A stretch of 64,000 nucleotides of DNA, from assembly GCF_016028255.1 (NCBI RefSeq), contig NZ_CP065707.1, forward strand, positions 186,001 through 250,000. The letters are read 5' to 3'. This DNA comes from Streptococcus oralis (lineage in GTDB: Bacteria; Bacillota; Bacilli; Lactobacillales; Streptococcaceae). Numbering within the stretch: position 1 is the stretch's first letter; the number at the start of each line of letters is the position of its first letter. The translations under genes and the position numbers were made by a program. Below, one piece after another: positions 1-64,000 of the stretch. The notes beneath the pieces were generated by a model that was not told the origin of the DNA, did no database searches, and saw only the letters and a program-made list of their open reading frames with translations.

Positions 1-114
1 AGTCTCGTCATTACACTCGTTTTAGCCTTTTTCTTGCTACAGGATGTCCTGACGTTTAAAACAATCATTGGCTGTATTCTGATTACGATTGGGACCTTGG
101 TGATGATTTTGTAA
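1..114 (+). CDS. C-terminal end of a DMT/EamA-type membrane transporter (5' end outside window)
   Basis: Frame 1 is open from the window edge to a TAA at 112-114 and encodes 37 residues. They are almost entirely hydrophobic, ending in a segment like IIGCILITIGTLVMIL, which resembles the last transmembrane helix of EamA/DMT-family permeases. A strong stem-loop terminator follows at 140-178, so this is the last gene of a plus-strand unit. With only the tail visible the substrate cannot be inferred, and assignment to the family rests on a short match, so it is moderate. Confidence 0.55.
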   Translation, partial: SLVITLVLAFFLLQDVLTFKTIIGCILITIGTLVMIL

Positions 115-139
115 TCCTCTCCCCCTCCATATATGACCT

Positions 140-178
140 CCCCCAAAAAAGTTAGATAGTTTTGGGGGGTATTTTGTT
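140..178 (+). terminator. Rho-independent terminator after the DMT-type gene
   Basis: A stem of CCCCCAAAA (140-148) pairs with TTTTGGGGG (160-168) and is followed by TATTTTGTT. Confidence 0.8.
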
Positions 179-223
179 ACGTCTAAATTTATAAGTACAG
201 GGAATCAGCTTTAAGCGTCTATC

Positions 224-252
224 AAAAAAGAGAGAACCAAATTGGTTCCCTC
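224..252 (-). terminator. Rho-independent terminator after the Gtf3-like gene
   Basis: On the minus strand GAGGGAACC pairs with GGTTCTCTC and is followed by six T. It lies downstream of the Gtf3-like gene that ends at 378. Confidence 0.8.
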
Positions 253-377
253 CAAGATGAATTTTTTCATCAACCCATTACAGTTAATATAAAAACTAAT
301 TATCTCAGCTGGCTAACTTCGACTTGAAATTTTTCCTTTCTAAATCTGAATGTGGTAAACCGATGACCTACTTTTGA

Positions 378-1382
378 CTAATCTAAGAGCATCATGGAAT
401 CAATAAACAATTTCTTTGTGAAATAACCATTTTTTATTAAGTAAGCTGTATATTTTGCTCTTGTGACCATTTGATCATACTCTTCTGCCGTACATTCCTG
501 AACCATGCGGCTAGCTTCTTCCAAACTGGACACAACAAAGCCCAAACCTTTCTCACGGATATAGTCCGCATTAGAAAGATAGTCTGGCACAACCACCGGA
601 ATACCCGCGGCCAGATAAGTTGTCAACTTATAAGAAACATTTTCTTTGTAGTAGTCACGCTCTTCCGCAGGATTTTCGGAATTTCCCCATACTAGACCAA
701 ATCCTCCTCCTTTAGACAACTCCAACAATAATTCCTGCTGAGTTCGCCAACCTTCAAGATGAACTTTGGAATAATCTACTCCCTCTGCTCTCGTAGCATA
801 AACATGAAGGGGGGTACTGTGTTTCCAGTCAACAATATGTGGAAAACGAGATGGGTCTCCTGAGAAGATTAATTTTTTCTCAAATTTTGGAGTATAGAGT
901 TCCAAACCATGAGGAAGATCCCAAAGTTTTTGAACAACGTAGTTCTTGACGGTTAATCCTTCTGAAACGAGTTTCTGGTACATTTGTTCGGATGGTACTA
1001 CCACCACATCACACTTGTTGTACATGTCAATGTGGGCCTTCATAAGATAATAATTGCTCTCAAACATTAGTGGCTGAACATCATGGATAAACATCACCAT
1101 TTTTACATGAGAAAGCTTTAACTTTTCTACCAAGTGATTGTCCCATTCAACACTATTCCATGAAGGAGATTGGAAAAAAACGACATCTCCATAAGATACC
1201 CCCGCGACAATTCCATCCATCCGCGAGTTCAGTTCTTCCCACGGTTCATGGCTTGCATCATAAAAATATATCCCCAGTTCGTTAACTCCAAAGTCTCGAA
1301 CAATTTTCATGACATTGTTCTGCGCCATCAAGGCAACACTCGTTGATGCTTGCCCAAATAAATTTGTGAAATGTACTTTCAT
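378..1382 (-). CDS. gtf3: Gtf3-like glucosyltransferase
   Basis: This 334-aa protein matches, from memory, the Gtf3 glucosyltransferases of oral streptococci along its length: an MKVHFTNLFGQ-type start, FIHDVQPLMF near residues 98-107, and a SYKLTTYLAAGIPVVV sugar-nucleotide-binding region near residue 250. Gtf3 enzymes add glucose to GlcNAc on serine-rich-repeat adhesins; related enzymes build cell-wall polysaccharides. No adhesin or GtfA/GtfB gene is in the window, so its acceptor is unknown. It is a single-gene unit with its own promoter (TACAAT -10 at 1420-1425) and terminator. No signal peptide, so cytoplasmic. The exact transferase specificity is inferred, not shown. Confidence 0.75.
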   Translation of the reverse strand: MKVHFTNLFGQASTSVALMAQNNVMKIVRDFGVNELGIYFYDASHEPWEELNSRMDGIVAGVSYGDVVFFQSPSWNSVEWDNHLVEKLKLSHVKMVMFIHDVQPLMFESNYYLMKAHIDMYNKCDVVVVPSEQMYQKLVSEGLTVKNYVVQKLWDLPHGLELYTPKFEKKLIFSGDPSRFPHIVDWKHSTPLHVYATRAEGVDYSKVHLEGWRTQQELLLELSKGGGFGLVWGNSENPAEERDYYKENVSYKLTTYLAAGIPVVVPDYLSNADYIREKGLGFVVSSLEEASRMVQECTAEEYDQMVTRAKYTAYLIKNGYFTKKLFIDSMMLLD

Positions 1383-1813
1383 TGTTTTCTAAATCCTCGT
1401 CTCAGTAATTTCTCTAAACATTGTATCATAATTTACGGCTTTTCAAAAGCGTTTATATGCCAATTTTCAAGCTTGAGTTAGCTACTTCTAGGAATCTCAT
1501 CTTTTTAGAATAATGCTGATCCAGCATACTATTCGAGAAGACTAATTTTCTAGTTGTCAGTTTTAATCCTTTAAGTACAAATCTATATAAGATTTTCATT
1601 GATTCTTATCTTCCAAGAACGATAAGGATAGACCTAGTAAATATTTTTCTCACTTAATCTCACAAATTCGGTATCTTTGTTAGCTATGATAGATTGAATG
1701 AGTTGTTCCTGTTAAATATATAATTTTTTGCACCTTTAGTTTTCTCTGTTTATCTTGTGATGGCTACAAGCTCACATATAGAATTCTTATGTGATCAAGT
1801 CACTAACTTCTTT
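1383..1813. other. 431-bp gap: gtf3 promoter and a doubtful 48-codon ORF
   Basis: The minus-strand promoter of the Gtf3-like gene lies here (TACAAT at 1420-1425, TTTTGA about 17 bp upstream). The only other coding candidate is a minus-strand frame at 1453-1599 (48 aa, basic, starting MKILYRFVLKG) with a poor ribosome binding site (GGAAG). I do not call it a gene. The rest is AT-rich with no repeat or RNA that I recognise. Confidence 0.5.
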
Positions 1814-2377
1814 TCAAAGATTTGAGAAAGTGAGGTTTTTCCATTTTTCTTGCCAATTTTTCTTGGACAAGCGCTCTTGATAGAGCTTCATTCGGTCTTC
1901 ATTATCTAGGAAATGAGGAGTCGGGGAAACTTGAAAGTTCAAAATATCCTCGAGTCCATAGGGGGCAAAGAGGTCTAAAGTAGAATCTTCATTCAAGCGA
2001 AGGCCTACCGCCGTGCAGCGTTCTGGATACTTACTCATAGCATCACGAGAACTTGTGTAGGGCGCAGTGTGGGGACTGTGCAGATGCATATAGATCTGAT
2101 TTTTCAACTCCCACTGATACTGGGGGAAATCCTCTTTCAGCTTGCTCTCTATGCCCAACGTATCTTCGTAAGAGATAGCTGGATCAAAGAAAATCACATC
2201 TACATCTGTTTCACAGTCAAAAGCTGATTTGTCTGACAAGAGATTCCAGATAAAATTTCTGACAGAGCCCGCCGCCAACCACGAGTCTTGCAGACCAAGG
2301 TTACGGATGATAGTCAGAATAGCCATCATATCAGGATTTTCTCTAACACTATCTAGGATTTCTTGCTCATTTTTCAT
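1814..2377 (-). CDS. Nucleotidyltransferase family protein (DUF925/NTP_transf_6 type)
   Basis: The 187-aa product carries a nucleotidyltransferase signature: GSVRN at about residues 37-41 and the metal-binding DVD at 58-60, then a C-terminal half with [10 protein letters not shown]. Such proteins are related to minimal nucleotidyltransferases, but substrates are mostly unknown. I chose the ATG at 2377 because GAG lies five bases upstream; an ATG at 2386 is also possible. Either start lies close to the end of ruvB (stop at 2367), so the two genes overlap and are probably translationally coupled. Confidence 0.7.
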
Positions 2378-3365
2378 TGTACTCATAGCCCAAATGCTCG
2401 TAGGCCTTAGTCGTTGCAACCCGTCCAGACCGTGTCCGCATGATAAAACCTTTTTGGATGAGGTAGGGCTCGTACATGTCCTCCACCGTCTCACGCTCCT
2501 CGGCAATATTAACAGAAAGAGTTCCTAGACCGACAGGACCACCACCGTACATCTCAATCATAGTACGAAGGATTTTTTGGTCCACATAGTCTAACCCTTC
2601 ATGGTCTACATCCAGCATGGTCAAGGCCTTATCAGTAATGACATCATCAATTAAGCCATCCCCCATAATCTGGGCAAAGTCGCGCACGCGCTTGAGGAGA
2701 CGATTGGCGATACGAGGAGTTCCTCGACTGCGCAAGGCCAGCTCAGCAGCTGCTTCATGAGTGATTTCCATCTCAAAAATATCTGCCGTCCGCTCGACAA
2801 TTTCCGTCAAGTCAGCGTGGGCATAGTATTCCATATGACCTGTAATCCCGAAACGCGCTCTCAGAGGATTAGAAAGCATGCCCGCACGGGTCGTCGCACC
2901 AATCAAGGTAAAAGGCGGCAAGTCCAGATGGACACTGCGACTGCCTTCACCAGCCCCGATCATGATATCAATGTAGAAGTCCTCCATGGCACTATAAAGC
3001 ACCTCTTCCACCGACATGGGCAAGCGATGAATCTCGTCAATAAAAAGGACGTCCCCAGGCTCCAAGTCATTCAAAATCGCTACCAAGTCACCTGCTTTTT
3101 CAATGACAGGGCCAGAAGTTTGCTTGAGATTGACTCCTAGTTCATTGGCAATGACAAAAGCCATGGTTGTTTTCCCAAGTCCTGGAGGGCCAAACAAAAG
3201 AACATGGTCCAGCGCCTCATCACGCATTTTGGCAGCCTCGATAAAGATTTGGAGCTGGTCCTTAACCTTATCCTGCCCGATATATTCACGTAAGTATTGA
3301 GGACGGAGCGTACGTTCAACTAACTCCTCATCCCCCATTATCTCATTATCTAAAATTCTACTCAT
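2367..3365 (-). CDS. ruvB: Holliday junction branch-migration ATPase RuvB
   Basis: RuvB is the hexameric motor that, with RuvA, drives branch migration of Holliday junctions in recombinational repair. The 332-aa protein is full length. It has Walker A GPPGLGKT (59-66), Walker B LFIDEIH (107-113), the sensor-1 region with GATT and the ARFG arginine-finger region, then a C-terminal winged helix ending in GYEYNEK. The ruvA gene is in the same window but far away (50079-50672), the usual streptococcal split. The last bases overlap the nucleotidyltransferase gene downstream. Confidence 0.97.
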
Positions 3366-3398
3366 GCCTCTATTATATCAAAAATCCAAGTTACAAAC

Positions 3399-3491
3399 AA
3401 AAAAGCCACCTGATTGGGTGGCTTCTTTAGGGAGATTATTATGAAAAAGAAAGGATTAGGATTTCATTAAATAAAGTTAGGAGGTCTTTAT
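3399..3491 (-). ncRNA. CiaR-dependent small RNA (csRNA), copy 1
   Basis: On the minus strand a CiaR-type repeat (GTTAAG-N5-TTTAAG, 3519-3535) is followed after exactly 15 bp by TATAGT (3498-3503), then about 93 nt ending in a GC-rich hairpin with six T (3399-3423). The RNA contains CTCCTAACTTTATTTAAT and CTTTTTCATAATAATCTCC, which are anti-Shine-Dalgarno and anti-start-codon sequences. This is the architecture of the pneumococcal csRNAs, which act by base-pairing with mRNA starts. The plus strand shows the apparent start ATGAAAAAG only because the RNA is its complement. The start site is inferred from the -10. Confidence 0.85.
3404..3423 (-). terminator. Terminator of csRNA copy 1
   Basis: AGCCACC (minus strand, from 3423) pairs with GGTGGCT around a short loop and is followed by TTTTTT (3404-3399). 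Confidence 0.85.
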
Positions 3492-3518
3492 CTAATGACT
3501 ATATGATACATGAGGAGA

Positions 3519-3535
3519 CTTAAAATTATCTTAAC
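3519..3535 (-). promoter_or_regulatory. CiaR binding repeat upstream of csRNA copy 1
   Basis: The minus strand reads GTTAAG ATAAT TTTAAG, matching the known NTTAAG-N5-WTTAAG CiaR site. It sits in the -35 position of the small-RNA promoter, as expected for activation by CiaR. Confidence 0.8.
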
Positions 3536-3599
3536 TTTTTCTCTGATTTATTATCTTTTAAAAAATTTTTTCCAAATGGAATTTCCTTTCTCAAGCAAC

Positions 3600-3691
3600 A
3601 AAAAAGCCACCTGATTGGGTGACTTCTTTAGGAGATTATGATGAAAAAGAAAAGTTTGGGATTTCATTAAATAAAGTTAGGAGGTCTTTAT
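3600..3691 (-). ncRNA. CiaR-dependent small RNA (csRNA), copy 2
   Basis: This second copy lies about 200 bp upstream of the first, same strand. CiaR repeat ATTAAG-N5-TTTAAG at 3719-3735, 15-bp gap, TATAGT at 3698-3703, about 92 nt of RNA, and a hairpin with a T-run at 3600-3625. It is nearly identical to copy 1 in the first 50 nt and the terminator, and differs in the central segment (CATCATAATC instead of CATAATAATC). The CiaR site begins only 14 bp after the acetyltransferase stop codon, so read-through from that gene is possible. Confidence 0.85.
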
Positions 3692-3718
3692 CTAATAACT
3701 ATATAATACACGAGGAGA

Positions 3719-3735
3719 CTTAAACTTTACTTAAT
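3719..3735 (-). promoter_or_regulatory. CiaR binding repeat upstream of csRNA copy 2
   Basis: The minus strand reads ATTAAG TAAAG TTTAAG, in the same position relative to the -10 as in the other two copies. Confidence 0.8.
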
Positions 3736-3749
3736 AAAAATAATTATTT

Positions 3750-4166
3750 TTATTTTTTTCGATTAACCCAAATCATTCCTGTGCAATCATAAGTAGATAA
3801 GGTTTCAAAACCCAGAGAACGATAGAATCCCAAGGTTTTTTCTGTCTGTTCGGTCACTAGTTGGACTTGATAGGCATCTTTGTAATCAGCTAAAGCCTCT
3901 TTCATCAAGGCACTGCCAATTCCTTGGTGCTGATAAGTAGGCAAAACGATCAAATCCTGAACAAAAATCGACGAAAAACCATCTCCGACCAAACGAACCA
4001 AGCCCACCACGGCATTGCCATCAAGTGCCAGATAAATCGCTAATGAGTGAGACAAGGCCTTCTCCAGCATCTGAGGTTGATGGGTATAATTTGTCCAACC
4101 GACTGCCTGATAGAGATGCAAAACATCATTTATATTTACTAATTCTTGCTTTCTAACGGTAATCAT
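3750..4166 (-). CDS. GNAT-family N-acetyltransferase
   Basis: This 138-aa single-domain GNAT protein has the acetyl-CoA pyrophosphate-binding motif QHQGIG at residues 79-84 after a beta-strand DLIVLPTY, and ends with the typical ETLSTYDCTGMIW tail. The family moves an acetyl group from acetyl-CoA to an amine; the acceptor cannot be read from sequence. It follows another acetyltransferase gene by 11 bp, so the two are probably co-transcribed. Confidence 0.85.
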   Translation of the reverse strand: MITVRKQELVNINDVLHLYQAVGWTNYTHQPQMLEKALSHSLAIYLALDGNAVVGLVRLVGDGFSSIFVQDLIVLPTYQHQGIGSALMKEALADYKDAYQVQLVTEQTEKTLGFYRSLGFETLSTYDCTGMIWVNRKK

Positions 4167-4177
4167 GTCAACACCTC

Positions 4178-4873
4178 TTAGATTTCTCTCAAACTCTTGT
4201 ACTGCCGTCCATTCTTGTCAAAATTTTTAGGAGCCAGCCATGCTTCCAAACGAGCTTTGACTTGAGGCCAGTCCTTATCAATCATAGAGAGCCAATCCGT
4301 ATCCCTCGTACGCCCCTTATAAACGACTGCCTGACGGAAGGTTCCTTCATAGACAAAGCCCAAACGTTCCGCAGCTCGTCTTGATGGAAGATTTAGAGCG
4401 TCGCATTTCCACTCATAGCGACGATAGTTGAGTTCCTCAAAAACATAGCGAGCCAAGAGATACTGGGCTTCTGTTCCTATCCTCGTCCCCTTAAGTGCTG
4501 GTGAAAAGGTGACGGCACCCACTTCTATTACTCGGTTATTCTGGTCAATGCGCATGAGAGAAAAAGTTCCCAAGGCCTTACCAGTTGCCTTGTCTATAAT
4601 CGCATAGTAAAAACGATCCTTACGAGCCAACATCTGATTTAAGACGGTGACCAGTCCCGCCATATCTGCCATCGGCTCCTGAAAGAGGTAGGTCCACATC
4701 TCCCGAGGCGTATCTGGACCATAGACAGCTAGCAAATCCTCCGCATGCTTTTCCACTGAAAGAGCTTCTATCCGAGCGTAGCGCCCTTCTAAGAAATCAA
4801 TGGCAGGCAATTCACCTGGTGTATAACCTTCCATTGACTCACCAATCATCTGACCATATTCGTTTACTGGCAT
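4178..4873 (-). CDS. RimJ/RimL-like GNAT acetyltransferase
   Basis: A 231-aa protein of the larger GNAT type (acetyltransf_3, RimJ/RimL-like). The motif-A loop KGTRIGT is at 128-134 and is followed by NLPSRRAAERLGFVYEG, the usual motif-B helix with the ERLGF signature. Family members acetylate protein N-termini or small amines. I start it at the ATG at 4873 because AAGGAG lies just upstream; the frame stays open nine codons further but without a ribosome binding site. First gene of a two-gene unit with the next acetyltransferase. Confidence 0.85.
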   Translation of the reverse strand: MPVNEYGQMIGESMEGYTPGELPAIDFLEGRYARIEALSVEKHAEDLLAVYGPDTPREMWTYLFQEPMADMAGLVTVLNQMLARKDRFYYAIIDKATGKALGTFSLMRIDQNNRVIEVGAVTFSPALKGTRIGTEAQYLLARYVFEELNYRRYEWKCDALNLPSRRAAERLGFVYEGTFRQAVVYKGRTRDTDWLSMIDKDWPQVKARLEAWLAPKNFDKNGRQYKSLREI

Positions 4874-4946
4874 CGTTTTTCTCCTTGATTCACTTTTCAA
4901 ACTTTACAGTTGCACATAGTATATCATACTTTCATATCAAGATTCA

Positions 4947-4976
4947 AAAAATCCTCCAGATTCTACTCTGAAGGAT
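4947..4976 (-). terminator. Terminator downstream of leuS
   Basis: On the minus strand AATCCT-T-CAGA pairs with TCTG-G-AGGATT and is followed by six T. Confidence 0.8.
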
Positions 4977-4983
4977 TCCTATC

Positions 4984-5014
4984 TTATTTCACAACGATAT
5001 TAACCAATTTAGTT
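4984..5014 (-). pseudogene. Remnant of a second leuS 3' end
   Basis: The minus strand encodes TKLVNIVVK followed by TAA (stop 4984-4986), the same as the last nine or so codons of the intact leuS apart from the T, with two silent differences in the shared part. It lies about 85 bp after the real leuS stop. It looks like a leftover of an allele exchange or insertion that duplicated the gene end. Confidence 0.6.
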
Positions 5015-5068
5015 GGTTTCAATGGTCCAGTGGACTATTGAAGGTGGCAGATAGGGCTAATAAACTCG

Positions 5069-7570
5069 TTATTTAACGACGATATTAACCAATTTATTAG
5101 GTACTGCAATCACCTTCACGATTTCCTTGCCATCAATCTCCGCTTTGACTTTTTCGTCAGCGAGAGCAATTTCTTGCAATTCTTCACGTGACAGGTCTTT
5201 AGCGACCATGAGTTTGGCACGAACTTTACCTTTGATTTGGACGACGATTTCGATTTCGTCTTCAACCAATTTGCTTTCGTCCCATGTTGGCCAAGCTACG
5301 TAAGAGATGGACTCACCTGTTGCAGCAACTGTTTGCCAGAGTTCTTCTGCCAAGTGAGGTGCAAATGGGGCAATCAATTGGATAAAGCCTTTGGCGTAGT
5401 CTACATAAAGCTTATCTTCCTTGTTAGCAGCGTTGACAAAGACCATAAGTTGGGCAATGGCTGTGTTGAATTTCATGGATTCGATTTGCTCAGTGACAGA
5501 TTTGACCGTTTCATTGTAAACCTTGTCGAGAGCGCCATTATTTTCCGCAACAATTTCTTTACTTGTAATCAAACGGTAAACACGGTCAAGGAACTTACGG
5601 CTTCCTTCCAGACCTTCTTCTGACCAAGCAATCGAAGCGTCAAGCGGTCCCATGAACATTTCATAGACACGAAGGGTATCGGCACCGTATTGTTCCACCA
5701 CATCGTCTGGGTTGACAACGTTCTTGAGCGATTTAGACATCTTAGCTGGCGCTTGCTCCAACTCTTCCCCTGTTTCCACATGGAAGAAAGATCCGTCACG
5801 TTTTTCAACCTTGTCAGTCGCCACAAGAGCCCCACGGTGGTCACGGTAGCTTGTTCCCAAAATCATCCCTTGATTAAAGAGTTTTTGGAATGGCTCTTTG
5901 GTTGGAACAACACCGAGATCATAGAGGAATTTGTGCCAGAAACGAGCATAAAGCAAGTGAAGTACAGCATGCTCTGCCCCACCCACGTAGATATCTACTG
6001 GTAACCATTGTTTGAGGAGATCCTCATCGGCCAATTTTTCTGTGTTATGTGGGTCGATATAGCGGAGGTAGTACCAGCTTGAACCTGCCCATTGTGGCAT
6101 AGTGTTTGTTTCACGACGACCTTTGACGCCATCTTCACGCGTCACTTCCAACCAGTCAGTCAAGTTAGCCAATGGACTCTCCCCTGTACCTGAAGGGCGG
6201 ATATCCTTGGTTACTGGCAAGACAAGTGGCAAGTCACTTTCAGGGACAGCTGTTGAAGTCCCATCTTCCCAATGAATAATTGGAATTGGCTCACCCCAGT
6301 AGCGCTGACGGCTAAAGAGCCAGTCGCGGAGACGGTAGGTGACTTTTTCTTGACCGCAGCCTTTTTCTTCCAACCAAGCCACAATCTTAGCAATAGCGTC
6401 TTCTTTATTCAATCCATCTAGGAAGTCTGAATTGACGTGAAGCCCATCTTCTGTGTAAGCAGCTTCTTCAACGGTTCCACCTTCAAGCACTTCTACGATT
6501 GGAAGGTCAAATTGTTTAGCAAATTCCCAGTCACGTTGGTCATGGGCAGGCACAGCCATAACAGCACCTGTCCCATAGCTAGCAAGAACATAGTCTGCAA
6601 TCCAGATTGGGATTTCCTTGCCATTGACAGGATTGATGGCATAAGCACCAGTCCAAACACCAGTTTTTTCCTTGGCAAGGTCAGTACGAGCCAAGTCTGA
6701 CTTGAGGCTAGCTTGGTGTTTATAGTCCGCAACTGCATCAGCTTGCTCTGGGCTTGTGATGACATCTACCAGTTCATGCTCAGGAGCTAAGACAGTGAAA
6801 GTCGCACCGAAAAGAGTGTCAGGACGAGTGGTAAAGACGGTGAATTCCTTGTCTGTTCCTTTCACTTTGAAGGTTACATTGGCACCAGTTGATTTCCCAA
6901 TCCAGTTGCGTTGCATGTCCTTGATAGACTCTGGCCAATCCAACTCGTCCAAATCATTAAGCAGACGCTCCGCATAAGCAGTGATTTTAAGCATCCATTG
7001 GCGCATCGGTTTGCGGACAACGGGATAGCCACCACGCTCAGATGTCCCATCTGGAAGGACTTCTTCGTTAGCAATGGCTGTTCCTAGTTCCTCAACCCAG
7101 TTTACTGGCACTTCTGCTTCATAGGCCAAGCCTTTTTCGTAGAGCTTGGTGAAGATCCACTGAGTCCACTTGTAATAGTTTGGATCTGTTGTGTTGACTT
7201 CACGATCCCAGTCGTAAGAGAATCCAAGCGCATTGATTTGACGTTTGAAGTTGGCAATGTTTTCCGCTGTAAATTCTGCTGGGTCATTCCCCGTATCCAT
7301 AGCGTATTGCTCTGCAGGCAATCCAAAGGCATCCCAACCCATTGGGTGAAGGACATTGTAGCCTTGCGCACGTTTGTAACGGCTGAGAATATCCGTTGCT
7401 GTGTAACCTTCTGGGTGTCCTACGTGCAATCCAGCTCCTGATGGATATGGGAACATGTCCAGAGCATAAAACTTCGGTTTTGAGGCATCTGTTCCTGTCT
7501 TAAATGTGTGATGTTGAGCCCAGTATTTTTGCCACTTAGGCTCAATTTCCTTATGATTGTAAAAACTCAT
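5069..7570 (-). CDS. leuS: Leucyl-tRNA synthetase
   Basis: LeuRS charges tRNA-Leu. The 833-aa protein is a complete bacterial-type class I enzyme: the HIGH-equivalent HVGH at residues 49-52, the CP1 editing domain with the TTRPDTLFG motif, KMSKS at about 610-614, and the C-terminal anticodon-binding and LeuRS-C domains ending in NKLVNIVVK. It is a monocistronic gene: promoter TATAAT at 7600-7605 upstream and a terminator at 4947-4976 downstream. I see no T-box leader in the short upstream gap. Confidence 0.98.
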
Positions 7571-7599
7571 GCTATTTCTCCAATTTTATGATGTTACTA

Positions 7600-7605
7600 T
7601 TATAC
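7600..7605 (-). promoter_or_regulatory. leuS promoter (-10)
   Basis: TATAAT on the minus strand, with TTTCAA 16 bp upstream, and a start codon about 30 bp downstream preceded by TTGGAG. Confidence 0.6.
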
Positions 7606-7694
7606 CATTTTTGGGGGAATTTGAAAGACGAGAAATGCTCTTTTAGACTTGGATAACAAGAAATACTGAGTCGCCAATCTAACTTATTTAACAG

Positions 7695-7723
7695 TAAAAA
7701 AATTAGCTCCTAATCGGAGCTAA
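7695..7723 (-). terminator. Terminator after the histidine phosphatase gene
   Basis: TTAGCTCC (7723-7716, minus strand) pairs with GGAGCTAA (7710-7703) and is followed by seven T. Confidence 0.9.
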
Positions 7724-7729
7724 CTTCTA

Positions 7730-8422
7730 TTAACTATTTGTTTCTTCCATCTTCTCACGTCCCAGCTCCCGATAACTACGGTCGCCGACAACTTGGACCG
7801 TAAACTGGCCGTTCTCATATTCAAGAATGGTCACGCTACCATTATCCAAGCCATGTGGGTGCATGCCATTGATGAGGTAAACCATCGTACCAATGGTCAT
7901 TCCATGGCTTACGACGAGAGCATTGCCCCCACCTTGTTCTTCCATTTCTTTGGCAATCGCTTCAAAGCCTTCCTTGATTCGACTACTGAGTTTTTCCCAA
8001 CCTTCCGCCCAGCCAGCTGTATCAACCTCAACTAGACCTTCTGCTAGTTCTGCATAGGACAACTGATGAACATGGTCAACATTGAAAATTCTCGGAATCA
8101 ACCCCATAAAGAGGTCCCCATCATAGGCTCCATCAAAACTACCAAAACACCACTCACGGATTCGCTTATCCATTCGATAAGGAATTTTCCCCTGCAAGCC
8201 AAGTTCTTCCAGGATAATTCCCATGGTTTGAATAGTGCGCCCTGAATCGCTAGAATAAGCTCGGTCAAACTGCAAACCAGACTCTCTCAAGCCAATTCCT
8301 AACTCATGAATTCCCAACTCACCTTCTGCTGTTAGAGGTGTATCACTCCATCCTTGCGCACGTCCAATCGTGTTAAACATCGTTTTTCCATGACGAACCA
8401 AGTACAATCTTACTTTAGACAT
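7730..8422 (-). CDS. Histidine phosphatase (phosphoglycerate-mutase-like)
   Basis: The 230-aa protein belongs to the histidine phosphatase superfamily: the catalytic RHGKT motif at residues 10-14 and a second catalytic region VVSHGMTIG near 165-175. Many such proteins annotated as phosphoglycerate mutase are broad phosphatases; the substrate is not evident. It sits between csRNA copy 3 and leuS, with its own promoter region (TATAAT just upstream) and terminator. Start at 8422 is supported by AGGAT upstream. Confidence 0.88.
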   Translation of the reverse strand: MSKVRLYLVRHGKTMFNTIGRAQGWSDTPLTAEGELGIHELGIGLRESGLQFDRAYSSDSGRTIQTMGIILEELGLQGKIPYRMDKRIREWCFGSFDGAYDGDLFMGLIPRIFNVDHVHQLSYAELAEGLVEVDTAGWAEGWEKLSSRIKEGFEAIAKEMEEQGGGNALVVSHGMTIGTMVYLINGMHPHGLDNGSVTILEYENGQFTVQVVGDRSYRELGREKMEETNS

Positions 8423-8508
8423 TTTCTATCCTCCATTTTTCTATTATATCATGGATCAAAGAAATATTCGGCTTTCAACAGTAAAGTCCGCTCTCGTAAT
8501 TTTCCCAC

Positions 8509-8596
8509 AAGAAAAGCTACCCTAACGGTAGCTTTCCTAGGAGATTATTATGAAAAAGTTTAGGATTCTAATTAAATAAAGTTAGGAGATCTTTAT
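8509..8596 (-). ncRNA. CiaR-dependent small RNA (csRNA), copy 3
   Basis: A third csRNA: a perfect CiaR repeat TTTAAG-N5-TTTAAG at 8624-8640, the same 15-bp gap, TATAAT at 8603-8608, about 88 nt, and a hairpin (AAAGCTACC/GGTAGCTTT) with TTTTCTTG at its end. The anti-start segment ACTTTTTCATAATAATCTCC and the CTCCTAACTTTATTTAAT block are conserved, but the terminator stem differs from copies 1 and 2. It lies between the UPF0210 gene and the histidine phosphatase gene. Confidence 0.87.
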
Positions 8597-8623
8597 TTAA
8601 TGATTATAGTATACACAGTCATC

Positions 8624-8640
8624 CTTAAACCCAACTTAAA
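8624..8640 (-). promoter_or_regulatory. CiaR binding repeat upstream of csRNA copy 3
   Basis: The minus strand reads TTTAAG TTGGG TTTAAG, an exact match to the CiaR repeat, 15 bp before TATAAT. Confidence 0.85.
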
Positions 8641-8656
8641 TCTTCTCTCTTTTTTA

Positions 8657-9994
8657 TTAATTTTTAAAACTATGGATTGGAGCTGGGATTTGCCCACCGC
8701 GAGAGATGAAATCAACAGACGAAGCCCCGTTAACCTTCATAACTGGAGCTGTCCCTAGCAAGCCACCAAACTCAATCATATCGCCTTCTTTTCCCTTTGG
8801 AATAATACGGACGGCCGTTGTCTTCATGTTAATGACACCAATTGCTGCCTCATCCGCAATCATAGCCGCAATGGTTTCAGCAGGCGTATCTTCTGGAATG
8901 GCAATCATATCCAGTCCAACAGAACAGATAGCCGTCATGGCTTCTAGTTTTTCTAAATTCAGAGAGCCATTTTGCACCGCGGCAATCATCCCCTCATCTT
9001 CAGAGACAGGGATAAAAGCACCTGACAAGCCACCGACCTGGTTACAAGCCATAACACCACCTTTCTTGACCTGATCGTTCAAGAGAGCCAGTGCAGCAGT
9101 TGTCCCGTGTGTTCCAACTGTTTCTAGACCCATTTCCTCAAGGACACGTGCCACAGAATCACCAACCGCAGGAGTAGGTGCCAAACTTAGGTCGACAATT
9201 CCAAAGTCAACACCAAGGCGTTCACTCGCCATTTGCCCAACCAATTGACCGATACGAGTAATCTTGAAGGCTGTTTTCTTGACTGTTTCCGCTACTACAT
9301 CAAAGCTCTGTCCACGAACTTTTTCTAAGGCACGCTTGACAACTCCCGGACCCGAAACCCCGACATTGATGATAACATCTGCTTCACCGACACCGTGGAA
9401 GGCTCCCGCCATAAAAGGATTATCCTCAACAGCATTAGCAAATACGACTAACTTGGCCGCACCCATATCTGATAGCGCAGCTGTTTCCTTGATGATGCGT
9501 CCCATATCAGCGACCGCAGTCATGTTGATACCTGACTTGGTCGAGCCGATATTGACAGACGAACAAACCTTGTCTGTCTCAGCTAGAGCACGCGGGATAG
9601 AATTGATGAGAATCTCATCTCCTTTTTGGTAGCCCTTTTGTACCAAGGCCGAAAAACCACCGATAAAGTCAACACCAATCTCCTTGGCAGCCTTGTCAAG
9701 TGCCTTTGCCAAAACGACATAGTTCGTCGCATCAGTTGCCGCCCCAATCAGAGAAATCGGAGTCACCGATACTCGTTTATTAACAATAGGAATCCCAAGT
9801 TCTGCAGCAATTTCATCTCCTACAGCCACTAGATTTGTAGCTTTAGTTGTGATTTTTTGGTAAATTTTTTCAGCAGCACGTTCGATGTCTGGATCAATAC
9901 AGTCCAAAAGGGAAATGCCCATGGTAATGGTTCTGATATCAAAGTTCTGCTCTTCGATCATGGCAATGGTTTCAGTAACTTGTCTAATATCCAT
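8657..9994 (-). CDS. UPF0210/DUF711 family protein
   Basis: A 445-aa protein of the conserved UPF0210 (DUF711) family, distantly related in fold to glycyl-radical enzymes but without the C-terminal glycyl radical motif. Rich in conserved glycine loops ([40 protein letters not shown]). No biochemical role is established. It is paired, 9 bp apart, with the ACT-domain gene upstream, an arrangement kept across Firmicutes, which suggests that the ACT protein regulates it. Confidence 0.9.
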
Positions 9995-10003
9995 GATAAC
10001 CTC

Positions 10004-10270
10004 CTAGATATTGTACATAGCATCAAAAATCGCTGCACTTTGAATATTGATTTTAACATTCAAGGTCTGACCGAAAGTTTCAAACTCATTTCTGAGAGAG
10101 GTAAAATCTTGTTTTTCATCACTTGATACGACTGCCATCATGGTAAAATATTCATCCAAGACTGTTTGAGAAATATCGTCAATATTCAATCCCAACTCTG
10201 CAATCTTAGTAGACACACCTGCGACAATTCCAGCCTTATCCTTACCAACCACTGTAATAATAGCCTTCAT
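10004..10270 (-). CDS. ACT-domain protein, UPF0237 (GcvR-like)
   Basis: An 88-aa protein that is a single ACT domain (MKAIITVVGKDKAGIVAGVSTKIAEL...). ACT domains bind amino acids or other small ligands and regulate partner proteins. It is the first gene of a two-gene unit with the UPF0210 gene. The ligand is unknown. A possible promoter lies between here and the ribosomal-operon terminator upstream. Confidence 0.88.
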   Translation of the reverse strand: MKAIITVVGKDKAGIVAGVSTKIAELGLNIDDISQTVLDEYFTMMAVVSSDEKQDFTSLRNEFETFGQTLNVKINIQSAAIFDAMYNI

Positions 10271-10358
10271 CCTTATACCCCATTTCTACGATTTTTAGAA
10301 AACCTGAACGTTTTTGATTTTCTTTTTCCCTAGTATAGCATATTTCCATAGAAAATAC

Positions 10359-10418
10359 TAAAAAACGCCTGCTTACGAAGTTGTTCTTAAACAAAAAACA
10401 ATTTCGTAAACAAGCGTC
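10359..10418 (-). terminator. Terminator of the S10-spc-alpha ribosomal operon
   Basis: A long minus-strand stem-loop: about 20 bases of each arm (10418-10398 and 10385-10365) pair with only three mismatches, then TTTTTT. It marks the end of the ribosomal transcript after rplQ. Confidence 0.9.
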
Positions 10419-10429
10419 TACCCTATCAA

Positions 10430-10516
10430 ATGATGATGAGTGTTCCCGCTAGGACCGAAGTCCCAGCGGTAGACCAGAGCTAGACTAAGAGCACAAGACT
10501 CCATCATCATAACACT
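10430..10516 (-). ncRNA. L17 downstream element-like structured RNA
   Basis: Directly downstream of rplQ on the same strand lies a strong hairpin, CCGCTGGGAC-TTCG-GTCCTAGCGG (10469-10446, a UUCG-capped stem), flanked by two complementary pairs: AGTGTT with AACACT and ATGATGATG with CATCATCAT, ordered so that both can form only as a pseudoknot. Its position matches the L17 downstream element described in lactic acid bacteria, a 3'-UTR RNA of unknown role. I rely on position and structure, not on a covariance-model search. Confidence 0.75.
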
Positions 10517-10533
10517 CAACAAAATTGATGATT

Positions 10534-10920
10534 TTATACTAATTCGATGATCGCCATTGGTGCAGCATCACCACGACGTGGTTCAGTTTTAAGGATACGA
10601 GTGTATCCACCGTTACGTTCAGCATAACGAGGCGCGATTTCTGAGAACAATTTTTGAAGTACTGTAGTAGAAGTGTACTTATCAGTTGCTTCATCATAGT
10701 TTTCAGATGCGATTTCATTACGTACGAAAGCAGCTGCTTGACGACGTGCATGCAAATCACCACGTTTACCTAGAGTAATCATTTTTTCAACAGTTTTACG
10801 GATTTCTTTAGCACGAGCTTCAGTTGTCACGATTGATTCGTTGATCAAAAGGTCAGTTGTCAAATCGCGAAGCATTGCTTTACGTTGTGAGCTAGTGCGT
10901 CCTAGTTTACGGTAAGCCAT
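10534..10920 (-). CDS. rplQ: 50S ribosomal protein L17
   Basis: Complete 128-aa L17, starting [20 protein letters not shown] and ending [12 protein letters not shown]. It binds 23S rRNA near the peptide exit tunnel. Last gene of the alpha operon, 11 bp after rpoA, followed by a structured RNA and the operon terminator. Confidence 0.98.
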
Positions 10921-10931
10921 GTATTCCTCCT

Positions 10932-11867
10932 TTATTTATCTTTTAATCCAAGACCCAAGTCAATGAGTTTGAGTTTCACTTCTTCCAAACTCTTGCGTCC
11001 AAGATTTCGTACTTTCATCATCTCTGCTTCAGATTTTTCTGTCAAATCATGCACAGTGTTGATACCGGCACGTTTCAAACAGTTGTATGAACGCACAGAC
11101 AAGTCCAGTTCCTCAATCGTACGATCCAAAATACGATCGTCAGATTCAGTATCAGCTTCTTTCATCACTTCAGTTGACTTAGCAATCTCAGTAAGATTTG
11201 TAAACAAATCAAGATGTTCTGTCAAGATTCGTGCTGAAAGCCCTAAAGCATCTTCTGGAATAATTGTTCCATTAGTCAAGATTTCAAGGGTTAATTTGTC
11301 AAAACCATCGTTGCTACCTACACGAGCAGGCTCTACTTGATAGTTGACTTTTGTAACTGGTGTATAAATAGAATCTACAGCAAGTGTTCCAACTGGTGCA
11401 TTATCTTTTTTGTTTTCATCAGCAGGTACATATCCACGACCACTGTTAACAGTCATTGTCGCTTTTAGAGAAGAACCTTCACCGATTGTAAAGAGATAAT
11501 GATCTGGATTTACAATCTCAATATCACTGTCAGTCAAAATGTCTCCAGCTGTAATTTCAGCAGGACCTTCAACGTCAAGCTCAATGATTTTTTCGTCTTC
11601 AACGTATGATTTCACTGCAATCCCTTTAATGTTCAGAATGATTTGCATCACGTCTTCACGAACACCTGGAACTGTGTCGAACTCATGCAAGACACCTTCA
11701 ATGTTGATAGATGTCACTGCTGCTCCTGGTAGAGAAGCTAGTAGTACACGACGAAGAGAGTTACCAAGAGTTGTACCGTAGCCACGTTCAAGCGGTTCGA
11801 TTACAAACTTGCCATAATCTTTATTTTCATCAATTTTTGTTATATTTGGTTTTTCAAACTCGATCAT
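10932..11867 (-). CDS. rpoA: RNA polymerase alpha subunit
   Basis: Full-length 311-aa alpha subunit. The N-terminal dimerisation domain ([20 protein letters not shown]) nucleates RNA polymerase assembly; the C-terminal domain ([19 protein letters not shown]..., about residue 240 on) contacts UP elements and activators. A linker rich in acidic residues joins them. Between rpsK and rplQ as in all Firmicutes. Confidence 0.98.
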
Positions 11868-11909
11868 TTAGTTACTCCCTCTTAAACGAAAAGCAGTGTA
11901 ATGCAATGA

Positions 11910-12293
11910 TTATACACGGCGACGTTTTGGAGGACGAGCACCATTGTGTGGCACTGGAGTCACATCACGAATTGCTGTTACTTCAAGACCAGCGGCAGCA
12001 AGCGCACGAATAGCTGACTCACGACCAGAACCTGGACCTTTTACAGTAACTTCAACTGATTTAAGACCGTGTTCTTGTGCAGATTTAGCAGCAGCTTCAG
12101 AAGCCATTTGAGCAGCGAATGGTGTAGATTTACGAGAACCTTTGAAACCAAGAGCACCTGCTGATGACCAAGCAATTGCATTACCATGCACATCAGTAAT
12201 CATAACAATAGTGTTATTAAATGTAGCGTGAATATGAGCAATACCAGATTCGATATTCTTTTTCACACGACGTTTACGTGTTGGTTTAGCCAA
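11910..12293 (-). CDS. rpsK: 30S ribosomal protein S11
   Basis: Complete 127-aa S11, with the conserved [14 protein letters not shown] and the C-terminal [11 protein letters not shown]. It lies in the 30S platform near the E-site mRNA. 17 bp after rpsM, 42 bp before rpoA. Confidence 0.98.
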
Positions 12294-12310
12294 GACTTTT
12301 ACCTCCTATA

Positions 12311-12676
12311 TTATTTTTTCTTACCAGCAATCGCAACAGCTTTACCTTTACGAGTGCGAGCGTTGTTTTTAGTGTTTTGTCCACGGACAGGAAGTCCACG
12401 ACGGTGACGAATACCACGGTAAGAACCGATTTCCATCAAACGTTTGATGTTCAAGTTTACTTCACGACGAAGGTCACCTTCAACTTTGATTGCATCCACT
12501 TCACGACGGATAGCATCTTCTTGATCTGATGTAAGGTCACGTACACGAACATCTTCTGAGATTCCAGCAGCAGCCAAAATTTTCTTAGATGTTGCAAGTC
12601 CGATACCATAAACGTAAGTCAATGAGATTACTACACGTTTGTCATTTGGAATGTCAACTCCAGCAATACGAGCCAT
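12311..12676 (-). CDS. rpsM: 30S ribosomal protein S13
   Basis: Complete 121-aa S13, starting [15 protein letters not shown] with the typical [13 protein letters not shown] tail. It sits in the 30S head and contacts the P-site tRNA and L5. 17 bp after rpmJ. Confidence 0.98.
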
Positions 12677-12693
12677 GTTTTCTCCTTTCTATC

Positions 12694-12810
12694 TTATCCT
12701 TGACGTTGTTTGTGTTTTGGATTTGCTGGGCAAATTACCATAACACGACCATTACGACGAATTACTTTACAGTATTCGCAAATTGGTTTGACCGATGGTC
12801 TTACTTTCAT
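12694..12810 (-). CDS. rpmJ: 50S ribosomal protein L36 (zinc type)
   Basis: A 38-aa reading frame at 12694-12810, [16 protein letters not shown] at its start and ending PKHKQRQG. The CxxC and the following C...H residues (CEYC, CPANPKH) make it the zinc-binding form. The usual place, between infA and rpsM. Confidence 0.97.
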
Positions 12811-12834
12811 TTCTTATCCCTCCAAGTTTTTCGA

Positions 12835-13053
12835 TTATTTAAAGCGGTAAGTGATACGTCCACGTGTCAAGTCATATGGACTCATCTCGACAGTAACACG
12901 ATCTCCCGCTAAAATACGAATATAGTTTTTACGAATTTTACCAGAAACTGTTGCTAAAATCTGATGTCCATTTTCAAGTTCAACCGTAAACATTGCGTTA
13001 GGCATTGTATCGACTACTTTGCCTTCAACTTCAATCACATCGTCTTTTGCCAC
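12835..13053 (-). CDS. infA: Translation initiation factor IF-1 (GTG start)
   Basis: IF-1 occupies the A site during initiation. The 72-aa OB-fold protein starts at a GTG codon ([11 protein letters not shown]) with GGAGGTG seven bases upstream; an upstream ATG at 13107 in the same frame has no ribosome binding site and would add 18 unrelated residues. Rare-start codons suggest moderated translation. It has its own promoter at 13127-13155, separate from the long operon. Confidence 0.97.
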
Positions 13054-13126
13054 GCAAAAGCACCTCCATAAATTTCGATTTGATGCCTCTAAACACAGAG
13101 ACAACAATTATAAGTCAGACTATCTC

Positions 13127-13155
13127 AGTATAACATTTGTAACGATTTTTTGCAA
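13127..13155 (-). promoter_or_regulatory. Internal promoter before infA
   Basis: TTGCAA (13150-13155) and TATACT (13127-13132), separated by 17 bp, with a TG just before the -10. It lies in the 116-bp gap between adk and infA and would give a separate alpha-operon transcript. Confidence 0.75.
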
Positions 13156-13169
13156 GTGTGAAAAACGCT

Positions 13170-13808
13170 TTATTTCAAATTTGTCAATACTTTTTCGATG
13201 TCTTTAAACACATCATTGATATCTTGATTTCCTTCGATATCGTGGACCAAACCTTTAGCACGGTAGTGAGCAATGATTGGTTCACCTTGAGCGATATTGA
13301 CATCCAAACGACGCTTCACTGTCTCAGGTTTGTCATCCTCACGTTGGTAATAATCTTCTTCTTTGTAGTCAACTGGTGGGTTGAAAACTTTGTGGAAGGT
13401 TTCACCTGTTTCGCGGTGGATAATACGGCCACTCAAACGTTCCAAGAGACAATCTGGGTTCACTTCGATATTAATCACACCTTCAAGTTCAATACCAAGT
13501 TCAGCCAATGTTTTGTCTAAAGCATGGGCTTGTTCAATTGTGCGTGGGTAACCATCCAACAAGAAACCTGTTTCTTTGATATCATCCTGTGAAAGGCGTT
13601 CTTTAACAATTCCATTTGTAACTTCATCTGGAACCAACTCACCTTTGTCAATGTATGACTTTGCAAGTAGACCCATTTCAGTTTGATTTGCCATAGCAGC
13701 ACGGAACATATCTCCAGTTGAAATGTGTGCCACGTGGAATTGTTCCACAATTTTAGCTGCTTGCGTTCCCTTACCTGCTCCAGGTAATCCCATAATCAAA
13801 AGATTCAT
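13170..13808 (-). CDS. adk: Adenylate kinase
   Basis: AMP + ATP = 2 ADP. The 212-aa enzyme has the P-loop GLPGAGKGT (7-15), the DGYPRT motif, and a lid (about residues 127-158) without cysteines, so it is a non-zinc lid. Downstream of secY in the spc operon as in other streptococci; AAGGAG precedes the ATG. Confidence 0.98.
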
Positions 13809-13954
13809 GATCTGATCTCCTTATTTTGTATTTAAATAGAAGCAAAAAGCTAGTTTCAACTCCTATTTAAAAACAAAATAGAAGAGGGGAGACGAAAGTC
13901 TCTCTTATAGATAGACCTTCATACTCCACTCTCTAAGCAAAAGTAGTCTTGCTT

Positions 13955-15265
13955 TTATTCTGTTTTGTCCATGAAACCAACATACTTACGTTTCAATAGG
14001 TAACCTTCTAGCTGTTTGATTCCTTCGATACCTGTCGAAATAATGATCAAAAGACTAGTTCCCCCAAAAGCAACCGCTTCTGAGAGTCCAAAGACATCTT
14101 TTGCTACAATCGGCAAGATTGAAATCACACCAAGGAAAAGGGAACCGACGGTTGCAAGACGACGAAGAAGTTTCGACATAAACTCTTCCGTTCCTTTACC
14201 TGGACGGACACCATGGATATAGGCTCCGCTCTTTTGCAAGTTTTCTGCTGCTTTCTCTGGATTGATCTGTACAAATGTATAGAAGAATGTAAAGAGAATA
14301 ATCAGCAGTGCATACATGGCAACACCTGTTGGAGATGTTGTAGATAACATTTCCTGTGCTGTACGTACCCAAGCCCAATCATGACCTGTAGCGCTGACAA
14401 ACTGAAGAATAGCCGCAGGTGCTGCTGTAATGGAACTTGCAAAGATAACTGGGATAACACCAGCAGGATTGACCTTCAAAGGAAGGTAAGAACTGGATGG
14501 AGCACCTTGAGCAACTTTTGTATATTGGATTGGAATTTTATATTCTGCCTGTTGTACATATGTTGTAAAGTAAACAATCAACAAGACAGCGATAATGAGA
14601 ATAACGACAAATATAATAGATGACGTCAACCGATCACTTGGAATATTGACAAAATAGTCCTCATAGATACCATGAATCATCTCTGGAATTGAAGCCACAA
14701 TCCCTGCAAAGATAATCATAGACACCCCGTTACCATATCCCTTATCAGTGATTTGCTCCCCTAGCCAAGTAACAATCATAGTACCTGCAGTCAGGATAAT
14801 ACCAATCGTAACAAAGACTTGAGGGGTTAGATCTGTCGTTAATAATTTTGCACCAGATAGAGTATTAAAACCAGCAGTGATTCCGATTGATTGCACAAAC
14901 GCAAGTACAAGCGCAATATAACGAGTCGCTTGGTTTATCTTTCTCCGTCCTACTTCCCCCTGCTTGCCCCACTCTACAAACTTTGGAACAATATCCATTT
15001 GTAGCAATTGAACAACGATGGAAGCTGTGATATACGGACTCACACCGAGTGCAAAAACCGAGAAGTTCTTCATGGCATTCCCTGAAACTAAACTAAGCAT
15101 GTTTAAGAAGGATAATCCACTCAAAGCTTCCAGACTTTTTGCATTCACACCTGGTACAGTAATACTAGTCCCGATACGGAAGACAAGTATGATAAAAATC
15201 GTAAAGAGAATTTTTGATCGTACTTTCTTAACCTTGAGGGCCTCTTTTAATAATTTAAAAAACAT
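13955..15265 (-). CDS. secY: Protein translocase subunit SecY
   Basis: The channel-forming subunit of the Sec translocon. The 436-aa protein has the expected run of about ten transmembrane helices, the plug-region sequence GVNAKSLEALSGLSFLNML, and the cytosolic loops around GEQITDKGYGNG and HGVRPGKGTEEF. It follows rplO by 11 bp, the usual place for the housekeeping secY. Confidence 0.98.
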   Translation of the reverse strand: MFFKLLKEALKVKKVRSKILFTIFIILVFRIGTSITVPGVNAKSLEALSGLSFLNMLSLVSGNAMKNFSVFALGVSPYITASIVVQLLQMDIVPKFVEWGKQGEVGRRKINQATRYIALVLAFVQSIGITAGFNTLSGAKLLTTDLTPQVFVTIGIILTAGTMIVTWLGEQITDKGYGNGVSMIIFAGIVASIPEMIHGIYEDYFVNIPSDRLTSSIIFVVILIIAVLLIVYFTTYVQQAEYKIPIQYTKVAQGAPSSSYLPLKVNPAGVIPVIFASSITAAPAAILQFVSATGHDWAWVRTAQEMLSTTSPTGVAMYALLIILFTFFYTFVQINPEKAAENLQKSGAYIHGVRPGKGTEEFMSKLLRRLATVGSLFLGVISILPIVAKDVFGLSEAVAFGGTSLLIIISTGIEGIKQLEGYLLKRKYVGFMDKTE

Positions 15266-15276
15266 AGGTCACCTCT

Positions 15277-15717
15277 CTAGATGACTTCTACTGAACCACC
15301 TTTAGCAGTGATAGCTTCTTCAGCTGTTTTTGAGAATTTAGCTGCTTTCACAGTCAACTTCTTAGTCAACTCACCGTTACCAAGAATTTTAACGCCTGAT
15401 TTTTCAGCCTTTACAATTCCTGCTTCGATAAGAACAACTGGAGTAACTTCAGTACCATCTTCAAAAACGTTCAATTGATCAAGATTTACAATTGCGTATT
15501 CTTTAGCGTTGATGTTAGTGAATCCACGTTTTGGAAGACGACGGAACAATGGAGTTTGTCCACCCTCAAAACCAAGGCGAACTCCGCCACCGCTACGAGC
15601 TTTTTGACCTTTTTGACCGCGACCAGATGTTTTACCGTTACCTGATGAAGTACCACGACCAACACGGTTACGTACTTTACGAGAACCTTCTGCAGGTTTC
15701 AATTCATGAAGTTTCAT
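15277..15717 (-). CDS. rplO: 50S ribosomal protein L15
   Basis: Complete 146-aa L15, starting [20 protein letters not shown] with the glycine-rich [19 protein letters not shown] segment. The frame extends 22 codons upstream without a binding site; AGGAG precedes the ATG at 15717. It lies between rpmD and secY. Confidence 0.97.
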
Positions 15718-15816
15718 TATTTTTTCTCCTCTTTTGTAAAATGCTAGCGCCGATAAGAGAGAAAAGGTTGTCTCCCTTATCAACTCGCCTATACATTCGT
15801 CATCTTAGATGACTAT

Positions 15817-15852
15817 ATCTAGTTTTAGGGGATGAGTATTGCTACATCCCCT
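15817..15852 (-). other. Hairpin cluster between rpmD and rplO
   Basis: TTTTAGGGGATG pairs with CATCCCCTAAAA on the minus strand (15852-15817). Two further stem-loops follow toward rplO (AGTCATC...GATGACG and GATAAGGGAG...CTCTTATC). There is no T-run, so they are structures within the operon, not clear terminators. Confidence 0.6.
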
Positions 15853-15861
15853 AAAAATTCA

Positions 15862-16044
15862 TTAGTTTACTTCTTCAACTGTTACCAAGTGAGATACTGC
15901 TGTGATCATACCACGGATAGCAGCGTTGTCTTCTTTGATAACAGAGCTGTTCAATTTGCCAAGTCCAAGTGCTACAACAGTTTTACGTTGTGATGGAATG
16001 CGTCCGATTGGAGACTTAGTCAAAGTAATTTTAATTTGAGCCAT
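15862..16044 (-). CDS. rpmD: 50S ribosomal protein L30
   Basis: 60-aa L30, [20 protein letters not shown] at its start, complete. AAGGGG precedes the ATG at 16044; the frame is open 18 codons further upstream without support. 13 bp after rpsE. Confidence 0.97.
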
Positions 16045-16057
16045 TTTATCCCCTTTC

Positions 16058-16552
16058 TTATGCCAAATCAGAAACTGAAATACCACGAAGGGCAGCAACT
16101 TCTTCAGCGCGTTTCAATTGTTTCAAACCTTCAACAGTTGCACGAACAATGTTGATTGGAGTGTTAGAACCAAGTGATTTAGATGTAATATCTGCCACAC
16201 CTGCCAATTCCACAACGGCACGAACTGCACCACCAGCGGCAACTCCAGAACCTTCTACAGCAGGTTTCAACAATACTTTAGCTCCACCAAATTCTGAAAG
16301 AACTTCGTGTGGGATTGTTGTTCCAACCATAGGAACTTCAATCAAGTTTTTCTTAGCATCTTCTACTGCTTTACGGATTGCTTCTGGAACTTCTTGAGCT
16401 TTACCAGTACCAAATCCTACGCGACCGTTGTGGTCACCAACAACAACAAGAGCTGCGAAACGAAGACGACGTCCACCTTTAACAACTTTTGTAACACGGT
16501 TGACAGCAACTACGCGTTCTTCTAATTCAACTGCATTGTCTTTAAATGCCAT
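16058..16552 (-). CDS. rpsE: 30S ribosomal protein S5
   Basis: Complete 164-aa S5, with the double-stranded-RNA-binding N-terminal domain ([19 protein letters not shown]) and the C-terminal S5 fold ([16 protein letters not shown]). Involved in translational accuracy and mRNA unwinding. 17 bp after rplR. Confidence 0.98.
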
Positions 16553-16569
16553 TTTCTAGTGTCCTCCTA

Positions 16570-16926
16570 TTAGAATTTCAATCCGTTTTCACGAGCTGCA
16601 TCAGCCAAAGCTTTCACACGTCCGTGATATAGATATCCACCGCGGTCGAACACCACTTCTGAAATACCTTTAGCGTTTGCACGTTCTGCAACGAGTTTAC
16701 CGACAGCAACGGCTTGTTCAGTTTTAGTTCCTTTTGAAACTTCTTTGTCAAGAGTTGAAGCACTTGCGAGCGTTACACCCGCTACGTCATCAATCACTTG
16801 AGCGTAGATGCCTGTATTAGAACGGAATACGTTCAAACGTGGGCGATCAGCAGTTCCAGAGAGTTTTCCGCGAACGCGACGGTGGCGTTTTTGGCGGAGT
16901 TTGTTTTTATCTGGTTTAGAAATCAC
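16570..16926 (-). CDS. rplR: 50S ribosomal protein L18 (GTG start)
   Basis: The 118-aa L18 starts at a GTG ([17 protein letters not shown]) with GAGGTG six bases upstream. An in-frame ATG at 16965 would add 13 residues with no similarity to L18. It brings 5S rRNA to the large subunit together with L5. 83 bp after rplF. Confidence 0.96.
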
Positions 16927-17009
16927 AGTTTTCACCTCTTTAGTTTTAAATCGTGTGCTATGCACAAAGTTGGAAAATAGGTCGGTGGTTGAAGATCAAC
17001 CACTCAACA

Positions 17010-17546
17010 TTATTTACCTGTTTTACCTTCTTTAAGACGAACGTATTCGCCAACGTAACGGATACCTTTACCTTTATATGGTTCTGGTGAGCGAAGGCTA
17101 CGTACGTAAGCAGCTGTTTGACCAACTACTTCTTTTGAAATTCCGCTAACAACGATTGTTGTTGGGTTTGGAAGTTCAAAAGTAATTCCTTCTGGAGCTT
17201 CAACTTCGTCTGGATGAGATTTACCAACAGCCAAGACAAGTTTGTTTCCTTGAAGTTGTGCACGGTAACCAACCCCACGCATTTCAAGTTCTTTCTTGAA
17301 TCCTTCTGATACACCAACAACCATGTTGTTCAAAAGGGCACGAGTAGTTCCGTGGATTGTTTTCATTTCTTTTGAATCGTTTGGACGGTGAAGAGTTACT
17401 TCAGTACCTTCCACACGGATTTCAATATCTTTTGAGAACTCACGAGTAAGCTCTCCTTTAGGTCCTTTTACAGTTACTACGTTGTCATTGTTAGTGAGTT
17501 CAACACCAGCAGGCAACACGATAACTTTATTACCAATACGTGACAT
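17010..17546 (-). CDS. rplF: 50S ribosomal protein L6
   Basis: Complete 178-aa L6 with two repeated domains and the C-terminal signature [25 protein letters not shown] in part (PYKGKGIRY). Near the sarcin-ricin loop. The upstream gap of 62 bp separates it from the 59-aa gene described next. Confidence 0.98.
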
Positions 17547-17608
17547 GTTTATTTTCTCCTGTTAGATTGTCAGGCCATTACAGCCAGTTTTCACGGGGGG
17601 CATTCGGA

Positions 17609-17788
17609 TTAGAGCAAACCTAGTTTCTTTCGAAAAGCTTTGACAAACTCCTGATATTCTGTCAATACATCAATAGCCGCAGGACTATAACCAATTTCAC
17701 ATAAAAGAGATACAAGGTCATCTTTTGACAATTCAGCCAAAGCGTCTTCTGCAACAATAAGTTTTTCATTCAATTCAGTAGCTTTCAT
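17609..17788 (-). CDS. Small conserved-looking protein of unknown function within the spc operon
   Basis: An intact 59-codon frame lies between rpsH and rplF, where bacteria normally have nothing. It starts at ATG 17788 with TAGGAG seven bases upstream and ends TAA 17609. The product starts MKATELNEKLIVAEDALAEL, is acidic at the N-terminus and basic at the end (VKAFRKKLGLL), and looks wholly helical, with no membrane segment or metal motif. I do not recognise a family. The strong ribosome binding site, place in a highly expressed operon and lack of frame breaks argue that it is expressed. Confidence 0.7.
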   Translation of the reverse strand: MKATELNEKLIVAEDALAELSKDDLVSLLCEIGYSPAAIDVLTEYQEFVKAFRKKLGLL

Positions 17789-17842
17789 CTTTTTCTCCTA
17801 AACTAATTTATTCTCTATTTAGCTGATCAGTAAATCAGCTAA

Positions 17843-17950
17843 ATTGAACACGAGCTATGGTCTGTGTGAAAAAGACAAATCTTCCTAGAGTGTTAACACT
17901 CTTTGTCAGATTTCCTATTTTCACATTGCCCATGACGCTCTTTGTATCTT
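17843..17950 (-). repeat. ~106-bp dispersed repeat, copy A
   Basis: In the gap between rpsH and the 59-aa gene. Read on the minus strand it follows the consensus GATACAAAG-R-GCGTCA ... TGAAAATAGGAAA ... CTAGGAAG-TTT ... CTTTTTCACA ... AGCYCGTGTTCAAT shared with copies B, C and D. The centre forms a variable palindrome, here AGTGTTAACACT. It does not interrupt any gene. Its size is near that of the pneumococcal RUP element (107 bp), but I cannot confirm identity. Confidence 0.7.
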
Positions 17951-17954
17951 GATT

Positions 17955-18353
17955 TTACCAAACGTAAGCGATAACTTCTCCACCAACATTCTTTTGGCGC
18001 GCTTCTTTATCAGTAAGCAAACCTTCAGAAGTTGAAAGGATAGCAATTCCAAGTCCGTTAAGAACTTTTGGAAGATCTTCACGTTTTTTGTAGACACGAA
18101 GTCCTGGTTTAGAAACACGTTTCAAGTTAGTGATAACTTTTTCACCGTTTGGTCCGTATTTAAGGAATACACGGATGATGCCTTGTTTGTCATCTTCGAT
18201 GATTTCAACGTTTTTTACAAAACCTTCGCGTTTAAGGATTTCAGCAATTCCTTTTTTGATGTTTGATGCAGGTACTTCAAGTACTTCGTGTTTAGCTTGG
18301 TTAGCGTTACGAATACGAGTTAGGAAGTCTGCGATTGGGTCAGTCATAACCAT
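17955..18353 (-). CDS. rpsH: 30S ribosomal protein S8
   Basis: Complete 132-aa S8, [19 protein letters not shown] at its start. It binds the 16S rRNA central domain and in enterobacteria represses the spc operon. Flanked on both sides by repeat copies rather than by its usual close neighbours. Confidence 0.98.
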
Positions 18354-18408
18354 TTTATTTTTCTCCTCTTACTAGTAGTTTGCAAGTTGCACTTGCTAGT
18401 TAATACAT

Positions 18409-18514
18409 GATACAAAGAGCGTAACAGCAAGAGCAAAAATAGGCAATTTGATGCAGGAGCGATGCTCCAAAGAAAATTGGTCTTTTTTGCCAAAGCTGTA
18501 GCTCGTGTTCAAAT
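18409..18514 (+). repeat. ~106-bp dispersed repeat, copy C
   Basis: The most divergent copy, in the opposite orientation to copy B and adjoining it head to head. Starts GATACAAAGAGCGT, ends GTAGCTCGTGTTCAAAT. Central palindrome GAGCGATGCTC. Confidence 0.65.
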
Positions 18515-18525
18515 TGGCAAGCCCA

Positions 18526-18632
18526 ACTGAACCCGGGCTAAACTCTGTGTGAAAAAGATAAACTTTCCTAGAAACTTCAGTTTCTTCGTCAAGTTTCCTA
18601 TTTTCACTTGGAGTTTTGACGCCCTTGATATC
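18526..18632 (-). repeat. ~106-bp dispersed repeat, copy B
   Basis: Second unit of the rpsN-rpsH gap, ending six bases before the rpsN stop codon. Central palindrome AAACTGAAGTTT. Copies B and C together form a large inverted repeat of about 224 bp that could fold back on itself in the mRNA. Confidence 0.7.
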
Positions 18633-18637
18633 TTAAA

Positions 18638-18823
18638 TTACCAAGATGCTTTTGTTACACCAGGGATTTGTCCTTTGTAAGCTAATTCACGGAAGCAAAC
18701 ACGGCAAAGTTTAAATTTGCGGTAAACTGAATGTGGACGACCACATTTTTCACAACGAGTATAAGCTTGAGTAGAGAACTTCGCTGGACGTTTGTTCTTA
18801 GCAATCATTGATTTTTTAGCCAT
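18638..18823 (-). CDS. rpsN: 30S ribosomal protein S14, zinc-binding type
   Basis: The 61-aa zinc form of S14, with [20 protein letters not shown] containing the two CxxC pairs. This is the ordinary housekeeping copy in streptococci. 17 bp after rplE; 284 bp before rpsH because of two repeat copies. Confidence 0.98.
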
Positions 18824-18840
18824 TAGATTTACCTCCTATA

Positions 18841-19383
18841 TTATTTTGCAAAAGGCATTCCAAGGCCTGTAAGCAATGCACGTGACTCTTCGTCAGTGTT
18901 AGCAGTTGTTACGATAACGATGTCAAGACCACGAGTTTTGTCAACGTCATCGAAGTTGATTTCTGGGAAGATCAATTGTTCTTTCACACCAAGTGTGTAG
19001 TTTCCGCGTCCATCAAATGATTTTGTTGGAACACCGTGGAAGTCACGTACACGTGGAAGTGAAACTGAAACCAATTTATCCAAGAATTCGTACATACGTT
19101 CACCACGAAGGGTAACTTTTGCACCGATCGCAACACCTTCACGAAGACGGAAGCCGGCGATTGATTTTTTAGCTTTAGTGATAAGTGGTTTTTGACCTGA
19201 GATAAGTGCTAATTCTTCAGCAGCTTTTTCAAGACTTTTAGCGTTTGATACAGCTTCACCAACACCCATGTTCAAAACGATCTTATCTACTTTAGGCACA
19301 GCCATCACTGATGAGTAGTTAAATTGTTCTGTCAAAGCAGGAACTACTTCATTAAGATATTTTTCTTTTAAACGATTTGCCAT
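18841..19383 (-). CDS. rplE: 50S ribosomal protein L5
   Basis: Complete 180-aa L5, [20 protein letters not shown] at its start. Binds 5S rRNA and touches the P-site tRNA. 23 bp after rplX. Confidence 0.98.
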
Positions 19384-19406
19384 TATACTTCTCCTTTCCT
19401 TCGTGA

Positions 19407-19712
19407 TTAATCAAGCACTTCGCCTGATTTTTTGTTGTAGCGAACTTTTTTACCGTCTACAAATTTGTAACCAACACGACCAGCTACACCATTTTTATCC
19501 AATACTTGAACATTTGATACGTGGATAGCTGCTTCTTTCTCGATGATACCACCTTGAGGAAGCTCGTTAGTTGGACGTTGGTGTTTCTTAACGATGTTAA
19601 CACCTTCAACGATAACTTTGTTTACTTTTGGAAGAGCAGTAAGGACAACAGCTTCTGTTCCCTTATCTTTACCAGCGATTACGCGAACTTTGTCGCCTTT
19701 TTTTACAAACAT
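19407..19712 (-). CDS. rplX: 50S ribosomal protein L24
   Basis: Complete 101-aa L24 with the N-terminal KOW motif ([20 protein letters not shown]). An assembly initiator for the large subunit. The 77-bp gap to rplN contains a hairpin, CCCTAGCTTCAAGCTAGGG. Confidence 0.98.
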
Positions 19713-19789
19713 TAGATTTCTCCTTGATTTTTCTTACGCCCATAAGGGCACCCTAGCTTGAAGCTAGGGGACTAGTTTGTTTCTAAAAA

Positions 19790-20158
19790 TTAAAGTACTT
19801 CTGGAGCAAGTGACACGATCTTCATGAAGCCACCTTCACGCAATTCACGTGCAACTGGGCCAAAGATACGTGTTCCGCGAGGAGTTTTGTCTTCACGGAT
19901 GATAACTGCTGCGTTTTCGTCAAACTTGATGTATGAACCATCAGCACGACGAGCACCTGATTTAGTACGAACGATAACAGCTTTTACAACGTCACCTTTT
20001 TTAACCGCACCACCAGGAGTAGCTTGTTTTACAGATGCCACAATGACATCACCGATGTTCGCAAATTTACGTTTAGAACCACCAAGAACTTTGATAGTCA
20101 AGATTTCACGTGCACCGCTGTTGTCTGCGACTTTCAAACGAGTTTCTGTTTGAATCAT
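19790..20158 (-). CDS. rplN: 50S ribosomal protein L14
   Basis: Complete 122-aa L14, [20 protein letters not shown] at its start, with the [15 protein letters not shown] signature. At the subunit interface. 25 bp after rpsQ. Confidence 0.98.
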
Positions 20159-20183
20159 TTCAGTTTTCTCCTTTCAGGCTTGA

Positions 20184-20444
20184 TTAGATGATGACCGCTT
20201 CTTCAACAACTTCTACAAGACGGAAACGTTTTGTAGCTGAAAGCGGACGAGTTTCCATGATACGTACGATATCGCCTTCTTTGGCAACATTGTTTTCATC
20301 ATGTGCTTTGTATTTTTTAGAGTAGTTAATACGTTTACCATAGACTGGGTGGTTACGTTTTGTTTCAACTACAACTGTGATTGTCTTGTCCATTTTGTCA
20401 GATACAACACGTCCAACAAGAACTTTACGATTATTGCGTTCCAT
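20184..20444 (-). CDS. rpsQ: 30S ribosomal protein S17
   Basis: Complete 86-aa S17, starting [20 protein letters not shown] with the [20 protein letters not shown] segment of the OB-fold. A primary 16S rRNA binder. 24 bp after rpmC. Confidence 0.98.
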
Positions 20445-20468
20445 TGAAATTTCTCCTTCCCTAGTCTA

Positions 20469-20675
20469 TTATTTCGCTTCAGATTGAACTGTTTTGATAC
20501 GAGCGATTTGTTTTTTAACTTCTTTCAAGCGAGCTGTTTGTTCCAATTGACCAGTAGCAGCTTGGAAACGAAGTTCAAACAATTCTTTTTTCAATTCGTT
20601 TTCGCGCTTCGCGAGTTCTTCTTGAGAAAGACCACGAAGTTCTTTAACAAATTCTTTTACTTCATTAAGTTTCAT
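20469..20675 (-). CDS. rpmC: 50S ribosomal protein L29
   Basis: Complete 68-aa L29, two long helices ([20 protein letters not shown] ... [15 protein letters not shown]). Next to the exit tunnel, near the docking site for trigger factor. 9 bp after rplP. Confidence 0.97.
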
Positions 20676-20684
20676 GCCTTCTCC

Positions 20685-21098
20685 TTATTCTGCTTCACGT
20701 TTTACGAATTTACATTTAACTGGCAATTTGTGGCTAGCAAGACGAAGCGCTTCGCGAGCGATCTCTTCAGATACACCAGCAACTTCAAACATCACTTTAC
20801 CACGTTTAACTGGTGCTACCCAACCTTCAGGTGCCCCTTTACCAGATCCCATACGCACACCGATAGCTTTAGCAGTGTATGATTTGTGTGGGAAGATTTT
20901 AATCCAAACTTTACCACCACGTTTCATGTAACGAGTCATGGCGATACGAGCAGCTTCGATTTGGCGGTTAGTGATCCAGTGGCTAGTTGTAGCTTGAAGA
21001 CCGTATTCACCGAAAGCTACTTCTTTTCCACCTTTTGCTTCACCGCGCATTTTTCCACGGAATTCACGACGGTGTTTAACACGTTTAGGTACTAACAT
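20685..21098 (-). CDS. rplP: 50S ribosomal protein L16
   Basis: Complete 137-aa L16, [20 protein letters not shown] at its start. Orients the A-site tRNA. Only 3 bp after the rpsC stop, so translationally coupled. Confidence 0.98.
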
Positions 21099-21101
21099 TG
21101 G

Positions 21102-21755
21102 TTATTTACCTCCTTTAGTGTTTTTACGAGCTGGAAGAACTTCACCACGGTAGATCCATACTTTAACACCAAGTTTACCGTATGTAGTATCTGCTTCTTC
21201 CCAAGCGTAATCGATATCTGCACGAAGTGTGTGAAGTGGAACAGTTCCTTCAGAGTATCCTTCAGCACGGGCGATATCTGCACCGTTCAAACGACCTGAT
21301 ACTTGAGTTTTGATTCCTTTAGCTCCAGCACGCATTGCACGTTGGATTGCTTGTTTTTGTGCACGACGGAAAGCGACACGTTGCTCCAATTGACGAGCAA
21401 TTCCTTCACCTACAAGGTGAGCATCTAAATCAGGTTGTTTGATTTCGATGATGTTGATGTGTACTTGTTTTCCAGTCAATTTGTTAAGTTTTGCACGGAG
21501 TGCATCAACGTTAGCACCACCTTTACCGATAACCATACCTGGTTTAGCAGTGTGAAGTGAAACGTTAACTTTGTTTACTGCGCGTTCAATTTCGATAGTT
21601 GAAACCGCTGCGTCAGCAAGCTCTTTTTGAACGAATTTACGGATTGCAAGATCTTCATGAAGGTAATCCGCGTATTCTTTTTCAGCATACCATTTGGCAT
21701 CCCAATCACGGATGATGCCGACACGCATACCAATTGGATGTACTTTTTGACCCAC
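21102..21755 (-). CDS. rpsC: 30S ribosomal protein S3
   Basis: Complete 217-aa S3 with the KH domain ([23 protein letters not shown] loop) and the C-terminal S3 domain. Part of the mRNA entry helicase. 12 bp after rplV. Confidence 0.98.
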
Positions 21756-21767
21756 GATTTTACCTCC

Positions 21768-22112
21768 TTATTTTTCTGCAACAGCTACAGTGATGTGAGC
21801 TGTACGTTTGTTGATTGGTGAAGCTGAACCTTTCGCACGTGGACGGAAACGTTTCATAGTTGGTCCTTCGTTTGCGAATGCTTCAGATACTACCAAGTTA
21901 GCTTTGTCCAAACCAAAGTTGTTTTCAGCGTTAGCTACAGCTGAGTTCAAAACTTTCAAGATGATTTCAGCAGCTTTGTTTGGTGTGAATGTCAAGATTG
22001 CAATAGCATCGGCTACGCTTTTACCACGGATGTTGTCAAGAACAAGACGTGATTTACGAGGTGAAACACGTACTGTACGAGCCATTGCTTTAGCTGAAGT
22101 AATTTCTGCCAT
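21768..22112 (-). CDS. rplV: 50S ribosomal protein L22
   Basis: Complete 114-aa L22, [20 protein letters not shown] at its start. Its beta-hairpin lines the exit tunnel; the hairpin region here ([17 protein letters not shown]) is intact, with no macrolide-type insertion visible. 11 bp after rpsS. Confidence 0.98.
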
Positions 22113-22123
22113 TTATGTTCTCC

Positions 22124-22405
22124 TTATTTTCTACGTGTTTTCTTATCGTCTGCAGCGTGACCTTTGTAAGTACGAGTTGGTGCAAATTCACCAAGTTTGT
22201 GACCTACCATGTCTTCTTGGATGTAAACAGGTACGTGTTTACGTCCGTCATAAACTGCAATAGTGTAACCAATGAAACTTGGGAAGATCGTTGAACGACG
22301 TGACCAAGTTTTGATAACTTTTTTCTTTTCGTCGTTAGCTTGAGCTTCAACTTTTTTCATCAAATGCTCATCGACGAAAGGTCCTTTTTTAAGACTGCGT
22401 CCCAT
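22124..22405 (-). CDS. rpsS: 30S ribosomal protein S19
   Basis: 93-aa S19, starting [27 protein letters not shown] precedes the ATG at 22405; the upstream extension of 16 codons is not part of S19. It lies in the 30S head with S13. The 103-bp gap to rplB has several stem-loops. Confidence 0.98.
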
Positions 22406-22508
22406 TTTTATATTTTCTCCTTTAAATGTTGTACCACAGCGGCTTGCGCTCACATGGAGCGCTACCGAGCTGGCGGATTTACTAGATGCTTAAGCGACTA
22501 GTTTACTA

Positions 22509-23342
22509 TTATTTCTCGTTGCGACGACGAACGATAAGTTTGTCAGATTTCGCTTTCTTGTTACGAGTTTTAAGACCAAGAGCAGGTTTGCCCCATGGAG
22601 TAGATGGTGCTTTACGACCAACTGGTGCTTTACCTTCACCACCACCGTGTGGGTGATCGTTAGGGTTCATTACAGAACCACGAACTGTTGGGCGGATACC
22701 TTTCCAACGGCTACGTCCTGCTTTACCAAGGTTCACAAGTCCATGTTGTTCGTTTCCGACAACACCAACTGTAGCACGACAAGTTCCAAGAATCATACGA
22801 ACTTCGCCAGATTGAAGACGAACAAGAACGTATTTACCTTCTTGACCTAATACTTGAGCAGAAGCTCCAGCTGCACGGACCAATTCTCCACCACGACCTG
22901 GTTTCAACTCGATGTTGTGGATCAAAGTACCAACTGGGATGTTTGCAAGTGGAAGAGCGTTTCCGACTTTGATATCTGCTTCAGGACCTGAAACGATACG
23001 TTGACCAACTTCAAGACCTTTTGGAGCGATGATGTATGCTTTCACACCGTCAGTGTAGTGTACAAGAGCGATGTTTGCAGAACGGTTTGGATCGTACTCG
23101 ATTGTTTTAACAACTGCTTCAACGTTGTCTTTGTTACGTTTGAAGTCAACCAAACGGTAGAAACGTTTGTGTCCACCACCTTGGTGACGAACAGTGATAC
23201 GACCGTTGTTGTTACGACCAGCCTTGTTCTTCAAAGCAACAAGCAATGATTTTTCAGGAGTGCTTGTTGTGATTTCAGCGAAATCCAAAGAAGTCATATT
23301 ACGGCGACCGTTTGTTGTTGGTTTATAAACACGAATTCCCAC
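22509..23342 (-). CDS. rplB: 50S ribosomal protein L2
   Basis: Complete 277-aa L2. The C-terminal region has [18 protein letters not shown] with the conserved histidine near the peptidyl-transferase centre. 17 bp after rplW. Confidence 0.98.
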
Positions 23343-23359
23343 GATATTTCCTCCTTAGA

Positions 23360-23656
23360 TTATTCAGCTTCAGCAGCGAACAACTCGATTGCTTTTGAAT
23401 CAGCTGTAAGTGTGATGATAGCTTTTTTAGTTTTGTTAGTAAAACCAGTGTAACGTCCAACACGTTTTGCTTTTGGTTTTACGTTGATTGTGTTAACGTT
23501 GGCAACTTTAACACCTTCGAAAGCAGCTTCAACAGCTTGCTTGATCAAAAGTTTGTGTGCACGAGTGTCAACTTCAAATACATATTTTCCTGCTTCAAGT
23601 TGAGCCATTGAGCTTTCAGTGATGACAGGTTTTTTGATAACATCATACAAATTCAT
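23360..23656 (-). CDS. rplW: 50S ribosomal protein L23
   Basis: 98-aa L23, [20 protein letters not shown] at its start. At the tunnel exit, docking site for SRP and trigger factor. The start codon shares a base with the rplD stop codon, so translation is coupled. Confidence 0.98.
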
Positions 23657-24279
23657 TATGCAAGAACCTCCTCGATTTTAGAGATAGCTGCTTGTGTGAC
23701 AAGAAGTTTGTCGCTATTTGCGATGTCAAGAACACTTGCAGTTGTAGCAGTTGCAACTTTCACATTTGGAAGGTTACGAGCTGAAAGAGCTGCGAATTCA
23801 TTTCCTTCTTCAAGGATAACAAGAACTTTTGAATCGATGCTCAATGCTGCAAGAACTTTTGCAAATTCAGCAGTTTTTGGAGCTGTAAATGAAAGAGCGT
23901 CTACAGCTACGAATTTGTTTTCAGCAACTTTTTCAGAGTAAACTGATTTAAGAGCTAGGCGACGAACTTTTTGTGGAAGTTTGTAGCCGTATGAACGTGG
24001 AGTTGGTCCGAAGACAACACCACCACCACGCCATTGTGGTGAGCGGATAGAACCTTGACGAGCACGTCCAGTTCCTTTTTGACGCCATGGTTTGCGTCCA
24101 CCACCTGATACTGCAGAGCGGTTTTTAACAGCGTGTGTTCCTTGACGAAGGCTTGCGCGTTGGCTGATGATCACATCAAACACAACTGATTCATTTGGTT
24201 CGATACCAAATACTGCATCGTTAAGAACAACTTGGCCAGCTTCTTTACCAGTTTGGTCAAATAATGTTACGTTTGCCAT
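23656..24279 (-). CDS. rplD: 50S ribosomal protein L4
   Basis: 207-aa L4. Contains the tunnel-reaching loop with [20 protein letters not shown], intact. In enterobacteria L4 represses the S10 operon; whether that holds here is unknown. 24 bp after rplC. Confidence 0.98.
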
Positions 24280-24303
24280 TGTGACTGATTTCCCCTTTCT
24301 TTA

Positions 24304-24930
24304 TTATTTACCAGCTTTAACTGCTGATTTGATAGTGATAAGAGATTTCTTAGCACCTGGTACGTTACCTTTGATAAGGATAACGTTCTTTTCTGGAACA
24401 ACTTGTACAACTTCAAGGTTTTGAATTGTTACGCGGTCGCCACCCATACGTCCTGCAAGGTTTTTACCTTTGAATACGCGGTTAGGTGCAACAGGTCCCA
24501 TAGAACCTGGACGACGGTGGTAACGAGAACCGTGAGCCATTGGCCCACGTGATTGTCCGTGGCGTTTGATAACACCTTGGAAACCTTTACCTTTAGAAGT
24601 ACCAGTTACGTCAACTACGTCTCCAGCTGCGAATGTTTCAACTGTGATTTCAGCACCAACTTCCAAGCCTTCAACGTTTTTGAATTCACGAATGAAGCGC
24701 TTAGGAGCCGTGTTAGCTTTCGCTACATGTCCTTTAGCAGGTTTGTTGCTCAATACTTCACGTTTGTCATCGAAACCAACTTGGATAGCGTTGTATCCGT
24801 CTGTTTCTACAGTTTTAACTTGAAGAACAACGTTTGGAGTTGCTTCAATAACTGTTACAGGGATCAATTCGCCAGCTTCAGTGAAGATTTGAGTCATTCC
24901 CACTTTTTTCCCTAAGATTCCTTTTGTCAT
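24304..24930 (-). CDS. rplC: 50S ribosomal protein L3
   Basis: 208-aa L3, [20 protein letters not shown] at its start, with the [13 protein letters not shown] segment near the peptidyl-transferase centre. The 216-bp gap to rpsJ contains repeat copy D. Confidence 0.98.
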
Positions 24931-25002
24931 GAGAAAATAGTTCCTTTTCTATATTTTTTATTCAAAAAGTTTTTAACGAGCGTTTTTTATGCTCAAGTCT
25001 AA

Positions 25003-25106
25003 GATACAAAGGGCGTCAAACTCAAAGTGAAAATAGGAAACTGACGCAGTGTCTAACAGACACTAGGAAGTTTATCTTTTTCACACCGAGTTTAGCCCGT
25101 GTTCAA
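25003..25106 (+). repeat. ~106-bp dispersed repeat, copy D
   Basis: Between rpsJ and rplC. Plus strand starts GATACAAAGGGCGTCAAACT and ends TTTAGCCCGTGTTCAAT; centre TGTCTAACAGACA. About 85% like copy B outside the centre by eye. Confidence 0.7.
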
Positions 25107-25146
25107 TTAAATTGAAACACCAGCCTCTGCTCTTTTATATTTTAGA

Positions 25147-25455
25147 TTAAAGTTTGATTTCTACGTTTACACCACTTGGAAGATCCAATTTCATCAAAGC
25201 ATCAACTGTTTTTTGGGTTGGGTTAACGATATCGATCAAACGTTTGTGTGTACGCATTTCAAATTGTTCGCGAGAGTCTTTGTATTTGTGAGTCGCACGA
25301 ATGATTGTGTAGAGGCTACGCTCAGTTGGAAGTGGGATTGGACCCGCAACTTGTGCACCTGTACGAGTAGCTGATTCTACGATTTTTGCAGCCGCTGTAT
25401 CAAGCGTACGGTGTTCGTAAGCTTTCAAACGGATACGGATTTTTTTGTTTGCCAT
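25147..25455 (-). CDS. rpsJ: 30S ribosomal protein S10
   Basis: Complete 102-aa S10, [20 protein letters not shown] at its start. In the 30S head; also acts as NusE in antitermination. First gene of the S10-spc-alpha operon, behind a promoter at 25591-25619 and a leader of about 130 nt. Confidence 0.98.
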
Positions 25456-25585
25456 CTTTTTCTCCTTTTCGTCTATTTAAGATAATAGGCTAGCTCCACA
25501 AGAAAACCGACGCGCGTTGCGTGGCAATGCAACCGAGCGTGTCGCAACCTCTTGCATCACAGCTAAAGCTGTAATTTACAGCACC
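25456..25585 (-). other. Structured leader of the S10 operon
   Basis: About 130 nt between the promoter and rpsJ hold several inverted repeats: TTACAGC-TTTA-GCTGT near the 5' end and a GC-rich region with GGTTGCGACACGC and CGCAACGCGCGTC. Such leaders mediate ribosomal-protein feedback in other bacteria. I see structure potential only; no known family is recognised. Confidence 0.5.
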
Positions 25586-25590
25586 ATAAT

Positions 25591-25619
25591 AGAATAACAC
25601 AAAGCCCCTGCGATTGCAA
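25591..25619 (-). promoter_or_regulatory. S10 operon promoter
   Basis: TTGCAA (25614-25619) and TATTCT (25591-25596), 17 bp apart, with TG one base before the -10. The -35 lies within an imperfect palindrome (CACAAAGCCCCTGC...GCAAGGGATTTGTG on the plus strand) that, read on the plus strand, would be a terminator with seven T. Confidence 0.7.
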
Positions 25620-25721
25620 GGGATTTGTGAGCTTTTTTTCGTTTTTTTAGGATGAAACTGTTTTCTCTTTTCATCTTCCTATGATTACTGATTTTACAAC
25701 TATAAAAATATATCTTTTCTC

Positions 25722-26348
25722 CTATATAATATGTGTCATCTTGACATTGAATTTATCTTCTGATTGATCCACTAAAATGTCCGCTTTAGACTCGTTTTCT
25801 CTATAGTATCGCTGATACTGCTCCCGTCTCATCTGATGGCTAGCTAATACAAAAGATGCATCGCTATTTCTCATAGTCGTATCTCGAGCTAAGCGCCTCT
25901 TTAACTCTGTTTCTTCATCTGTGTAGAAACAGATGGTTTTGTCAAAGAGTTCCTTGGGTAGAAAACCCACAGACATCCCTTCAACAATCAAAATCGGTTT
26001 TGCTCCAGACAAGACCTCGCTAGCCTTCCAAGGTTCCTCAATTGTCAAGATATCCATACCCGCCTGCAAGGCTAGAATATCTCTCTGCAAACTTGCCAGT
26101 TCATGCGCCACTGGCAGACAAGCTGTCACCTTTTGATCTGGCGCTTGCTTTGGTACTACCAGGTGACGTTCTGAAGTGATATAGGGGTCTGTTTCTAGTA
26201 AATTTACTGTAGTAGAATCTAAAGCTTGGTACAATTCCTGTGCAAAGGTTGATTTACCTGAAGCCCCATGACCGTAGATCCCTAGCGTCCTAATTCTTCC
26301 CGTTTCGATCTCTGAAACCAGTTGTTCTATCAGGTCATTTTTCTTCAT
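25722..26348 (-). CDS. Uridine-kinase-like P-loop kinase
   Basis: A 208-aa P-loop protein with Walker A GHGASGKST (26-34), an LLETDPYI substrate-binding loop and a lid-like RRLARDTTMRN segment. It resembles uridine kinase and related small-molecule kinases, though too diverged to fix the substrate. The start overlaps the end of nrdG by four bases, so it belongs to the nrdD-nrdG unit. Confidence 0.8.
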   Translation of the reverse strand: MKKNDLIEQLVSEIETGRIRTLGIYGHGASGKSTFAQELYQALDSTTVNLLETDPYITSERHLVVPKQAPDQKVTACLPVAHELASLQRDILALQAGMDILTIEEPWKASEVLSGAKPILIVEGMSVGFLPKELFDKTICFYTDEETELKRRLARDTTMRNSDASFVLASHQMRREQYQRYYRENESKADILVDQSEDKFNVKMTHII

Positions 26349-26941
26349 TCTCTCTTCACCTGTTCATAGCTTTCTTTTCCGTCATTAAGCTTGTCCCAAA
26401 TCACTATTTGACCTTGTTTGAGAGATTTTTGCACATCGATAATTCGTTGATTGGACGAACCTCGAAACTGGAGCATGAGATTTCGCTTGCTTTTATCATA
26501 CCGTCCATCGACAAGGATGTCAATCAGCGACAAGAGTTCCAATTTGTCTGGAGTCTCCAGCATCATTTCTTCCCAAGTGTAGCCCGTCCAGGACCAGATG
26601 TCTTTGTCTGGCAATTCCTTTCGAATACGCTTAACGAGAGGTAGGAGGATACCTGTATTGAGAAAAGGCTCTCCTCCTAGCAAGGTCAAACCTTGAACAT
26701 AAGGCTGGGCAAGATCTGTCATAATCTGTTCTTCCAACTCTGGTGTATAAGGAATCCCTGCATTGAAAGACCAAGTCGCAACATTATAGCATCCCTCACA
26801 GTGGAACATACAGCCTGCGACATAGAGAGAGTTGCGCACACCTTCTCCATCGACAAAGTTAAAAGCCTTGTAATCAATGATTCGCCCTTTACTAAGCTCC
26901 TCACTTTTCCATTCACCTGGTTTTGGTGTATTCCATGTCAT
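26345..26941 (-). CDS. nrdG: Anaerobic ribonucleotide reductase activating protein
   Basis: NrdG is the radical-SAM activase that makes the glycyl radical on NrdD. The 198-aa protein has the cluster motif CMFHCEGC (C44, C48, C51) and the GGEPFLN motif. I start it at ATG 26941, eight bases after TTGGAG; this matches the known N-terminus (NTPKPGEWKSEELSKGRI). It follows the GNAT gene by five bases. Confidence 0.96.
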   Translation of the reverse strand: MTWNTPKPGEWKSEELSKGRIIDYKAFNFVDGEGVRNSLYVAGCMFHCEGCYNVATWSFNAGIPYTPELEEQIMTDLAQPYVQGLTLLGGEPFLNTGILLPLVKRIRKELPDKDIWSWTGYTWEEMMLETPDKLELLSLIDILVDGRYDKSKRNLMLQFRGSSNQRIIDVQKSLKQGQIVIWDKLNDGKESYEQVKRE

Positions 26942-26946
26942 GCTGT

Positions 26947-27447
26947 CTACTCCAAGTCTATCCAATAGCGCTCCGTTCCATTTCGAACATCCTCCAACTC
27001 CCCACCATTAGCTAAGATAACAGCTCGGCTTGCTGGATTTTCTGTGCTACAAGTCACTAAAGCTCGTTTAATATTCTTTCCCTTAGCAACTTGTAGACCT
27101 TGTCGGAGGGATTCTTTCGCATAACCCTTACCTCTTTCAGATGGACGAATGGAGTAGCCAATATGGCCCCCATTTTCTAGTAAGTAGTCATTTAATCGGA
27201 GACGAAGGTTGAGAAAGCCAAGAGCCTGGCCTGCTACGTCAAAACTAACCAGCTGGATAGCAGGAACCCAGTTTTCAGGAATATTGAGTCCCGCTTCCGC
27301 TTGAAGATTTTCTTCTAGCCACTCTTCGTAAACAAAATTGTTGGCGTTCCAAAACCCACCATCGTGGGCTGATTGGGTCTGTTCAAACTCTGCCATCATC
27401 TCTAAAACTGTTTCTTTATCTGCCAATGTTGGTCTGCGTAGTATCAT
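26947..27447 (-). CDS. GNAT-family N-acetyltransferase in the nrdD-nrdG operon
   Basis: A 166-aa GNAT protein with the acetyl-CoA loop RPSERGKGYAKESLRQG and the ENPASRAVILANGG motif. GGAGGT precedes the ATG at 27447. The gene is regularly found between nrdD and nrdG in streptococci; any link to nucleotide reduction is unknown. Confidence 0.88.
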   Translation of the reverse strand: MILRRPTLADKETVLEMMAEFEQTQSAHDGGFWNANNFVYEEWLEENLQAEAGLNIPENWVPAIQLVSFDVAGQALGFLNLRLRLNDYLLENGGHIGYSIRPSERGKGYAKESLRQGLQVAKGKNIKRALVTCSTENPASRAVILANGGELEDVRNGTERYWIDLE

Positions 27448-27463
27448 TTTTACCTCCAATTAA

Positions 27464-27483
27464 GAGAAAAGCGAGAGGCAACT
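27464..27483 (-). terminator. Weak stem-loop between the 46-aa gene and the GNAT gene
   Basis: AGTGAGAG-TTGC-CTCTCGCT followed by TTTTCTC on the minus strand, within a gene cluster; more likely an attenuator or RNA-processing site than a full stop. Confidence 0.45.
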
Positions 27484-27490
27484 CTCACTT

Positions 27491-27631
27491 TTATTTTTTC
27501 TTGTTCTTGTTTAAAAACTGTTCTCTGAGGTTGAGCAAGCGTTCTTTTTTACCTATTCCACCTTTCGAGTGTTTCTCGTGATAACGGGTCACTTGTGCGC
27601 GTCCCTTATCGTCTAATTGGTATTTCCCCAT
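27491..27631 (-). CDS. Small basic protein of unknown function (46 aa) after nrdD
   Basis: Starts at ATG 27631 (AAGGA upstream), 11 bp after the nrdD stop, and ends at TAA 27491. The product (MGKYQLDDKGRAQVTRYHEK...) is strongly basic with a lysine-rich end and an HSKGGIGKKERLL stretch. A small gene is known at this place in pneumococci. Function unknown; no signal or membrane segment. Confidence 0.75.
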   Translation of the reverse strand: MGKYQLDDKGRAQVTRYHEKHSKGGIGKKERLLNLREQFLNKNKKK

Positions 27632-27642
27632 TGCGTTTCCTT

Positions 27643-29856
27643 CTAATTTGTTACTTCATGTCCAGCTGTTTTGATAGTAGAGCCATTCATGTGTTTGACA
27701 CGCGCAGCGATTTCCTTGTGACGTCCATTGACCATCGGACGCGCTTGCGGATTTCCCAGATAACCACACGTACGTTTGACCACGTCTACTGTTTTAGGGT
27801 CGCTATTGCCACAGTTTGGACAAGCAAAGCCTCGCTCAGTTGGTTCAAAATCCCCTTCAAAGTCACACTTGTAGCAACGATCAATCGGGGTATTGGTTCC
27901 TAGATAGCCAACTCGGTCATAGGCATAGTCCCAAACAGCTTCCAGGGCTTTTGGATTTTGTTGAAGAACCGGATACTCACAATAATGAATGAAACCACCT
28001 GACGCACCTGCTTCTGGATAAACTTTCTCAAAGTCTAATTTTTCAAACGGTGTTGGATTTTTACGGACGTCATAGTGGAACGAGTTGGTGTAGTATTCCT
28101 TATCTGTGATGTCAGGAATAGAACCAAACTTCTCTGTATCCAAGCGACAAAAGCGGTCTGTCAGACTTTCAGACGGTGTGGAGTAGATAGAGAAATGGTA
28201 ACCATATTGGTCAGACCACTCTTCCACACGACGTTTCATATCGCGAATAATATCCAGTGTGAATTCCTTGGCTTCAGGATTGCTTTCCCAGCTGTTTCCA
28301 AAGAAGACTGTAGCCACTTCGTACAAACCAATGTAGCCCAGCGAAACTGTCGCACGGCGATTCTTAAAGAGTTGATCTACACTTTCTTCTTTTCCGAGAC
28401 GGCGACCGAAGGCTCCATACTGATAAAGGATCGGAGCATTTGCGGGTGTTGCTTCCTTGGTCCGTTCAACGCGATAAACCAGAGCATCTTCTGCGATGTT
28501 CATTCGTTCGTTAAAAATTTCCCAGAACTTGTTCATGTCGCCTTCGGATTCGAGGGCGATACGAGGCAGATTGACTGTCACAACACCTAGATTCATCCGA
28601 CCCGAATTGACCTCTACACCATTCTCATCCTTCCATCCTTGAAGGAAAGAGCGGCAACCCATAGGCACCTTGAAAGAACCTGTCAGCTCGATAATCTTAT
28701 CGTAGGACAAGACATCTGGGTACATCCGCTTGGTTGCACACTCGAGAGCCAACTGTTTGATGTCATAGTTCGGAGTCCCTTCTTCCAAGTTAAGGCCTCT
28801 TTTCAGCGTAAAGATGAGTTTAGGAAAGATAGCTGTACGGTGTTCTGAACCAAGCCCCTTGATCCGAATAGTCAAGATAGCCTTTTGAATTTCACGCTCA
28901 AAACGACTGGTTCCTAGACCAAAACCTAGTGAAGTAAAAGGTGTTTGCCCATTTGAAGTGAAGAGGGTGTTGATTTCATACTCGAGAGATTGCATGGCAT
29001 CGTAGATATCTTTCTGCGTTTTCTTCCATGCGTAATCTTCCCGTTTCTCAGGCAAGACCCACTCTTCCGCATCCTTGAGGTGTTTTTGGTAATTCTTCTC
29101 CGCATAAGGAGCCAAGACCTCATCGATACGGTCAGCTGAGCAGCCTCCGTACTGGCTAGAAGCAACGTTGGCGATGATTTGTGAAATTTGAGCTGTCGCA
29201 GTCTGGATAGACTTAGGACTCTCTACCTCAGCATTTCCAATCTTAAAACCATTTTCCAGCATGCCTTTAAAATCAATCAAACAGCAGTTGGTCATCGGAG
29301 TGTAGGGGCTGTAGTCCAAGTCATGATAGTGGATATCCCCCTTTTGGTGAGCATTGGCTACGTGCTTAGGAAGCATTTGCAGCCCGATTGATTTCCCAAC
29401 AATCCCTGCTGTCAAATCACGCTGGGTGTTAAAGACATCACTGTCTTTATTGGCGTTTTCATTGACAACTGCCTGATCTTTATTGAGAAGTTTATGAATG
29501 CTAAAGTTGATATCTGTCGCTTTTGAGCGCTCAAAATCCCTTTGTGTCCGATAAGTGATATACTCCTCAGCTAGCGCATATTCTTTGGCTTCAAGGAGTT
29601 CATGCTCTACGATATTTTGAATCTCGTAAATCTTGACACCTTGAGGGAAACGACTGTGAATTTCCGCAACAATACGCTCAAGCAGTCCATTTAGACGTTT
29701 TTCGACCAAGGGTGTCACATCCATGACTTTGTCGGCCGCCTTGTGGAGAGCCTTGTCAATCTTGTCTACATCAAACACTACACGTCTACCATCTCGTTTT
29801 TCAACGAACAAAGTGGGAACGGTTGCAAGGTTTTCTTCTAATACAATCATATCCAT
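27643..29856 (-). CDS. nrdD: Anaerobic ribonucleoside-triphosphate reductase
   Basis: Class III enzyme that makes dNTPs without oxygen. The 737-aa protein has an N-terminal ATP-cone (FVEKRDGRRVVFDVDKIDKALHKA), the catalytic barrel, a zinc site CYKC...CPNC, and the glycyl-radical motif RTCGYLGN with G698 about 40 residues from the end. An ATG two codons later (29850) is an equally plausible start. Behind a promoter overlapped by likely NrdR boxes. Confidence 0.97.
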   Translation of the reverse strand: MDMIVLEENLATVPTLFVEKRDGRRVVFDVDKIDKALHKAADKVMDVTPLVEKRLNGLLERIVAEIHSRFPQGVKIYEIQNIVEHELLEAKEYALAEEYITYRTQRDFERSKATDINFSIHKLLNKDQAVVNENANKDSDVFNTQRDLTAGIVGKSIGLQMLPKHVANAHQKGDIHYHDLDYSPYTPMTNCCLIDFKGMLENGFKIGNAEVESPKSIQTATAQISQIIANVASSQYGGCSADRIDEVLAPYAEKNYQKHLKDAEEWVLPEKREDYAWKKTQKDIYDAMQSLEYEINTLFTSNGQTPFTSLGFGLGTSRFEREIQKAILTIRIKGLGSEHRTAIFPKLIFTLKRGLNLEEGTPNYDIKQLALECATKRMYPDVLSYDKIIELTGSFKVPMGCRSFLQGWKDENGVEVNSGRMNLGVVTVNLPRIALESEGDMNKFWEIFNERMNIAEDALVYRVERTKEATPANAPILYQYGAFGRRLGKEESVDQLFKNRRATVSLGYIGLYEVATVFFGNSWESNPEAKEFTLDIIRDMKRRVEEWSDQYGYHFSIYSTPSESLTDRFCRLDTEKFGSIPDITDKEYYTNSFHYDVRKNPTPFEKLDFEKVYPEAGASGGFIHYCEYPVLQQNPKALEAVWDYAYDRVGYLGTNTPIDRCYKCDFEGDFEPTERGFACPNCGNSDPKTVDVVKRTCGYLGNPQARPMVNGRHKEIAARVKHMNGSTIKTAGHEVTN

Positions 29857-29885
29857 GCTCTTTTCTATTTTTCTTCTTAAATGAT

Positions 29886-29912
29886 ATTATACCACTCTAA
29901 AAAGAAAAATCA
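29886..29912 (-). promoter_or_regulatory. nrdD promoter
   Basis: TATAAT (29886-29891) with TTGATT 16 bp upstream (29907-29912 region). The -35 overlaps the promoter-proximal arm of the inverted repeat at 29907-29923. Confidence 0.65.
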
Positions 29913-29965
29913 ATATCTTGTGTTAAAAATTCTAAAATTTTTAAAAATACACAAGATATTGATTT
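29907..29965 (-). promoter_or_regulatory. Paired NrdR-box-like sites upstream of nrdD
   Basis: A perfect 17-bp inverted repeat, AAATCAATATCTTGTGT (29907-29923 plus strand) and its complement at 29949-29965. Each arm resembles the NrdR box ACACWATATMTWG in about 13 of 16 positions, and the arm centres are 42 bp apart, four helical turns, as in known tandem NrdR sites. The same repeat could also act as a terminator for ccs4. Confidence 0.6.
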
Positions 29966-29966
29966 G

Positions 29967-31523
29967 TTATTTAGATTTATAAAGCTTGAATTCCTTACTA
30001 TCCGTCTGAACAAGCTCGTATTTTTCACTAAGTAGGCTCTCTACATCCGACCACAAGGCAACCTTTTGATTGACCAAAATCATCTTCGGTTGATTTTCTT
30101 TCAAGTCATTGACTAGTTTCGTTTTATTCTCGTCGCTTGCAGTATAGAGTGTTGGTGTTACTAGAGAGCTTGGTGTCAAGCGTTCACTTGCGCGGTAGAA
30201 ATCTGGCCGATTATCCCAAGCATAGACACGATCCTCAGAACTCGTTTGCTGTTTGACCAAGCTAGCAAGCTGCTCGCGTTCCTGATAAGTACTTGGATGC
30301 GAAATATAGCGACTCAAAACAGGTAGGAAAAGTAAATAGACTATCGCAACTAATGGTAGATAGAAATTTCCCTTGAGGTAGCGACCAAAGAGTGATGAAG
30401 AGCGGACTCTTCGTCTACTACGACTGATACGATCAGGGCTTCCTTCTTTGATGTTGGTTAACAATAACAATGTCAGAAAGGGCAAAATCGCTGCCAAACG
30501 TGAGCCATGCAAAGGTTCCTTTGAAAAAATTAACAAAGCAAGAGTTACTAATAATCCTAAAATAGCGCCTATTGAGACAGCAGATTGTTTGGCCGGTTTA
30601 GATTGAAACAATCCTGAAAAGATCAATGTCAGAATCCCAATACCGATGGATAGCAAACCATAGAAAGCAGCATTCTCCATAAGATTGGCATTTGAAAATA
30701 GACTAAGCGTATCTATTGGATACAAAGTATGGCTAATCGCATCACCAAAAGTTCCTGTTAATACAGTATAATAGCCAATTGGATAAAAAAGGAGAGAAAA
30801 TCCTAGAGCTGATGCGAAAAATTGATACAAACCATGAGCAAATTTACGCTTGGCAATATTAAATCCAAACAAACTCAGGGCAAGTGTGGCTGCAAACAAG
30901 GCTGTGGGAATAGGTGATAGGAAGAAAGCTAATGCTAAACTCATCCCAACTCGCAAGAAACCTTTATCGTTACTTGGATCATCCAGATAGTCAGCCACTA
31001 GGCTAAAACTATAAAATAGAAAAGGCAAGGCCACAGCCACTGCATAGCTACCACCAAATCCCAGACTGCCCACAAGCAGATAAAAAACCAGCAAAAGCTG
31101 TCTAGCCTGCTCTCCCTGACCTGTCAAGGTATCTGCGGACTTGAATAGAAAAACACCAGCTCCGAACAAGGCCAACCACTCCACCAAAGCAAAAAGAATA
31201 CTCCCTTGAGAGAGATAGATTAGTACGTAATAAAGCAGTCCATTTGAACCATAATAATCCGTGTAAATCTGCCCACTCTGATGTAGCGCCCAACCAGTAT
31301 AAAGATCTTGCATCTGTTGGGGGCTCACCAAACCAAAGATCAGAGGCAACATGACAGAAACAGCTGTAGCAGCCAGACTCCAAATTGCCATACTAAAAAA
31401 CGGAAGCGGAGTTCGTTTCTTCTTACCTCGCTCCAGTCCAAATTCAGACTCTTGATCCAGCCGTTCCCGATACTGGTATCGAAATTCTTCTAGCTGTTCG
31501 TCTTTTTCCTCGTATACGTTCAT
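29967..31523 (-). CDS. ccs4: Competence-induced membrane protein Ccs4
   Basis: 518-aa polytopic protein: a basic/acidic cytosolic N-terminus of about 40 residues, around ten or more hydrophobic helices, and a C-terminal soluble part of about 130 residues (from QEREQLASLVKQQ). The layout and the first loop (DLYTGWALHQSGQIYTDYYG) resemble GT-C membrane glycosyltransferases, but that is inference. Position between cls and nrdD is as for pneumococcal Ccs4, a late competence gene. Its unit starts with a combox at 31723. Function in transformation unknown. Confidence 0.8.
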   Translation of the reverse strand: MNVYEEKDEQLEEFRYQYRERLDQESEFGLERGKKKRTPLPFFSMAIWSLAATAVSVMLPLIFGLVSPQQMQDLYTGWALHQSGQIYTDYYGSNGLLYYVLIYLSQGSILFALVEWLALFGAGVFLFKSADTLTGQGEQARQLLLVFYLLVGSLGFGGSYAVAVALPFLFYSFSLVADYLDDPSNDKGFLRVGMSLALAFFLSPIPTALFAATLALSLFGFNIAKRKFAHGLYQFFASALGFSLLFYPIGYYTVLTGTFGDAISHTLYPIDTLSLFSNANLMENAAFYGLLSIGIGILTLIFSGLFQSKPAKQSAVSIGAILGLLVTLALLIFSKEPLHGSRLAAILPFLTLLLLTNIKEGSPDRISRSRRRVRSSSLFGRYLKGNFYLPLVAIVYLLFLPVLSRYISHPSTYQEREQLASLVKQQTSSEDRVYAWDNRPDFYRASERLTPSSLVTPTLYTASDENKTKLVNDLKENQPKMILVNQKVALWSDVESLLSEKYELVQTDSKEFKLYKSK

Positions 31524-31559
31524 TCAATTTCTCCTAGTAAGTTTATCTGTTTTAGTATA

Positions 31560-31703
31560 TCAAAATCTTACAGGAATGTCAGCTAAGGATTGATATTTCC
31601 TTAACTTCTTATCTAGCTCAGCATAGCGTTCAATCTCTCGAAAACGGTGTAAACTGCTTGTTTGAAACTCTAGGATAAAATCATATTCTTTTTGATTTAG
31701 CAT
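31560..31703 (-). CDS. 47-aa protein of unknown function, first gene of the ccs4 unit
   Basis: ATG at 31703 with AGGAGG six bases upstream (an ATG two codons earlier directly abuts the ribosome binding site and is unlikely), stop at 31560. The product (MLNQKEYDFILEFQTSSLHR...) is charged, helical, no membrane segment. 36 bp before ccs4 and directly behind the combox, so likely a late competence gene. Confidence 0.75.
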   Translation of the reverse strand: MLNQKEYDFILEFQTSSLHRFREIERYAELDKKLRKYQSLADIPVRF

Positions 31704-31722
31704 TTTCATCCTCCTGCTTATC

Positions 31723-31730
31723 TATTCGCA
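31723..31730 (-). promoter_or_regulatory. Combox (ComX/SigX promoter) for the ccs4 unit
   Basis: TGCGAATA on the minus strand, one base from the TACGAATA consensus and an accepted variant, with a T-rich upstream stretch. It is only a few bases before the ribosome binding site of the 47-aa gene and right after the cls terminator, so transcription from it would be independent of cls. Confidence 0.75.
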
Positions 31731-31737
31731 AAAAGAC

Positions 31738-31770
31738 AAAAATAAGATCCAGCCTTGGGCCAGATCTTGG
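31738..31770 (-). terminator. Terminator of cls
   Basis: AAGATCTGGCC-CAA-GGCTGGATCTT on the minus strand, then ATTTTTG. Confidence 0.85.
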
Positions 31771-31777
31771 TTGGTAG

Positions 31778-33310
31778 TTAGAGCATAGGCGCAAACAACT
31801 GGACAATTTCCTTGATCAAGCTTTGATACCAGCTTGTTTTGATGGTGTGAGGATAGATTTCTTGAGAAACTTTAAAAATCTCTTTGAAGTCCCTCTCAAT
31901 ATCGATGATAGACTGCGTTTTATAAAGCAAAACGCCATTTTCATAGTGGTGGAGCAAGCTCCGATAGTCAAAATTGATGGTTCCCACAGTAGCCACCTCT
32001 CCATCGACAAGCATTTGCTTGCTATGAAGAAATCCGGGACTGTACTCATAAATACGAACCCCTGCAGATAGCAAATCTGGATAGGCTCCCCGAGTAACTA
32101 ACTGAATAACCTTCTTATCTGGGATACACGGCGTCACAATTCGCACATCTACCCCTCTCAGAGCTGCATTTTTGATACTTTCAGTTAGATCGTAGTCCGC
32201 AATCAGATAGGGAGTCGTGATATAGACGTAATCTGTAGCTTGATTGATAAGGTTTTGATAGACCGTTTTTCCTACCTGAGCTCGGTAGATAGGCTTTGGC
32301 CCACTACTGTAAGGAATGCAAAGCCCCATCCCATCTCTAGGTTGATTTTCGAGATGGTATTGGTCAAAGTCACTAATTTCCCCACGGTTGATATACCAAG
32401 TTGATAAAAAGAGTCTGGTAAAAGCCTTAACAGCCGGTCCATCTAGGCGAATACCGCTATCCTTCCAATAGCCAAAACGTTCGATATGGTTGATATACTC
32501 ATCTGCCAGATTGACACCACCTGTATAGGCAATTTGACCATCGATAACCATGATTTTACGGTGGTCACGGTTGTTATAGGCGACGGTTAAGCGTGGAATC
32601 ACCTTGTTAAATTTGTGAGCTTCAATCCCTTGACCACGAAGTTGGATGGTGTAATCTCCAGGCAAGGTTGCCATACAACCAATATCATCATAGAGAAGCT
32701 TCACTTCTACTCCTTGAGCTGCCTTTTCTTCCAAAATTTTCAAAATACTATTCCACATCAAACCTTCTTCGATGATATAGTATTCGAGAAAGATAAATTT
32801 CTCGGCTTTTTTGAGATCCTCTAACATCTGGCGCCACATGCTTTCCCCTGAAGGGAAAAAATGGGTATCCGTTCGATTATAGACATCCGCATTCGTATCC
32901 ATGCTAAGGAGAGATTTGATGACACCGTAAGCCGACTTATCCTCTTCCTTTAACTCCAAACGGAGAGCTCTGCTATTGTCCTCTCGGTCAACCATTGATT
33001 GGAGTTGCTTTAGCTGTTTCATTTCTTTTTTAGATAAACGGCGTTCTCCAAACATGATATAGAGCAATGGCCCAAACACTGGCACAAAGGCTACTAACAG
33101 CCATGTTACCTTACTCTCAGGATTCATGGACCGATTGACAATTGATACAATGGTCGCTAAGCTCACTAAAATGACAAGGATAATCCAGAGAATCGGTGCC
33201 ATCTGCCCTAGATAGAGAAATAAACCAAAGACAATAAACAACTCTGCCAACATGATGGTAATACTAAAACCATACTTGGACATGAGTAGCTGCATTTTTC
33301 TAGCTGTCAT
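31778..33310 (-). CDS. cls: Cardiolipin synthase
   Basis: Joins two phosphatidylglycerol molecules. The 510-aa protein has two N-terminal membrane helices (about 16-36 and 37-57), a third hydrophobic stretch near 70-87, and two phospholipase-D motifs, HRKIMVIDG (250-258) and HSKQMLVDG (429-437). Full length. Single gene with promoter (TATACT near 33370, TTGCTA upstream) and terminator. Confidence 0.97.
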   Translation of the reverse strand: MTARKMQLLMSKYGFSITIMLAELFIVFGLFLYLGQMAPILWIILVILVSLATIVSIVNRSMNPESKVTWLLVAFVPVFGPLLYIMFGERRLSKKEMKQLKQLQSMVDREDNSRALRLELKEEDKSAYGVIKSLLSMDTNADVYNRTDTHFFPSGESMWRQMLEDLKKAEKFIFLEYYIIEEGLMWNSILKILEEKAAQGVEVKLLYDDIGCMATLPGDYTIQLRGQGIEAHKFNKVIPRLTVAYNNRDHRKIMVIDGQIAYTGGVNLADEYINHIERFGYWKDSGIRLDGPAVKAFTRLFLSTWYINRGEISDFDQYHLENQPRDGMGLCIPYSSGPKPIYRAQVGKTVYQNLINQATDYVYITTPYLIADYDLTESIKNAALRGVDVRIVTPCIPDKKVIQLVTRGAYPDLLSAGVRIYEYSPGFLHSKQMLVDGEVATVGTINFDYRSLLHHYENGVLLYKTQSIIDIERDFKEIFKVSQEIYPHTIKTSWYQSLIKEIVQLFAPML

Positions 33311-33440
33311 ACATCCCCTTCCTTTTCTAACATTCTCCTTAACTGCTTGATAAACTAATGTTTCTACTAGTATACCTCAGTTCAGGGGTAGATAGCAACC
33401 GTTTACCTTTTTATATTTTTAACTAAGATATTAAGAGACT

Positions 33441-33467
33441 TAAAAAGAACTACCAAAATGATAGTCC
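33441..33467 (-). terminator. Terminator of the alcohol dehydrogenase gene
   Basis: GGACTATC pairs with GGTAGTTC (two wobble pairs) on the minus strand, followed by TTTTTAAG. Confidence 0.75.
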
Positions 33468-33503
33468 TTTCCAGCATTATTTAGCTTCTTTTCACTTTAT
33501 GAA

Positions 33504-34655
33504 TTAGAAAAGTTCTTTGTAGAGAGCAATGGTTTCTTCCAAGGTTGGCATAAATGGATTTCCAGGTGCACAGGCATCAATCAAAGCATTCTTAGAAAGG
33601 TAATCAAAGTCAAAATCTTTTTCTTGGATACCAAGTTCAGTGAGTTTCTTCGGAATACCCACTGTTTCAGACAGTTTCTCAATTTCAGTGATAGCATAGG
33701 CGGCACATTCTTGGTCTGTTTTCCCTTCCACATGGAGTCCCAAGGCCTTGGCTACATTGCGGAAAGCTTCTGGTACACGCTTGGCATTTTCACGTTCTAC
33801 AACTGGGAGAAGCATGGCACAGCAGACACCATGTGGCAAGTTATATACCGCACCGAGTTGGTGAGCCATAGAATGAACATAGCCCAAGCCAGCATTGTTA
33901 AAGCTCATACCACCGAGGAAGATGGCATTGACCATAGCCTCACGCGCTTCAATATCATGGCCATTTGCTACGGCACGAGGGAGGTACTCCTTGATGAGTT
34001 CAATCGCTCCGATAGAGAGTTTCTTAGTCACATTATAAGCACCTGGTGTTACCAAGGCTTCGACAGCATGGGTAAGAGCATCCATACCTGTCGCTGCTGT
34101 CAATCCTTTCGGTTTTGAAAGCATGAGTTCTGGATCATTGACAGAGATAAGGGCGAGGCTGTTCTTATCAACCATTACCATCTTGACCTTGCGTTCTTCG
34201 TCAGTAATGACATAGTTAATGGTGATTTCTGCAGAAGTTCCAGCTGTTGTATTGATCGCAACCACTGGCAACCCTTTTTCAGCAGACTTGTGAAGACCTT
34301 CGTAGTCCTGTGGTTTTCCACCATTTGTCGCGATGATAGAGATACAACTAGCCGCATCCTGAGGAGATCCTCCTCCAAGACTGATGATGAAGTCACATCC
34401 ATGCTCTTTCAGGGCGGCCACTCCGTCTGTGACGTTCTTGCAAGTCGGATTTGGCTCCACATCGCTAAAGATCACATATTCAATCCCTTCAGCATCTAGT
34501 GGTTTTAGGACCTTAGGTAAAATATCACTGTCTTCGATGAATTTATCTGTCACCAAAAGGGCCTTCTTATACCCCAGTTCCTTGATATACGGACCTACTT
34601 CATTTACAACACCTTTACCAATAAGGTTAACTGATGGAACGTAAAATGTAGCCAT
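33504..34655 (-). CDS. Iron-containing alcohol dehydrogenase (group III)
   Basis: 383-aa enzyme of the FucO/AdhB/1,3-propanediol dehydrogenase group: NAD-binding SLGGGSPQDAA loop near 95-105, and metal ligands in the D-A-L-T-H-A-V-E-A stretch and the HSMAHQLGAVYNLPHG motif. Interconverts an aldehyde and an alcohol in fermentation. Promoter with possible catabolite (cre) control upstream. The substrate is not evident. Confidence 0.93.
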   Translation of the reverse strand: MATFYVPSVNLIGKGVVNEVGPYIKELGYKKALLVTDKFIEDSDILPKVLKPLDAEGIEYVIFSDVEPNPTCKNVTDGVAALKEHGCDFIISLGGGSPQDAASCISIIATNGGKPQDYEGLHKSAEKGLPVVAINTTAGTSAEITINYVITDEERKVKMVMVDKNSLALISVNDPELMLSKPKGLTAATGMDALTHAVEALVTPGAYNVTKKLSIGAIELIKEYLPRAVANGHDIEAREAMVNAIFLGGMSFNNAGLGYVHSMAHQLGAVYNLPHGVCCAMLLPVVERENAKRVPEAFRNVAKALGLHVEGKTDQECAAYAITEIEKLSETVGIPKKLTELGIQEKDFDFDYLSKNALIDACAPGNPFMPTLEETIALYKELF

Positions 34656-34700
34656 ATGCTTTTCCTCCTGCGCCTCTGCGCTATTTGATTATTTACCATA

Positions 34701-34749
34701 AGTATACGACCTTATAAGAAGTTTTACAAATATTTGTAAGCGTTTTAAG
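34701..34749 (-). promoter_or_regulatory. Promoter and operators of the alcohol dehydrogenase gene
   Basis: TATACT (34701-34706) and TTGTAA (34724-34729), 17 bp apart. The -35 lies in a perfect 16-bp palindrome TTACAAATATTTGTAA (34724-34739). Next to it TTTGTAAGCGTTTTAAG (34733-34749) matches the CcpA cre consensus except one base. Both suggest control by carbon source or redox. Confidence 0.6.
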
Positions 34750-34784
34750 TAAAAAGTTAGTAAAGAACAGCCAGCCCTTTTTTC

Positions 34785-34832
34785 AAGAAAAAAAGCTCCA
34801 AAAAGATAGCTTTCATCTCATTGGAACTTTTA
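34785..34832 (-). terminator. Terminator of the lipoprotein gene
   Basis: AAAAGTTCCAA pairs with TTGGAGCTTTT on the minus strand around an inner hairpin, followed by TTTTTT. Confidence 0.8.
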
Positions 34833-34840
34833 CTTAATCA

Positions 34841-35296
34841 TTATTGCTTAGTTAATACCACTCGGTCAGATGCCTCTCGGTCCATATCGTCGATAATCAA
34901 TTGATTACCATTAACCGCGTAAATTTTGACATCATCACCGATAATGACACGTTGATTTTCTGGCTCAAAGGTGACTTGCTTGATTTCCTTATCTCCATCT
35001 GGCTCGACCTCAGTCCATGTACCAGTCTTACCTGTTACAACAAGAGTGATCTGATCATTCTCATCTTTTCCAGTGTAGGTACCATCGATGTTAGTCGGTT
35101 GAGCAACAGTAGTGTCCTGACTTGAGGAGGCTTGTGGTTGACTAGCACTTGTAGCAGCGCTAGAAGATGATTCTTGTTGAGAAGATGATTGCTGTGCAGA
35201 TTGCTGGGTAGGGGCTTGTGCCTTAGGTCCACAAGCTGCTAAAAGACTAAGAATTGCTAGGGAAGCAATAGAAAGTGTGAATGTTTTCGTCTTCAT
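34841..35296 (-). CDS. Secreted lipoprotein of unknown function
   Basis: 151 aa. Signal peptide with lipobox LLAAC (C22), then about 45 residues rich in Gln, Ser and Ala as a spacer, then a compact domain (IDGTYTGKDENDQITLVV...GTWTEVEPDGDKEIKQ) that looks like a small beta-barrel. AAGGAAA precedes the ATG at 35296; the frame upstream lacks a binding site. Attached to the outer face of the membrane. Homologous position in pneumococci. Function unknown. Confidence 0.85.
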   Translation of the reverse strand: MKTKTFTLSIASLAILSLLAACGPKAQAPTQQSAQQSSSQQESSSSAATSASQPQASSSQDTTVAQPTNIDGTYTGKDENDQITLVVTGKTGTWTEVEPDGDKEIKQVTFEPENQRVIIGDDVKIYAVNGNQLIIDDMDREASDRVVLTKQ

Positions 35297-35387
35297 AGCG
35301 ATTTCCTTTCTTTTTGTGCCAATGTTTTGCTGGAATCGTTTCCAGATATACCTCCTACCTTCAGTATAGCAACTTAAACCTAGACGG

Positions 35388-36638
35388 TCAACTAATCCCA
35401 TCGCTTCCTACTAAACTCGCTCGTACTTCCGAGATAAAGTAGAGTGATCCCGTCACGAAAAGCAGATCCTGGTCATTGGCTCTTTCTTCAAATTCTCTGA
35501 TAAAATCGCCATAGGAAGGAATCAAATCGTAACCCGCCACATCCTTTTCATCCAGAGAGCCTTGGTAGTCAAAGCCTGTTACCTTAAGTTCCACCTGAGG
35601 CAACTGCTCAGATAGATAGCCTAACATTCCTTGATAATCCTTGCGTTTAAGGGCACCAAAAAGGATGCGAACTTGATAGCCTTGCTGGATTTTCCCCTGG
35701 ATAAACTCGACCAGACGACTTAAAGCTGGAAGATTGTGAGCCCCGTCTAGGTAGATATGCGGACGAATCCGTTCCAATCGACCTGCCCAATGTGTTTCTT
35801 TCAAGGCCTGTCTGACAAGTTCTTCTTCGACACCTTCACCTCTTGACGCCATAAACAGAAGAAAAGTTTGTAAAGCCAAGGCGGCATTTTCTTGCTGATA
35901 AGCACCTTCCAAACCGATTTCAAGCTGTGAAAAGCTTGCTAGGCTGCTTGAGAAATTTCCAGTTTTCAAGGTGAGGTCTCGTCCAGCTTGATAAAGATTT
36001 ACGTCTAACTCTCTCGCTTTACTTTGGCAGACAAGCTCCGCTTCTGGAGCAAGCTTGGCAATGACTGCCTTCTTACCAGACTTGAAAATACCAGCTTTCT
36101 GCCCTGCTATCTCCTCCAGACTCTCACCCAAGGTCTCCTGATGATCTAACCCAATCGAAGTTATAACTGCAATCTCTCCTGTTACGACATTAGTGGTGTC
36201 AAGCAGACCACCAATCCCCACTTCTAGAAGAACTAGATCCACGTCCTGCTCTTTAAAGTAAAGCAAAGCAATCAAGGTCAACAACTCAAAGAAAGACAAT
36301 TGGTCATGTGTTTCCAAAAGAGTTTTTTCCATCTCCTTGACTTGGTTAGCTATACGGGTAAAGTCTTCATCTACGATCGGTTGCCCATTAATACAGATTC
36401 TATCATGGATACTGATGATATGAGGAGAGGTAAAAGTACCAACTTTTTTACCATGAGAAACAAACAACTCCCTCATGAAGGCAATAGTTGACCCTTTACC
36501 ATTAGTCCCTGTTACGTGGATAATAGGATAAGTCTTCTCAGGATTCCCCAGCAAATCCACTGCTCGCTGCATTCGTCCAAGTCCAGATCTAAAGTTTAAA
36601 CCAATCCGACTATGGAGCCATTCTTCTACTTCAAACAT
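35388..36638 (-). CDS. folC: Dihydrofolate/folylpolyglutamate synthase
   Basis: Adds glutamate to dihydropteroate and folates. The 416-aa protein has the ATP loop GTNGKGST (44-51), the TSPHI motif, and the C-terminal Mur-ligase domain with LDGAHN. AAGGAG precedes ATG 36638. 91 bp upstream of the lipoprotein gene in the same direction. Confidence 0.95.
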   Translation of the reverse strand: MFEVEEWLHSRIGLNFRSGLGRMQRAVDLLGNPEKTYPIIHVTGTNGKGSTIAFMRELFVSHGKKVGTFTSPHIISIHDRICINGQPIVDEDFTRIANQVKEMEKTLLETHDQLSFFELLTLIALLYFKEQDVDLVLLEVGIGGLLDTTNVVTGEIAVITSIGLDHQETLGESLEEIAGQKAGIFKSGKKAVIAKLAPEAELVCQSKARELDVNLYQAGRDLTLKTGNFSSSLASFSQLEIGLEGAYQQENAALALQTFLLFMASRGEGVEEELVRQALKETHWAGRLERIRPHIYLDGAHNLPALSRLVEFIQGKIQQGYQVRILFGALKRKDYQGMLGYLSEQLPQVELKVTGFDYQGSLDEKDVAGYDLIPSYGDFIREFEERANDQDLLFVTGSLYFISEVRASLVGSDGIS

Positions 36639-36894
36639 ACATGTCTCCTTACAAAAGTACAATCAACTACTGCATCAAAGTATGATTGCAAATAAAAAGC
36701 GAGGTCGGGACAAAAATCCCGACCTCTTACCTGGTTAGCTAATCACTAGCTACTATGAATTTCAACGTAAGCTAAAAATGTCTCCCAGACTCACCAGCTC
36801 TCTCTTATTTCAAGGATCTGGGCTAAAAACGTCCCCCGGACGTTCCTACGTTTCTAATTTCTGGCGCAGGGCTAAAAACATCCACTGGATGTTT
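36639..36894. other. 256-bp gap with tandem terminator-like units
   Basis: Contains three degenerate ~50-bp units with the shared core GCTAAAAAYRTC (starting near 36771, 36822 and 36871) and a strong terminator at 36690-36726. No gene seen. Confidence 0.6.
36690..36726 (-). terminator. Main terminator of the ireB-ruvX-DUF1292 operon
   Basis: GAGGTCGGGA pairs perfectly with TCCCGACCTC, followed on the minus strand by GCTTTTTATTT. Confidence 0.9.
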
Positions 36895-36897
36895 TTA
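36872..36897 (-). terminator. First terminator after the DUF1292 gene
   Basis: AAAAACATCC-AGT-GGATGTTTTT on the minus strand; its first bases overlap the stop codon. Confidence 0.75.
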
Positions 36898-37200
36898 CTC
36901 CTCCATAAAGCTGTTGAAGACTTCTTCAATCATGTTCCACTCGTCTTCTGAGTCTTCTGGGATTGGTTGCAATTCGCCTTCTGTTCCGTCTTCATTTTCG
37001 ATGAATGAGTAAGCTTGGATTTCAACTTCACCGTTTTCATCTTCTTCTGCGTTAACTGGCACTAGAAGAACATAGTTCTTACCAAATTCTTCTTTCCCGT
37101 CGATGGTCAAAAGAATTTCAAACAAGGTTTCATTTCCTTGCTCATCTACTAGTGTAATCAATTCACGTTCTTCGTGGTCATGGTTGTGATCGTGTGACAT
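36895..37200 (-). CDS. DUF1292 (UPF0473) family protein
   Basis: A 101-aa acidic protein. Histidine-rich start ([11 protein letters not shown]), then a DUF1292 domain ([16 protein letters not shown]...KNYVLLVP). The histidines could bind metal, but this is a guess. Third gene of the ireB-ruvX-DUF1292 operon, an order kept across Firmicutes (yrzL-yrrK-yrzB). Confidence 0.9.
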
Positions 37201-37215
37201 AGTTTCTCCTCTGTC

Positions 37216-37635
37216 TTAAAATTTTCTATCTAAATAATTTTGCAAAATCAGCTGAGCAGCCAACTTATCAATAACTTTCTTGCGTTTATTGCGACTGATA
37301 TCTGCTTGTTCAATCAACATACGTTCTGCAGCGACCGTCGTCAAACGCTCATCTTGATAGTCTACTGGCAAACCAAAAAGTTCCTCTAGTTTTGCTCCGT
37401 AGGCCTGACTGGCTTCTACTCGCGGACCACTGGTATTGTTCATATTTTTAGGCAAGCCTACTACAAAGCGTTCCACCTTATAGCTGTCAACCAATTTCTT
37501 GATACGGTCAAAACCAAACTGGCCCTGATCCTCATTAATCTGGATGATTTCAAGTCCTTGAGCGGTGAAGCCTAGTGGATCGCTAATCGCAACACCCACT
37601 GTTTTTGAACCGACGTCCAATCCCATAATTCTCAT
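37216..37635 (-). CDS. ruvX: Holliday junction resolvase-like YqgF/RuvX
   Basis: 139-aa RNase H-fold protein: [20 protein letters not shown] at the start with the first catalytic aspartate (D6), GLPKNMN, and DERLTTVAA with the second acidic site. Family members act in pre-16S rRNA maturation and have been proposed as Holliday-junction resolvases. Three bases after ireB. Confidence 0.95.
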
Positions 37636-37638
37636 AGA

Positions 37639-37905
37639 TTATAGATCGACTCCTTGTCCTTTAAGGTAATAGCGCACCAATTCTTCAACAATTTCATCAC
37701 GCTCATACTTACGAATTTGATTTCGTGCATTATTGTAACGAGGAACGTAGGCAGGGTCTCCACTCAATACATAACCGACGATTTGATTTATCGGATTATA
37801 ACCCTTTTCATTCAAAGAAGCATAGACATCTGTCAACGTCTCGCTAATCTCTTTTTTGTTGGAATCATCCAATTTAAAACGTACAGTTTCTTCAGTAAAT
37901 CCCAT
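37639..37905 (-). CDS. ireB: IreB family regulatory phosphoprotein (UPF0297)
   Basis: 88-aa protein with the full UPF0297 signature ([38 protein letters not shown]). In Enterococcus IreB is phosphorylated by the Ser/Thr kinase IreK (StkP in pneumococci) and affects cell-wall stress tolerance. First gene of its operon; the site of phosphorylation in enterococci is in the N-terminal threonines, which are present (T4, T7). Confidence 0.92.
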
Positions 37906-37992
37906 TCTAACACCCTCTTTCCTTAGAATAGTACTATTATAGCATATTTCCTTACGTTCTACAATTAAGTCAATCCATTTATTTGGATTTTC

Positions 37993-38562
37993 TTACTGTT
38001 CTGTCGCACCATTTGCCACTCTGTCTGCGATATATTGGCTTGGTTCATTTTTCAAAAGAGTCTCTAAGCCAAGATTTTTCAAATAATCTGTCTGTGACGC
38101 CTTTTTGACATCCAAGACTTGTAAATCATAGGTCGTTGTGGTCTGGATTTCAGTCTCACTGAGCAGTTTGGTTTCAAGTGTAAAACCTGCCAATTTGCGC
38201 GCTTCCTGAAGTATTTCATCCTTTTCTTCTGCTTCTAAAAGAGCTTTTTGAGTTTCTTCAAGACCGTGGTCAGCGATAAAGGATTTCAATTCCTCACTTA
38301 AGGGCCGTATTTGCCGAATAACCAATTTTAGAAATTGTTTCCCTTTATAGGTAATGGTTTGCGTTTGCTTGACACCATCTCCTGACTCAGGGAAAATCAA
38401 AGTCTTGGTCACAACCGTATTCTTTTCCGCATTTTCCAAAACGGGCAGAGTAGACTGGAGTGTTTCGGATTCACTTTTTGAACTGGATGTCGTTTCCTTC
38501 TTTTGGCCACATCCTGCAAGTAGCAGGAGGAGAGTAGCTGCGCCAATTACTATCTTTTTCAT
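37993..38562 (-). CDS. Lipoprotein, YehR/DUF1307-like
   Basis: 189 aa with signal peptide and lipobox LAGC (C18), a Ser/Lys-rich linker, and a domain with TKTLIFPESGDGVKQTQTI and KQFLKLVIRQIRPLSEELKS, resembling the DUF1307 family of E. coli YehR. Role unknown. The mRNA start (GAGGAATTATGAAAAAGA) is complementary to the csRNA anti-start segment over 13 bases. Confidence 0.8.
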   Translation of the reverse strand: MKKIVIGAATLLLLLAGCGQKKETTSSSKSESETLQSTLPVLENAEKNTVVTKTLIFPESGDGVKQTQTITYKGKQFLKLVIRQIRPLSEELKSFIADHGLEETQKALLEAEEKDEILQEARKLAGFTLETKLLSETEIQTTTTYDLQVLDVKKASQTDYLKNLGLETLLKNEPSQYIADRVANGATEQ

Positions 38563-38585
38563 AATTCCTCACATAATTTTTTGAT

Positions 38586-38620
38586 AAAAAATGAACAAGG
38601 CTAGGAGATACCCCAGCCTC
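38586..38620 (-). terminator. Terminator of spx
   Basis: AGGCTGGGG-TAT-CTCCTAGCCT on the minus strand, followed after a few bases by TTTTTT. Confidence 0.7.
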
Positions 38621-38625
38621 GATGT

Positions 38626-39024
38626 TTATAGAGCTGCACGCAAACGTGCTTCTGCATTTTCTACATTACGGACAGAGCGTGGTAAAAAGGCACGGATATC
38701 ATCTTCTTTGTAACCGACCTGCAAACGCTTCTCGTCAACTAGAATAGGACTTTTTAAGATCCGTGGTGTTTCCATGATTAAGTTGAGTACTTCATTGACA
38801 CTCAAATCTTCGATGTCAACTCCTAAAGCTTTCGCATAGCGGTTTTTTGATGATACAATGCTGGCAATTCCATTATCTGTCTTTGTCAGAATATCGAGTA
38901 GTTCTTCTCTCGTAATCCCTTCTTTACCAAGGTTTTGTTCTTTATAACTTAACTGGTGTGCGTTGAGCCAAGTCTTCGCTTTCTTACAGCTTGTGCAACT
39001 GGAGACGGTATAAATCTTAATCAT
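38626..39024 (-). CDS. spxA: Spx-type transcriptional regulator
   Basis: 132-aa ArsC-fold protein with the redox switch C10-T-S-C13 and the RPNA-like region replaced by KSPILVDEKRLQVGYKEDDIRAFLPRSVR, as in streptococcal SpxA. Spx binds the alpha subunit of RNA polymerase and controls thiol-stress and, in pneumococci, competence genes. Promoter TATAAT just upstream. Which of the two streptococcal paralogues (A1/A2) is not certain. Confidence 0.9.
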   Translation of the reverse strand: MIKIYTVSSCTSCKKAKTWLNAHQLSYKEQNLGKEGITREELLDILTKTDNGIASIVSSKNRYAKALGVDIEDLSVNEVLNLIMETPRILKSPILVDEKRLQVGYKEDDIRAFLPRSVRNVENAEARLRAAL

Positions 39025-39158
39025 GTGCCTACCCCTTTCGCTACATGTTACTATCAGTTTAGTCTATTATACCATAAAAAACATCCGACTTGCGACCTAT
39101 TTTTAAAAAAATTTAACTTTTTTAGCGATTTTCGTACTTTTTTCTTGACAAAATCAAT

Positions 39159-41819
39159 TTATAGCCAACTTTTAAATTTTTTGATATATAAACGTTTCAC
39201 AACTGTAACACTGATCATATAGAGAACGATTATCAAAAGCAAAAAGAGGAAATAAATTGGTTCCAAAGGGGTTAAATGAAGCAGGCTAGCAATTGAAGAG
39301 TAGGGAAGGAAGGTCACAAAGCTAGCTGCTAGCAAGGTTGTTCCAAGAACAAACCATGATGGACGACTTTGTAAGAAAGGAAGCTTTGCTGAACGAAGCA
39401 TATGGATAACCATGGTTTGGGACCACATGGATTCAATGAACCAACCAGTCTGGAACAAGATGATAAAGCCCCTTGCAGAATCTGCTCCATGAACATAGGC
39501 TTGGCCTGTCGCCATTGGCACAATGACAAAATAGAGCAAGATAAAGGTCAAAATATCGAAAACAGAAGAAATCGGTCCCATCCAAATCATAAAGCGAGTA
39601 ATGGACTGAGCTTCCCACTTATGAGGATGCTTCAAGAAGTCTTCATCCACATTATCAAATGGCAAGGCGATACAAGAAAGATCGTAGACTAGGTTTAACA
39701 CAATCAAGTGAATCGGAGCCATAGGAAGGAAAGGTAAAAAGATACCAGACACTAACAGAGAGAAAATGTTCCCGAAATTAGAGCTGACCGTCATCTTGAT
39801 GTATTTGGTCATATTAGCATAGACTTTCCGTCCTTCAACCAGCCCTTTTTCAAGCACCATCAAATCCTTATCTAGCAAAATGACATCAGCCGTTTCTTTG
39901 GCAATATCTACTGCTGTATCAACAGAAATCCCCACATCGGCTACTTTCATAGATGGGGCATCATTGATCCCATCTCCCATATAGCCGACACAATGTCCAT
40001 TAGATTTGATTTGTAAAATGATTCGTGCTTTTTGATCCGGAGAGAGTTTGGCAAAGACCGTCACCTTCTCAACTGCTTGGGACAACTCTTCGTCCGTCAT
40101 GGCATCAATATCAGAACCCAACAAGATTTGATCAACGTCTAAACCAACTTTTTCGCATACTGCTTGGGTCACCTTCTCATTATCCCCAGTCAAGATCTTG
40201 GTTTGAACACCATACTCTAATAAAGCTTGGATAGCAGGGGCTGCAGATGGTTTTGGTGGATCTAGAAAGGCAAGATATCCTGTTAGAATCATTTCCTTTT
40301 CATCTTCAACGGAGTAAGCAAAACCTTCTTTTAGACCTGTTTTATAAGCGACTCCCAAGACTCGTAAGCCCTGTTGATTGAGTTGGTCCACTTCTTTTAA
40401 GATTTCCACTCGGATATCATCCGTCAAAGGACTAATCTGACCTTGATATTCCACATGGGTTGAAATCGCAAGCATTTCCTCTAGGGCACCCTTGGTTACC
40501 AAACTAACAACTTCGTTCTCATCCTTGACGATGACACTCATCCGTCTACGTTCAAAATCAAATGGAAGCTCATCGATTTTTTGGAAGCTAGTATCCAAAT
40601 TTTGTAGAACAGCGTGTTCTTTAGCTTCTTTTTCAGTTCTACTGATAATAGCACGGTCCATCAAGTTTTTCAAACCGGTTTGAAAATAGGAATTGAGGTA
40701 GGCCCGTCTCAACACAGACAAATCCAAATCTCCATGTATATCCAAAGGATATTCAAGGACGATTTCGTCTTGGGTAAGGGTTCCGGTTTTATCCGTACAC
40801 AGGATATCAATAGCACCTAGGTCCTGTATGGCATTGAGTTTTTTGATAACGACTTTTTCCTTTGCCATAATAATGGAGCCTTTTGCTAGACTGGCCGTGA
40901 TGATCATGGGAAGCATCTCAGGTGTAAGCCCGACACCCACGCTCAAAGCAAATACGCCAGCCTCTAACCAATCTCCATCCGTCAAACCATTGGAAAGAAA
41001 TACGATGGGAACCATGACCAACATCAAACGGATTAAAAGCCAGGAGATACTGTTCATATCCCGTTCGAAAGAGGTGGGCTCGTCATAAGTATTGAGAGTC
41101 TGCTCTATTTCCCCCATCATGGTGTCATCACCGACCGCTAGAATCAAAGCCTTGGCACTTCCTGATATTACGTTGGTTCCCATGAAAGCAAGCGCTTCTG
41201 CTTCTAGCAAGCTGTCAAAATTTGACTGACTCATTTTTGACAAGGCTAGTTTTTCAACTGAATCACTTTCGCCTGTTAAGCCTGACTGTTGGACAAAGAA
41301 ATCGCGCGATTCAATCAAAAGGAGATCTGCTGGAATCATATCTCCAGCACTCAACTTGACCATATCTCCAACGACCAAATCCTCAATCGCGATCTCTAAA
41401 CTCTGGCCTTCGCGAATAACTGTGGCTGTGTTCACAATCATTTTTGATAGATTGGTCGCAGCTTTATCGCTCCGTAATTCTTGGACAAAGCGTATGCCAC
41501 CAGAGATCAATACGAGAACGACGATGATGATAGAGGTTGTCGGATCTTCTTGTCCAGGCTTCGCCAACCAGACATTGGTCACCATGGAAATCATGGCGAT
41601 AACTAGCAAGATGATAGTAAATGGATTAATGATAGATTCGTAAATCTTTTTGAGGATACTGTCTTCTTGACCCTTGGTGATGGTGTTTTCGCCATATAGG
41701 TCACGATTTTTCTCCACCTGCTCCTCAGTCAAGCCTGTTAGGCTTGTCTTGTAAAAAGATAGAGTTTCTTTTAAAGGTGTGTGAATAGCTACTGCTAATC
41801 TTTCTTTTGTAGTTTTCAT
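39159..41819 (-). CDS. mgtA: Magnesium-importing P-type ATPase (MgtA type)
   Basis: 886-aa type IIIB P-type ATPase. Phosphorylation motif DKTGT at D343, the TGES loop, TGDN and GDGINDAP motifs, and ten expected membrane helices. Close to E. coli/Salmonella MgtA rather than to the calcium ATPases of the same family. AGGAG precedes the ATG. Its 400-bp leader has an M-box riboswitch, a terminator and a short open frame, so it should be made only when magnesium is low. Confidence 0.94.
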   Translation of the reverse strand: MKTTKERLAVAIHTPLKETLSFYKTSLTGLTEEQVEKNRDLYGENTITKGQEDSILKKIYESIINPFTIILLVIAMISMVTNVWLAKPGQEDPTTSIIIVVLVLISGGIRFVQELRSDKAATNLSKMIVNTATVIREGQSLEIAIEDLVVGDMVKLSAGDMIPADLLLIESRDFFVQQSGLTGESDSVEKLALSKMSQSNFDSLLEAEALAFMGTNVISGSAKALILAVGDDTMMGEIEQTLNTYDEPTSFERDMNSISWLLIRLMLVMVPIVFLSNGLTDGDWLEAGVFALSVGVGLTPEMLPMIITASLAKGSIIMAKEKVVIKKLNAIQDLGAIDILCTDKTGTLTQDEIVLEYPLDIHGDLDLSVLRRAYLNSYFQTGLKNLMDRAIISRTEKEAKEHAVLQNLDTSFQKIDELPFDFERRRMSVIVKDENEVVSLVTKGALEEMLAISTHVEYQGQISPLTDDIRVEILKEVDQLNQQGLRVLGVAYKTGLKEGFAYSVEDEKEMILTGYLAFLDPPKPSAAPAIQALLEYGVQTKILTGDNEKVTQAVCEKVGLDVDQILLGSDIDAMTDEELSQAVEKVTVFAKLSPDQKARIILQIKSNGHCVGYMGDGINDAPSMKVADVGISVDTAVDIAKETADVILLDKDLMVLEKGLVEGRKVYANMTKYIKMTVSSNFGNIFSLLVSGIFLPFLPMAPIHLIVLNLVYDLSCIALPFDNVDEDFLKHPHKWEAQSITRFMIWMGPISSVFDILTFILLYFVIVPMATGQAYVHGADSARGFIILFQTGWFIESMWSQTMVIHMLRSAKLPFLQSRPSWFVLGTTLLAASFVTFLPYSSIASLLHLTPLEPIYFLFLLLIIVLYMISVTVVKRLYIKKFKSWL

Positions 41820-41833
41820 TGGTTTCTCCTATC

Positions 41834-41857
41834 TGTATGAATGATGTGTTTCATACA
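41834..41857 (-). promoter_or_regulatory. Stem-loop directly before the mgtA ribosome binding site
   Basis: TGTATGAA pairs with TTCATACA (8 bp, 8-base loop) two bases before the AGGAG of mgtA. Confidence 0.5.
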
Positions 41858-41872
41858 CAGAGACCAATCACT

Positions 41873-41944
41873 TTATAAGGGCAGAACGACACAAATCAGC
41901 GATTGGCTGTGTATGTGCGGTTCTGGGTGATCGTCAATTTGCAT
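41873..41944 (-). CDS. Possible mgtA leader peptide (23 aa), MgtL-like
   Basis: A 23-codon frame starting at ATG 41944 with AAGGAG seven bases upstream and ending at TAA 41873, 53 bp before mgtA. The product begins MQIDDHPEPHIHSQ: an acidic/proline run DDHPEP close to the start, as in Salmonella MgtL (EPDP), where such codons stall or destabilise ribosomes at low magnesium. The second half is hydrophobic (LICVVLPL). The frame itself contains a 12-base stem (CAGAACCGCACA/TGTGTCGTTCTG). Translation is not proven. Confidence 0.6.
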   Translation of the reverse strand: MQIDDHPEPHIHSQSLICVVLPL

Positions 41945-41971
41945 CGTCTGTCTCCTTTCCTTGTTCTAAAA

Positions 41972-42005
41972 CAGTAGAAAATCCCACCATAAAATGGCAG
42001 GATTA
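41972..42005 (-). terminator. Intrinsic terminator of the mgtA leader
   Basis: AATCCTGCCA pairs with TGGTGGGATT (two wobble pairs), followed by TTTTC on the minus strand. It lies between the M-box and the leader frame and is the likely output of the riboswitch. Confidence 0.75.
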
Positions 42006-42021
42006 AAAAACTAATTATCTG

Positions 42022-42168
42022 TTTTTTCGTTCAAGCTTTAACTCCATAGGGCAATGAAATGAGCTTAGTCTTGGCCTTCGCGACCAGGACTGTTGACCAA
42101 CGAGTAGTGTCTCCACTGCTTTGCGGTAGTCATCCGTATCCCTATGGTAGCCTCACCTACCGTTTTCG
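42022..42168 (-). promoter_or_regulatory. M-box (ykoK) magnesium riboswitch
   Basis: The minus strand holds the conserved M-box blocks in order: GTAGGTGAGGCTACC, GGGATACGG, CGTTGGTCAACAG, and CCTATGGAGTTAAAGCT. It begins near the predicted start of transcription, and a terminator follows. In this class bound Mg2+ compacts the RNA and allows termination. Ends are approximate. Confidence 0.8.
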
Positions 42169-42174
42169 TCTATC

Positions 42175-42203
42175 AGTATAAACCTTTAAAATATAAAAGT
42201 CAA
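42175..42203 (-). promoter_or_regulatory. mgtA promoter
   Basis: TTGACT (42198-42203) and TATACT (42175-42180), exactly 17 bp apart. Transcription would start near 42168. Confidence 0.85.
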
Positions 42204-42221
42204 CGATTTATCATAATTTTC

Positions 42222-43283
42222 TTAAATAACAATTAATTCCTTCGGCGCTAGAGTCAACAATTCGCAACCGTTATCTGTAATTAAGATATCATCTTCAATA
42301 CGAACGCCGTATTTTCCTTCAATATAAATACCTGGTTCATCAGTCAAGACCATACCGGATTTAATGACTTCTTTGGAAGTTTGGCTAAAGTAAGGTTCTT
42401 CGTGGATATCCAGTCCGATACCGTGTCCGATACCGTGTGTAAAGTAGTCGCCATAACCTGCCTCGATAATAATATCACGAGGAATTTTGTCAAAGTCACG
42501 GAAACCTAAGCCAGCCTTAGCTTGATCAATCAGAGCTTGGTTGGCTTTCAGAACCGTATTGTATATTTCTGCCTGCTCGTCACTGACATGACCGAGGTAG
42601 ATGGTCCGTGTCATATCACTGACATAGTGGTCGTAGAGACAGCCGAAGTCCATGGTAATAGCTTCTCCCGCTTCAACCGGTTTGTGCATTGGATGAGCAT
42701 GGGGCTTAGAAGAGTTGATGCCACTTGCTAAAATGGTATCAAAAGACAAGCCTGCCGCTCCTAGCTCCCGCATGCGGAAATCAAGGAAGTTGGCAATCTC
42801 AATTTCAGTTTTTCCTGGTTTGATAAAATCAAGCGCATCGCGAAAAGCTTGGTCTGAGATAGAACAAGCCTTGCGAATAGTCGCAATCTCTTTCTCATCT
42901 TTAATCATACGAAGCGCTTCAACAAACTGAGTCTGTGGAAGCAAGTCAATTCCTGCAAAAGCTGCCTGCATACGGTGGTAATAAGAAACCGCAATCTCGT
43001 CCTCAAAACCGACCCGAGACAAGCCCATATCCTTAACAATGCCTGCAATAACAGCCAATTCATCGCGGTCAGCCACAATCTCAAAACCTGTCACTTCTTG
43101 CTTAGCTGCAATGATATAGCGAGAGTCTGTCACCAAAATCTGACGGTCACGGCTGATAAAGACTGTTCCATTTGAACCCCAAAAACCAGTCAAATAATAG
43201 ACGTTTTTAAGGTTGTTGATGATGATACCATCTAGTTCTTTTTCTTGCATTTTAGCTAGAAATGCTTGTACACGTTTATTCAT
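42222..43283 (-). CDS. pepP: Xaa-Pro peptidase (M24 family)
   Basis: 353-aa metallopeptidase with an N-terminal creatinase-like domain and the C-terminal pita-bread fold. The metal ligands are in [32 protein letters not shown] and EPGIY...VRIEDD. Releases N-terminal residues before proline. The start overlaps the uvrA end by eight bases, so they are co-transcribed. PepQ-type prolidase is an alternative name. Confidence 0.92.
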
Positions 43284-46107
43284 GATGTAACTTTCCTTTC
43301 AAATAGTGTCCTGTGTAGCTGGCTTCATTGCCCGCTACTTCTTCTGGAGTTCCTGTTGCGATGATGGTTCCACCACCGACACCGCCCTCAGGTCCCAAAT
43401 CGATGATATGGTCTGCCGTCTTGATGACATCCAAATTGTGCTCGATGACGAGGACTGTATTGCCATCGTCGACAAAGCGAGCTAAGACCTTGAGCAAGCG
43501 AGCAATGTCCTCAGTATGAAGCCCTGTCGTTGGCTCATCCAGAATGTAGAAAGATTTTCCTGTCGAGCGTTTGTGGAGTTCACTAGCCAACTTCATACGT
43601 TGGGCTTCTCCCCCTGAAAGGGTCGTAGCTGGTTGCCCTAACGTTACATAGCCCAGCCCCACATCCTTGATGGTCTGAAGTTTGCGTTGAATCTTAGGAA
43701 TGTGTTGGAAAAATTCCACCGCATCGTTGACGGTCATGTCCAAGACCTGCGAGATATTCTTTTCCTTATAGTGGACTTCTAGGGTTTCACTGTTGTAGCG
43801 AGTCCCGTGGCAGACTTCACAAGCCACGTAAACATCTGGCAAGAAGTGCATCTCGATCTTGATAATCCCGTCACCTGAGCAGGCTTCACAACGACCTCCC
43901 TTGACGTTGAAACTGAAACGACCCTTCTTGTAGCCTCTAATCTTAGCTTCATTTGTCTGGGCAAAAAGGTCACGTATATCGTCAAAAACTCCTGTATAGG
44001 TAGCTGGATTAGACCTCGGTGTCCGTCCGATTGGGCTCTGGTCAATATCAATCAGACGATCCACATGCTCAATCCCTGTAATCGTTTTAAACTTACCAGG
44101 TTTGTCTGAATTGCGGTTGAGTTTCTGAGCAATAGCTTTTTTGAGGATGCTGTTGATTAGGGTCGATTTCCCTGAGCCAGATACCCCCGTCACTGCGATA
44201 AATTTTCCTAGTGGGAAGCGAGCAGTGACATTTTGCAAGTTGTTCTCACGCGCTCCTGTCACCTCGATAAAACGACCATTTCCGGAACGGCGCTCTGCTG
44301 GCACTGGAATGGCTCTTTTGCCCGACAAGTACTGACCTGTGATGGACTTACTGTTGCGAGCCACTTGCTTAGGTGTCCCTGCAGCGACGATTTCCCCACC
44401 AAAGACTCCCGCACCAGGACCAACGTCAATCAGATAATCCGCCTCGCGCATGGTATCTTCGTCGTGTTCCACAACGATGAGAGTATTGCCCAAGTCACGC
44501 ATTTTTTTCAAGCTGGCAATGAGACGGTCATTGTCCCTCTGGTGAAGTCCGATCGACGGCTCATCTAGAATATAAAGGACGCCTGATAGATTAGAACCAA
44601 TCTGGGTTGCCAAGCGAATACGCTGACTCTCTCCTCCTGATAGGGTTCCTGCCGAACGTGACAGGGTTAGATAATTAAGACCCACGTTATTGAGGAAGGT
44701 CAAACGGTCCTTAATTTCCTTGAGAATAGGACGAGCTATGATGGCTTCATTTTCAGATAAGGTCAGCTGGCTCACCAACTCCAAGTGGTCTGCGATAGAC
44801 AAGTCTGAAATCTCTCCGATATGGGGACCTTGCTCGCCACCCACACGGACAGACAAGGCCTGATCGTTAAGACGGTAGCCGTGACAAGTTCCGCAGGTCA
44901 GTTCATTCATATAGAGGCGCATCTGAGTGCGGGTGTAATCACTGTTAGTCTCATGGTAACGACGCTTGATATTATTGACAACTCCCTCAAAAGGAATGTC
45001 GATATCGCGCACACCGCCAAATTCATTCTCATAGTGGAAATGAAATTCCTTGCCCTCAGACCCATAGAGAATCAAGTTTTTATCTTCTTCTGACAAGTCC
45101 TCAAAAGGCTTATCCATATCCACTCCAAAGGCTGTCATGGCTTGTTCCAGCATGTTTGGATAGTAGTTGGATGAGATAGGATTCCAAGGAGCCAAAGCCC
45201 CCTCACGCAAAGTTTTGCTGGTATCAGGAACTACCAAATCAGTATCCACCTCCAGCTTGATGCCTAAACCATCACACTCGCTACAAGAGCCAAAAGGGGC
45301 ATTAAAGGAGAAGAGACGAGGCTCTAACTCTGGAACAGTAAAGCCACAAACTGGGCAAGCATAATGCTCAGAGAAGAGCAACTCAGAATCGTCCATAGTG
45401 TCGATAATCACATAGCCTTCTGCGATACGAAGGGCAGCCTCAATGGAGTCAAAGAGACGGCTACGGATACCCTCCTTGATGACAATACGGTCAACCACGA
45501 CATCGATATTGTGCTTCTTGCTCTTGGATAGCTCTGGTACTTCGGTCACATCATAGACTTCCCCATCCACTCGGACGCGGACGTAGCCGTCTTTCTGAAC
45601 CTTTTCAATGACGCTCTTATGTTGCCCTTTTTTCTTACGAATGACAGGAGCTAAAATTTGCAAACGCTGACGTTCAGGCAACTCCAAGACCTTATCAACG
45701 ATTTGCTCAACAGAAGAAGCCTTGATAGCCCCATGCCCGTTGATACAGTAAGGCGTCCCCACACGTGCGTAGAGGAGACGCAGATAGTCATTGATTTCAG
45801 TCGTTGTTCCAACGGTCGAGCGCGGGTTTTTGCTGGTGGTTTTCTGGTCAATGGAAATAGCTGGGCTGAGGCCATCAATAGCATCCACGTCTGGTTTTTC
45901 CATATTGCCCAAGAACTGGCGAGCGTAGGCTGACAAACTCTCTACATAGCGACGTTGTCCCTCCGCATAGAGGGTATCAAAAGCTAGACTGGATTTCCCA
46001 GAACCTGACAAGCCCGTTACGACGACCAGCTTGTCTCTAGGAATCTCCACATCGATATTTTTTAAGTTATGGGCACGTGCCCCATGAATCACAATTTTAT
46101 CTTGCAT
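43276..46107 (-). CDS. uvrA: Excinuclease ABC subunit A
   Basis: 943-aa damage sensor of nucleotide excision repair. Two ABC ATPase halves with Walker [10 protein letters not shown] (32-40) and GVSGSGKST, two LSGGE signatures, and zinc-finger pairs CPVC/CSEC and CEAC/CEVC. I start it at MQDKIVIHG (46107), the conserved N-terminus, though the ribosome binding site there is poor; the frame is open 11 codons upstream. Confidence 0.97.
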
Positions 46108-46188
46108 CTTTGTTCTTTCTAGTCCATTATTGCTTTCCATTATACCAAAAAATGTGAAATTCTATTACCCAAAAAGCTGTTTTTATAG

Positions 46189-46194
46189 TATAAT
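46189..46194 (+). promoter_or_regulatory. corA promoter (-10)
   Basis: TATAAT in the 103-bp gap between the divergent uvrA and corA genes. Confidence 0.55.
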
Positions 46195-46243
46195 AGTACG
46201 GTGCAAAAAATGAATCACTGAATAGTAGGAAAGGATAGGGGAT

Positions 46244-47188
46244 ATGAAACAAGTTTTTCTCTCAACAACAACTGAATTTAAAGAGATCGACACGCTTGAA
46301 CCGGGTACTTGGATCAACCTCGTCAATCCTACACAAAATGAATCGTTGGAAATTGCCAACGCCTTCGATATCGACATCACCGACCTCCGAGCACCGCTCG
46401 ATGCGGAAGAAATGTCCCGTATTACCATCGAAGATGAGTATACTTTGATCATCGTGGACGTTCCCATCACAGAGGAAAGAAACAATCGCACCTACTACGT
46501 AACGATTCCGCTAGGGATTATCATCACCGAGGAAACCATTATCACTACCTGCTTGGAAGCCCTCCCAGTTCTCGATGTCTTTATCAACCGTAGACTGCGT
46601 AACTTTTACACCTTCATGCGTTCACGTTTTATCTTCCAGATTCTCTATCGCAACGCAGAGCTTTACCTGACTGCCCTTCGTTCGATTGACCGTAAGAGCG
46701 AACAAATCGAAAGTCAACTTCACAAGTCTACTCGAAACGAAGAGCTGATCGAGCTCATGGAATTGGAAAAGACCATCGTCTATTTCAAGGCCTCACTTAA
46801 GACGAACGAGCGCGTGATCAAGAAATTGACCAGTGCAACCAGCAATATCAAGAAATACCTAGAAGACGAAGACCTACTCGAAGACACCCTGATTGAAACC
46901 CAACAGGCCATCGAGATGGCAGATATCTATGGAAACGTCCTTCACTCTATGACAGAGACCTTTGCCTCTATCATTTCCAATAACCAGAACAACATCATGA
47001 AAACTCTGGCTCTCGTGACCATCGTCATGTCTGTCCCAACCATGATCTTCTCAGCCTACGGGATGAACTTCAAGGATAATGAAATCCCTCTAAACGGCGA
47101 GCCTCACGCCTTCTGGTTAATCGTCTTTATCGCCTTTGCTATGAGTGTCTCGCTCACTCTCTATCTCATCCATAAAAAATGGTTCTAA
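46244..47188 (+). CDS. corA: CorA-family magnesium/cobalt transporter
   Basis: 314-aa pentameric channel. A large N-terminal cytosolic domain, then two helices, the first ending in GMN (273-275), the selectivity motif, with the C-terminal KKWF in the cytosol. Full length. 11 bp before the DUF1129 gene. Together with mgtA on the other side of uvrA it makes this a magnesium-linked region. Confidence 0.95.
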   Translation: MKQVFLSTTTEFKEIDTLEPGTWINLVNPTQNESLEIANAFDIDITDLRAPLDAEEMSRITIEDEYTLIIVDVPITEERNNRTYYVTIPLGIIITEETIITTCLEALPVLDVFINRRLRNFYTFMRSRFIFQILYRNAELYLTALRSIDRKSEQIESQLHKSTRNEELIELMELEKTIVYFKASLKTNERVIKKLTSATSNIKKYLEDEDLLEDTLIETQQAIEMADIYGNVLHSMTETFASIISNNQNNIMKTLALVTIVMSVPTMIFSAYGMNFKDNEIPLNGEPHAFWLIVFIAFAMSVSLTLYLIHKKWF

Positions 47189-47199
47189 GAGGAGTTCCT

Positions 47200-47877
47200 A
47201 TGTCTCAGATTGATTTACAAAAACTAACCAAGAAAAACCAAGAATTTATCCACATCGCTACCCAACAATTTATCAAAGATGGTAAAACAGACGCTGAAAT
47301 CAAGGCTGTCTTTGAGGAAGTTATTCCTAAAATCCTTGAAGAACAAGCCAAAGGAACGACAGCTCGTTCCCTCTATGGCGCTCCAACCCACTGGGCTCAT
47401 AGTTTCACTGTCAAGGAGCAATATGAAAAAGAGCATCCTAAGGAAAATGACGATCCAAAACTCATGATTATGGACTCAGCTCTTTTCATCACTAGCCTCT
47501 TTGCCCTCGTCAGTGCCCTCACAACCTTCTTCTCAGCAGATCAGGCTATTGGCTATGGTTTGATTACCCTCTTGTTGGTTGGACTTGTAGGAGGACTTGC
47601 CTTCTACTTGATGTACTACTTTGTTTACCAGTATTATGGACCAGACACAGACCGTAGTCAACGCCCTCCATTCTGGAAATCAATCCTCGTCATCCTGGCC
47701 TCTATAGTCCTTTGGTTGGTTGTCTTCTTTGCAACAAGCTTCCTACCAGCAAACCTCAATCCAGTCCTTGCTCCATTGCCTTTGGCTATCCTGGGAGCTG
47801 CCCTTCTCGCTCTTCGCTTCTATCTCAAGAAACGTTTCAATATCCGAAGTGCAAGCGCGGGCCCATCACGTTACTAA
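47200..47877 (+). CDS. DUF1129 family membrane protein
   Basis: 225 aa. Cytosolic N-terminal part of about 95 residues (TARSLYGAPTHWAH signature), then four hydrophobic segments (about 99-120, 124-147, 165-185, 190-210) and a basic tail. AGAGGAG precedes the ATG at 47200; an upstream ATG in the end of corA is less likely. Regularly paired with corA in streptococci. Function unknown. Confidence 0.85.
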   Translation: MSQIDLQKLTKKNQEFIHIATQQFIKDGKTDAEIKAVFEEVIPKILEEQAKGTTARSLYGAPTHWAHSFTVKEQYEKEHPKENDDPKLMIMDSALFITSLFALVSALTTFFSADQAIGYGLITLLLVGLVGGLAFYLMYYFVYQYYGPDTDRSQRPPFWKSILVILASIVLWLVVFFATSFLPANLNPVLAPLPLAILGAALLALRFYLKKRFNIRSASAGPSRY

Positions 47878-47890
47878 GATAATAAATAAG

Positions 47891-47917
47891 CAACTGCTCA
47901 GGCGGTTGCTTTTTTGC
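47891..47917 (+). terminator. Terminator after the corA-DUF1129 unit
   Basis: GCAACTGC-TCA-GGCGGTTGC followed by TTTTTTG. Confidence 0.85.
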
Positions 47918-48019
47918 TTGCTTTCTTGAGATTCAATAGAACTTCTGAGTCTCATTCTTGTAGTTTTCTCTCATCTTTTGTGATAAAATAGGCTCAATCT
48001 ATTTCTAGGAGGATGAGAT

Positions 48020-49054
48020 ATGGTTTCTACTATTGGTATTGTTAGTTTGTCTAGTGGTGTTATCGGAGAGGATTTTGTCAAACACGAAGTGGACTTGGGT
48101 CTCCAACGTCTCAAGGATTTGGGACTCAATCCTGTCTTTTTGCCCCATTCGCTAAAGGGCTTGGACTTTATCAAGGATCATCCTGAGGCGCGTGCAGAGG
48201 ATTTGATGCAGGCATTTTCTGATGATAGCATTGACATGATTCTTAGCGCCATCGGTGGGGATGATACCTATCGTTTGCTACCTTATCTTTTTGAAAATGA
48301 CCAACTACAAAAGGTTATCAAACAAAAGATTTTTCTTGGTTTCTCGGATACGACCATCAATCACCTCACGTTGCATAAACTAGGGGTCAAGACTTTTTAT
48401 GGGCAATCCTTTCTGGCAGACATTTGTGAATTAGACACGGAAATGTTAGCCTATAGCCTTCATTACTTTAAAGAACTAATCGAGACGGGAAGAATCTCAG
48501 AAATCCGCCCTAGCGACCTTTGGTATGAGGAACGGGCTGATTTTAGCCCCAAGGCTCTGGGAACAGCTCGGGTCAGTCATGTAAATACAGGTTTTGACTT
48601 GTTACAAGGAAATGCTCAGTTTGAGGGGGAAATCCTCGGTGGTTGCCTTGAGTCCCTCTATGATATCTTTGACAACTCTCGATATGCGGACAGTAGAGAA
48701 CTCTGCCAAAAGTACAAACTCTTCCCTGATTTATCCGACTGGGAAGGAAAGATCCTCTTGCTAGAAACAAGCGAAGAAAAGCCTGAACCGAAAGACTTCA
48801 AAAAAATGTTGCAGGCTTTGAAAGAAACTGGGATATTTGAGGTCATCAGTGGACTCTTGGTCGGGAAACCTATGGATGAAACCTTCTATGATGACTATAA
48901 AGAGGCGCTAATGAACATCATTGACAGCAATATCCCGATTGTCTATAATCTAAACGTTGGCCATGCTACACCAAGAGCTGTTGTGCCCTTCGGCGTCCAT
49001 GCTTATGTGGATGCAAAAGAGCAAGTCATTCGCTTTGACTATAACAAAAAATAA
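48020..49054 (+). CDS. S66-family peptidase (LD-carboxypeptidase/MccF-like)
   Basis: 344-aa serine peptidase. Catalytic serine in GFSDTT (S109), the ILGGCLESL segment with the glutamate, and the histidine in NVGHATPRAVVPFG. Members cleave LD-peptide bonds in murein turnover or microcin C. No signal peptide, so cytosolic murein-peptide recycling or self-immunity is more likely than wall processing. AGGAGGATGAGAT precedes ATG. Confidence 0.88.
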   Translation: MVSTIGIVSLSSGVIGEDFVKHEVDLGLQRLKDLGLNPVFLPHSLKGLDFIKDHPEARAEDLMQAFSDDSIDMILSAIGGDDTYRLLPYLFENDQLQKVIKQKIFLGFSDTTINHLTLHKLGVKTFYGQSFLADICELDTEMLAYSLHYFKELIETGRISEIRPSDLWYEERADFSPKALGTARVSHVNTGFDLLQGNAQFEGEILGGCLESLYDIFDNSRYADSRELCQKYKLFPDLSDWEGKILLLETSEEKPEPKDFKKMLQALKETGIFEVISGLLVGKPMDETFYDDYKEALMNIIDSNIPIVYNLNVGHATPRAVVPFGVHAYVDAKEQVIRFDYNKK

Positions 49055-49159
49055 ACAATTTCTCTATTTTTGTGCTTTGGTATTGATTTTCGTTACAATT
49101 TGTGTCTAAATTTATTGCATTTTGCTTATTTCTATGATATCTTTTTGAAGGAGGTATAT

Positions 49160-49423
49160 ATGACTAAACAAAAAATAAATCAAATTGTCGGTTCAATTGG
49201 AGCCTTTATCGGGATTATTGTATTTATCGCCTACATCCCACAAATTTTTGCCAATTTACAAGGCAACAAAGCTCAACCATTCCAGCCTTTATCCGCAGCA
49301 GTATCTTGTTTAATTTGGGTTATTTACGGGTGGACAAAAGAACCTAAGAAGGATTGGATACTAATTATTCCAAACTCAGCTGGCGTTGTCTTAGGTGGAC
49401 TGACATTTCTCACTGCACTATAA
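49160..49423 (+). CDS. SemiSWEET sugar transporter
   Basis: 87 aa with three helices and the PQ motif (VFIAYIPQIFANLQG), typical of bacterial SemiSWEETs that act as dimers to let sugars through the membrane. AAGGAGG lies before the ATG at 49160; the frame is open 30 codons upstream without a binding site. Terminator follows. Confidence 0.9.
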   Translation: MTKQKINQIVGSIGAFIGIIVFIAYIPQIFANLQGNKAQPFQPLSAAVSCLIWVIYGWTKEPKKDWILIIPNSAGVVLGGLTFLTAL

Positions 49424-49442
49424 AAATTACTAGCATATAATC

Positions 49443-49474
49443 AAAAAGCTGAGAGGAATTTCTCAGCTTTTTCT
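49443..49474. terminator. Bidirectional terminator between SemiSWEET and tag
   Basis: AAAAAGCTGAGA-GGAATT-TCTCAGCTTTTTC; works for either strand. Confidence 0.85.
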
Positions 49475-49505
49475 ATATTCTCAGATAGTTAGACGCTTGG
49501 ACTCA

Positions 49506-50069
49506 CTAACTTCCGCTTTTCCACTCACAATCATTCTCATGATCATCTATCAGACCTGCCGCCTGTAGAAAAGATAAAACGGCAACTGGACCTGTGAACT
49601 TGAAACCTCGTTTTTTTAGATCTTTGGCTAATTTTTCAGACAAGGCTGTTTTAGCAGGTGCTTGGCGATAGTCAGGAACATCATTCACGATAGTTTTCCC
49701 CTCAACAAAAGACCAGAGATAGGTATCAAAGGAACCGTAGTTTTTCTGGACTTGTAAAAATGCTTGAGCGTTGGCACGCGTAGCAAAGAGCTTGGCACGA
49801 TTTCGGATGATGGCTGGATTATCTAACAAGGCTTCCAACTCCCCATCTGTCATTTCTGCGACACGTTGGGCTTGGTAGTTGTAAAAGACTTCTCGGAAAG
49901 CTTGGCGTTTCTTTAGTACCGTTTCCCAAGACAGACCAGCCTGATAAGTCTCCATACAGAGCAGTTCAAAAAGAGCGCGGTCGTCATGAAGGGGTTGGCC
50001 CCACTCCTGATCGTGGTAGGCGATATAGAGAGGATTGGTCATCTTGACCCACGAACAACGTTTTGGCAT
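49506..50069 (-). CDS. tag: DNA-3-methyladenine glycosylase I
   Basis: 187-aa base-excision enzyme removing 3-methyladenine. Starts MPKRCSWVKMTNPLYIAYHD and holds the zinc-snap residues (Cys5, and His/Cys near the end in DDHENDCEW), with the QAGLSWETVLKKR motif. 9 bp after ruvA, so co-transcribed. Confidence 0.95.
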   Translation of the reverse strand: MPKRCSWVKMTNPLYIAYHDQEWGQPLHDDRALFELLCMETYQAGLSWETVLKKRQAFREVFYNYQAQRVAEMTDGELEALLDNPAIIRNRAKLFATRANAQAFLQVQKNYGSFDTYLWSFVEGKTIVNDVPDYRQAPAKTALSEKLAKDLKKRGFKFTGPVAVLSFLQAAGLIDDHENDCEWKSGS

Positions 50070-50078
50070 ATTATTCTC

Positions 50079-50672
50079 CTATTTGACCAACATCTTAAGA
50101 GCTGACTTGATATAGTTCTCGGCTGTATCTGTCGTTCCTTCAAAGAATTTCTTGATTTTCTTGAGCTCGGTCGCCTTGTAGCCCAATGCCAACATGGCTT
50201 CCATAGCTTCTTCCAGTTCTTGGTTTTCAGCGCTGGTTTGCACTGCCACCTTGGCAGGAAGGTCATCACTAGCCACGACTACCTTGCCTTCCAAGTCTAG
50301 CACCATCTGTTGGGCTGTTTTCTTACCAATTTTAGGGAACTTGGTCAAGTAGGTGATGTTCTTAGTCTCAATCGCCTGAACCAAGCCAGCATTATCATCG
50401 GCTGCGATGATAGCAAGAGCTGATACAGGACCAATCCCAGAGACCGAGATCAGACTAAGAAAGAGCTTCTTCTCATCTTCTGAGCGAAAACCATAGAGCA
50501 GATGTGCGTCCTCACGAACAACTTGATGCACATAAATTTGAGTCTCTTGATTAACCCGACCTGAGTAAGCATAGGGATTGGCTACACGCAAGATATAACC
50601 GATACCATTGACCTCTAAGACAATATATTTAGCAGTGATTTTAGTAATGATTCCTTTTAAATATTCGTACAT
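50079..50672 (-). CDS. ruvA: Holliday junction DNA-binding subunit RuvA
   Basis: 197-aa RuvA, starting [20 protein letters not shown], with two helix-hairpin-helix motifs ([26 protein letters not shown]) and the C-terminal RuvB-binding domain. The longer frame upstream is not RuvA. Forms the tetramer that holds the junction for RuvB (2367-3365). Confidence 0.97.
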
Positions 50673-50752
50673 AGTTTTTTCTCCATTATTTTGCCTATCT
50701 AGTATATCATATTTTCCCAAGACAGATGGCAACAAAAGGTGCAACCTCTGGT

Positions 50753-50781
50753 TGACAAATAGTACAGGAGATTGTATTCTC
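50753..50781 (+). promoter_or_regulatory. Promoter of the XRE-type regulator gene
   Basis: TTGACA (50753-50758), 17-bp spacer, TATTCT (50776-50781). Confidence 0.7.
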
Positions 50782-50828
50782 ATTATAAGTAAAAACTGTT
50801 AGGATAGAGGTAGAAAAAGGAGGATAGA

Positions 50829-51329
50829 ATGATGAAACTCGCAGAAAAACTATTTGAGCTCAGAAAGGAAAAAGGTTGGTCCCAGGAAAAGCTAGCAGAA
50901 CAAATCAATGTTTCTCGGCAAAGCATCTCAAAATGGGAGTCTGGACAAGTCCTTCCTGAAATCGAAAAAATCATTGAATTAAGCAAGATTTTCCAAGTGA
51001 CAACTGACTATCTACTACTGGATGAAAACTCTGAAAAAGATTCCACAGCAGTGATTTTGGAGGAAGAAAAGGACAAATACTATAAAGAGGCTAAATCCTT
51101 TGGTCTCTGGCAAATGATTTATATTTTCGTCTTGGCTCTGGCTATCTATCTCTTTTTAGCTGGTTCTAGTTTCCCAGCCGAATTCACCGCCTGGATTTGG
51201 CTGACCTTCGTTCTTTTGATTGCTTCAGCGATTGCTATCAACAAAGCTCTCAAAACCAAACAACGTTATCTTGATAAAGTGATTGGTCTTGAGAATCCTT
51301 CCGACAAAGACGACACTACAAAATCTTGA
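50829..51329 (+). CDS. XRE-family regulator with membrane-anchoring helices
   Basis: 166 aa. An N-terminal HTH-XRE domain (about 4-61, [20 protein letters not shown]), a linker with an acidic coiled stretch, then two transmembrane helices (about 94-113 and 117-138) and a cytosolic tail. Such proteins sense something at the membrane. Start at 50829 or three bases later. Targets unknown; it lies alone among divergent repair genes. Confidence 0.85.
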
Positions 51330-51446
51330 GTCACCTAGTTCAGTTTTCACAACACTTTTTATAGGACTGGTCTTGTCAAGCAAGTGTAAACCTCGTGTCA
51401 ACTTGCCCATATCCAATCAAAGTACCACCTTAGAAAAACTAAAAAG

Positions 51447-51476
51447 CCTTGTTTAAAAGGAACAAAGGCTTTTTGT
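51447..51476. terminator. Bidirectional terminator between the XRE gene and mutL
   Basis: AAAAAGCCTTGTT pairs with AACAAAGGCTTTTT. Confidence 0.85.
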
Positions 51477-51480
51477 GTTC

Positions 51481-53430
51481 TTAATATTTCCCCAACTCAC
51501 GAAGACTAGTGTGATTTTCCTGAATGCGACGGAACATCTTTTCCATATCCGACTTAGTGAAGTGCACCAAAACAGGACGTCCGTGGGGACAGTTGTAGGG
51601 ATTATCACATTGAGAAAGCTGATAGAGGAGCTGTCTAGCCGAGTGTCCATCGATACGATGGTTAGCCTTGATAGACCGCTTGCAGGACATCATAATAGCC
51701 AACTCTGCTCGATATTTCTTGATAGAAACTTCCTTGGTCAAAAGGAGCATGTCACACATCTCATAGATGCCTGATTCAATCTCTTCTTCTGCCATCCAGA
51801 TAGGATGTTCACGTAAAATAAATTGATTCTCCCCGTACTCTGCTAGAAAGACGCCCACTTCCTCCAAAAGTGCCATTCTTTCCTTGAGACGTAGGGCATC
51901 ATCCGCTGGAAATTCAAAGATATAGGGCACTAGGAGTTGCTGCTGGCTCTGGTCAACATTACCAATACTTTCTCGGTATTCCTCATACTTGACCCGTTCC
52001 TGAGCAGCGTGCTGGTCTATGATATAGAGCCCATCTCGCCCTTGGGCAAAGAGATAGGTTCCATGCATTTGCCCGAAAAATTCCAACTCTGGGAAGCTTG
52101 AAGATTCTTCTCGCTCCAGCTTATCATAGGCCTTATCTAGACTGGCTAAATCTAGCTCTGGATGGTCCAGTTGGTCATAGTTAGCTGGCTTTCTCTCTGC
52201 AAAATGCAGTTTTGCTGGCTTAGTCAATTGCTCCAAGGTTTCTTTGGCAAATAAAGTCAAATCCTGTCCTTCATCAGTCAATTCTACCTGATAATCAGCT
52301 ACTTCAGCTTGACTAGGTCTTGTCGGCTCAGTTTTCTCATAGTAGAGCGTATTTTCTTTGAGTGGGAGAATGGTCTGCTCCACCTTTTGACGATTGCGCA
52401 CGGTCGATTTGGCAAGATTTTCCAAGGCATCTGGAATCAAGGTTTGCTCCTTGAGACTGTTGGAAATAGCTTCTGAGACCAGCGTCATCAGTTCTTTTTC
52501 CTTGGAAATCCGTACCTCTTGCTTGGTTGGATGTACATTGACATCCGCTAGATAAGGATCGATATGGATGTGAATGACAGCCAGTGGAAAACGTCCAACC
52601 ATGAGCTTACTGCCATAACCATCTAAAATAGCACGATTGAGTAGGAAGTTCTTGATATAACGACCATTGATGAAAAGACTGATATAGTTGCGGTTGGCTC
52701 TAGTTAACTCAGGCAAGGACACAAAACCTGTAATTTCGAAATCAAGGTCAGAATTCTCAATTTCAATCATCTTCTTGGCACTCGCCAAACCATAAATTCC
52801 TGCGATGGCTTGACGCAGTTGACCAGTCCCTGCTGTCCGCGTCATCTCCTTGTCATCACTAATCAAACTGAAGGAAATCTCAGGATGGGCCAAGCCCAGA
52901 CGGTTGACAATATCAATGATATGAGACAACTCCGCTTGCTGGCTCTTCATATACTTGAGACGGGCTGGCGTGTTGAAAAAGAGATCCTCCACACAAACCT
53001 TGGTTCCCACTGGACTAGTCGCTGGAATGACTTCCTCAACTTCTCCCCCACGCGCGACTAACTTGGTTCCATGACTAGCACCATCTACCGCCGTTAACAG
53101 AGTCAGAACACTAACAGAAGCGATAGAAGGCAGGGCTTCACCACGAAAACCAAGCGTCCGAATCCGAAAAAGATCTGCTTGATTTTTTATCTTACTAGTC
53201 GCATGACGACGCAAAGCCAATTCCACCTCATCGTGGACAATTCCATGGCCATTATCGGTGATTTGGATTTTCTTGAGACCAGCTTCTTCAATCTCAATGA
53301 TAATCTGGCTAGAGCCAGCGTCAATGGCATTTTCTACCAACTCTTTGACCACACTAGCAGGACGTTCAATCACTTCTCCCGCCGCTATCTGGTTTGCCAG
53401 TACCTCTGGCAATTCAATAATATGAGACAT
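51481..53430 (-). CDS. mutL: DNA mismatch repair protein MutL (HexB)
   Basis: 649-aa MutL. GHKL ATPase part with ELVENAIDA (30-38), DNGHGI and [11 protein letters not shown], then a linker and a C-terminal domain with the endonuclease motif DQHA-x2-E-x4-E (starting D472), CKRSIKA and CPHGRP. The intact motif indicates a nicking MutL, as in Gram-positives without MutH. Downstream of it on the same strand is nothing close; mutS is upstream with two plus-strand genes between. Confidence 0.97.
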
Positions 53431-53516
53431 CTTTCAGCCCCTTTCTGTATCTATTTTCCTAGAAATTGATCAGTGCTATTATACCATATTTCAGATGCTA
53501 CCAGAAAAAGCAAATA

Positions 53517-53547
53517 CCACATAGACTCTAAATCTCTCCACATAGAC
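53517..53547 (+). promoter_or_regulatory. Direct repeat: probable LytTR operator
   Basis: CCACATAGAC at 53517-53526 and again at 53538-53547, 21 bp apart, directly before the promoter of the LytTR gene. LytTR proteins bind two 9-10-bp direct repeats at about this spacing, so this is a good candidate for autoregulation. Confidence 0.6.
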
Positions 53548-53555
53548 AAAGTCCC

Positions 53556-53584
53556 TTGCCATGGACCGTAAAATAGTGTTTAAT
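53556..53584 (+). promoter_or_regulatory. Promoter of the LytTR-DUF3021 pair
   Basis: TTGCCA (53556-53561), 17-bp spacer, TTTAAT (53579-53584), nine bases after the direct repeat. Confidence 0.6.
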
Positions 53585-53638
53585 AAAGGTGTACAGGAAG
53601 TGATCACAAGCTTGTATAACTGAAAAGGAGGGAAATTT

Positions 53639-54079
53639 ATGAAAGTAGAACTACAGATTAAGGAGACGTACAAGGAAGAAAAGCTGATTGTCCAAGCACC
53701 TCAAGAAACTAAAAACGTCCAAAAAATCATCGAATTTGCTGAAAATCTTGACCAAAAAGAAACAATCAAAGGTAAGATTGATGATCAGGTCTATCTAGTT
53801 GAAATTGGCAAGATTCAGCGCTTCTATATCGAGAATCGAAAGGTTCTAGCAGAAACTGCATCTCAGACCTACAGCATTGATTTGTGGCTCTATCAGGTTC
53901 TTGAAATTCTGCCAACCACTTTTATCCAAATTTCCCAATCAGAAATCGTTAATATCGACTCGATCTCTCATCTCAAGCTCACGCCCAACGGTCTGGTTGA
54001 AATTTTCTTGAAAAACGAAAGCTTCACCTACTCTTCACGCCGTTACCTAAAAACCATCAAGGAGAAATTAGAACTATGA
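53639..54079 (+). CDS. LytTR-family DNA-binding regulator
   Basis: 146 aa consisting of a short N-terminal region and a single LytTR domain (about 45-146; KIQRFYIENRKVL..., FIQISQSEIVNIDSISHLKL, SRRYLKTIKEKL). No receiver domain. It overlaps the next gene by four bases. This matches LytTR regulatory systems such as S. mutans HdrRM and BrsRM, in which a membrane partner holds the regulator inactive. Targets unknown. Confidence 0.88.
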   Translation: MKVELQIKETYKEEKLIVQAPQETKNVQKIIEFAENLDQKETIKGKIDDQVYLVEIGKIQRFYIENRKVLAETASQTYSIDLWLYQVLEILPTTFIQISQSEIVNIDSISHLKLTPNGLVEIFLKNESFTYSSRRYLKTIKEKLEL

Positions 54080-54534
54080 AAAAACAAGTATTTCACGACG
54101 CAGCTGCTGGTGTCCTCATCGGCCTCATCCTCTCTATCATCTTTTCACTCATTTATGCTCCAAATACCTACGCCCCATTAAGTTCCGACTCTCTCATCGG
54201 CCAAGTGATGGCTCAACATCAGGTTCACGGCGCCCTGGTTTTGCTCTACTGCACACTTATCTGGTCAGCTATCGGCGTTCTCTTTAGCTTTGGTAAGCGA
54301 TTATTCAGCCGTGACTGGAGCTTGCTCCGTGCCACACTTTCCCATTTCTTCCTCATGCTGGCTGGCTTTGTCCCACTAGCAACTCTGGCTGGTTGGTTTC
54401 CCTTCCACTGGATTTTCTATCTCCAGCTCATTCCAGAGTTTGCGATCGTCTACCTCATCATCTGGGCTATTCTCTATAAAAGAGAAGCTAAAAAAGTAGA
54501 CCACATCAATCAACTTTTGGTCCATAAAAAGTAA
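54076..54534 (+). CDS. DUF3021 membrane protein, probable inhibitor of the LytTR regulator
   Basis: 152 aa with four transmembrane helices (about 8-29, 50-72, 85-107, 114-134) and a basic cytosolic tail, DUF3021 type. In LytTR regulatory systems such proteins block the cognate regulator until an unknown signal arrives. Start overlaps the LytTR stop (ATGA), so coupled. Terminator follows, facing the mutS gene. Confidence 0.85.
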   Translation: MKKQVFHDAAAGVLIGLILSIIFSLIYAPNTYAPLSSDSLIGQVMAQHQVHGALVLLYCTLIWSAIGVLFSFGKRLFSRDWSLLRATLSHFFLMLAGFVPLATLAGWFPFHWIFYLQLIPEFAIVYLIIWAILYKREAKKVDHINQLLVHKK

Positions 54535-54543
54535 TAAAGAAAT

Positions 54544-54576
54544 CCCACTCACAAATGCATGAGTGGGGTTCTTTTT
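54544..54576 (+). terminator. Terminator of the LytTR-DUF3021 unit
   Basis: CCCACTCA pairs with TGAGTGGG, followed by GTTCTTTTT; it reaches the end of convergent mutS. Confidence 0.8.
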
Positions 54577-57109
54577 ATAATTTTTGTTTGAACTCAACTA
54601 AGACATTCATAGCCTGCATAGGTGTCATATTGTAAACATCCAGTTCTGCTAATTCTGCTAGGATAGGGTGCTCTTCAGGCGCGTCAAAGAGTGACATCTG
54701 TTCAGTAACAGCACTTGTTTCTCTCATTGGAGCAGGACTTTCCGTCCCTTGACTCTCCAGTTGTTTCAAAATCTTATCCGCTCTTGCTAAAAGTTCTGCT
54801 GGTAAGCCAGCAATCTTAGCAACGTGGATACCGTAGGATTTGTCAGCTGGTCCTGGTTCGATCTTGTGAAGGAAAGTGACCTGTCCATCCTGTTCTAAGG
54901 TTGCCACGTGGACATTGACCAAGTGTTCCAAGCTAGACTCCAGACTGGTCAACTCATGGTAGTGGGTCGCAAAGAGGGTTTTGGCTCCGATATGTTCATG
55001 AATATATTCGATGATGGACTGTGCAAGAGCCATCCCGTCATAAGTTGCAGTTCCGCGTCCCAATTCATCGAAGAGAATGAGTGAGTCCTTGGTCGCATGC
55101 GAAATGGCATTGTTGGCCTCCATCATCTCTACCATGAAGGTTGATTGACCTGAAACCAAGTCATCTGCTGCTCCTATACGGGTAAAGATAGCATCAAAAA
55201 TCGGCAAATAGGCACTCTCAGCAGGAACATAGGAACCCATCTGGGCCATAACCGCAGTCATGGCTAGCTGGCGCATGTAGGTAGACTTCCCACTCATGTT
55301 GGGCCCTGTAATCAATTGAATGCTGGTATCTTCTGCCATCTGAATAGTATTAGGAATATAGGTCTGAGCTCCCATGACCTTTTCAACGACAGCATGACGC
55401 CCTTTCTGGATATCGATTTGTGAGTCGTCGCCAAACTCAGGTCGGATCAGATGCTGGGTTTCAGCTACAACCGCCAGACTTTGCAAGACATCAACCGTTG
55501 CAATTCCTTGGGCTAGAGCCTGCAAACGCTGTATATACTTGCTGACTTCCTCACGGATGCGCATAAAGATTTCATACTCTAGGTTGGCTGACTTCTCACG
55601 CGCCTCCAACATATCCCCCTCGATACGGGCTAATTCCTCAGTACCAAAGCGTTCTGAGTTTTTCAGCGTCGCCTTTCGGAAAAAGTGGGCCGGCACATTC
55701 CCCAGTTGCGAATTGGTCACATGGAAATAGTAACCGTCCTTTTTATTGTAGTCAATCTTGAGCGTACTGATGCCAGAGTTCTCTCTCTCCTTAGCCTCAA
55801 TCTCAGCAATCCAACTGGTCCCTTCTCTGAGCACTCGGCGGTATTTATCCAAGGTCTCATCAAATCCCGTACGGATAATGCCGCCTTCCGTAATCACATG
55901 AGGAGCTTCAGGAGCAATCGCTGCGCTAATCAAACTCTCCAACTCAGGGATTCCATCCAATTGTTCGATAAGATAGGCCAGAGCAGGTTGCTCCATTGCC
56001 TCTAAAATCGCTCGAATCCGTGGCACACTGGATAAAGTGGTCGCCAACTGCAAGAGATCCTTGGGATTGGTCTTGCCAAAAGAAACCCGACTAGCCAAGC
56101 GTTCGATATCATAAACACCCTTGAGACTGTCTGTTAAATCACTGCGCTCAAAGAAGTGGTCAAGAAAGACCTGCACCACCTCTTGACGTTGGACGATTCG
56201 CTCCTTATCAATCAAAGGACGATGGATCCAAGAACGCAAGAGCCGCATTCCCATAGCCGTTTTGGTTTCATCCAAAAGCCAGAAAAGACTGCCTTGCTTC
56301 TTGCCTGAACGAGCATTCTCAACCAAATCCAGACTAGCCTTTGTCGCATAGTCCATCTGTAAGAAATCTTTGATTTCATAGCGGATAACTGGTTTGAGAT
56401 GGTTCAATTCCCGCATCTGGGTCCGGTGAACATACTGGAGCAGCTTACTAGCTGCTGCTTGCTCCACAGATGCCAGTCGTGGATCCAGTAAATGAATATC
56501 CTCAAAGCCATCCTTCTCATAAGAAAGCACCAGATTCATCTGACGGCTGAGGATTTGTTCTTCTTCCTCAGACAAATCATAACCCAGCACCACTTCACGA
56601 GCCTTGAGGTTACGGATTTCCCCACAAACCAGCGTGAAATCCAATAAACCCGTCACATAAAAGTCACCGGTCACCAGATCCATATATGCCAGACCAAATT
56701 GATTGCCATCACGATCTATGGCAACCAAGAAATTGTTCTGACTATCGGGCTTACTACTATCAACCACTGTACCGGGGGTGATGACCTGAACCACCTCTCG
56801 CTTGACAACCCCAACCGCTTGTTTGGGATCCTCCATCTGCTCAGCAATAGCCACCTTATAGCCCTGCTCAATCAAAACATCAATATACTGCTGGGCAGAA
56901 TGATAGGGAACACCAGCCATGGGTATCGGATTTTCTGCATTTTTATTACGACTGGTCAGTGAAATCTCTAAAACCTGCGCCGCATTGACCGCATCTTCGT
57001 AAAACAGCTCATAAAAATCACCCATCCGAAAGAGCAAAAAAGCATCTGGATATTGCTTTTTAATATCCACATACTGCTGCATACCAGGTGATAGTTTTTC
57101 TGTCGTCAT
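54575..57109 (-). CDS. mutS: DNA mismatch repair protein MutS (HexA)
   Basis: 844-aa mismatch sensor, matching pneumococcal HexA from memory almost residue for residue. N-terminal mismatch-binding [13 protein letters not shown] ATPase with Walker [10 protein letters not shown] (602-610), and the DELGRGT and ATHYHEL motifs. AAGGAG precedes the ATG at 57109. 50 bp after argR, so likely co-transcribed with it. Confidence 0.98.
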
Positions 57110-57159
57110 ATTGGCTCTCTCCTTGTCAAAAATAAGGCTTGGGAACAAGTCCCAAAACC

Positions 57160-57606
57160 CTATTCATCCTTCATCAAATCTAGCAAACGCTCTTCCATGA
57201 GCTTGGCAACATGCTGGTCTCGACAAATAACCAGTAAGGTATTGGCACCAGCAACCGTCCCTAAAATCGCCTCGTCCTTATTTTCATCAACAATATTTGC
57301 TAAGACAGCTGCTTCTCCCAGCTTGGTATGAAGTACCAAAGTAAACTCTGCTCTCGCAATTCCTTCTAGATGATGCGACAAAAATTCTACCAAATCAATC
57401 TTTTCTGTTTCATTCGCTAGCACATAATATACCATACCATTTTTCTTAACCTTGATCAAGCCGATTTCGCGCAGATCGCGAGACAAGGTCGTTTGCGTCA
57501 CAAAGACATTCCGAACTTCTAGGCGATCTTGGATATCCTTTTGTGTAGCTAGTTTTTCCTCAGTGATCATCTTTTTAATCAACTGGTGTCGTTCTTTTTT
57601 TCTCAT
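57160..57606 (-). CDS. argR: ArgR-family arginine repressor
   Basis: 148-aa ArgR/AhrC: N-terminal winged helix ([20 protein letters not shown]) and a C-terminal hexamerisation and arginine-binding domain with [15 protein letters not shown]. Divergent from argS, and probably autoregulated through the palindrome at 57677. Confidence 0.95.
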
Positions 57607-57660
57607 ATCAACCTCTTACATGAATATTTATAACCGATTTCGGGTTTATTTTTAGATATA

Positions 57661-57687
57661 ATTATACCAAAAAAACTGAATAATTCA
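57661..57687 (-). promoter_or_regulatory. argR promoter with an ARG-box-like palindrome
   Basis: TATAAT on the minus strand (57661-57666) and TGAATAATTCA (57677-57687), a perfect 11-bp palindrome resembling half of the ARG box, which overlaps the -35 region. Confidence 0.55.
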
Positions 57688-57753
57688 AAAAAATCTTTCT
57701 TCTTTCACTAAATTTATGATAAAATAGAATAAAAGTCCAAAAGGAGCCTACTT

Positions 57754-59442
57754 ATGAGTACAAAAAAACTGATTGCTAGTGAATTGGCTAGCGTCATCGA
57801 TAGCCTAGATCAAGAGGCTATTTTAAATTTACTAGAACAACCAAAAAACTCTGACATGGGAGATATCGCTTTTCCTGCTTTCTCACTTGCAAAAGTCGAA
57901 CGCAAAGCCCCTCAAATGATTGCTGCTGAAATCGCTGAAAAAATCAACAGCCAAGCCTTTGAAAAAGTTGTTGCAACTGGCCCTTACGTCAACTTCTTCC
58001 TTGATAAAGCTGCCATTTCTGGAGCAGTTATCAAAGAGATCATCGAAAAAGGATCTGACTACGCTCAACAAACGGAAGGCAAAGAGCAAAATATCACGAT
58101 TGACCTATCAAGTCCAAACATCGCAAAACCTTTCTCAGTAGGTCACTTACGTTCAACTGTTATCGGAGATGCTCTTTCTAATATCTTTAAGAAAATGGGC
58201 TACAACACTATTAAAATCAACCACCTTGGAGACTGGGGTAAACAGTTTGGTCTTCTCATGGTTGCTTATAAAAAATGGGGAAGTAAGGAAGCCGTAGAAG
58301 CTAATCCAATTGACGAATTGTTAAAATTGTACGTTCGCATCAATGCTGAAATCGAAAATGACCCAGCTCTTGATGATGAAGGACGTCTCTGGTTTAAAAA
58401 ATTGGAAGATGGCGATCCAGAAGCGACTCAACTTTGGCAGTGGTTCCGTGACGAAAGTTTGGTTGAGTTCAACCGCATTTACAAACTGTTGAACGTTGAA
58501 TTTGACAGCTTAAACGGGGAGGCCTTCTATAATGACAAGATGGACGAAGCCGTGCAAATCCTTGAAGAAAAAGGTTTGCTAGAAGAATCACGCGGAGCTA
58601 GCATTGTCAACCTCGATGATGTTGAACTTCCACCCGCTATGATTAAGAAATCTGACGGTGCAACTCTCTACATCACACGTGACATTGCAACAGCTATCTA
58701 CCGTGCACGTACTTACAATTTTGTTAAAAATGTCTACGCAGTTGGTCAAGAGCAGTCTAACCACTTTAAACAGTTAAAAGCCGTCTTGAAAAAAATGGGA
58801 TTTGACTGGAGCGATGATATGATTCACGTAGACTTCGGTTTGGTAACCAAGAATCGTCAAAAGCTCTCTACTCGTAAAGGAAATATCATCCTGCTCGAAC
58901 CTACCCTTCAGGAAGCTATCAGCCGTGCCAAAGCACAAATCGAAGCGAAAAATCCTGACCTCGAAAACAAGGAACAGGTTGCCCAAGCTGTCGGAGTGGG
59001 AGCTGTTAAATTCTACGACCTCAAGACTGACCGCCGAAATGGTTACGACTTTGACCTCGAAGCTATGGTTTCCTTTGAAGGAGAAACTGGTCCATACATC
59101 CAATACGCTTACGCTCGTATTCAGTCTCTACTTAGAAAAGCAGACTTCCAACCAAATGCTCAAGCAAATTACAGTCTAAATGATGCTGAAAGCTGGGAAA
59201 TTATCAAACTTCTCCAAGACTTTGCCCGTGTCATCAAACGCGCATCTGTTAACTATGATCCGTCGCTAATCGCTAAATACGCAATCAGCTTGGCTCAAGC
59301 TTTCAACAAATACTATGCTCACACTCGTATCTTGGATGAAAGTCCAGAGCGTGACAGCCGTCTAGCCCTCAGCTACGCAACAGCTGTTGTTCTCAAAGAA
59401 GCCCTTCGTTTGCTTGGAGTAGAAGCACCAGAGAAGATGTGA
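57754..59442 (+). CDS. argS: Arginyl-tRNA synthetase
   Basis: 562-aa class I synthetase charging tRNA-Arg. The N-terminal Add-1 domain, the HIGH-like [12 protein letters not shown] motif, the ArgRS-specific KLSTRKGN in place of KMSKS, and the anticodon-binding DALR domain ending in [14 protein letters not shown] before the ATG. Followed by 500 bp of unusual hairpins before the next gene. Confidence 0.98.
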
Positions 59443-59514
59443 TTCAGTACTAACAATTGGAACTAAAGTTCCTAATTGTTAGACGCTAGCCGCTTATATG
59501 CGGACTAGCTAACT

Positions 59515-59739
59515 GCTTCACTAGTCATGACCCCTAAATATAATCGATTTAGAGGCCATGACGTCGTAACTATGGTGATTTGGCTTGGCGCTTCACTAGT
59601 TCTGGGACATAAATATTATCGATTTATGTCCCAGAACGTCGTAACCAGTACGAATTGCCTAAACGTTTTACTAATTCACCAAACCAAATGAAATCGGTTT
59701 GGTTTGGTTCATGTCGTAATCTTTAAATCACTTAATTGC
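59515..59739 (+). repeat. Three tandem 75-bp hairpin modules with variable arms
   Basis: Modules start at 59515, 59590 and 59665. Each has the flank GYTTYACTA, a 16-nt arm, a 7-nt loop ending ATCG (ATAATCG, ATTATCG, GAAATCG), a 16-nt complementary arm, and GTCGTAAY, with 19-nt spacers. The arms differ (10 of 16 and 8 of 16 positions shared between neighbours), yet they pair at 14, 16 and 14 of 16 positions. Five base pairs change on both sides between modules 1 and 2 and eight between 2 and 3. Not CRISPR: what is conserved is the flanks and loop. Confidence 0.85.
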
Positions 59740-59895
59740 AAAGCAATCTAAGTAACTAACGCCAAATCCTATTCGGTCTTTGAGTTGGTGCTTTACTAGT
59801 CTTCATTAAAAATTGGACGGACGTTTCGGTTAAAGGTCAAGACCGTCTTGTTTTATCTGTCGGATACCTGTTCCGCTAGTCTAATCACTTAGTTG

Positions 59896-59924
59896 AAAAG
59901 CGAAAATTTCTTTCGCTTTTCTTA
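59896..59924 (+). terminator. Terminator ending the hairpin region
   Basis: AAAAGCGAAA pairs with TTTCGCTTTT, followed by CTTAT; also usable on the minus strand. Confidence 0.7.
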
Positions 59925-59960
59925 TACCATCAACTTTTTTATCAAACCAGGAGAAATTTT

Positions 59961-60206
59961 ATGAGCCAGTATGCTTATATCTTAGTTCTTATCAGTCTTG
60001 TCGTTCTTTTTCTCATCAATAAATACGAAAAAGAAAAACTTCAACAACTCCTTCAGGAACAGCTTCTGAAGGACGAAGCTTTCAAAACAGACATACGCGA
60101 AAGGATCCAAACAACGGAAAATATCAATGATGTGATTGACTACATCAATAAAGGTTACCGTTTGGGACTCCTGCTTTCTAAGGAAATCACTGAGCAACTG
60201 AAATAA
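59961..60206 (+). CDS. Small membrane protein with a coiled-coil tail
   Basis: 81 aa. One N-terminal transmembrane helix (about 4-20), then an acidic/basic helical region (KYEKEKLQQLLQEQLLKDEA) and a C-terminal DVIDYINKGYRLGLLLSKEI segment. CAGGAG before the ATG; terminator after. Topology: short outside or cytosolic N-terminus, tail in the cytosol. No family recognised. Confidence 0.8.
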   Translation: MSQYAYILVLISLVVLFLINKYEKEKLQQLLQEQLLKDEAFKTDIRERIQTTENINDVIDYINKGYRLGLLLSKEITEQLK

Positions 60207-60208
60207 GG

Positions 60209-60239
60209 GAATCCGAGAAGCTTTTTTCTCGGATTTTTT
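60209..60239 (+). terminator. Terminator of the 81-aa gene
   Basis: GAATCCGAGAA pairs with TTCTCGGATT, followed by TTTTAC. Confidence 0.85.
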
Positions 60240-60322
60240 ACTCCCATCAATACCATTTCTTTTTGATAATCATATCTTTCATATGATTTTTCTGAAATTT
60301 TCTAAATTTTTCAAAAATTCTC

Positions 60323-60351
60323 TTGCATTTTTCATAAGTTTCTTGTAGAAT
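60323..60351 (+). promoter_or_regulatory. Promoter of the NRAMP-like gene
   Basis: TTGCAT (60323-60328), 17-bp spacer, TAGAAT (60346-60351). A small stem-loop TTCAGA-TTAT-TCTGAA lies just downstream in the leader. Confidence 0.65.
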
Positions 60352-60401
60352 AGTAGCTATCTATTCAGATTATTCTGAAAATTCAAAAACGGGAGGTTTT
60401 T

Positions 60402-61664
60402 ATGTCACAAGTTACTTCATCACACCAATCTACCTGGACAAGCAAGCTGAAAGCAATGGGACCCGGGATCCTAATGGCTTCCGCTGCAGTCGGAGGTTCT
60501 CACATCGTATCCTCCACTCAAGCCGGTGGTTCTTATGGATGGTCGCTGCTTCTCTTGGTCATCTTAGCCAATGTTTTTAAATATCCATTTTTCCGTTTTG
60601 GTGCCGAATATACTGCCGACACTGGTAAAACCCTGGTCGAAGGTTATGCCGAAAAAGGAAAACTCTATCTCTGGATTTTCTTTATTCTCAATGTCTTTTC
60701 TGCCTTGGTCAATACTGCCGGTGTTGCCATCCTTTGCTCAGCCATCATTGCTAGCGCCTTTCCAATGATTGGTCTTAGCATCACTCAATGGTCCCTTATC
60801 CTTGTTGCGGTCATTTGGGCTATGTTGCTCTTTGGAGGCTACAAACTATTGGACGGTATGGCAAAATGGATCATGTCTGCCTTGACTATTGCAACTGTTC
60901 TTGCCGTCATCATTGCTGCCGTTAAGCACCCAGAATACAGCTCTGATTTTATCGAGAAAACACCTTGGCAAATGGCAGCCCTACCCTTTATCGTTTCCCT
61001 TCTAGGCTGGATGCCTGCTCCTATTGAAATTTCAGCCATCAACTCACTTTGGTCAGCCGAAAAGAAAAAGACCGTTAACTTTAATACAGAGGATGCTCTG
61101 TTCGACTTTAACGTTGGGTACATTGGGACTGCTATCCTGGCTGTATTCTTTGTGGCACTAGGAGCACTGATTCAGTATCCTACAGGACAAGCGGTTGAAG
61201 CTGCTTCAGCCAAGTACATCTCGCAATTTGTGGGCATGTATGCCTCTGTCCTTGGCGAATGGTCTCGATATTTGATTACCTTTATCGCCTTTCTCTGTAT
61301 CTTTGGGACAGTAATTACTGTTATCGATGGCTATTCACGTGTCAATCAGGCCTCCCTTCAACTCTTGGCAAATCAAAAAGAGGATAATCGTAAATCTTTG
61401 AACATCTGGATGACCATCACAGCTATCATTGGTATCGTCATCATCAAGTTCTTTGCCGGTCAAGTTTCAACCATGCTCCGCTTTGCCATGATTGGATCTT
61501 TTCTGACAACACCATTCTTTGCCCTTTTGAACTATGTGTTGGTGACAGGTGAAAATAAAAATCTTCCTTCTTGGCTAAAACTCCTCGCAATCGCAGGATT
61601 GATTTTCCTCTTTGGCTTTGCTATTTTCTTTATCTATGCACTTGCCATCGGAAAAGCAGGTTAG
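60402..61664 (+). CDS. Atypical NRAMP-family transporter
   Basis: 420 aa with about 11 transmembrane helices and the NRAMP fold (GPGILMASAA start, ANVFKYPFFRFGAEYTADTGKTLVEGY region). The metal-binding DPGN of helix 1 is replaced by GGSH (31-34), and helix 6 has MPAP where canonical members have MPH. So a Mn2+/Fe2+ substrate should not be assumed. Magnesium-type or non-metal NRAMP relatives are alternatives. GGGAGG before the ATG, terminator after. Confidence 0.85.
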   Translation: MSQVTSSHQSTWTSKLKAMGPGILMASAAVGGSHIVSSTQAGGSYGWSLLLLVILANVFKYPFFRFGAEYTADTGKTLVEGYAEKGKLYLWIFFILNVFSALVNTAGVAILCSAIIASAFPMIGLSITQWSLILVAVIWAMLLFGGYKLLDGMAKWIMSALTIATVLAVIIAAVKHPEYSSDFIEKTPWQMAALPFIVSLLGWMPAPIEISAINSLWSAEKKKTVNFNTEDALFDFNVGYIGTAILAVFFVALGALIQYPTGQAVEAASAKYISQFVGMYASVLGEWSRYLITFIAFLCIFGTVITVIDGYSRVNQASLQLLANQKEDNRKSLNIWMTITAIIGIVIIKFFAGQVSTMLRFAMIGSFLTTPFFALLNYVLVTGENKNLPSWLKLLAIAGLIFLFGFAIFFIYALAIGKAG

Positions 61665-61672
61665 TTCACAAA

Positions 61673-61699
61673 GCAGCACCCTCGTCTGGGTGCCTTTTT
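61673..61699 (+). terminator. Terminator of the NRAMP-like gene
   Basis: GCACCC-TCGTCT-GGGTGC followed by CTTTTTC. Confidence 0.85.
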
Positions 61700-61707
61700 C
61701 TGCATTC

Positions 61708-61736
61708 AAAAGGCAGTTGAGAAAATCCAACTGCCT
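61708..61736 (-). terminator. Terminator of nrdI
   Basis: AGGCAGTTG pairs with CAACTGCCT, followed on the minus strand by TTTTG. Confidence 0.75.
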
Positions 61737-61748
61737 ACTTGAACGATT

Positions 61749-62219
61749 CTAACTTTCTGAACCCAATCCATATAAGTCCGCGATAATCGCTGCGACCTTT
61801 TTAATATCTCCCAGCATTCCACGCATTTCAAAGTCTGCTAGGACCGGGAAACCAAAGCGCTGGCTGTACTGCTTGGCAGTCAGACAGTACTGGTTATTAA
61901 AATTGCGATTACCAGAGCCCACTACACCAAAACACTTACTGGCATTGTCTCCATAGGCGATAAAATCACCCACTGGAGTCGTTAAAATCTCAACATCGCC
62001 GTTATTGACACCATTTCCACCTTCTAGATAAGTTGGTAAAAAGGCGACATAAGGATGATCCATCTCAAAGAAATCTTTCCCTTCCTTGACTAGATCCTTG
62101 ATATGAATCTTTTGTACCTCAATCCCTTCGTACTGAGACAGGAGATAGTCCTTGAGTCGGGTTACAAAACTCTCTGTATTCCCACTCAAACTGATATACA
62201 CTAAGGATATTTTTTTCAT
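61749..62219 (-). CDS. nrdI: Ribonucleotide reductase flavoprotein NrdI
   Basis: 156-aa flavodoxin-like protein (FMN loop SLSGNTESF, GSGNRNFNNQYC). NrdI supplies superoxide to build the dimanganese cofactor of class Ib NrdF. Its partners nrdEF are not in the window, as in pneumococci where nrdI stands alone. Terminator downstream. Confidence 0.92.
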   Translation of the reverse strand: MKKISLVYISLSGNTESFVTRLKDYLLSQYEGIEVQKIHIKDLVKEGKDFFEMDHPYVAFLPTYLEGGNGVNNGDVEILTTPVGDFIAYGDNASKCFGVVGSGNRNFNNQYCLTAKQYSQRFGFPVLADFEMRGMLGDIKKVAAIIADLYGLGSES

Positions 62220-62296
62220 TTTGACCTCGATTTTTATGTTTACGATATAAAAAGAACTAACAAGATTGTAACTTGATAGTTCCCTTTTGTCAATAC

Positions 62297-62830
62297 TTAG
62301 GCGGCTTCTTCTGCTTCAACTTCCTCAGACAAATCTTTTTGTTGACGCCACATCTTGTAAAAGACAATGGCAAGGAAGAGGACATTGATAACAACAAATA
62401 AAATCGTTGTTCCCTTTCCAAGGACTTCTGTTCCTAGTCGCAAAGTCTCATCACGGATAGCTTGTACAGCATCTTGCATACCCATATAAGTATAAATCGA
62501 ACCAACAATGGCAAGCAAAACATAAGCAATGTAAGCATAATTTGCATATTGCAAATGATTACGAACCAAGAGCACAATACCTGCGACTACTAAAATCGCA
62601 GATAAAATAATCAAAACGATGTTAACAGTCGAATGCGATAATTCAGCTGTCTTATGTAGATAATTAATCGTATCCTCCAGCTGCTGAGCGCTAATGCCTT
62701 GTACTTGTGCTTGACTGGCACCTAGTGCTTCTTTACTAGGTACTGGACTTAGTATTCCAAACAAAGACATAGCTGAAATCAATGCTGATAGGACTAATAA
62801 AACCCAAAGATAAATAGGTTTCTTTTTCAT
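62297..62830 (-). CDS. Four-helix membrane protein of unknown function
   Basis: 177 aa. Helices at about 7-28, 68-89, 94-116 and 139-161, between them an extracellular Gln/Ala-rich segment (ASQAQVQGISAQQL), and an acidic tail (EEVEAEEAA). The ribosome binding site and start (AAGGAGG, ATGAAAAAGAAA) are complementary to the anti-start segment of csRNA copy 1 over 15 bases. Upstream of it is the response-regulator gene. Function unknown. Confidence 0.8.
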   Translation of the reverse strand: MKKKPIYLWVLLVLSALISAMSLFGILSPVPSKEALGASQAQVQGISAQQLEDTINYLHKTAELSHSTVNIVLIILSAILVVAGIVLLVRNHLQYANYAYIAYVLLAIVGSIYTYMGMQDAVQAIRDETLRLGTEVLGKGTTILFVVINVLFLAIVFYKMWRQQKDLSEEVEAEEAA

Positions 62831-62890
62831 AATTTTTCCTCCTTAAGGTATTTTGGACATTATAGCATTTTTTGCACGTAAATACAAGTT

Positions 62891-64000
62891 TTACAGGGAA
62901 CTTTCGACTTGTTTGCGGTAAGCTTTTGGTGATTTTCCGCACAATTTACGGAAAACCTTGTAGAAATATCCAACATTGCTGTAACCAACAGCATAGCAAA
63001 CATCTTCAATACTATCATTGGTTGAAAGCAAGAGCTGTTGCGCTGCCTTAATCCGCTGTTTGTTGAGCAATTCTGCGAAGGTTGAGTTGGTTTCTCGCTT
63101 GATTAACTGACCGAGGTAGACAGGATTGATAAAGAGATCCTTGCTGATATCCTTAAGCGAGAGCTCTTTCTGATAATCACGCCCGATGACTTCAAGAACA
63201 CTCACCACATTTTCATTCATGCGGTACTGACCAAAAAACTTAGTCAAGGTTTCTTTGATGTAGGCAACCAATTCTTTAAAGGAGTTAATAGCATGGATGG
63301 CTTTGACAATCTCGGTCATATCATCCGCTTTTAGATGCTCAAACAAGTGGAAGACATCCATGACAAACTGAGTAAAGAGTTGTTTGGTGATGGCCACGCG
63401 CGGAGTATTCTCCAAAACGACCTTCTCCAGCAGGGTTAATTCCTCGATGATTTGATTGATATTCCCTTGGATAATCACGCGATAAATCGGTTCGTAATAA
63501 GCAAATAGACTCTCGGATTTTTCTAGATTGACAGAACCGTAAAAGAGGGCTTTTTCTGCGTTGATCTTCCATTTTTCAAAGGCTTGTTGGTAGGGCGCTT
63601 CAAATGGTGTCACGACGATGCCATCCAGTGGTTGATCAGAGATAAAAATCTGCCAGTCTTGACCTAAAACATAGTAAGGAATAGTGAAAGAGCCTTGCTT
63701 TTCCTTGGATAGACCAATCCACCAGCTGTCTTTGCCCGCTAAGAAGTTGATAAAGCCCTCTTCGTCCAATTCTTGGCTGAGAGTTTGGCTTTGCTCCACC
63801 TTTTCCTGAAGCTGTCTCGCAATTTTTTCTAATAGATGACTCAACTCCACCTTATCCACTGGCTTCACCAGATAATCCACGACACTAAGGTTCATGGCTT
63901 TTTTGACGTACTCAAACTCCTGATAACCTGACAGCAAGATATAATAGGTATCTGGAAGCAGCTCCTTCATTTCCTTAATCATCTCAAGCCCTGTCTTATC
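62891..64000 (-). CDS. YesN-type response regulator, 5' end outside the window
   Basis: The frame is open to the window edge. What remains is the end of a receiver domain (ILLSGYQEFEYVKKAMNLSVVDYLVKPVD with the conserved lysine), a long middle section and a C-terminal AraC-type double helix-turn-helix (KDISKDLFINPVYLGQLIKR; YAVGYSNVGYFYKVFRK). It matches the position of pneumococcal RR07, next to nrdI. Its kinase should lie beyond 64000. Targets unknown. Confidence 0.88.
   Translation of the reverse strand, partial: DKTGLEMIKEMKELLPDTYYILLSGYQEFEYVKKAMNLSVVDYLVKPVDKVELSHLLEKIARQLQEKVEQSQTLSQELDEEGFINFLAGKDSWWIGLSKEKQGSFTIPYYVLGQDWQIFISDQPLDGIVVTPFEAPYQQAFEKWKINAEKALFYGSVNLEKSESLFAYYEPIYRVIIQGNINQIIEELTLLEKVVLENTPRVAITKQLFTQFVMDVFHLFEHLKADDMTEIVKAIHAINSFKELVAYIKETLTKFFGQYRMNENVVSVLEVIGRDYQKELSLKDISKDLFINPVYLGQLIKRETNSTFAELLNKQRIKAAQQLLLSTNDSIEDVCYAVGYSNVGYFYKVFRKLCGKSPKAYRKQVESSL

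Follow-up and report, generated by a model that had tools for sequence, protein, structure and literature searches.

Tandem hairpin modules downstream of argS in Streptococcus oralis and their possible relation to mobile BOX-type repeats

Several described repeat systems resemble the element considered here. REP sequences are conserved within a genome. The attC sites of integrons, which occur as arrays, are recognised by the shape of a folded strand more than by their sequence. Among streptococcal repeats, the BOX family of S. suis is described as bounded by boxE (115 nt on average) and boxF (133 nt), which surround boxB modules (Croucher et al. 2011, PMC3049150). Two further repeats, RUP (~107 bp) and SPRITE (an 18-bp duplex with a U-rich tract, located near gene 3' ends), are both AT-rich (PMC3049150). 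In addition, sanguinis-hairpin and ScRE have been presented as candidate structures restricted to Streptococcus and without Rfam numbers (Weinberg et al. 2010, PMC2864571).

The window analysed here is a stretch of 64,000 nucleotides from S. oralis (contig NZ_CP065707.1, positions 186,001 to 250,000). A preliminary description had reported three 75-bp hairpin modules with compensatory arms after argS (ORF 57754-59442, gene name from NCBIfam). The modules at 59515, 59590 and 59665 match the geometry given for them, 9 + 16 + 7 + 16 + 8 + 19 nt, together with the flanks and the NNNATCG loop, and neighbouring modules differ by exactly the five and eight two-sided pair changes that had been counted. 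The 75-bp module is present, but it is not the complete unit, which is ~131 nt long and begins at 59439, because modules 2 and 3 are truncated ~131-nt units; its bounds had been drawn too narrowly. Similarly, the array does lie after argS, but it is not argS-specific and belongs to a genus-wide family found at many genes. The features of the array are:

59439..59448, + strand: 5' strand of the closing stem P0 (GTGATTCAGT), placed by the R2 alignment and including the argS stop codon TGA at 59440-59442
59450..59482, + strand: H1, 9 bp, a one-base 3' bulge, 5 bp and a TAAA loop
59485..59509, + strand: H2, 5 bp, a one-base 3' bulge, 4 bp and a 6-base loop
59512..59521, + strand: 3' strand of P0 (ACTGCTTCAC), whose 3' end is the YTYAC flank of the preliminary description
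59524..59562, + strand: H3 of unit 1 (module 1), arms 59524-59539 and 59547-59562, loop ATAATCG
59563..59569, + strand: conserved tail of unit 1, GTCGTAA
59575..59644, + strand: unit 2, shortened, without H1 and most of H2; H3 arms 59599-59614 and 59622-59637 form a perfect 16-bp stem
59648..59719, + strand: unit 3, shortened; H3 arms 59674-59689 and 59697-59712
59721..59806, + strand: decayed unit 4, recognised by eye against intact argS units; H1-like and H2-like hairpins and TTTACTAG are retained, H3 is gone

The arms of module 1 form 14 Watson-Crick pairs with two A.C-type mismatches, those of module 2 are fully paired (16/16), and those of module 3 form 13 Watson-Crick pairs with one T.G and two T.C/C.T. 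The three hairpins have shuffle z-scores of -3.45, -6.93 and -3.84, and the window contains the three-part pattern 3 times, compared to a mean of 0.01 in shuffles. The R2 model matches the full argS unit at 59439-59569 with an E-value of 1.5e-30, which is partly by construction because this unit belongs to the sequences from which R2 was built (18 of the 22 full units discussed below). The model search gives no match for decayed unit 4 (59721..59806). On balance, we lean towards reading the argS array as a tandem, partly decayed array of a ~131-nt non-coding module from a Streptococcus-specific family related to mobile BOX-type repeats.

The complete unit has been defined by reading the flanks of copies in other genomes, which place the hairpin at the end of a larger structure. 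The units share one architecture, whose geometry is nearly constant while the helices are almost unconstrained in sequence. Read along the sense strand, the closing stem P0 surrounds the bulged helices H1 and H2 and is followed by H3 and then GTCGNAA. The 5' strand of P0 is 10 nt long and usually begins NTRA, with the stop codon, where present, at positions 2-4. It is separated by 1 nt from H1, which consists of 9 bp, a one-base bulge and 5 bp and often has a TAAA loop. A 2-nt linker (AC) leads to H2, with 5 bp, a one-base bulge, 4 bp and a loop of 4-6 bases. TA separates H2 from the 3' strand of P0, also 10 nt and ending in YTYAC, and a second TA precedes H3, which has 15-16 bp and the loop NNNATCG.

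The proposal that the folded form is under selection is borne out by covariation in H3 modules, full units and metK lineages, and the covariation holds in genomes beyond the window. In 54 streptococcal H3 modules, all required to have at least 12/16 standard pairs and the motifs, 15/16 pairs show two-sided changes; there are 290 two-sided and 9 one-sided cells, the rest being unchanged or unpaired. Sliding the H3 partner by 1-3 columns lowers the pairing from 90.4% to 30-46%. A second set of 22 full units from many loci was picked from 52 that fit the geometry, after removal of near-duplicates (>88% identity) and with an entry threshold of at least 12/14 (H1), 8/9 (H2) and 5/10 (P0) Watson-Crick pairs. 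Two-sided changes are present in 42/49 pairs of these units (339 two-sided vs 5 one-sided cells), 0/500 shuffles reach the observed values and slides give 30-41% pairing. The paired fraction of this set is inflated because the units were chosen for fitting the geometry, and the H3 loop looks slightly misaligned in two of them (L205 and L023).

Two individual sites show the same behaviour. In the metK leader, seven lineages chosen by hand from 26 units have H3 left arms that are 30% identical on average (13-67%); pairing is 85% between the two arms of one unit and 34% when arms are swapped. At pyrF, the 5' strand of P0 is coding sequence, and a codon change from AGT to GCG is accompanied by the matching change in the 3' strand of P0. 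What is kept is the fold, not the sequence.

The family is limited to Streptococcus as far as searched. The full model is positive in 87/98 Streptococcus genomes, with at most 35 candidates scored per genome, and finds no match in 11/98 under strict filters. Under strict filters, the H3 model matches 30/246 genomes from the order, every one of them belonging to the same genus out of 64 (Streptococcus), and gives no match in the 63 other genera; these are 30 matches among the 34 Streptococcus genomes listed, while 196 match-less genomes of the 246 are unlisted. One exact DNA pattern, searched in one genome per species across 84,980 species, finds 71 stretches, 71/71 titled Streptococcus, in species that include S. 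mitis, S. suis, S. equinus, S. ratti, S. sobrinus and S. bovimastitidis. One pattern scan (71/197) takes in chance matches in coding sequence, such as L005, L007 and L008, and its reversed-pattern control gives one or two matches in many genomes. A viral origin was rejected, with viral contigs giving no match to one similar exact pattern.

Copy number ranges from none found to ~120 per genome, and tandem arrays vary in unit number between genomes. With the full model and E-values up to 1, the window's genome yields 10 matches, of which three are at argS, two each at prfC and metK, and single ones at grpE, at purM and in the gap between pdhB and pdhC (gene names as read). The H3 model adds two further matches at glyQ, where three units can be read by eye, and prfC is followed by a fourth match to the three-part pattern, whose arms are unrelated. 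Two genomes, G097 and G036, give 120 and 123 full-model matches with 150 candidates scored in each.

NCBIfam names for the genes upstream of the element include argS, prfC, nrdE, groEL, pyrF, grpE, pheS, pdhA, dnaK, obgE, ftsX, sufB and carA, and one further upstream gene is CorA-like, below the NCBIfam cut-off. Downstream genes include metK, glyQ and purM. The stop codon often lies inside P0. For sense genes that end at the element, the stop codon is mostly 79-82 nt before the first H3; the distance is 70-76 at pyrF, in most grpE copies and in some of those at obgE. Two cases have 87-88, shortened units have 41 and 54, and a few sites including carA, purF and one nrdE have 95-146. Occupied argS and prfC ends use TAA, TGA or TAG. 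In a set of argS and prfC loci that overlap, so that some sites are counted more than once, argS ends of the GTGATTCAGT type have TGA in 22/22, the other types have TAA with one exception, and empty argS ends have TAA in 14/14. This suggests that the element supplies the stop codon. A strict link between stop codon and element type was rejected since the association is loose at prfC.

The element is patchily present among related genomes. Counted by eye, 6/20 argS ends (one decayed) and 10/20 prfC ends are occupied. At glyQ, G019 carries the element and G007 and G001 do not; at purM, it is present in G007, G025 and G001 and missing from G019, G003 and G024. In the argS, prfC, glyQ and purM comparisons, no position occupied in all genomes compared has been seen. 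Among the prfC ends lacking the element (L130, L135, L132, L137 and L138), several genomes carry another hairpin directly after the stop codon, for example one with a ..CAGTCTGGGGGACTG.. stem.

A second copy of the gene start or of a leader segment lies downstream of the element at glyQ and purM, and in some of the species also at metK, and simple insertion does not explain these repeats. In the glyQ and purM cases, the ribosome-binding site and first codons flank the element on both sides, and by eye the two copies differ mostly synonymously. Such repeats have been observed in L043 (G000:C1:1100170-1100584), L190, L207, L323, L327 and L333, and in L042, L336 and L340; in L327 the upstream start codon is lost. 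The metK leader itself is interrupted by the element, in a segment that we take to be the SMK riboswitch (SMK box). In the leaders of L038, L057, L219, L244, L255 and L315, the element is flanked by TTTGTAAC (or TTTTTAAC) on one side and a G run on the other. A search of the metK locus L038 against Rfam finds nothing, which the insertion may explain. With at least seven lineages, 30% arm identity and 85% pairing, the metK copies resemble long retention under selection as much as insertion.

Dispersal has reached ~120 matches in each of G097 and G036, partly in composites with inverted BOX-like ends. Thirty loci have been fetched from the 243 matches in these genomes, and 13 carry one arm family, which is present at 8 places in G097 and 4 in G036 (L355 and L363 overlap). 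L355 and L356 are the same site in both genomes and carry this family, whose copies have flanks that are similar over tens of bases. On inspection, the matches are often in inverted pairs. The ends ATACTC..AAAATC and GATTTT..GAGTAT are presumably the terminal inverted ends of pneumococcal BOX. An inverted pair of ATACTC..AAA ends within 800 nt is present at 11/30 loci of G097 and G036, compared to 0.0 per 30 in shuffles and 0/58 control loci from other genomes; the matching is loose (up to 6/19 differences). The array had been described as not BOX, which is correct for its layout, since that is not the pneumococcal one, but the same fold lies inside inverted BOX-like ends in these two genomes. 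No such ends have been seen by eye around the argS array. At L341 (G001:C1:508783-509263), an apparent BOX element is inserted in H3 of the purM-associated element.

In ordinary genomes the copies look old, because the most alike arm pairs (≥87.5%) between differently labelled loci are one site under two labels, and the arm comparison between loci reveals no recent jumps. A looser 70% grouping gives 6/32 arm families that span more than one label, partly again one site with two labels. Chimeric hairpins composed of two arm families also occur.

Based on these observations, the best-supported explanation is a mobile module that is non-autonomous, is recognised by shape, is related to BOX-type repeats and is analogous to REP/REPIN. 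Recognition would depend on the shape that the module takes when a single strand folds, probably the complement of the neighbouring mRNA, and a putative DNA-processing enzyme or host factor would copy the module or insert it beside N|NAA. Stop codons (TAA) may be favoured as sites because the P0 strand is able to provide one of its own, which leaves the gene intact. The argS array and other solitary copies would remain in place as insertions, and unit number would change by recombination between tandem units. We infer the strand, the single-stranded DNA state, the insertion at N|NAA and the existence of a mover. A bolder version, which we offer as a tentative possibility, is a structure-only mobile element whose mover reads the folded-DNA shape, with its closing stem, two bulged hairpins and one 16-bp hairpin, and almost no sequence, whose insertion at NAA lends a new stop codon, and of which BOX-type repeats are composites, the module being the older.

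A search for a co-occurring recombinase had been recommended, and Y1 transposases and reverse transcriptases have been looked for; neither tracks the element. The Y1 transposase PF01797 is present in 16/30 element-bearing and 2/4 element-less genomes, in 6/8 high-copy and 5/8 low-copy genomes, and is absent from 14/30 carriers. The reverse transcriptase PF00078 is present in 9/30 element-bearing and 1/4 element-less genomes, and none is found in the window's genome. Both were therefore rejected as movers, which points to a mover of another kind or to most copies no longer moving. A group II or other reverse transcriptase-dependent retroelement was set aside, as PF00078 occurs in only 9/30 carriers, and so was an IS200/IS605-derived MITE, as there is no cognate transposase association and no conserved end hairpins. 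In the window's genome, the sole match to a Y1 (IS200-type) transposase is in two pieces (G000:C1:426156-426474).

The alternative that survives best, although we consider it unlikely, is a cis-acting mRNA element, in which a fold of the sense RNA, located behind the stop codon or within the leader, adjusts the decay, processing or downstream translation of housekeeping operons. Copies at stop codons have the sense orientation, several of the sites lie between cistrons (pyrF|pyrE, grpE|dnaK and purF|purM), the sense RNA of the argS array folds with a z-score of -8.7 relative to shuffles, and the fold is kept at metK across lineages. On the other hand, its presence is patchy among related genomes, the copy between the genes read as pdhB and pdhC is antisense, and the metK leader is interrupted. 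The mismatch spectrum, obtained with strand-neutral, Watson-Crick-only filters, also argues against it. In 239 terminator-like stems used as a control, G.T (129) exceeds A.C (60), whereas the sense strand of H3 has the reverse, G.T 33 and A.C 53, with T.C/C.T 127 and G.A/A.G 7. On the complementary strand, the H3 mismatches become wobble and purine-purine pairs. Among the roles suggested in the preliminary description, a sense multi-hairpin RNA is disfavoured by this spectrum, and a protein recognition site or recombination substrate is the favoured direction.

A chromosomal hairpin site that serves the host (in protein binding, chromosome organisation, transformation or replication) and has been hijacked by BOX-type repeats appears quite unlikely. 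It would agree with the retention of the fold at the metK position despite full sequence turnover and with the presence of the element in 87/98 genomes of the genus. However, copies range from none found to ~120, 11/98 genomes lack a match under strict filters, and no position is occupied throughout the genomes compared.

A structured RNA from the opposite strand, antisense to the gene, is improbable in our view. Weinberg et al. used G-U pairs to argue about the strand of the L17 element (PMC2864571). Read on the complementary strand, the H3 mismatches are G.T-like 53 to 33 and purine-purine 127 to 7, and predicted folds are more stable there in 12/16 elements, with one tie. When the modules are collapsed to 39 arm families, the purine-purine bias is significant (59 vs 13; 23/26 informative families agree), but the G.T bias is not (28 vs 42, p 0.12), and H1 has no G.T bias (3 vs 3). 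A strong strand claim from G.T vs A.C alone was dropped for these two reasons. There is also no promoter-like match on that strand between 59400 and 60000, and the element has no Rfam match. The strand data as a whole disfavour sense mRNA folding and favour the complementary strand, as single-stranded DNA or RNA, and they are suggestive only. Finally, template switching between the arms of neutral palindromes could produce covariation even if the fold were not selected. This would fit the very few one-sided states (9 vs 290 and 5 vs 339 two-sided cells) and the chimeric two-family hairpins, but is very improbable given the nearly constant four helices, bulge positions, linker lengths and loops and the paired codon change in the coding P0 strand of pyrF.

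The mobile-module reading also has to be placed among named families. That no named family has this layout had been stated before, and in Rfam no match on the element reaches the gathering threshold, mir-5615 and symR lying far below their gathering scores. Elsewhere in the window, Rfam identifies three csRNA genes above the gathering score (3399-3496, 3600-3696 and 8510-8601, - strand), an L17 downstream element (10446-10518, - strand) and an M-box magnesium riboswitch (42015-42166, - strand). The array was rightly separated from a terminator series, as no T run follows H3; an intrinsic terminator was rejected on this ground, and a terminator scan flags only the inner part of H1. The layout also differs from that of CRISPR, and CRISPR-like repeats, RUP and SPRITE were rejected on structure or sequence. 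In the open-licence literature searched, no description of this fold has been found. Sequence-based repeat finders would miss the family because it is mainly the geometry that is kept.

Like the element, BOX-type repeats are modular, streptococcal, extragenic and dispersed, and form stem-loops (PMC3049150). As described, boxE and boxF are close to the ~131-nt unit in size and layout (PMC3049150). The accessible part of that source describes BOX-type repeats for S. pneumoniae, S. mitis and S. suis, and contains no genus-wide solitary stop-codon modules, four-helix fold or covariation (PMC3049150). RUP and SPRITE, as described there, are likewise small interspersed streptococcal repeats, but lack the four-helix fold (PMC3049150). 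The element may overlap boxE/boxF and possibly sanguinis-hairpin or ScRE, and either of the last two could be a partial earlier sighting of it. The module offers a common, testable building block for streptococcal repeat families whose movers lack firm assignment, and it shows housekeeping genes with structured insertions at their stop codons throughout a genus of medical importance.

Outside the streptococci, REP/REPIN sequences with their RAYT transposases are described as short palindromic extragenic units that form clusters and opposite-orientation pairs and are probably non-autonomous, as is proposed for the element (PMC2817692). In contrast to REP, the arms of the element are free, its geometry is fixed and no Y1 transposase is associated with it. 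Conservation of an arm family within a genome is not seen between loci of ordinary genomes; in G097, one arm family is present at 8 places. The attC sites of integrons resemble the element in its proposed recognition by shape and in its arrays; unlike them, the element's arrays, read by eye, have no R-box consensus or cassette genes. If the mover reads shape and not sequence, this system would join attC and REP.
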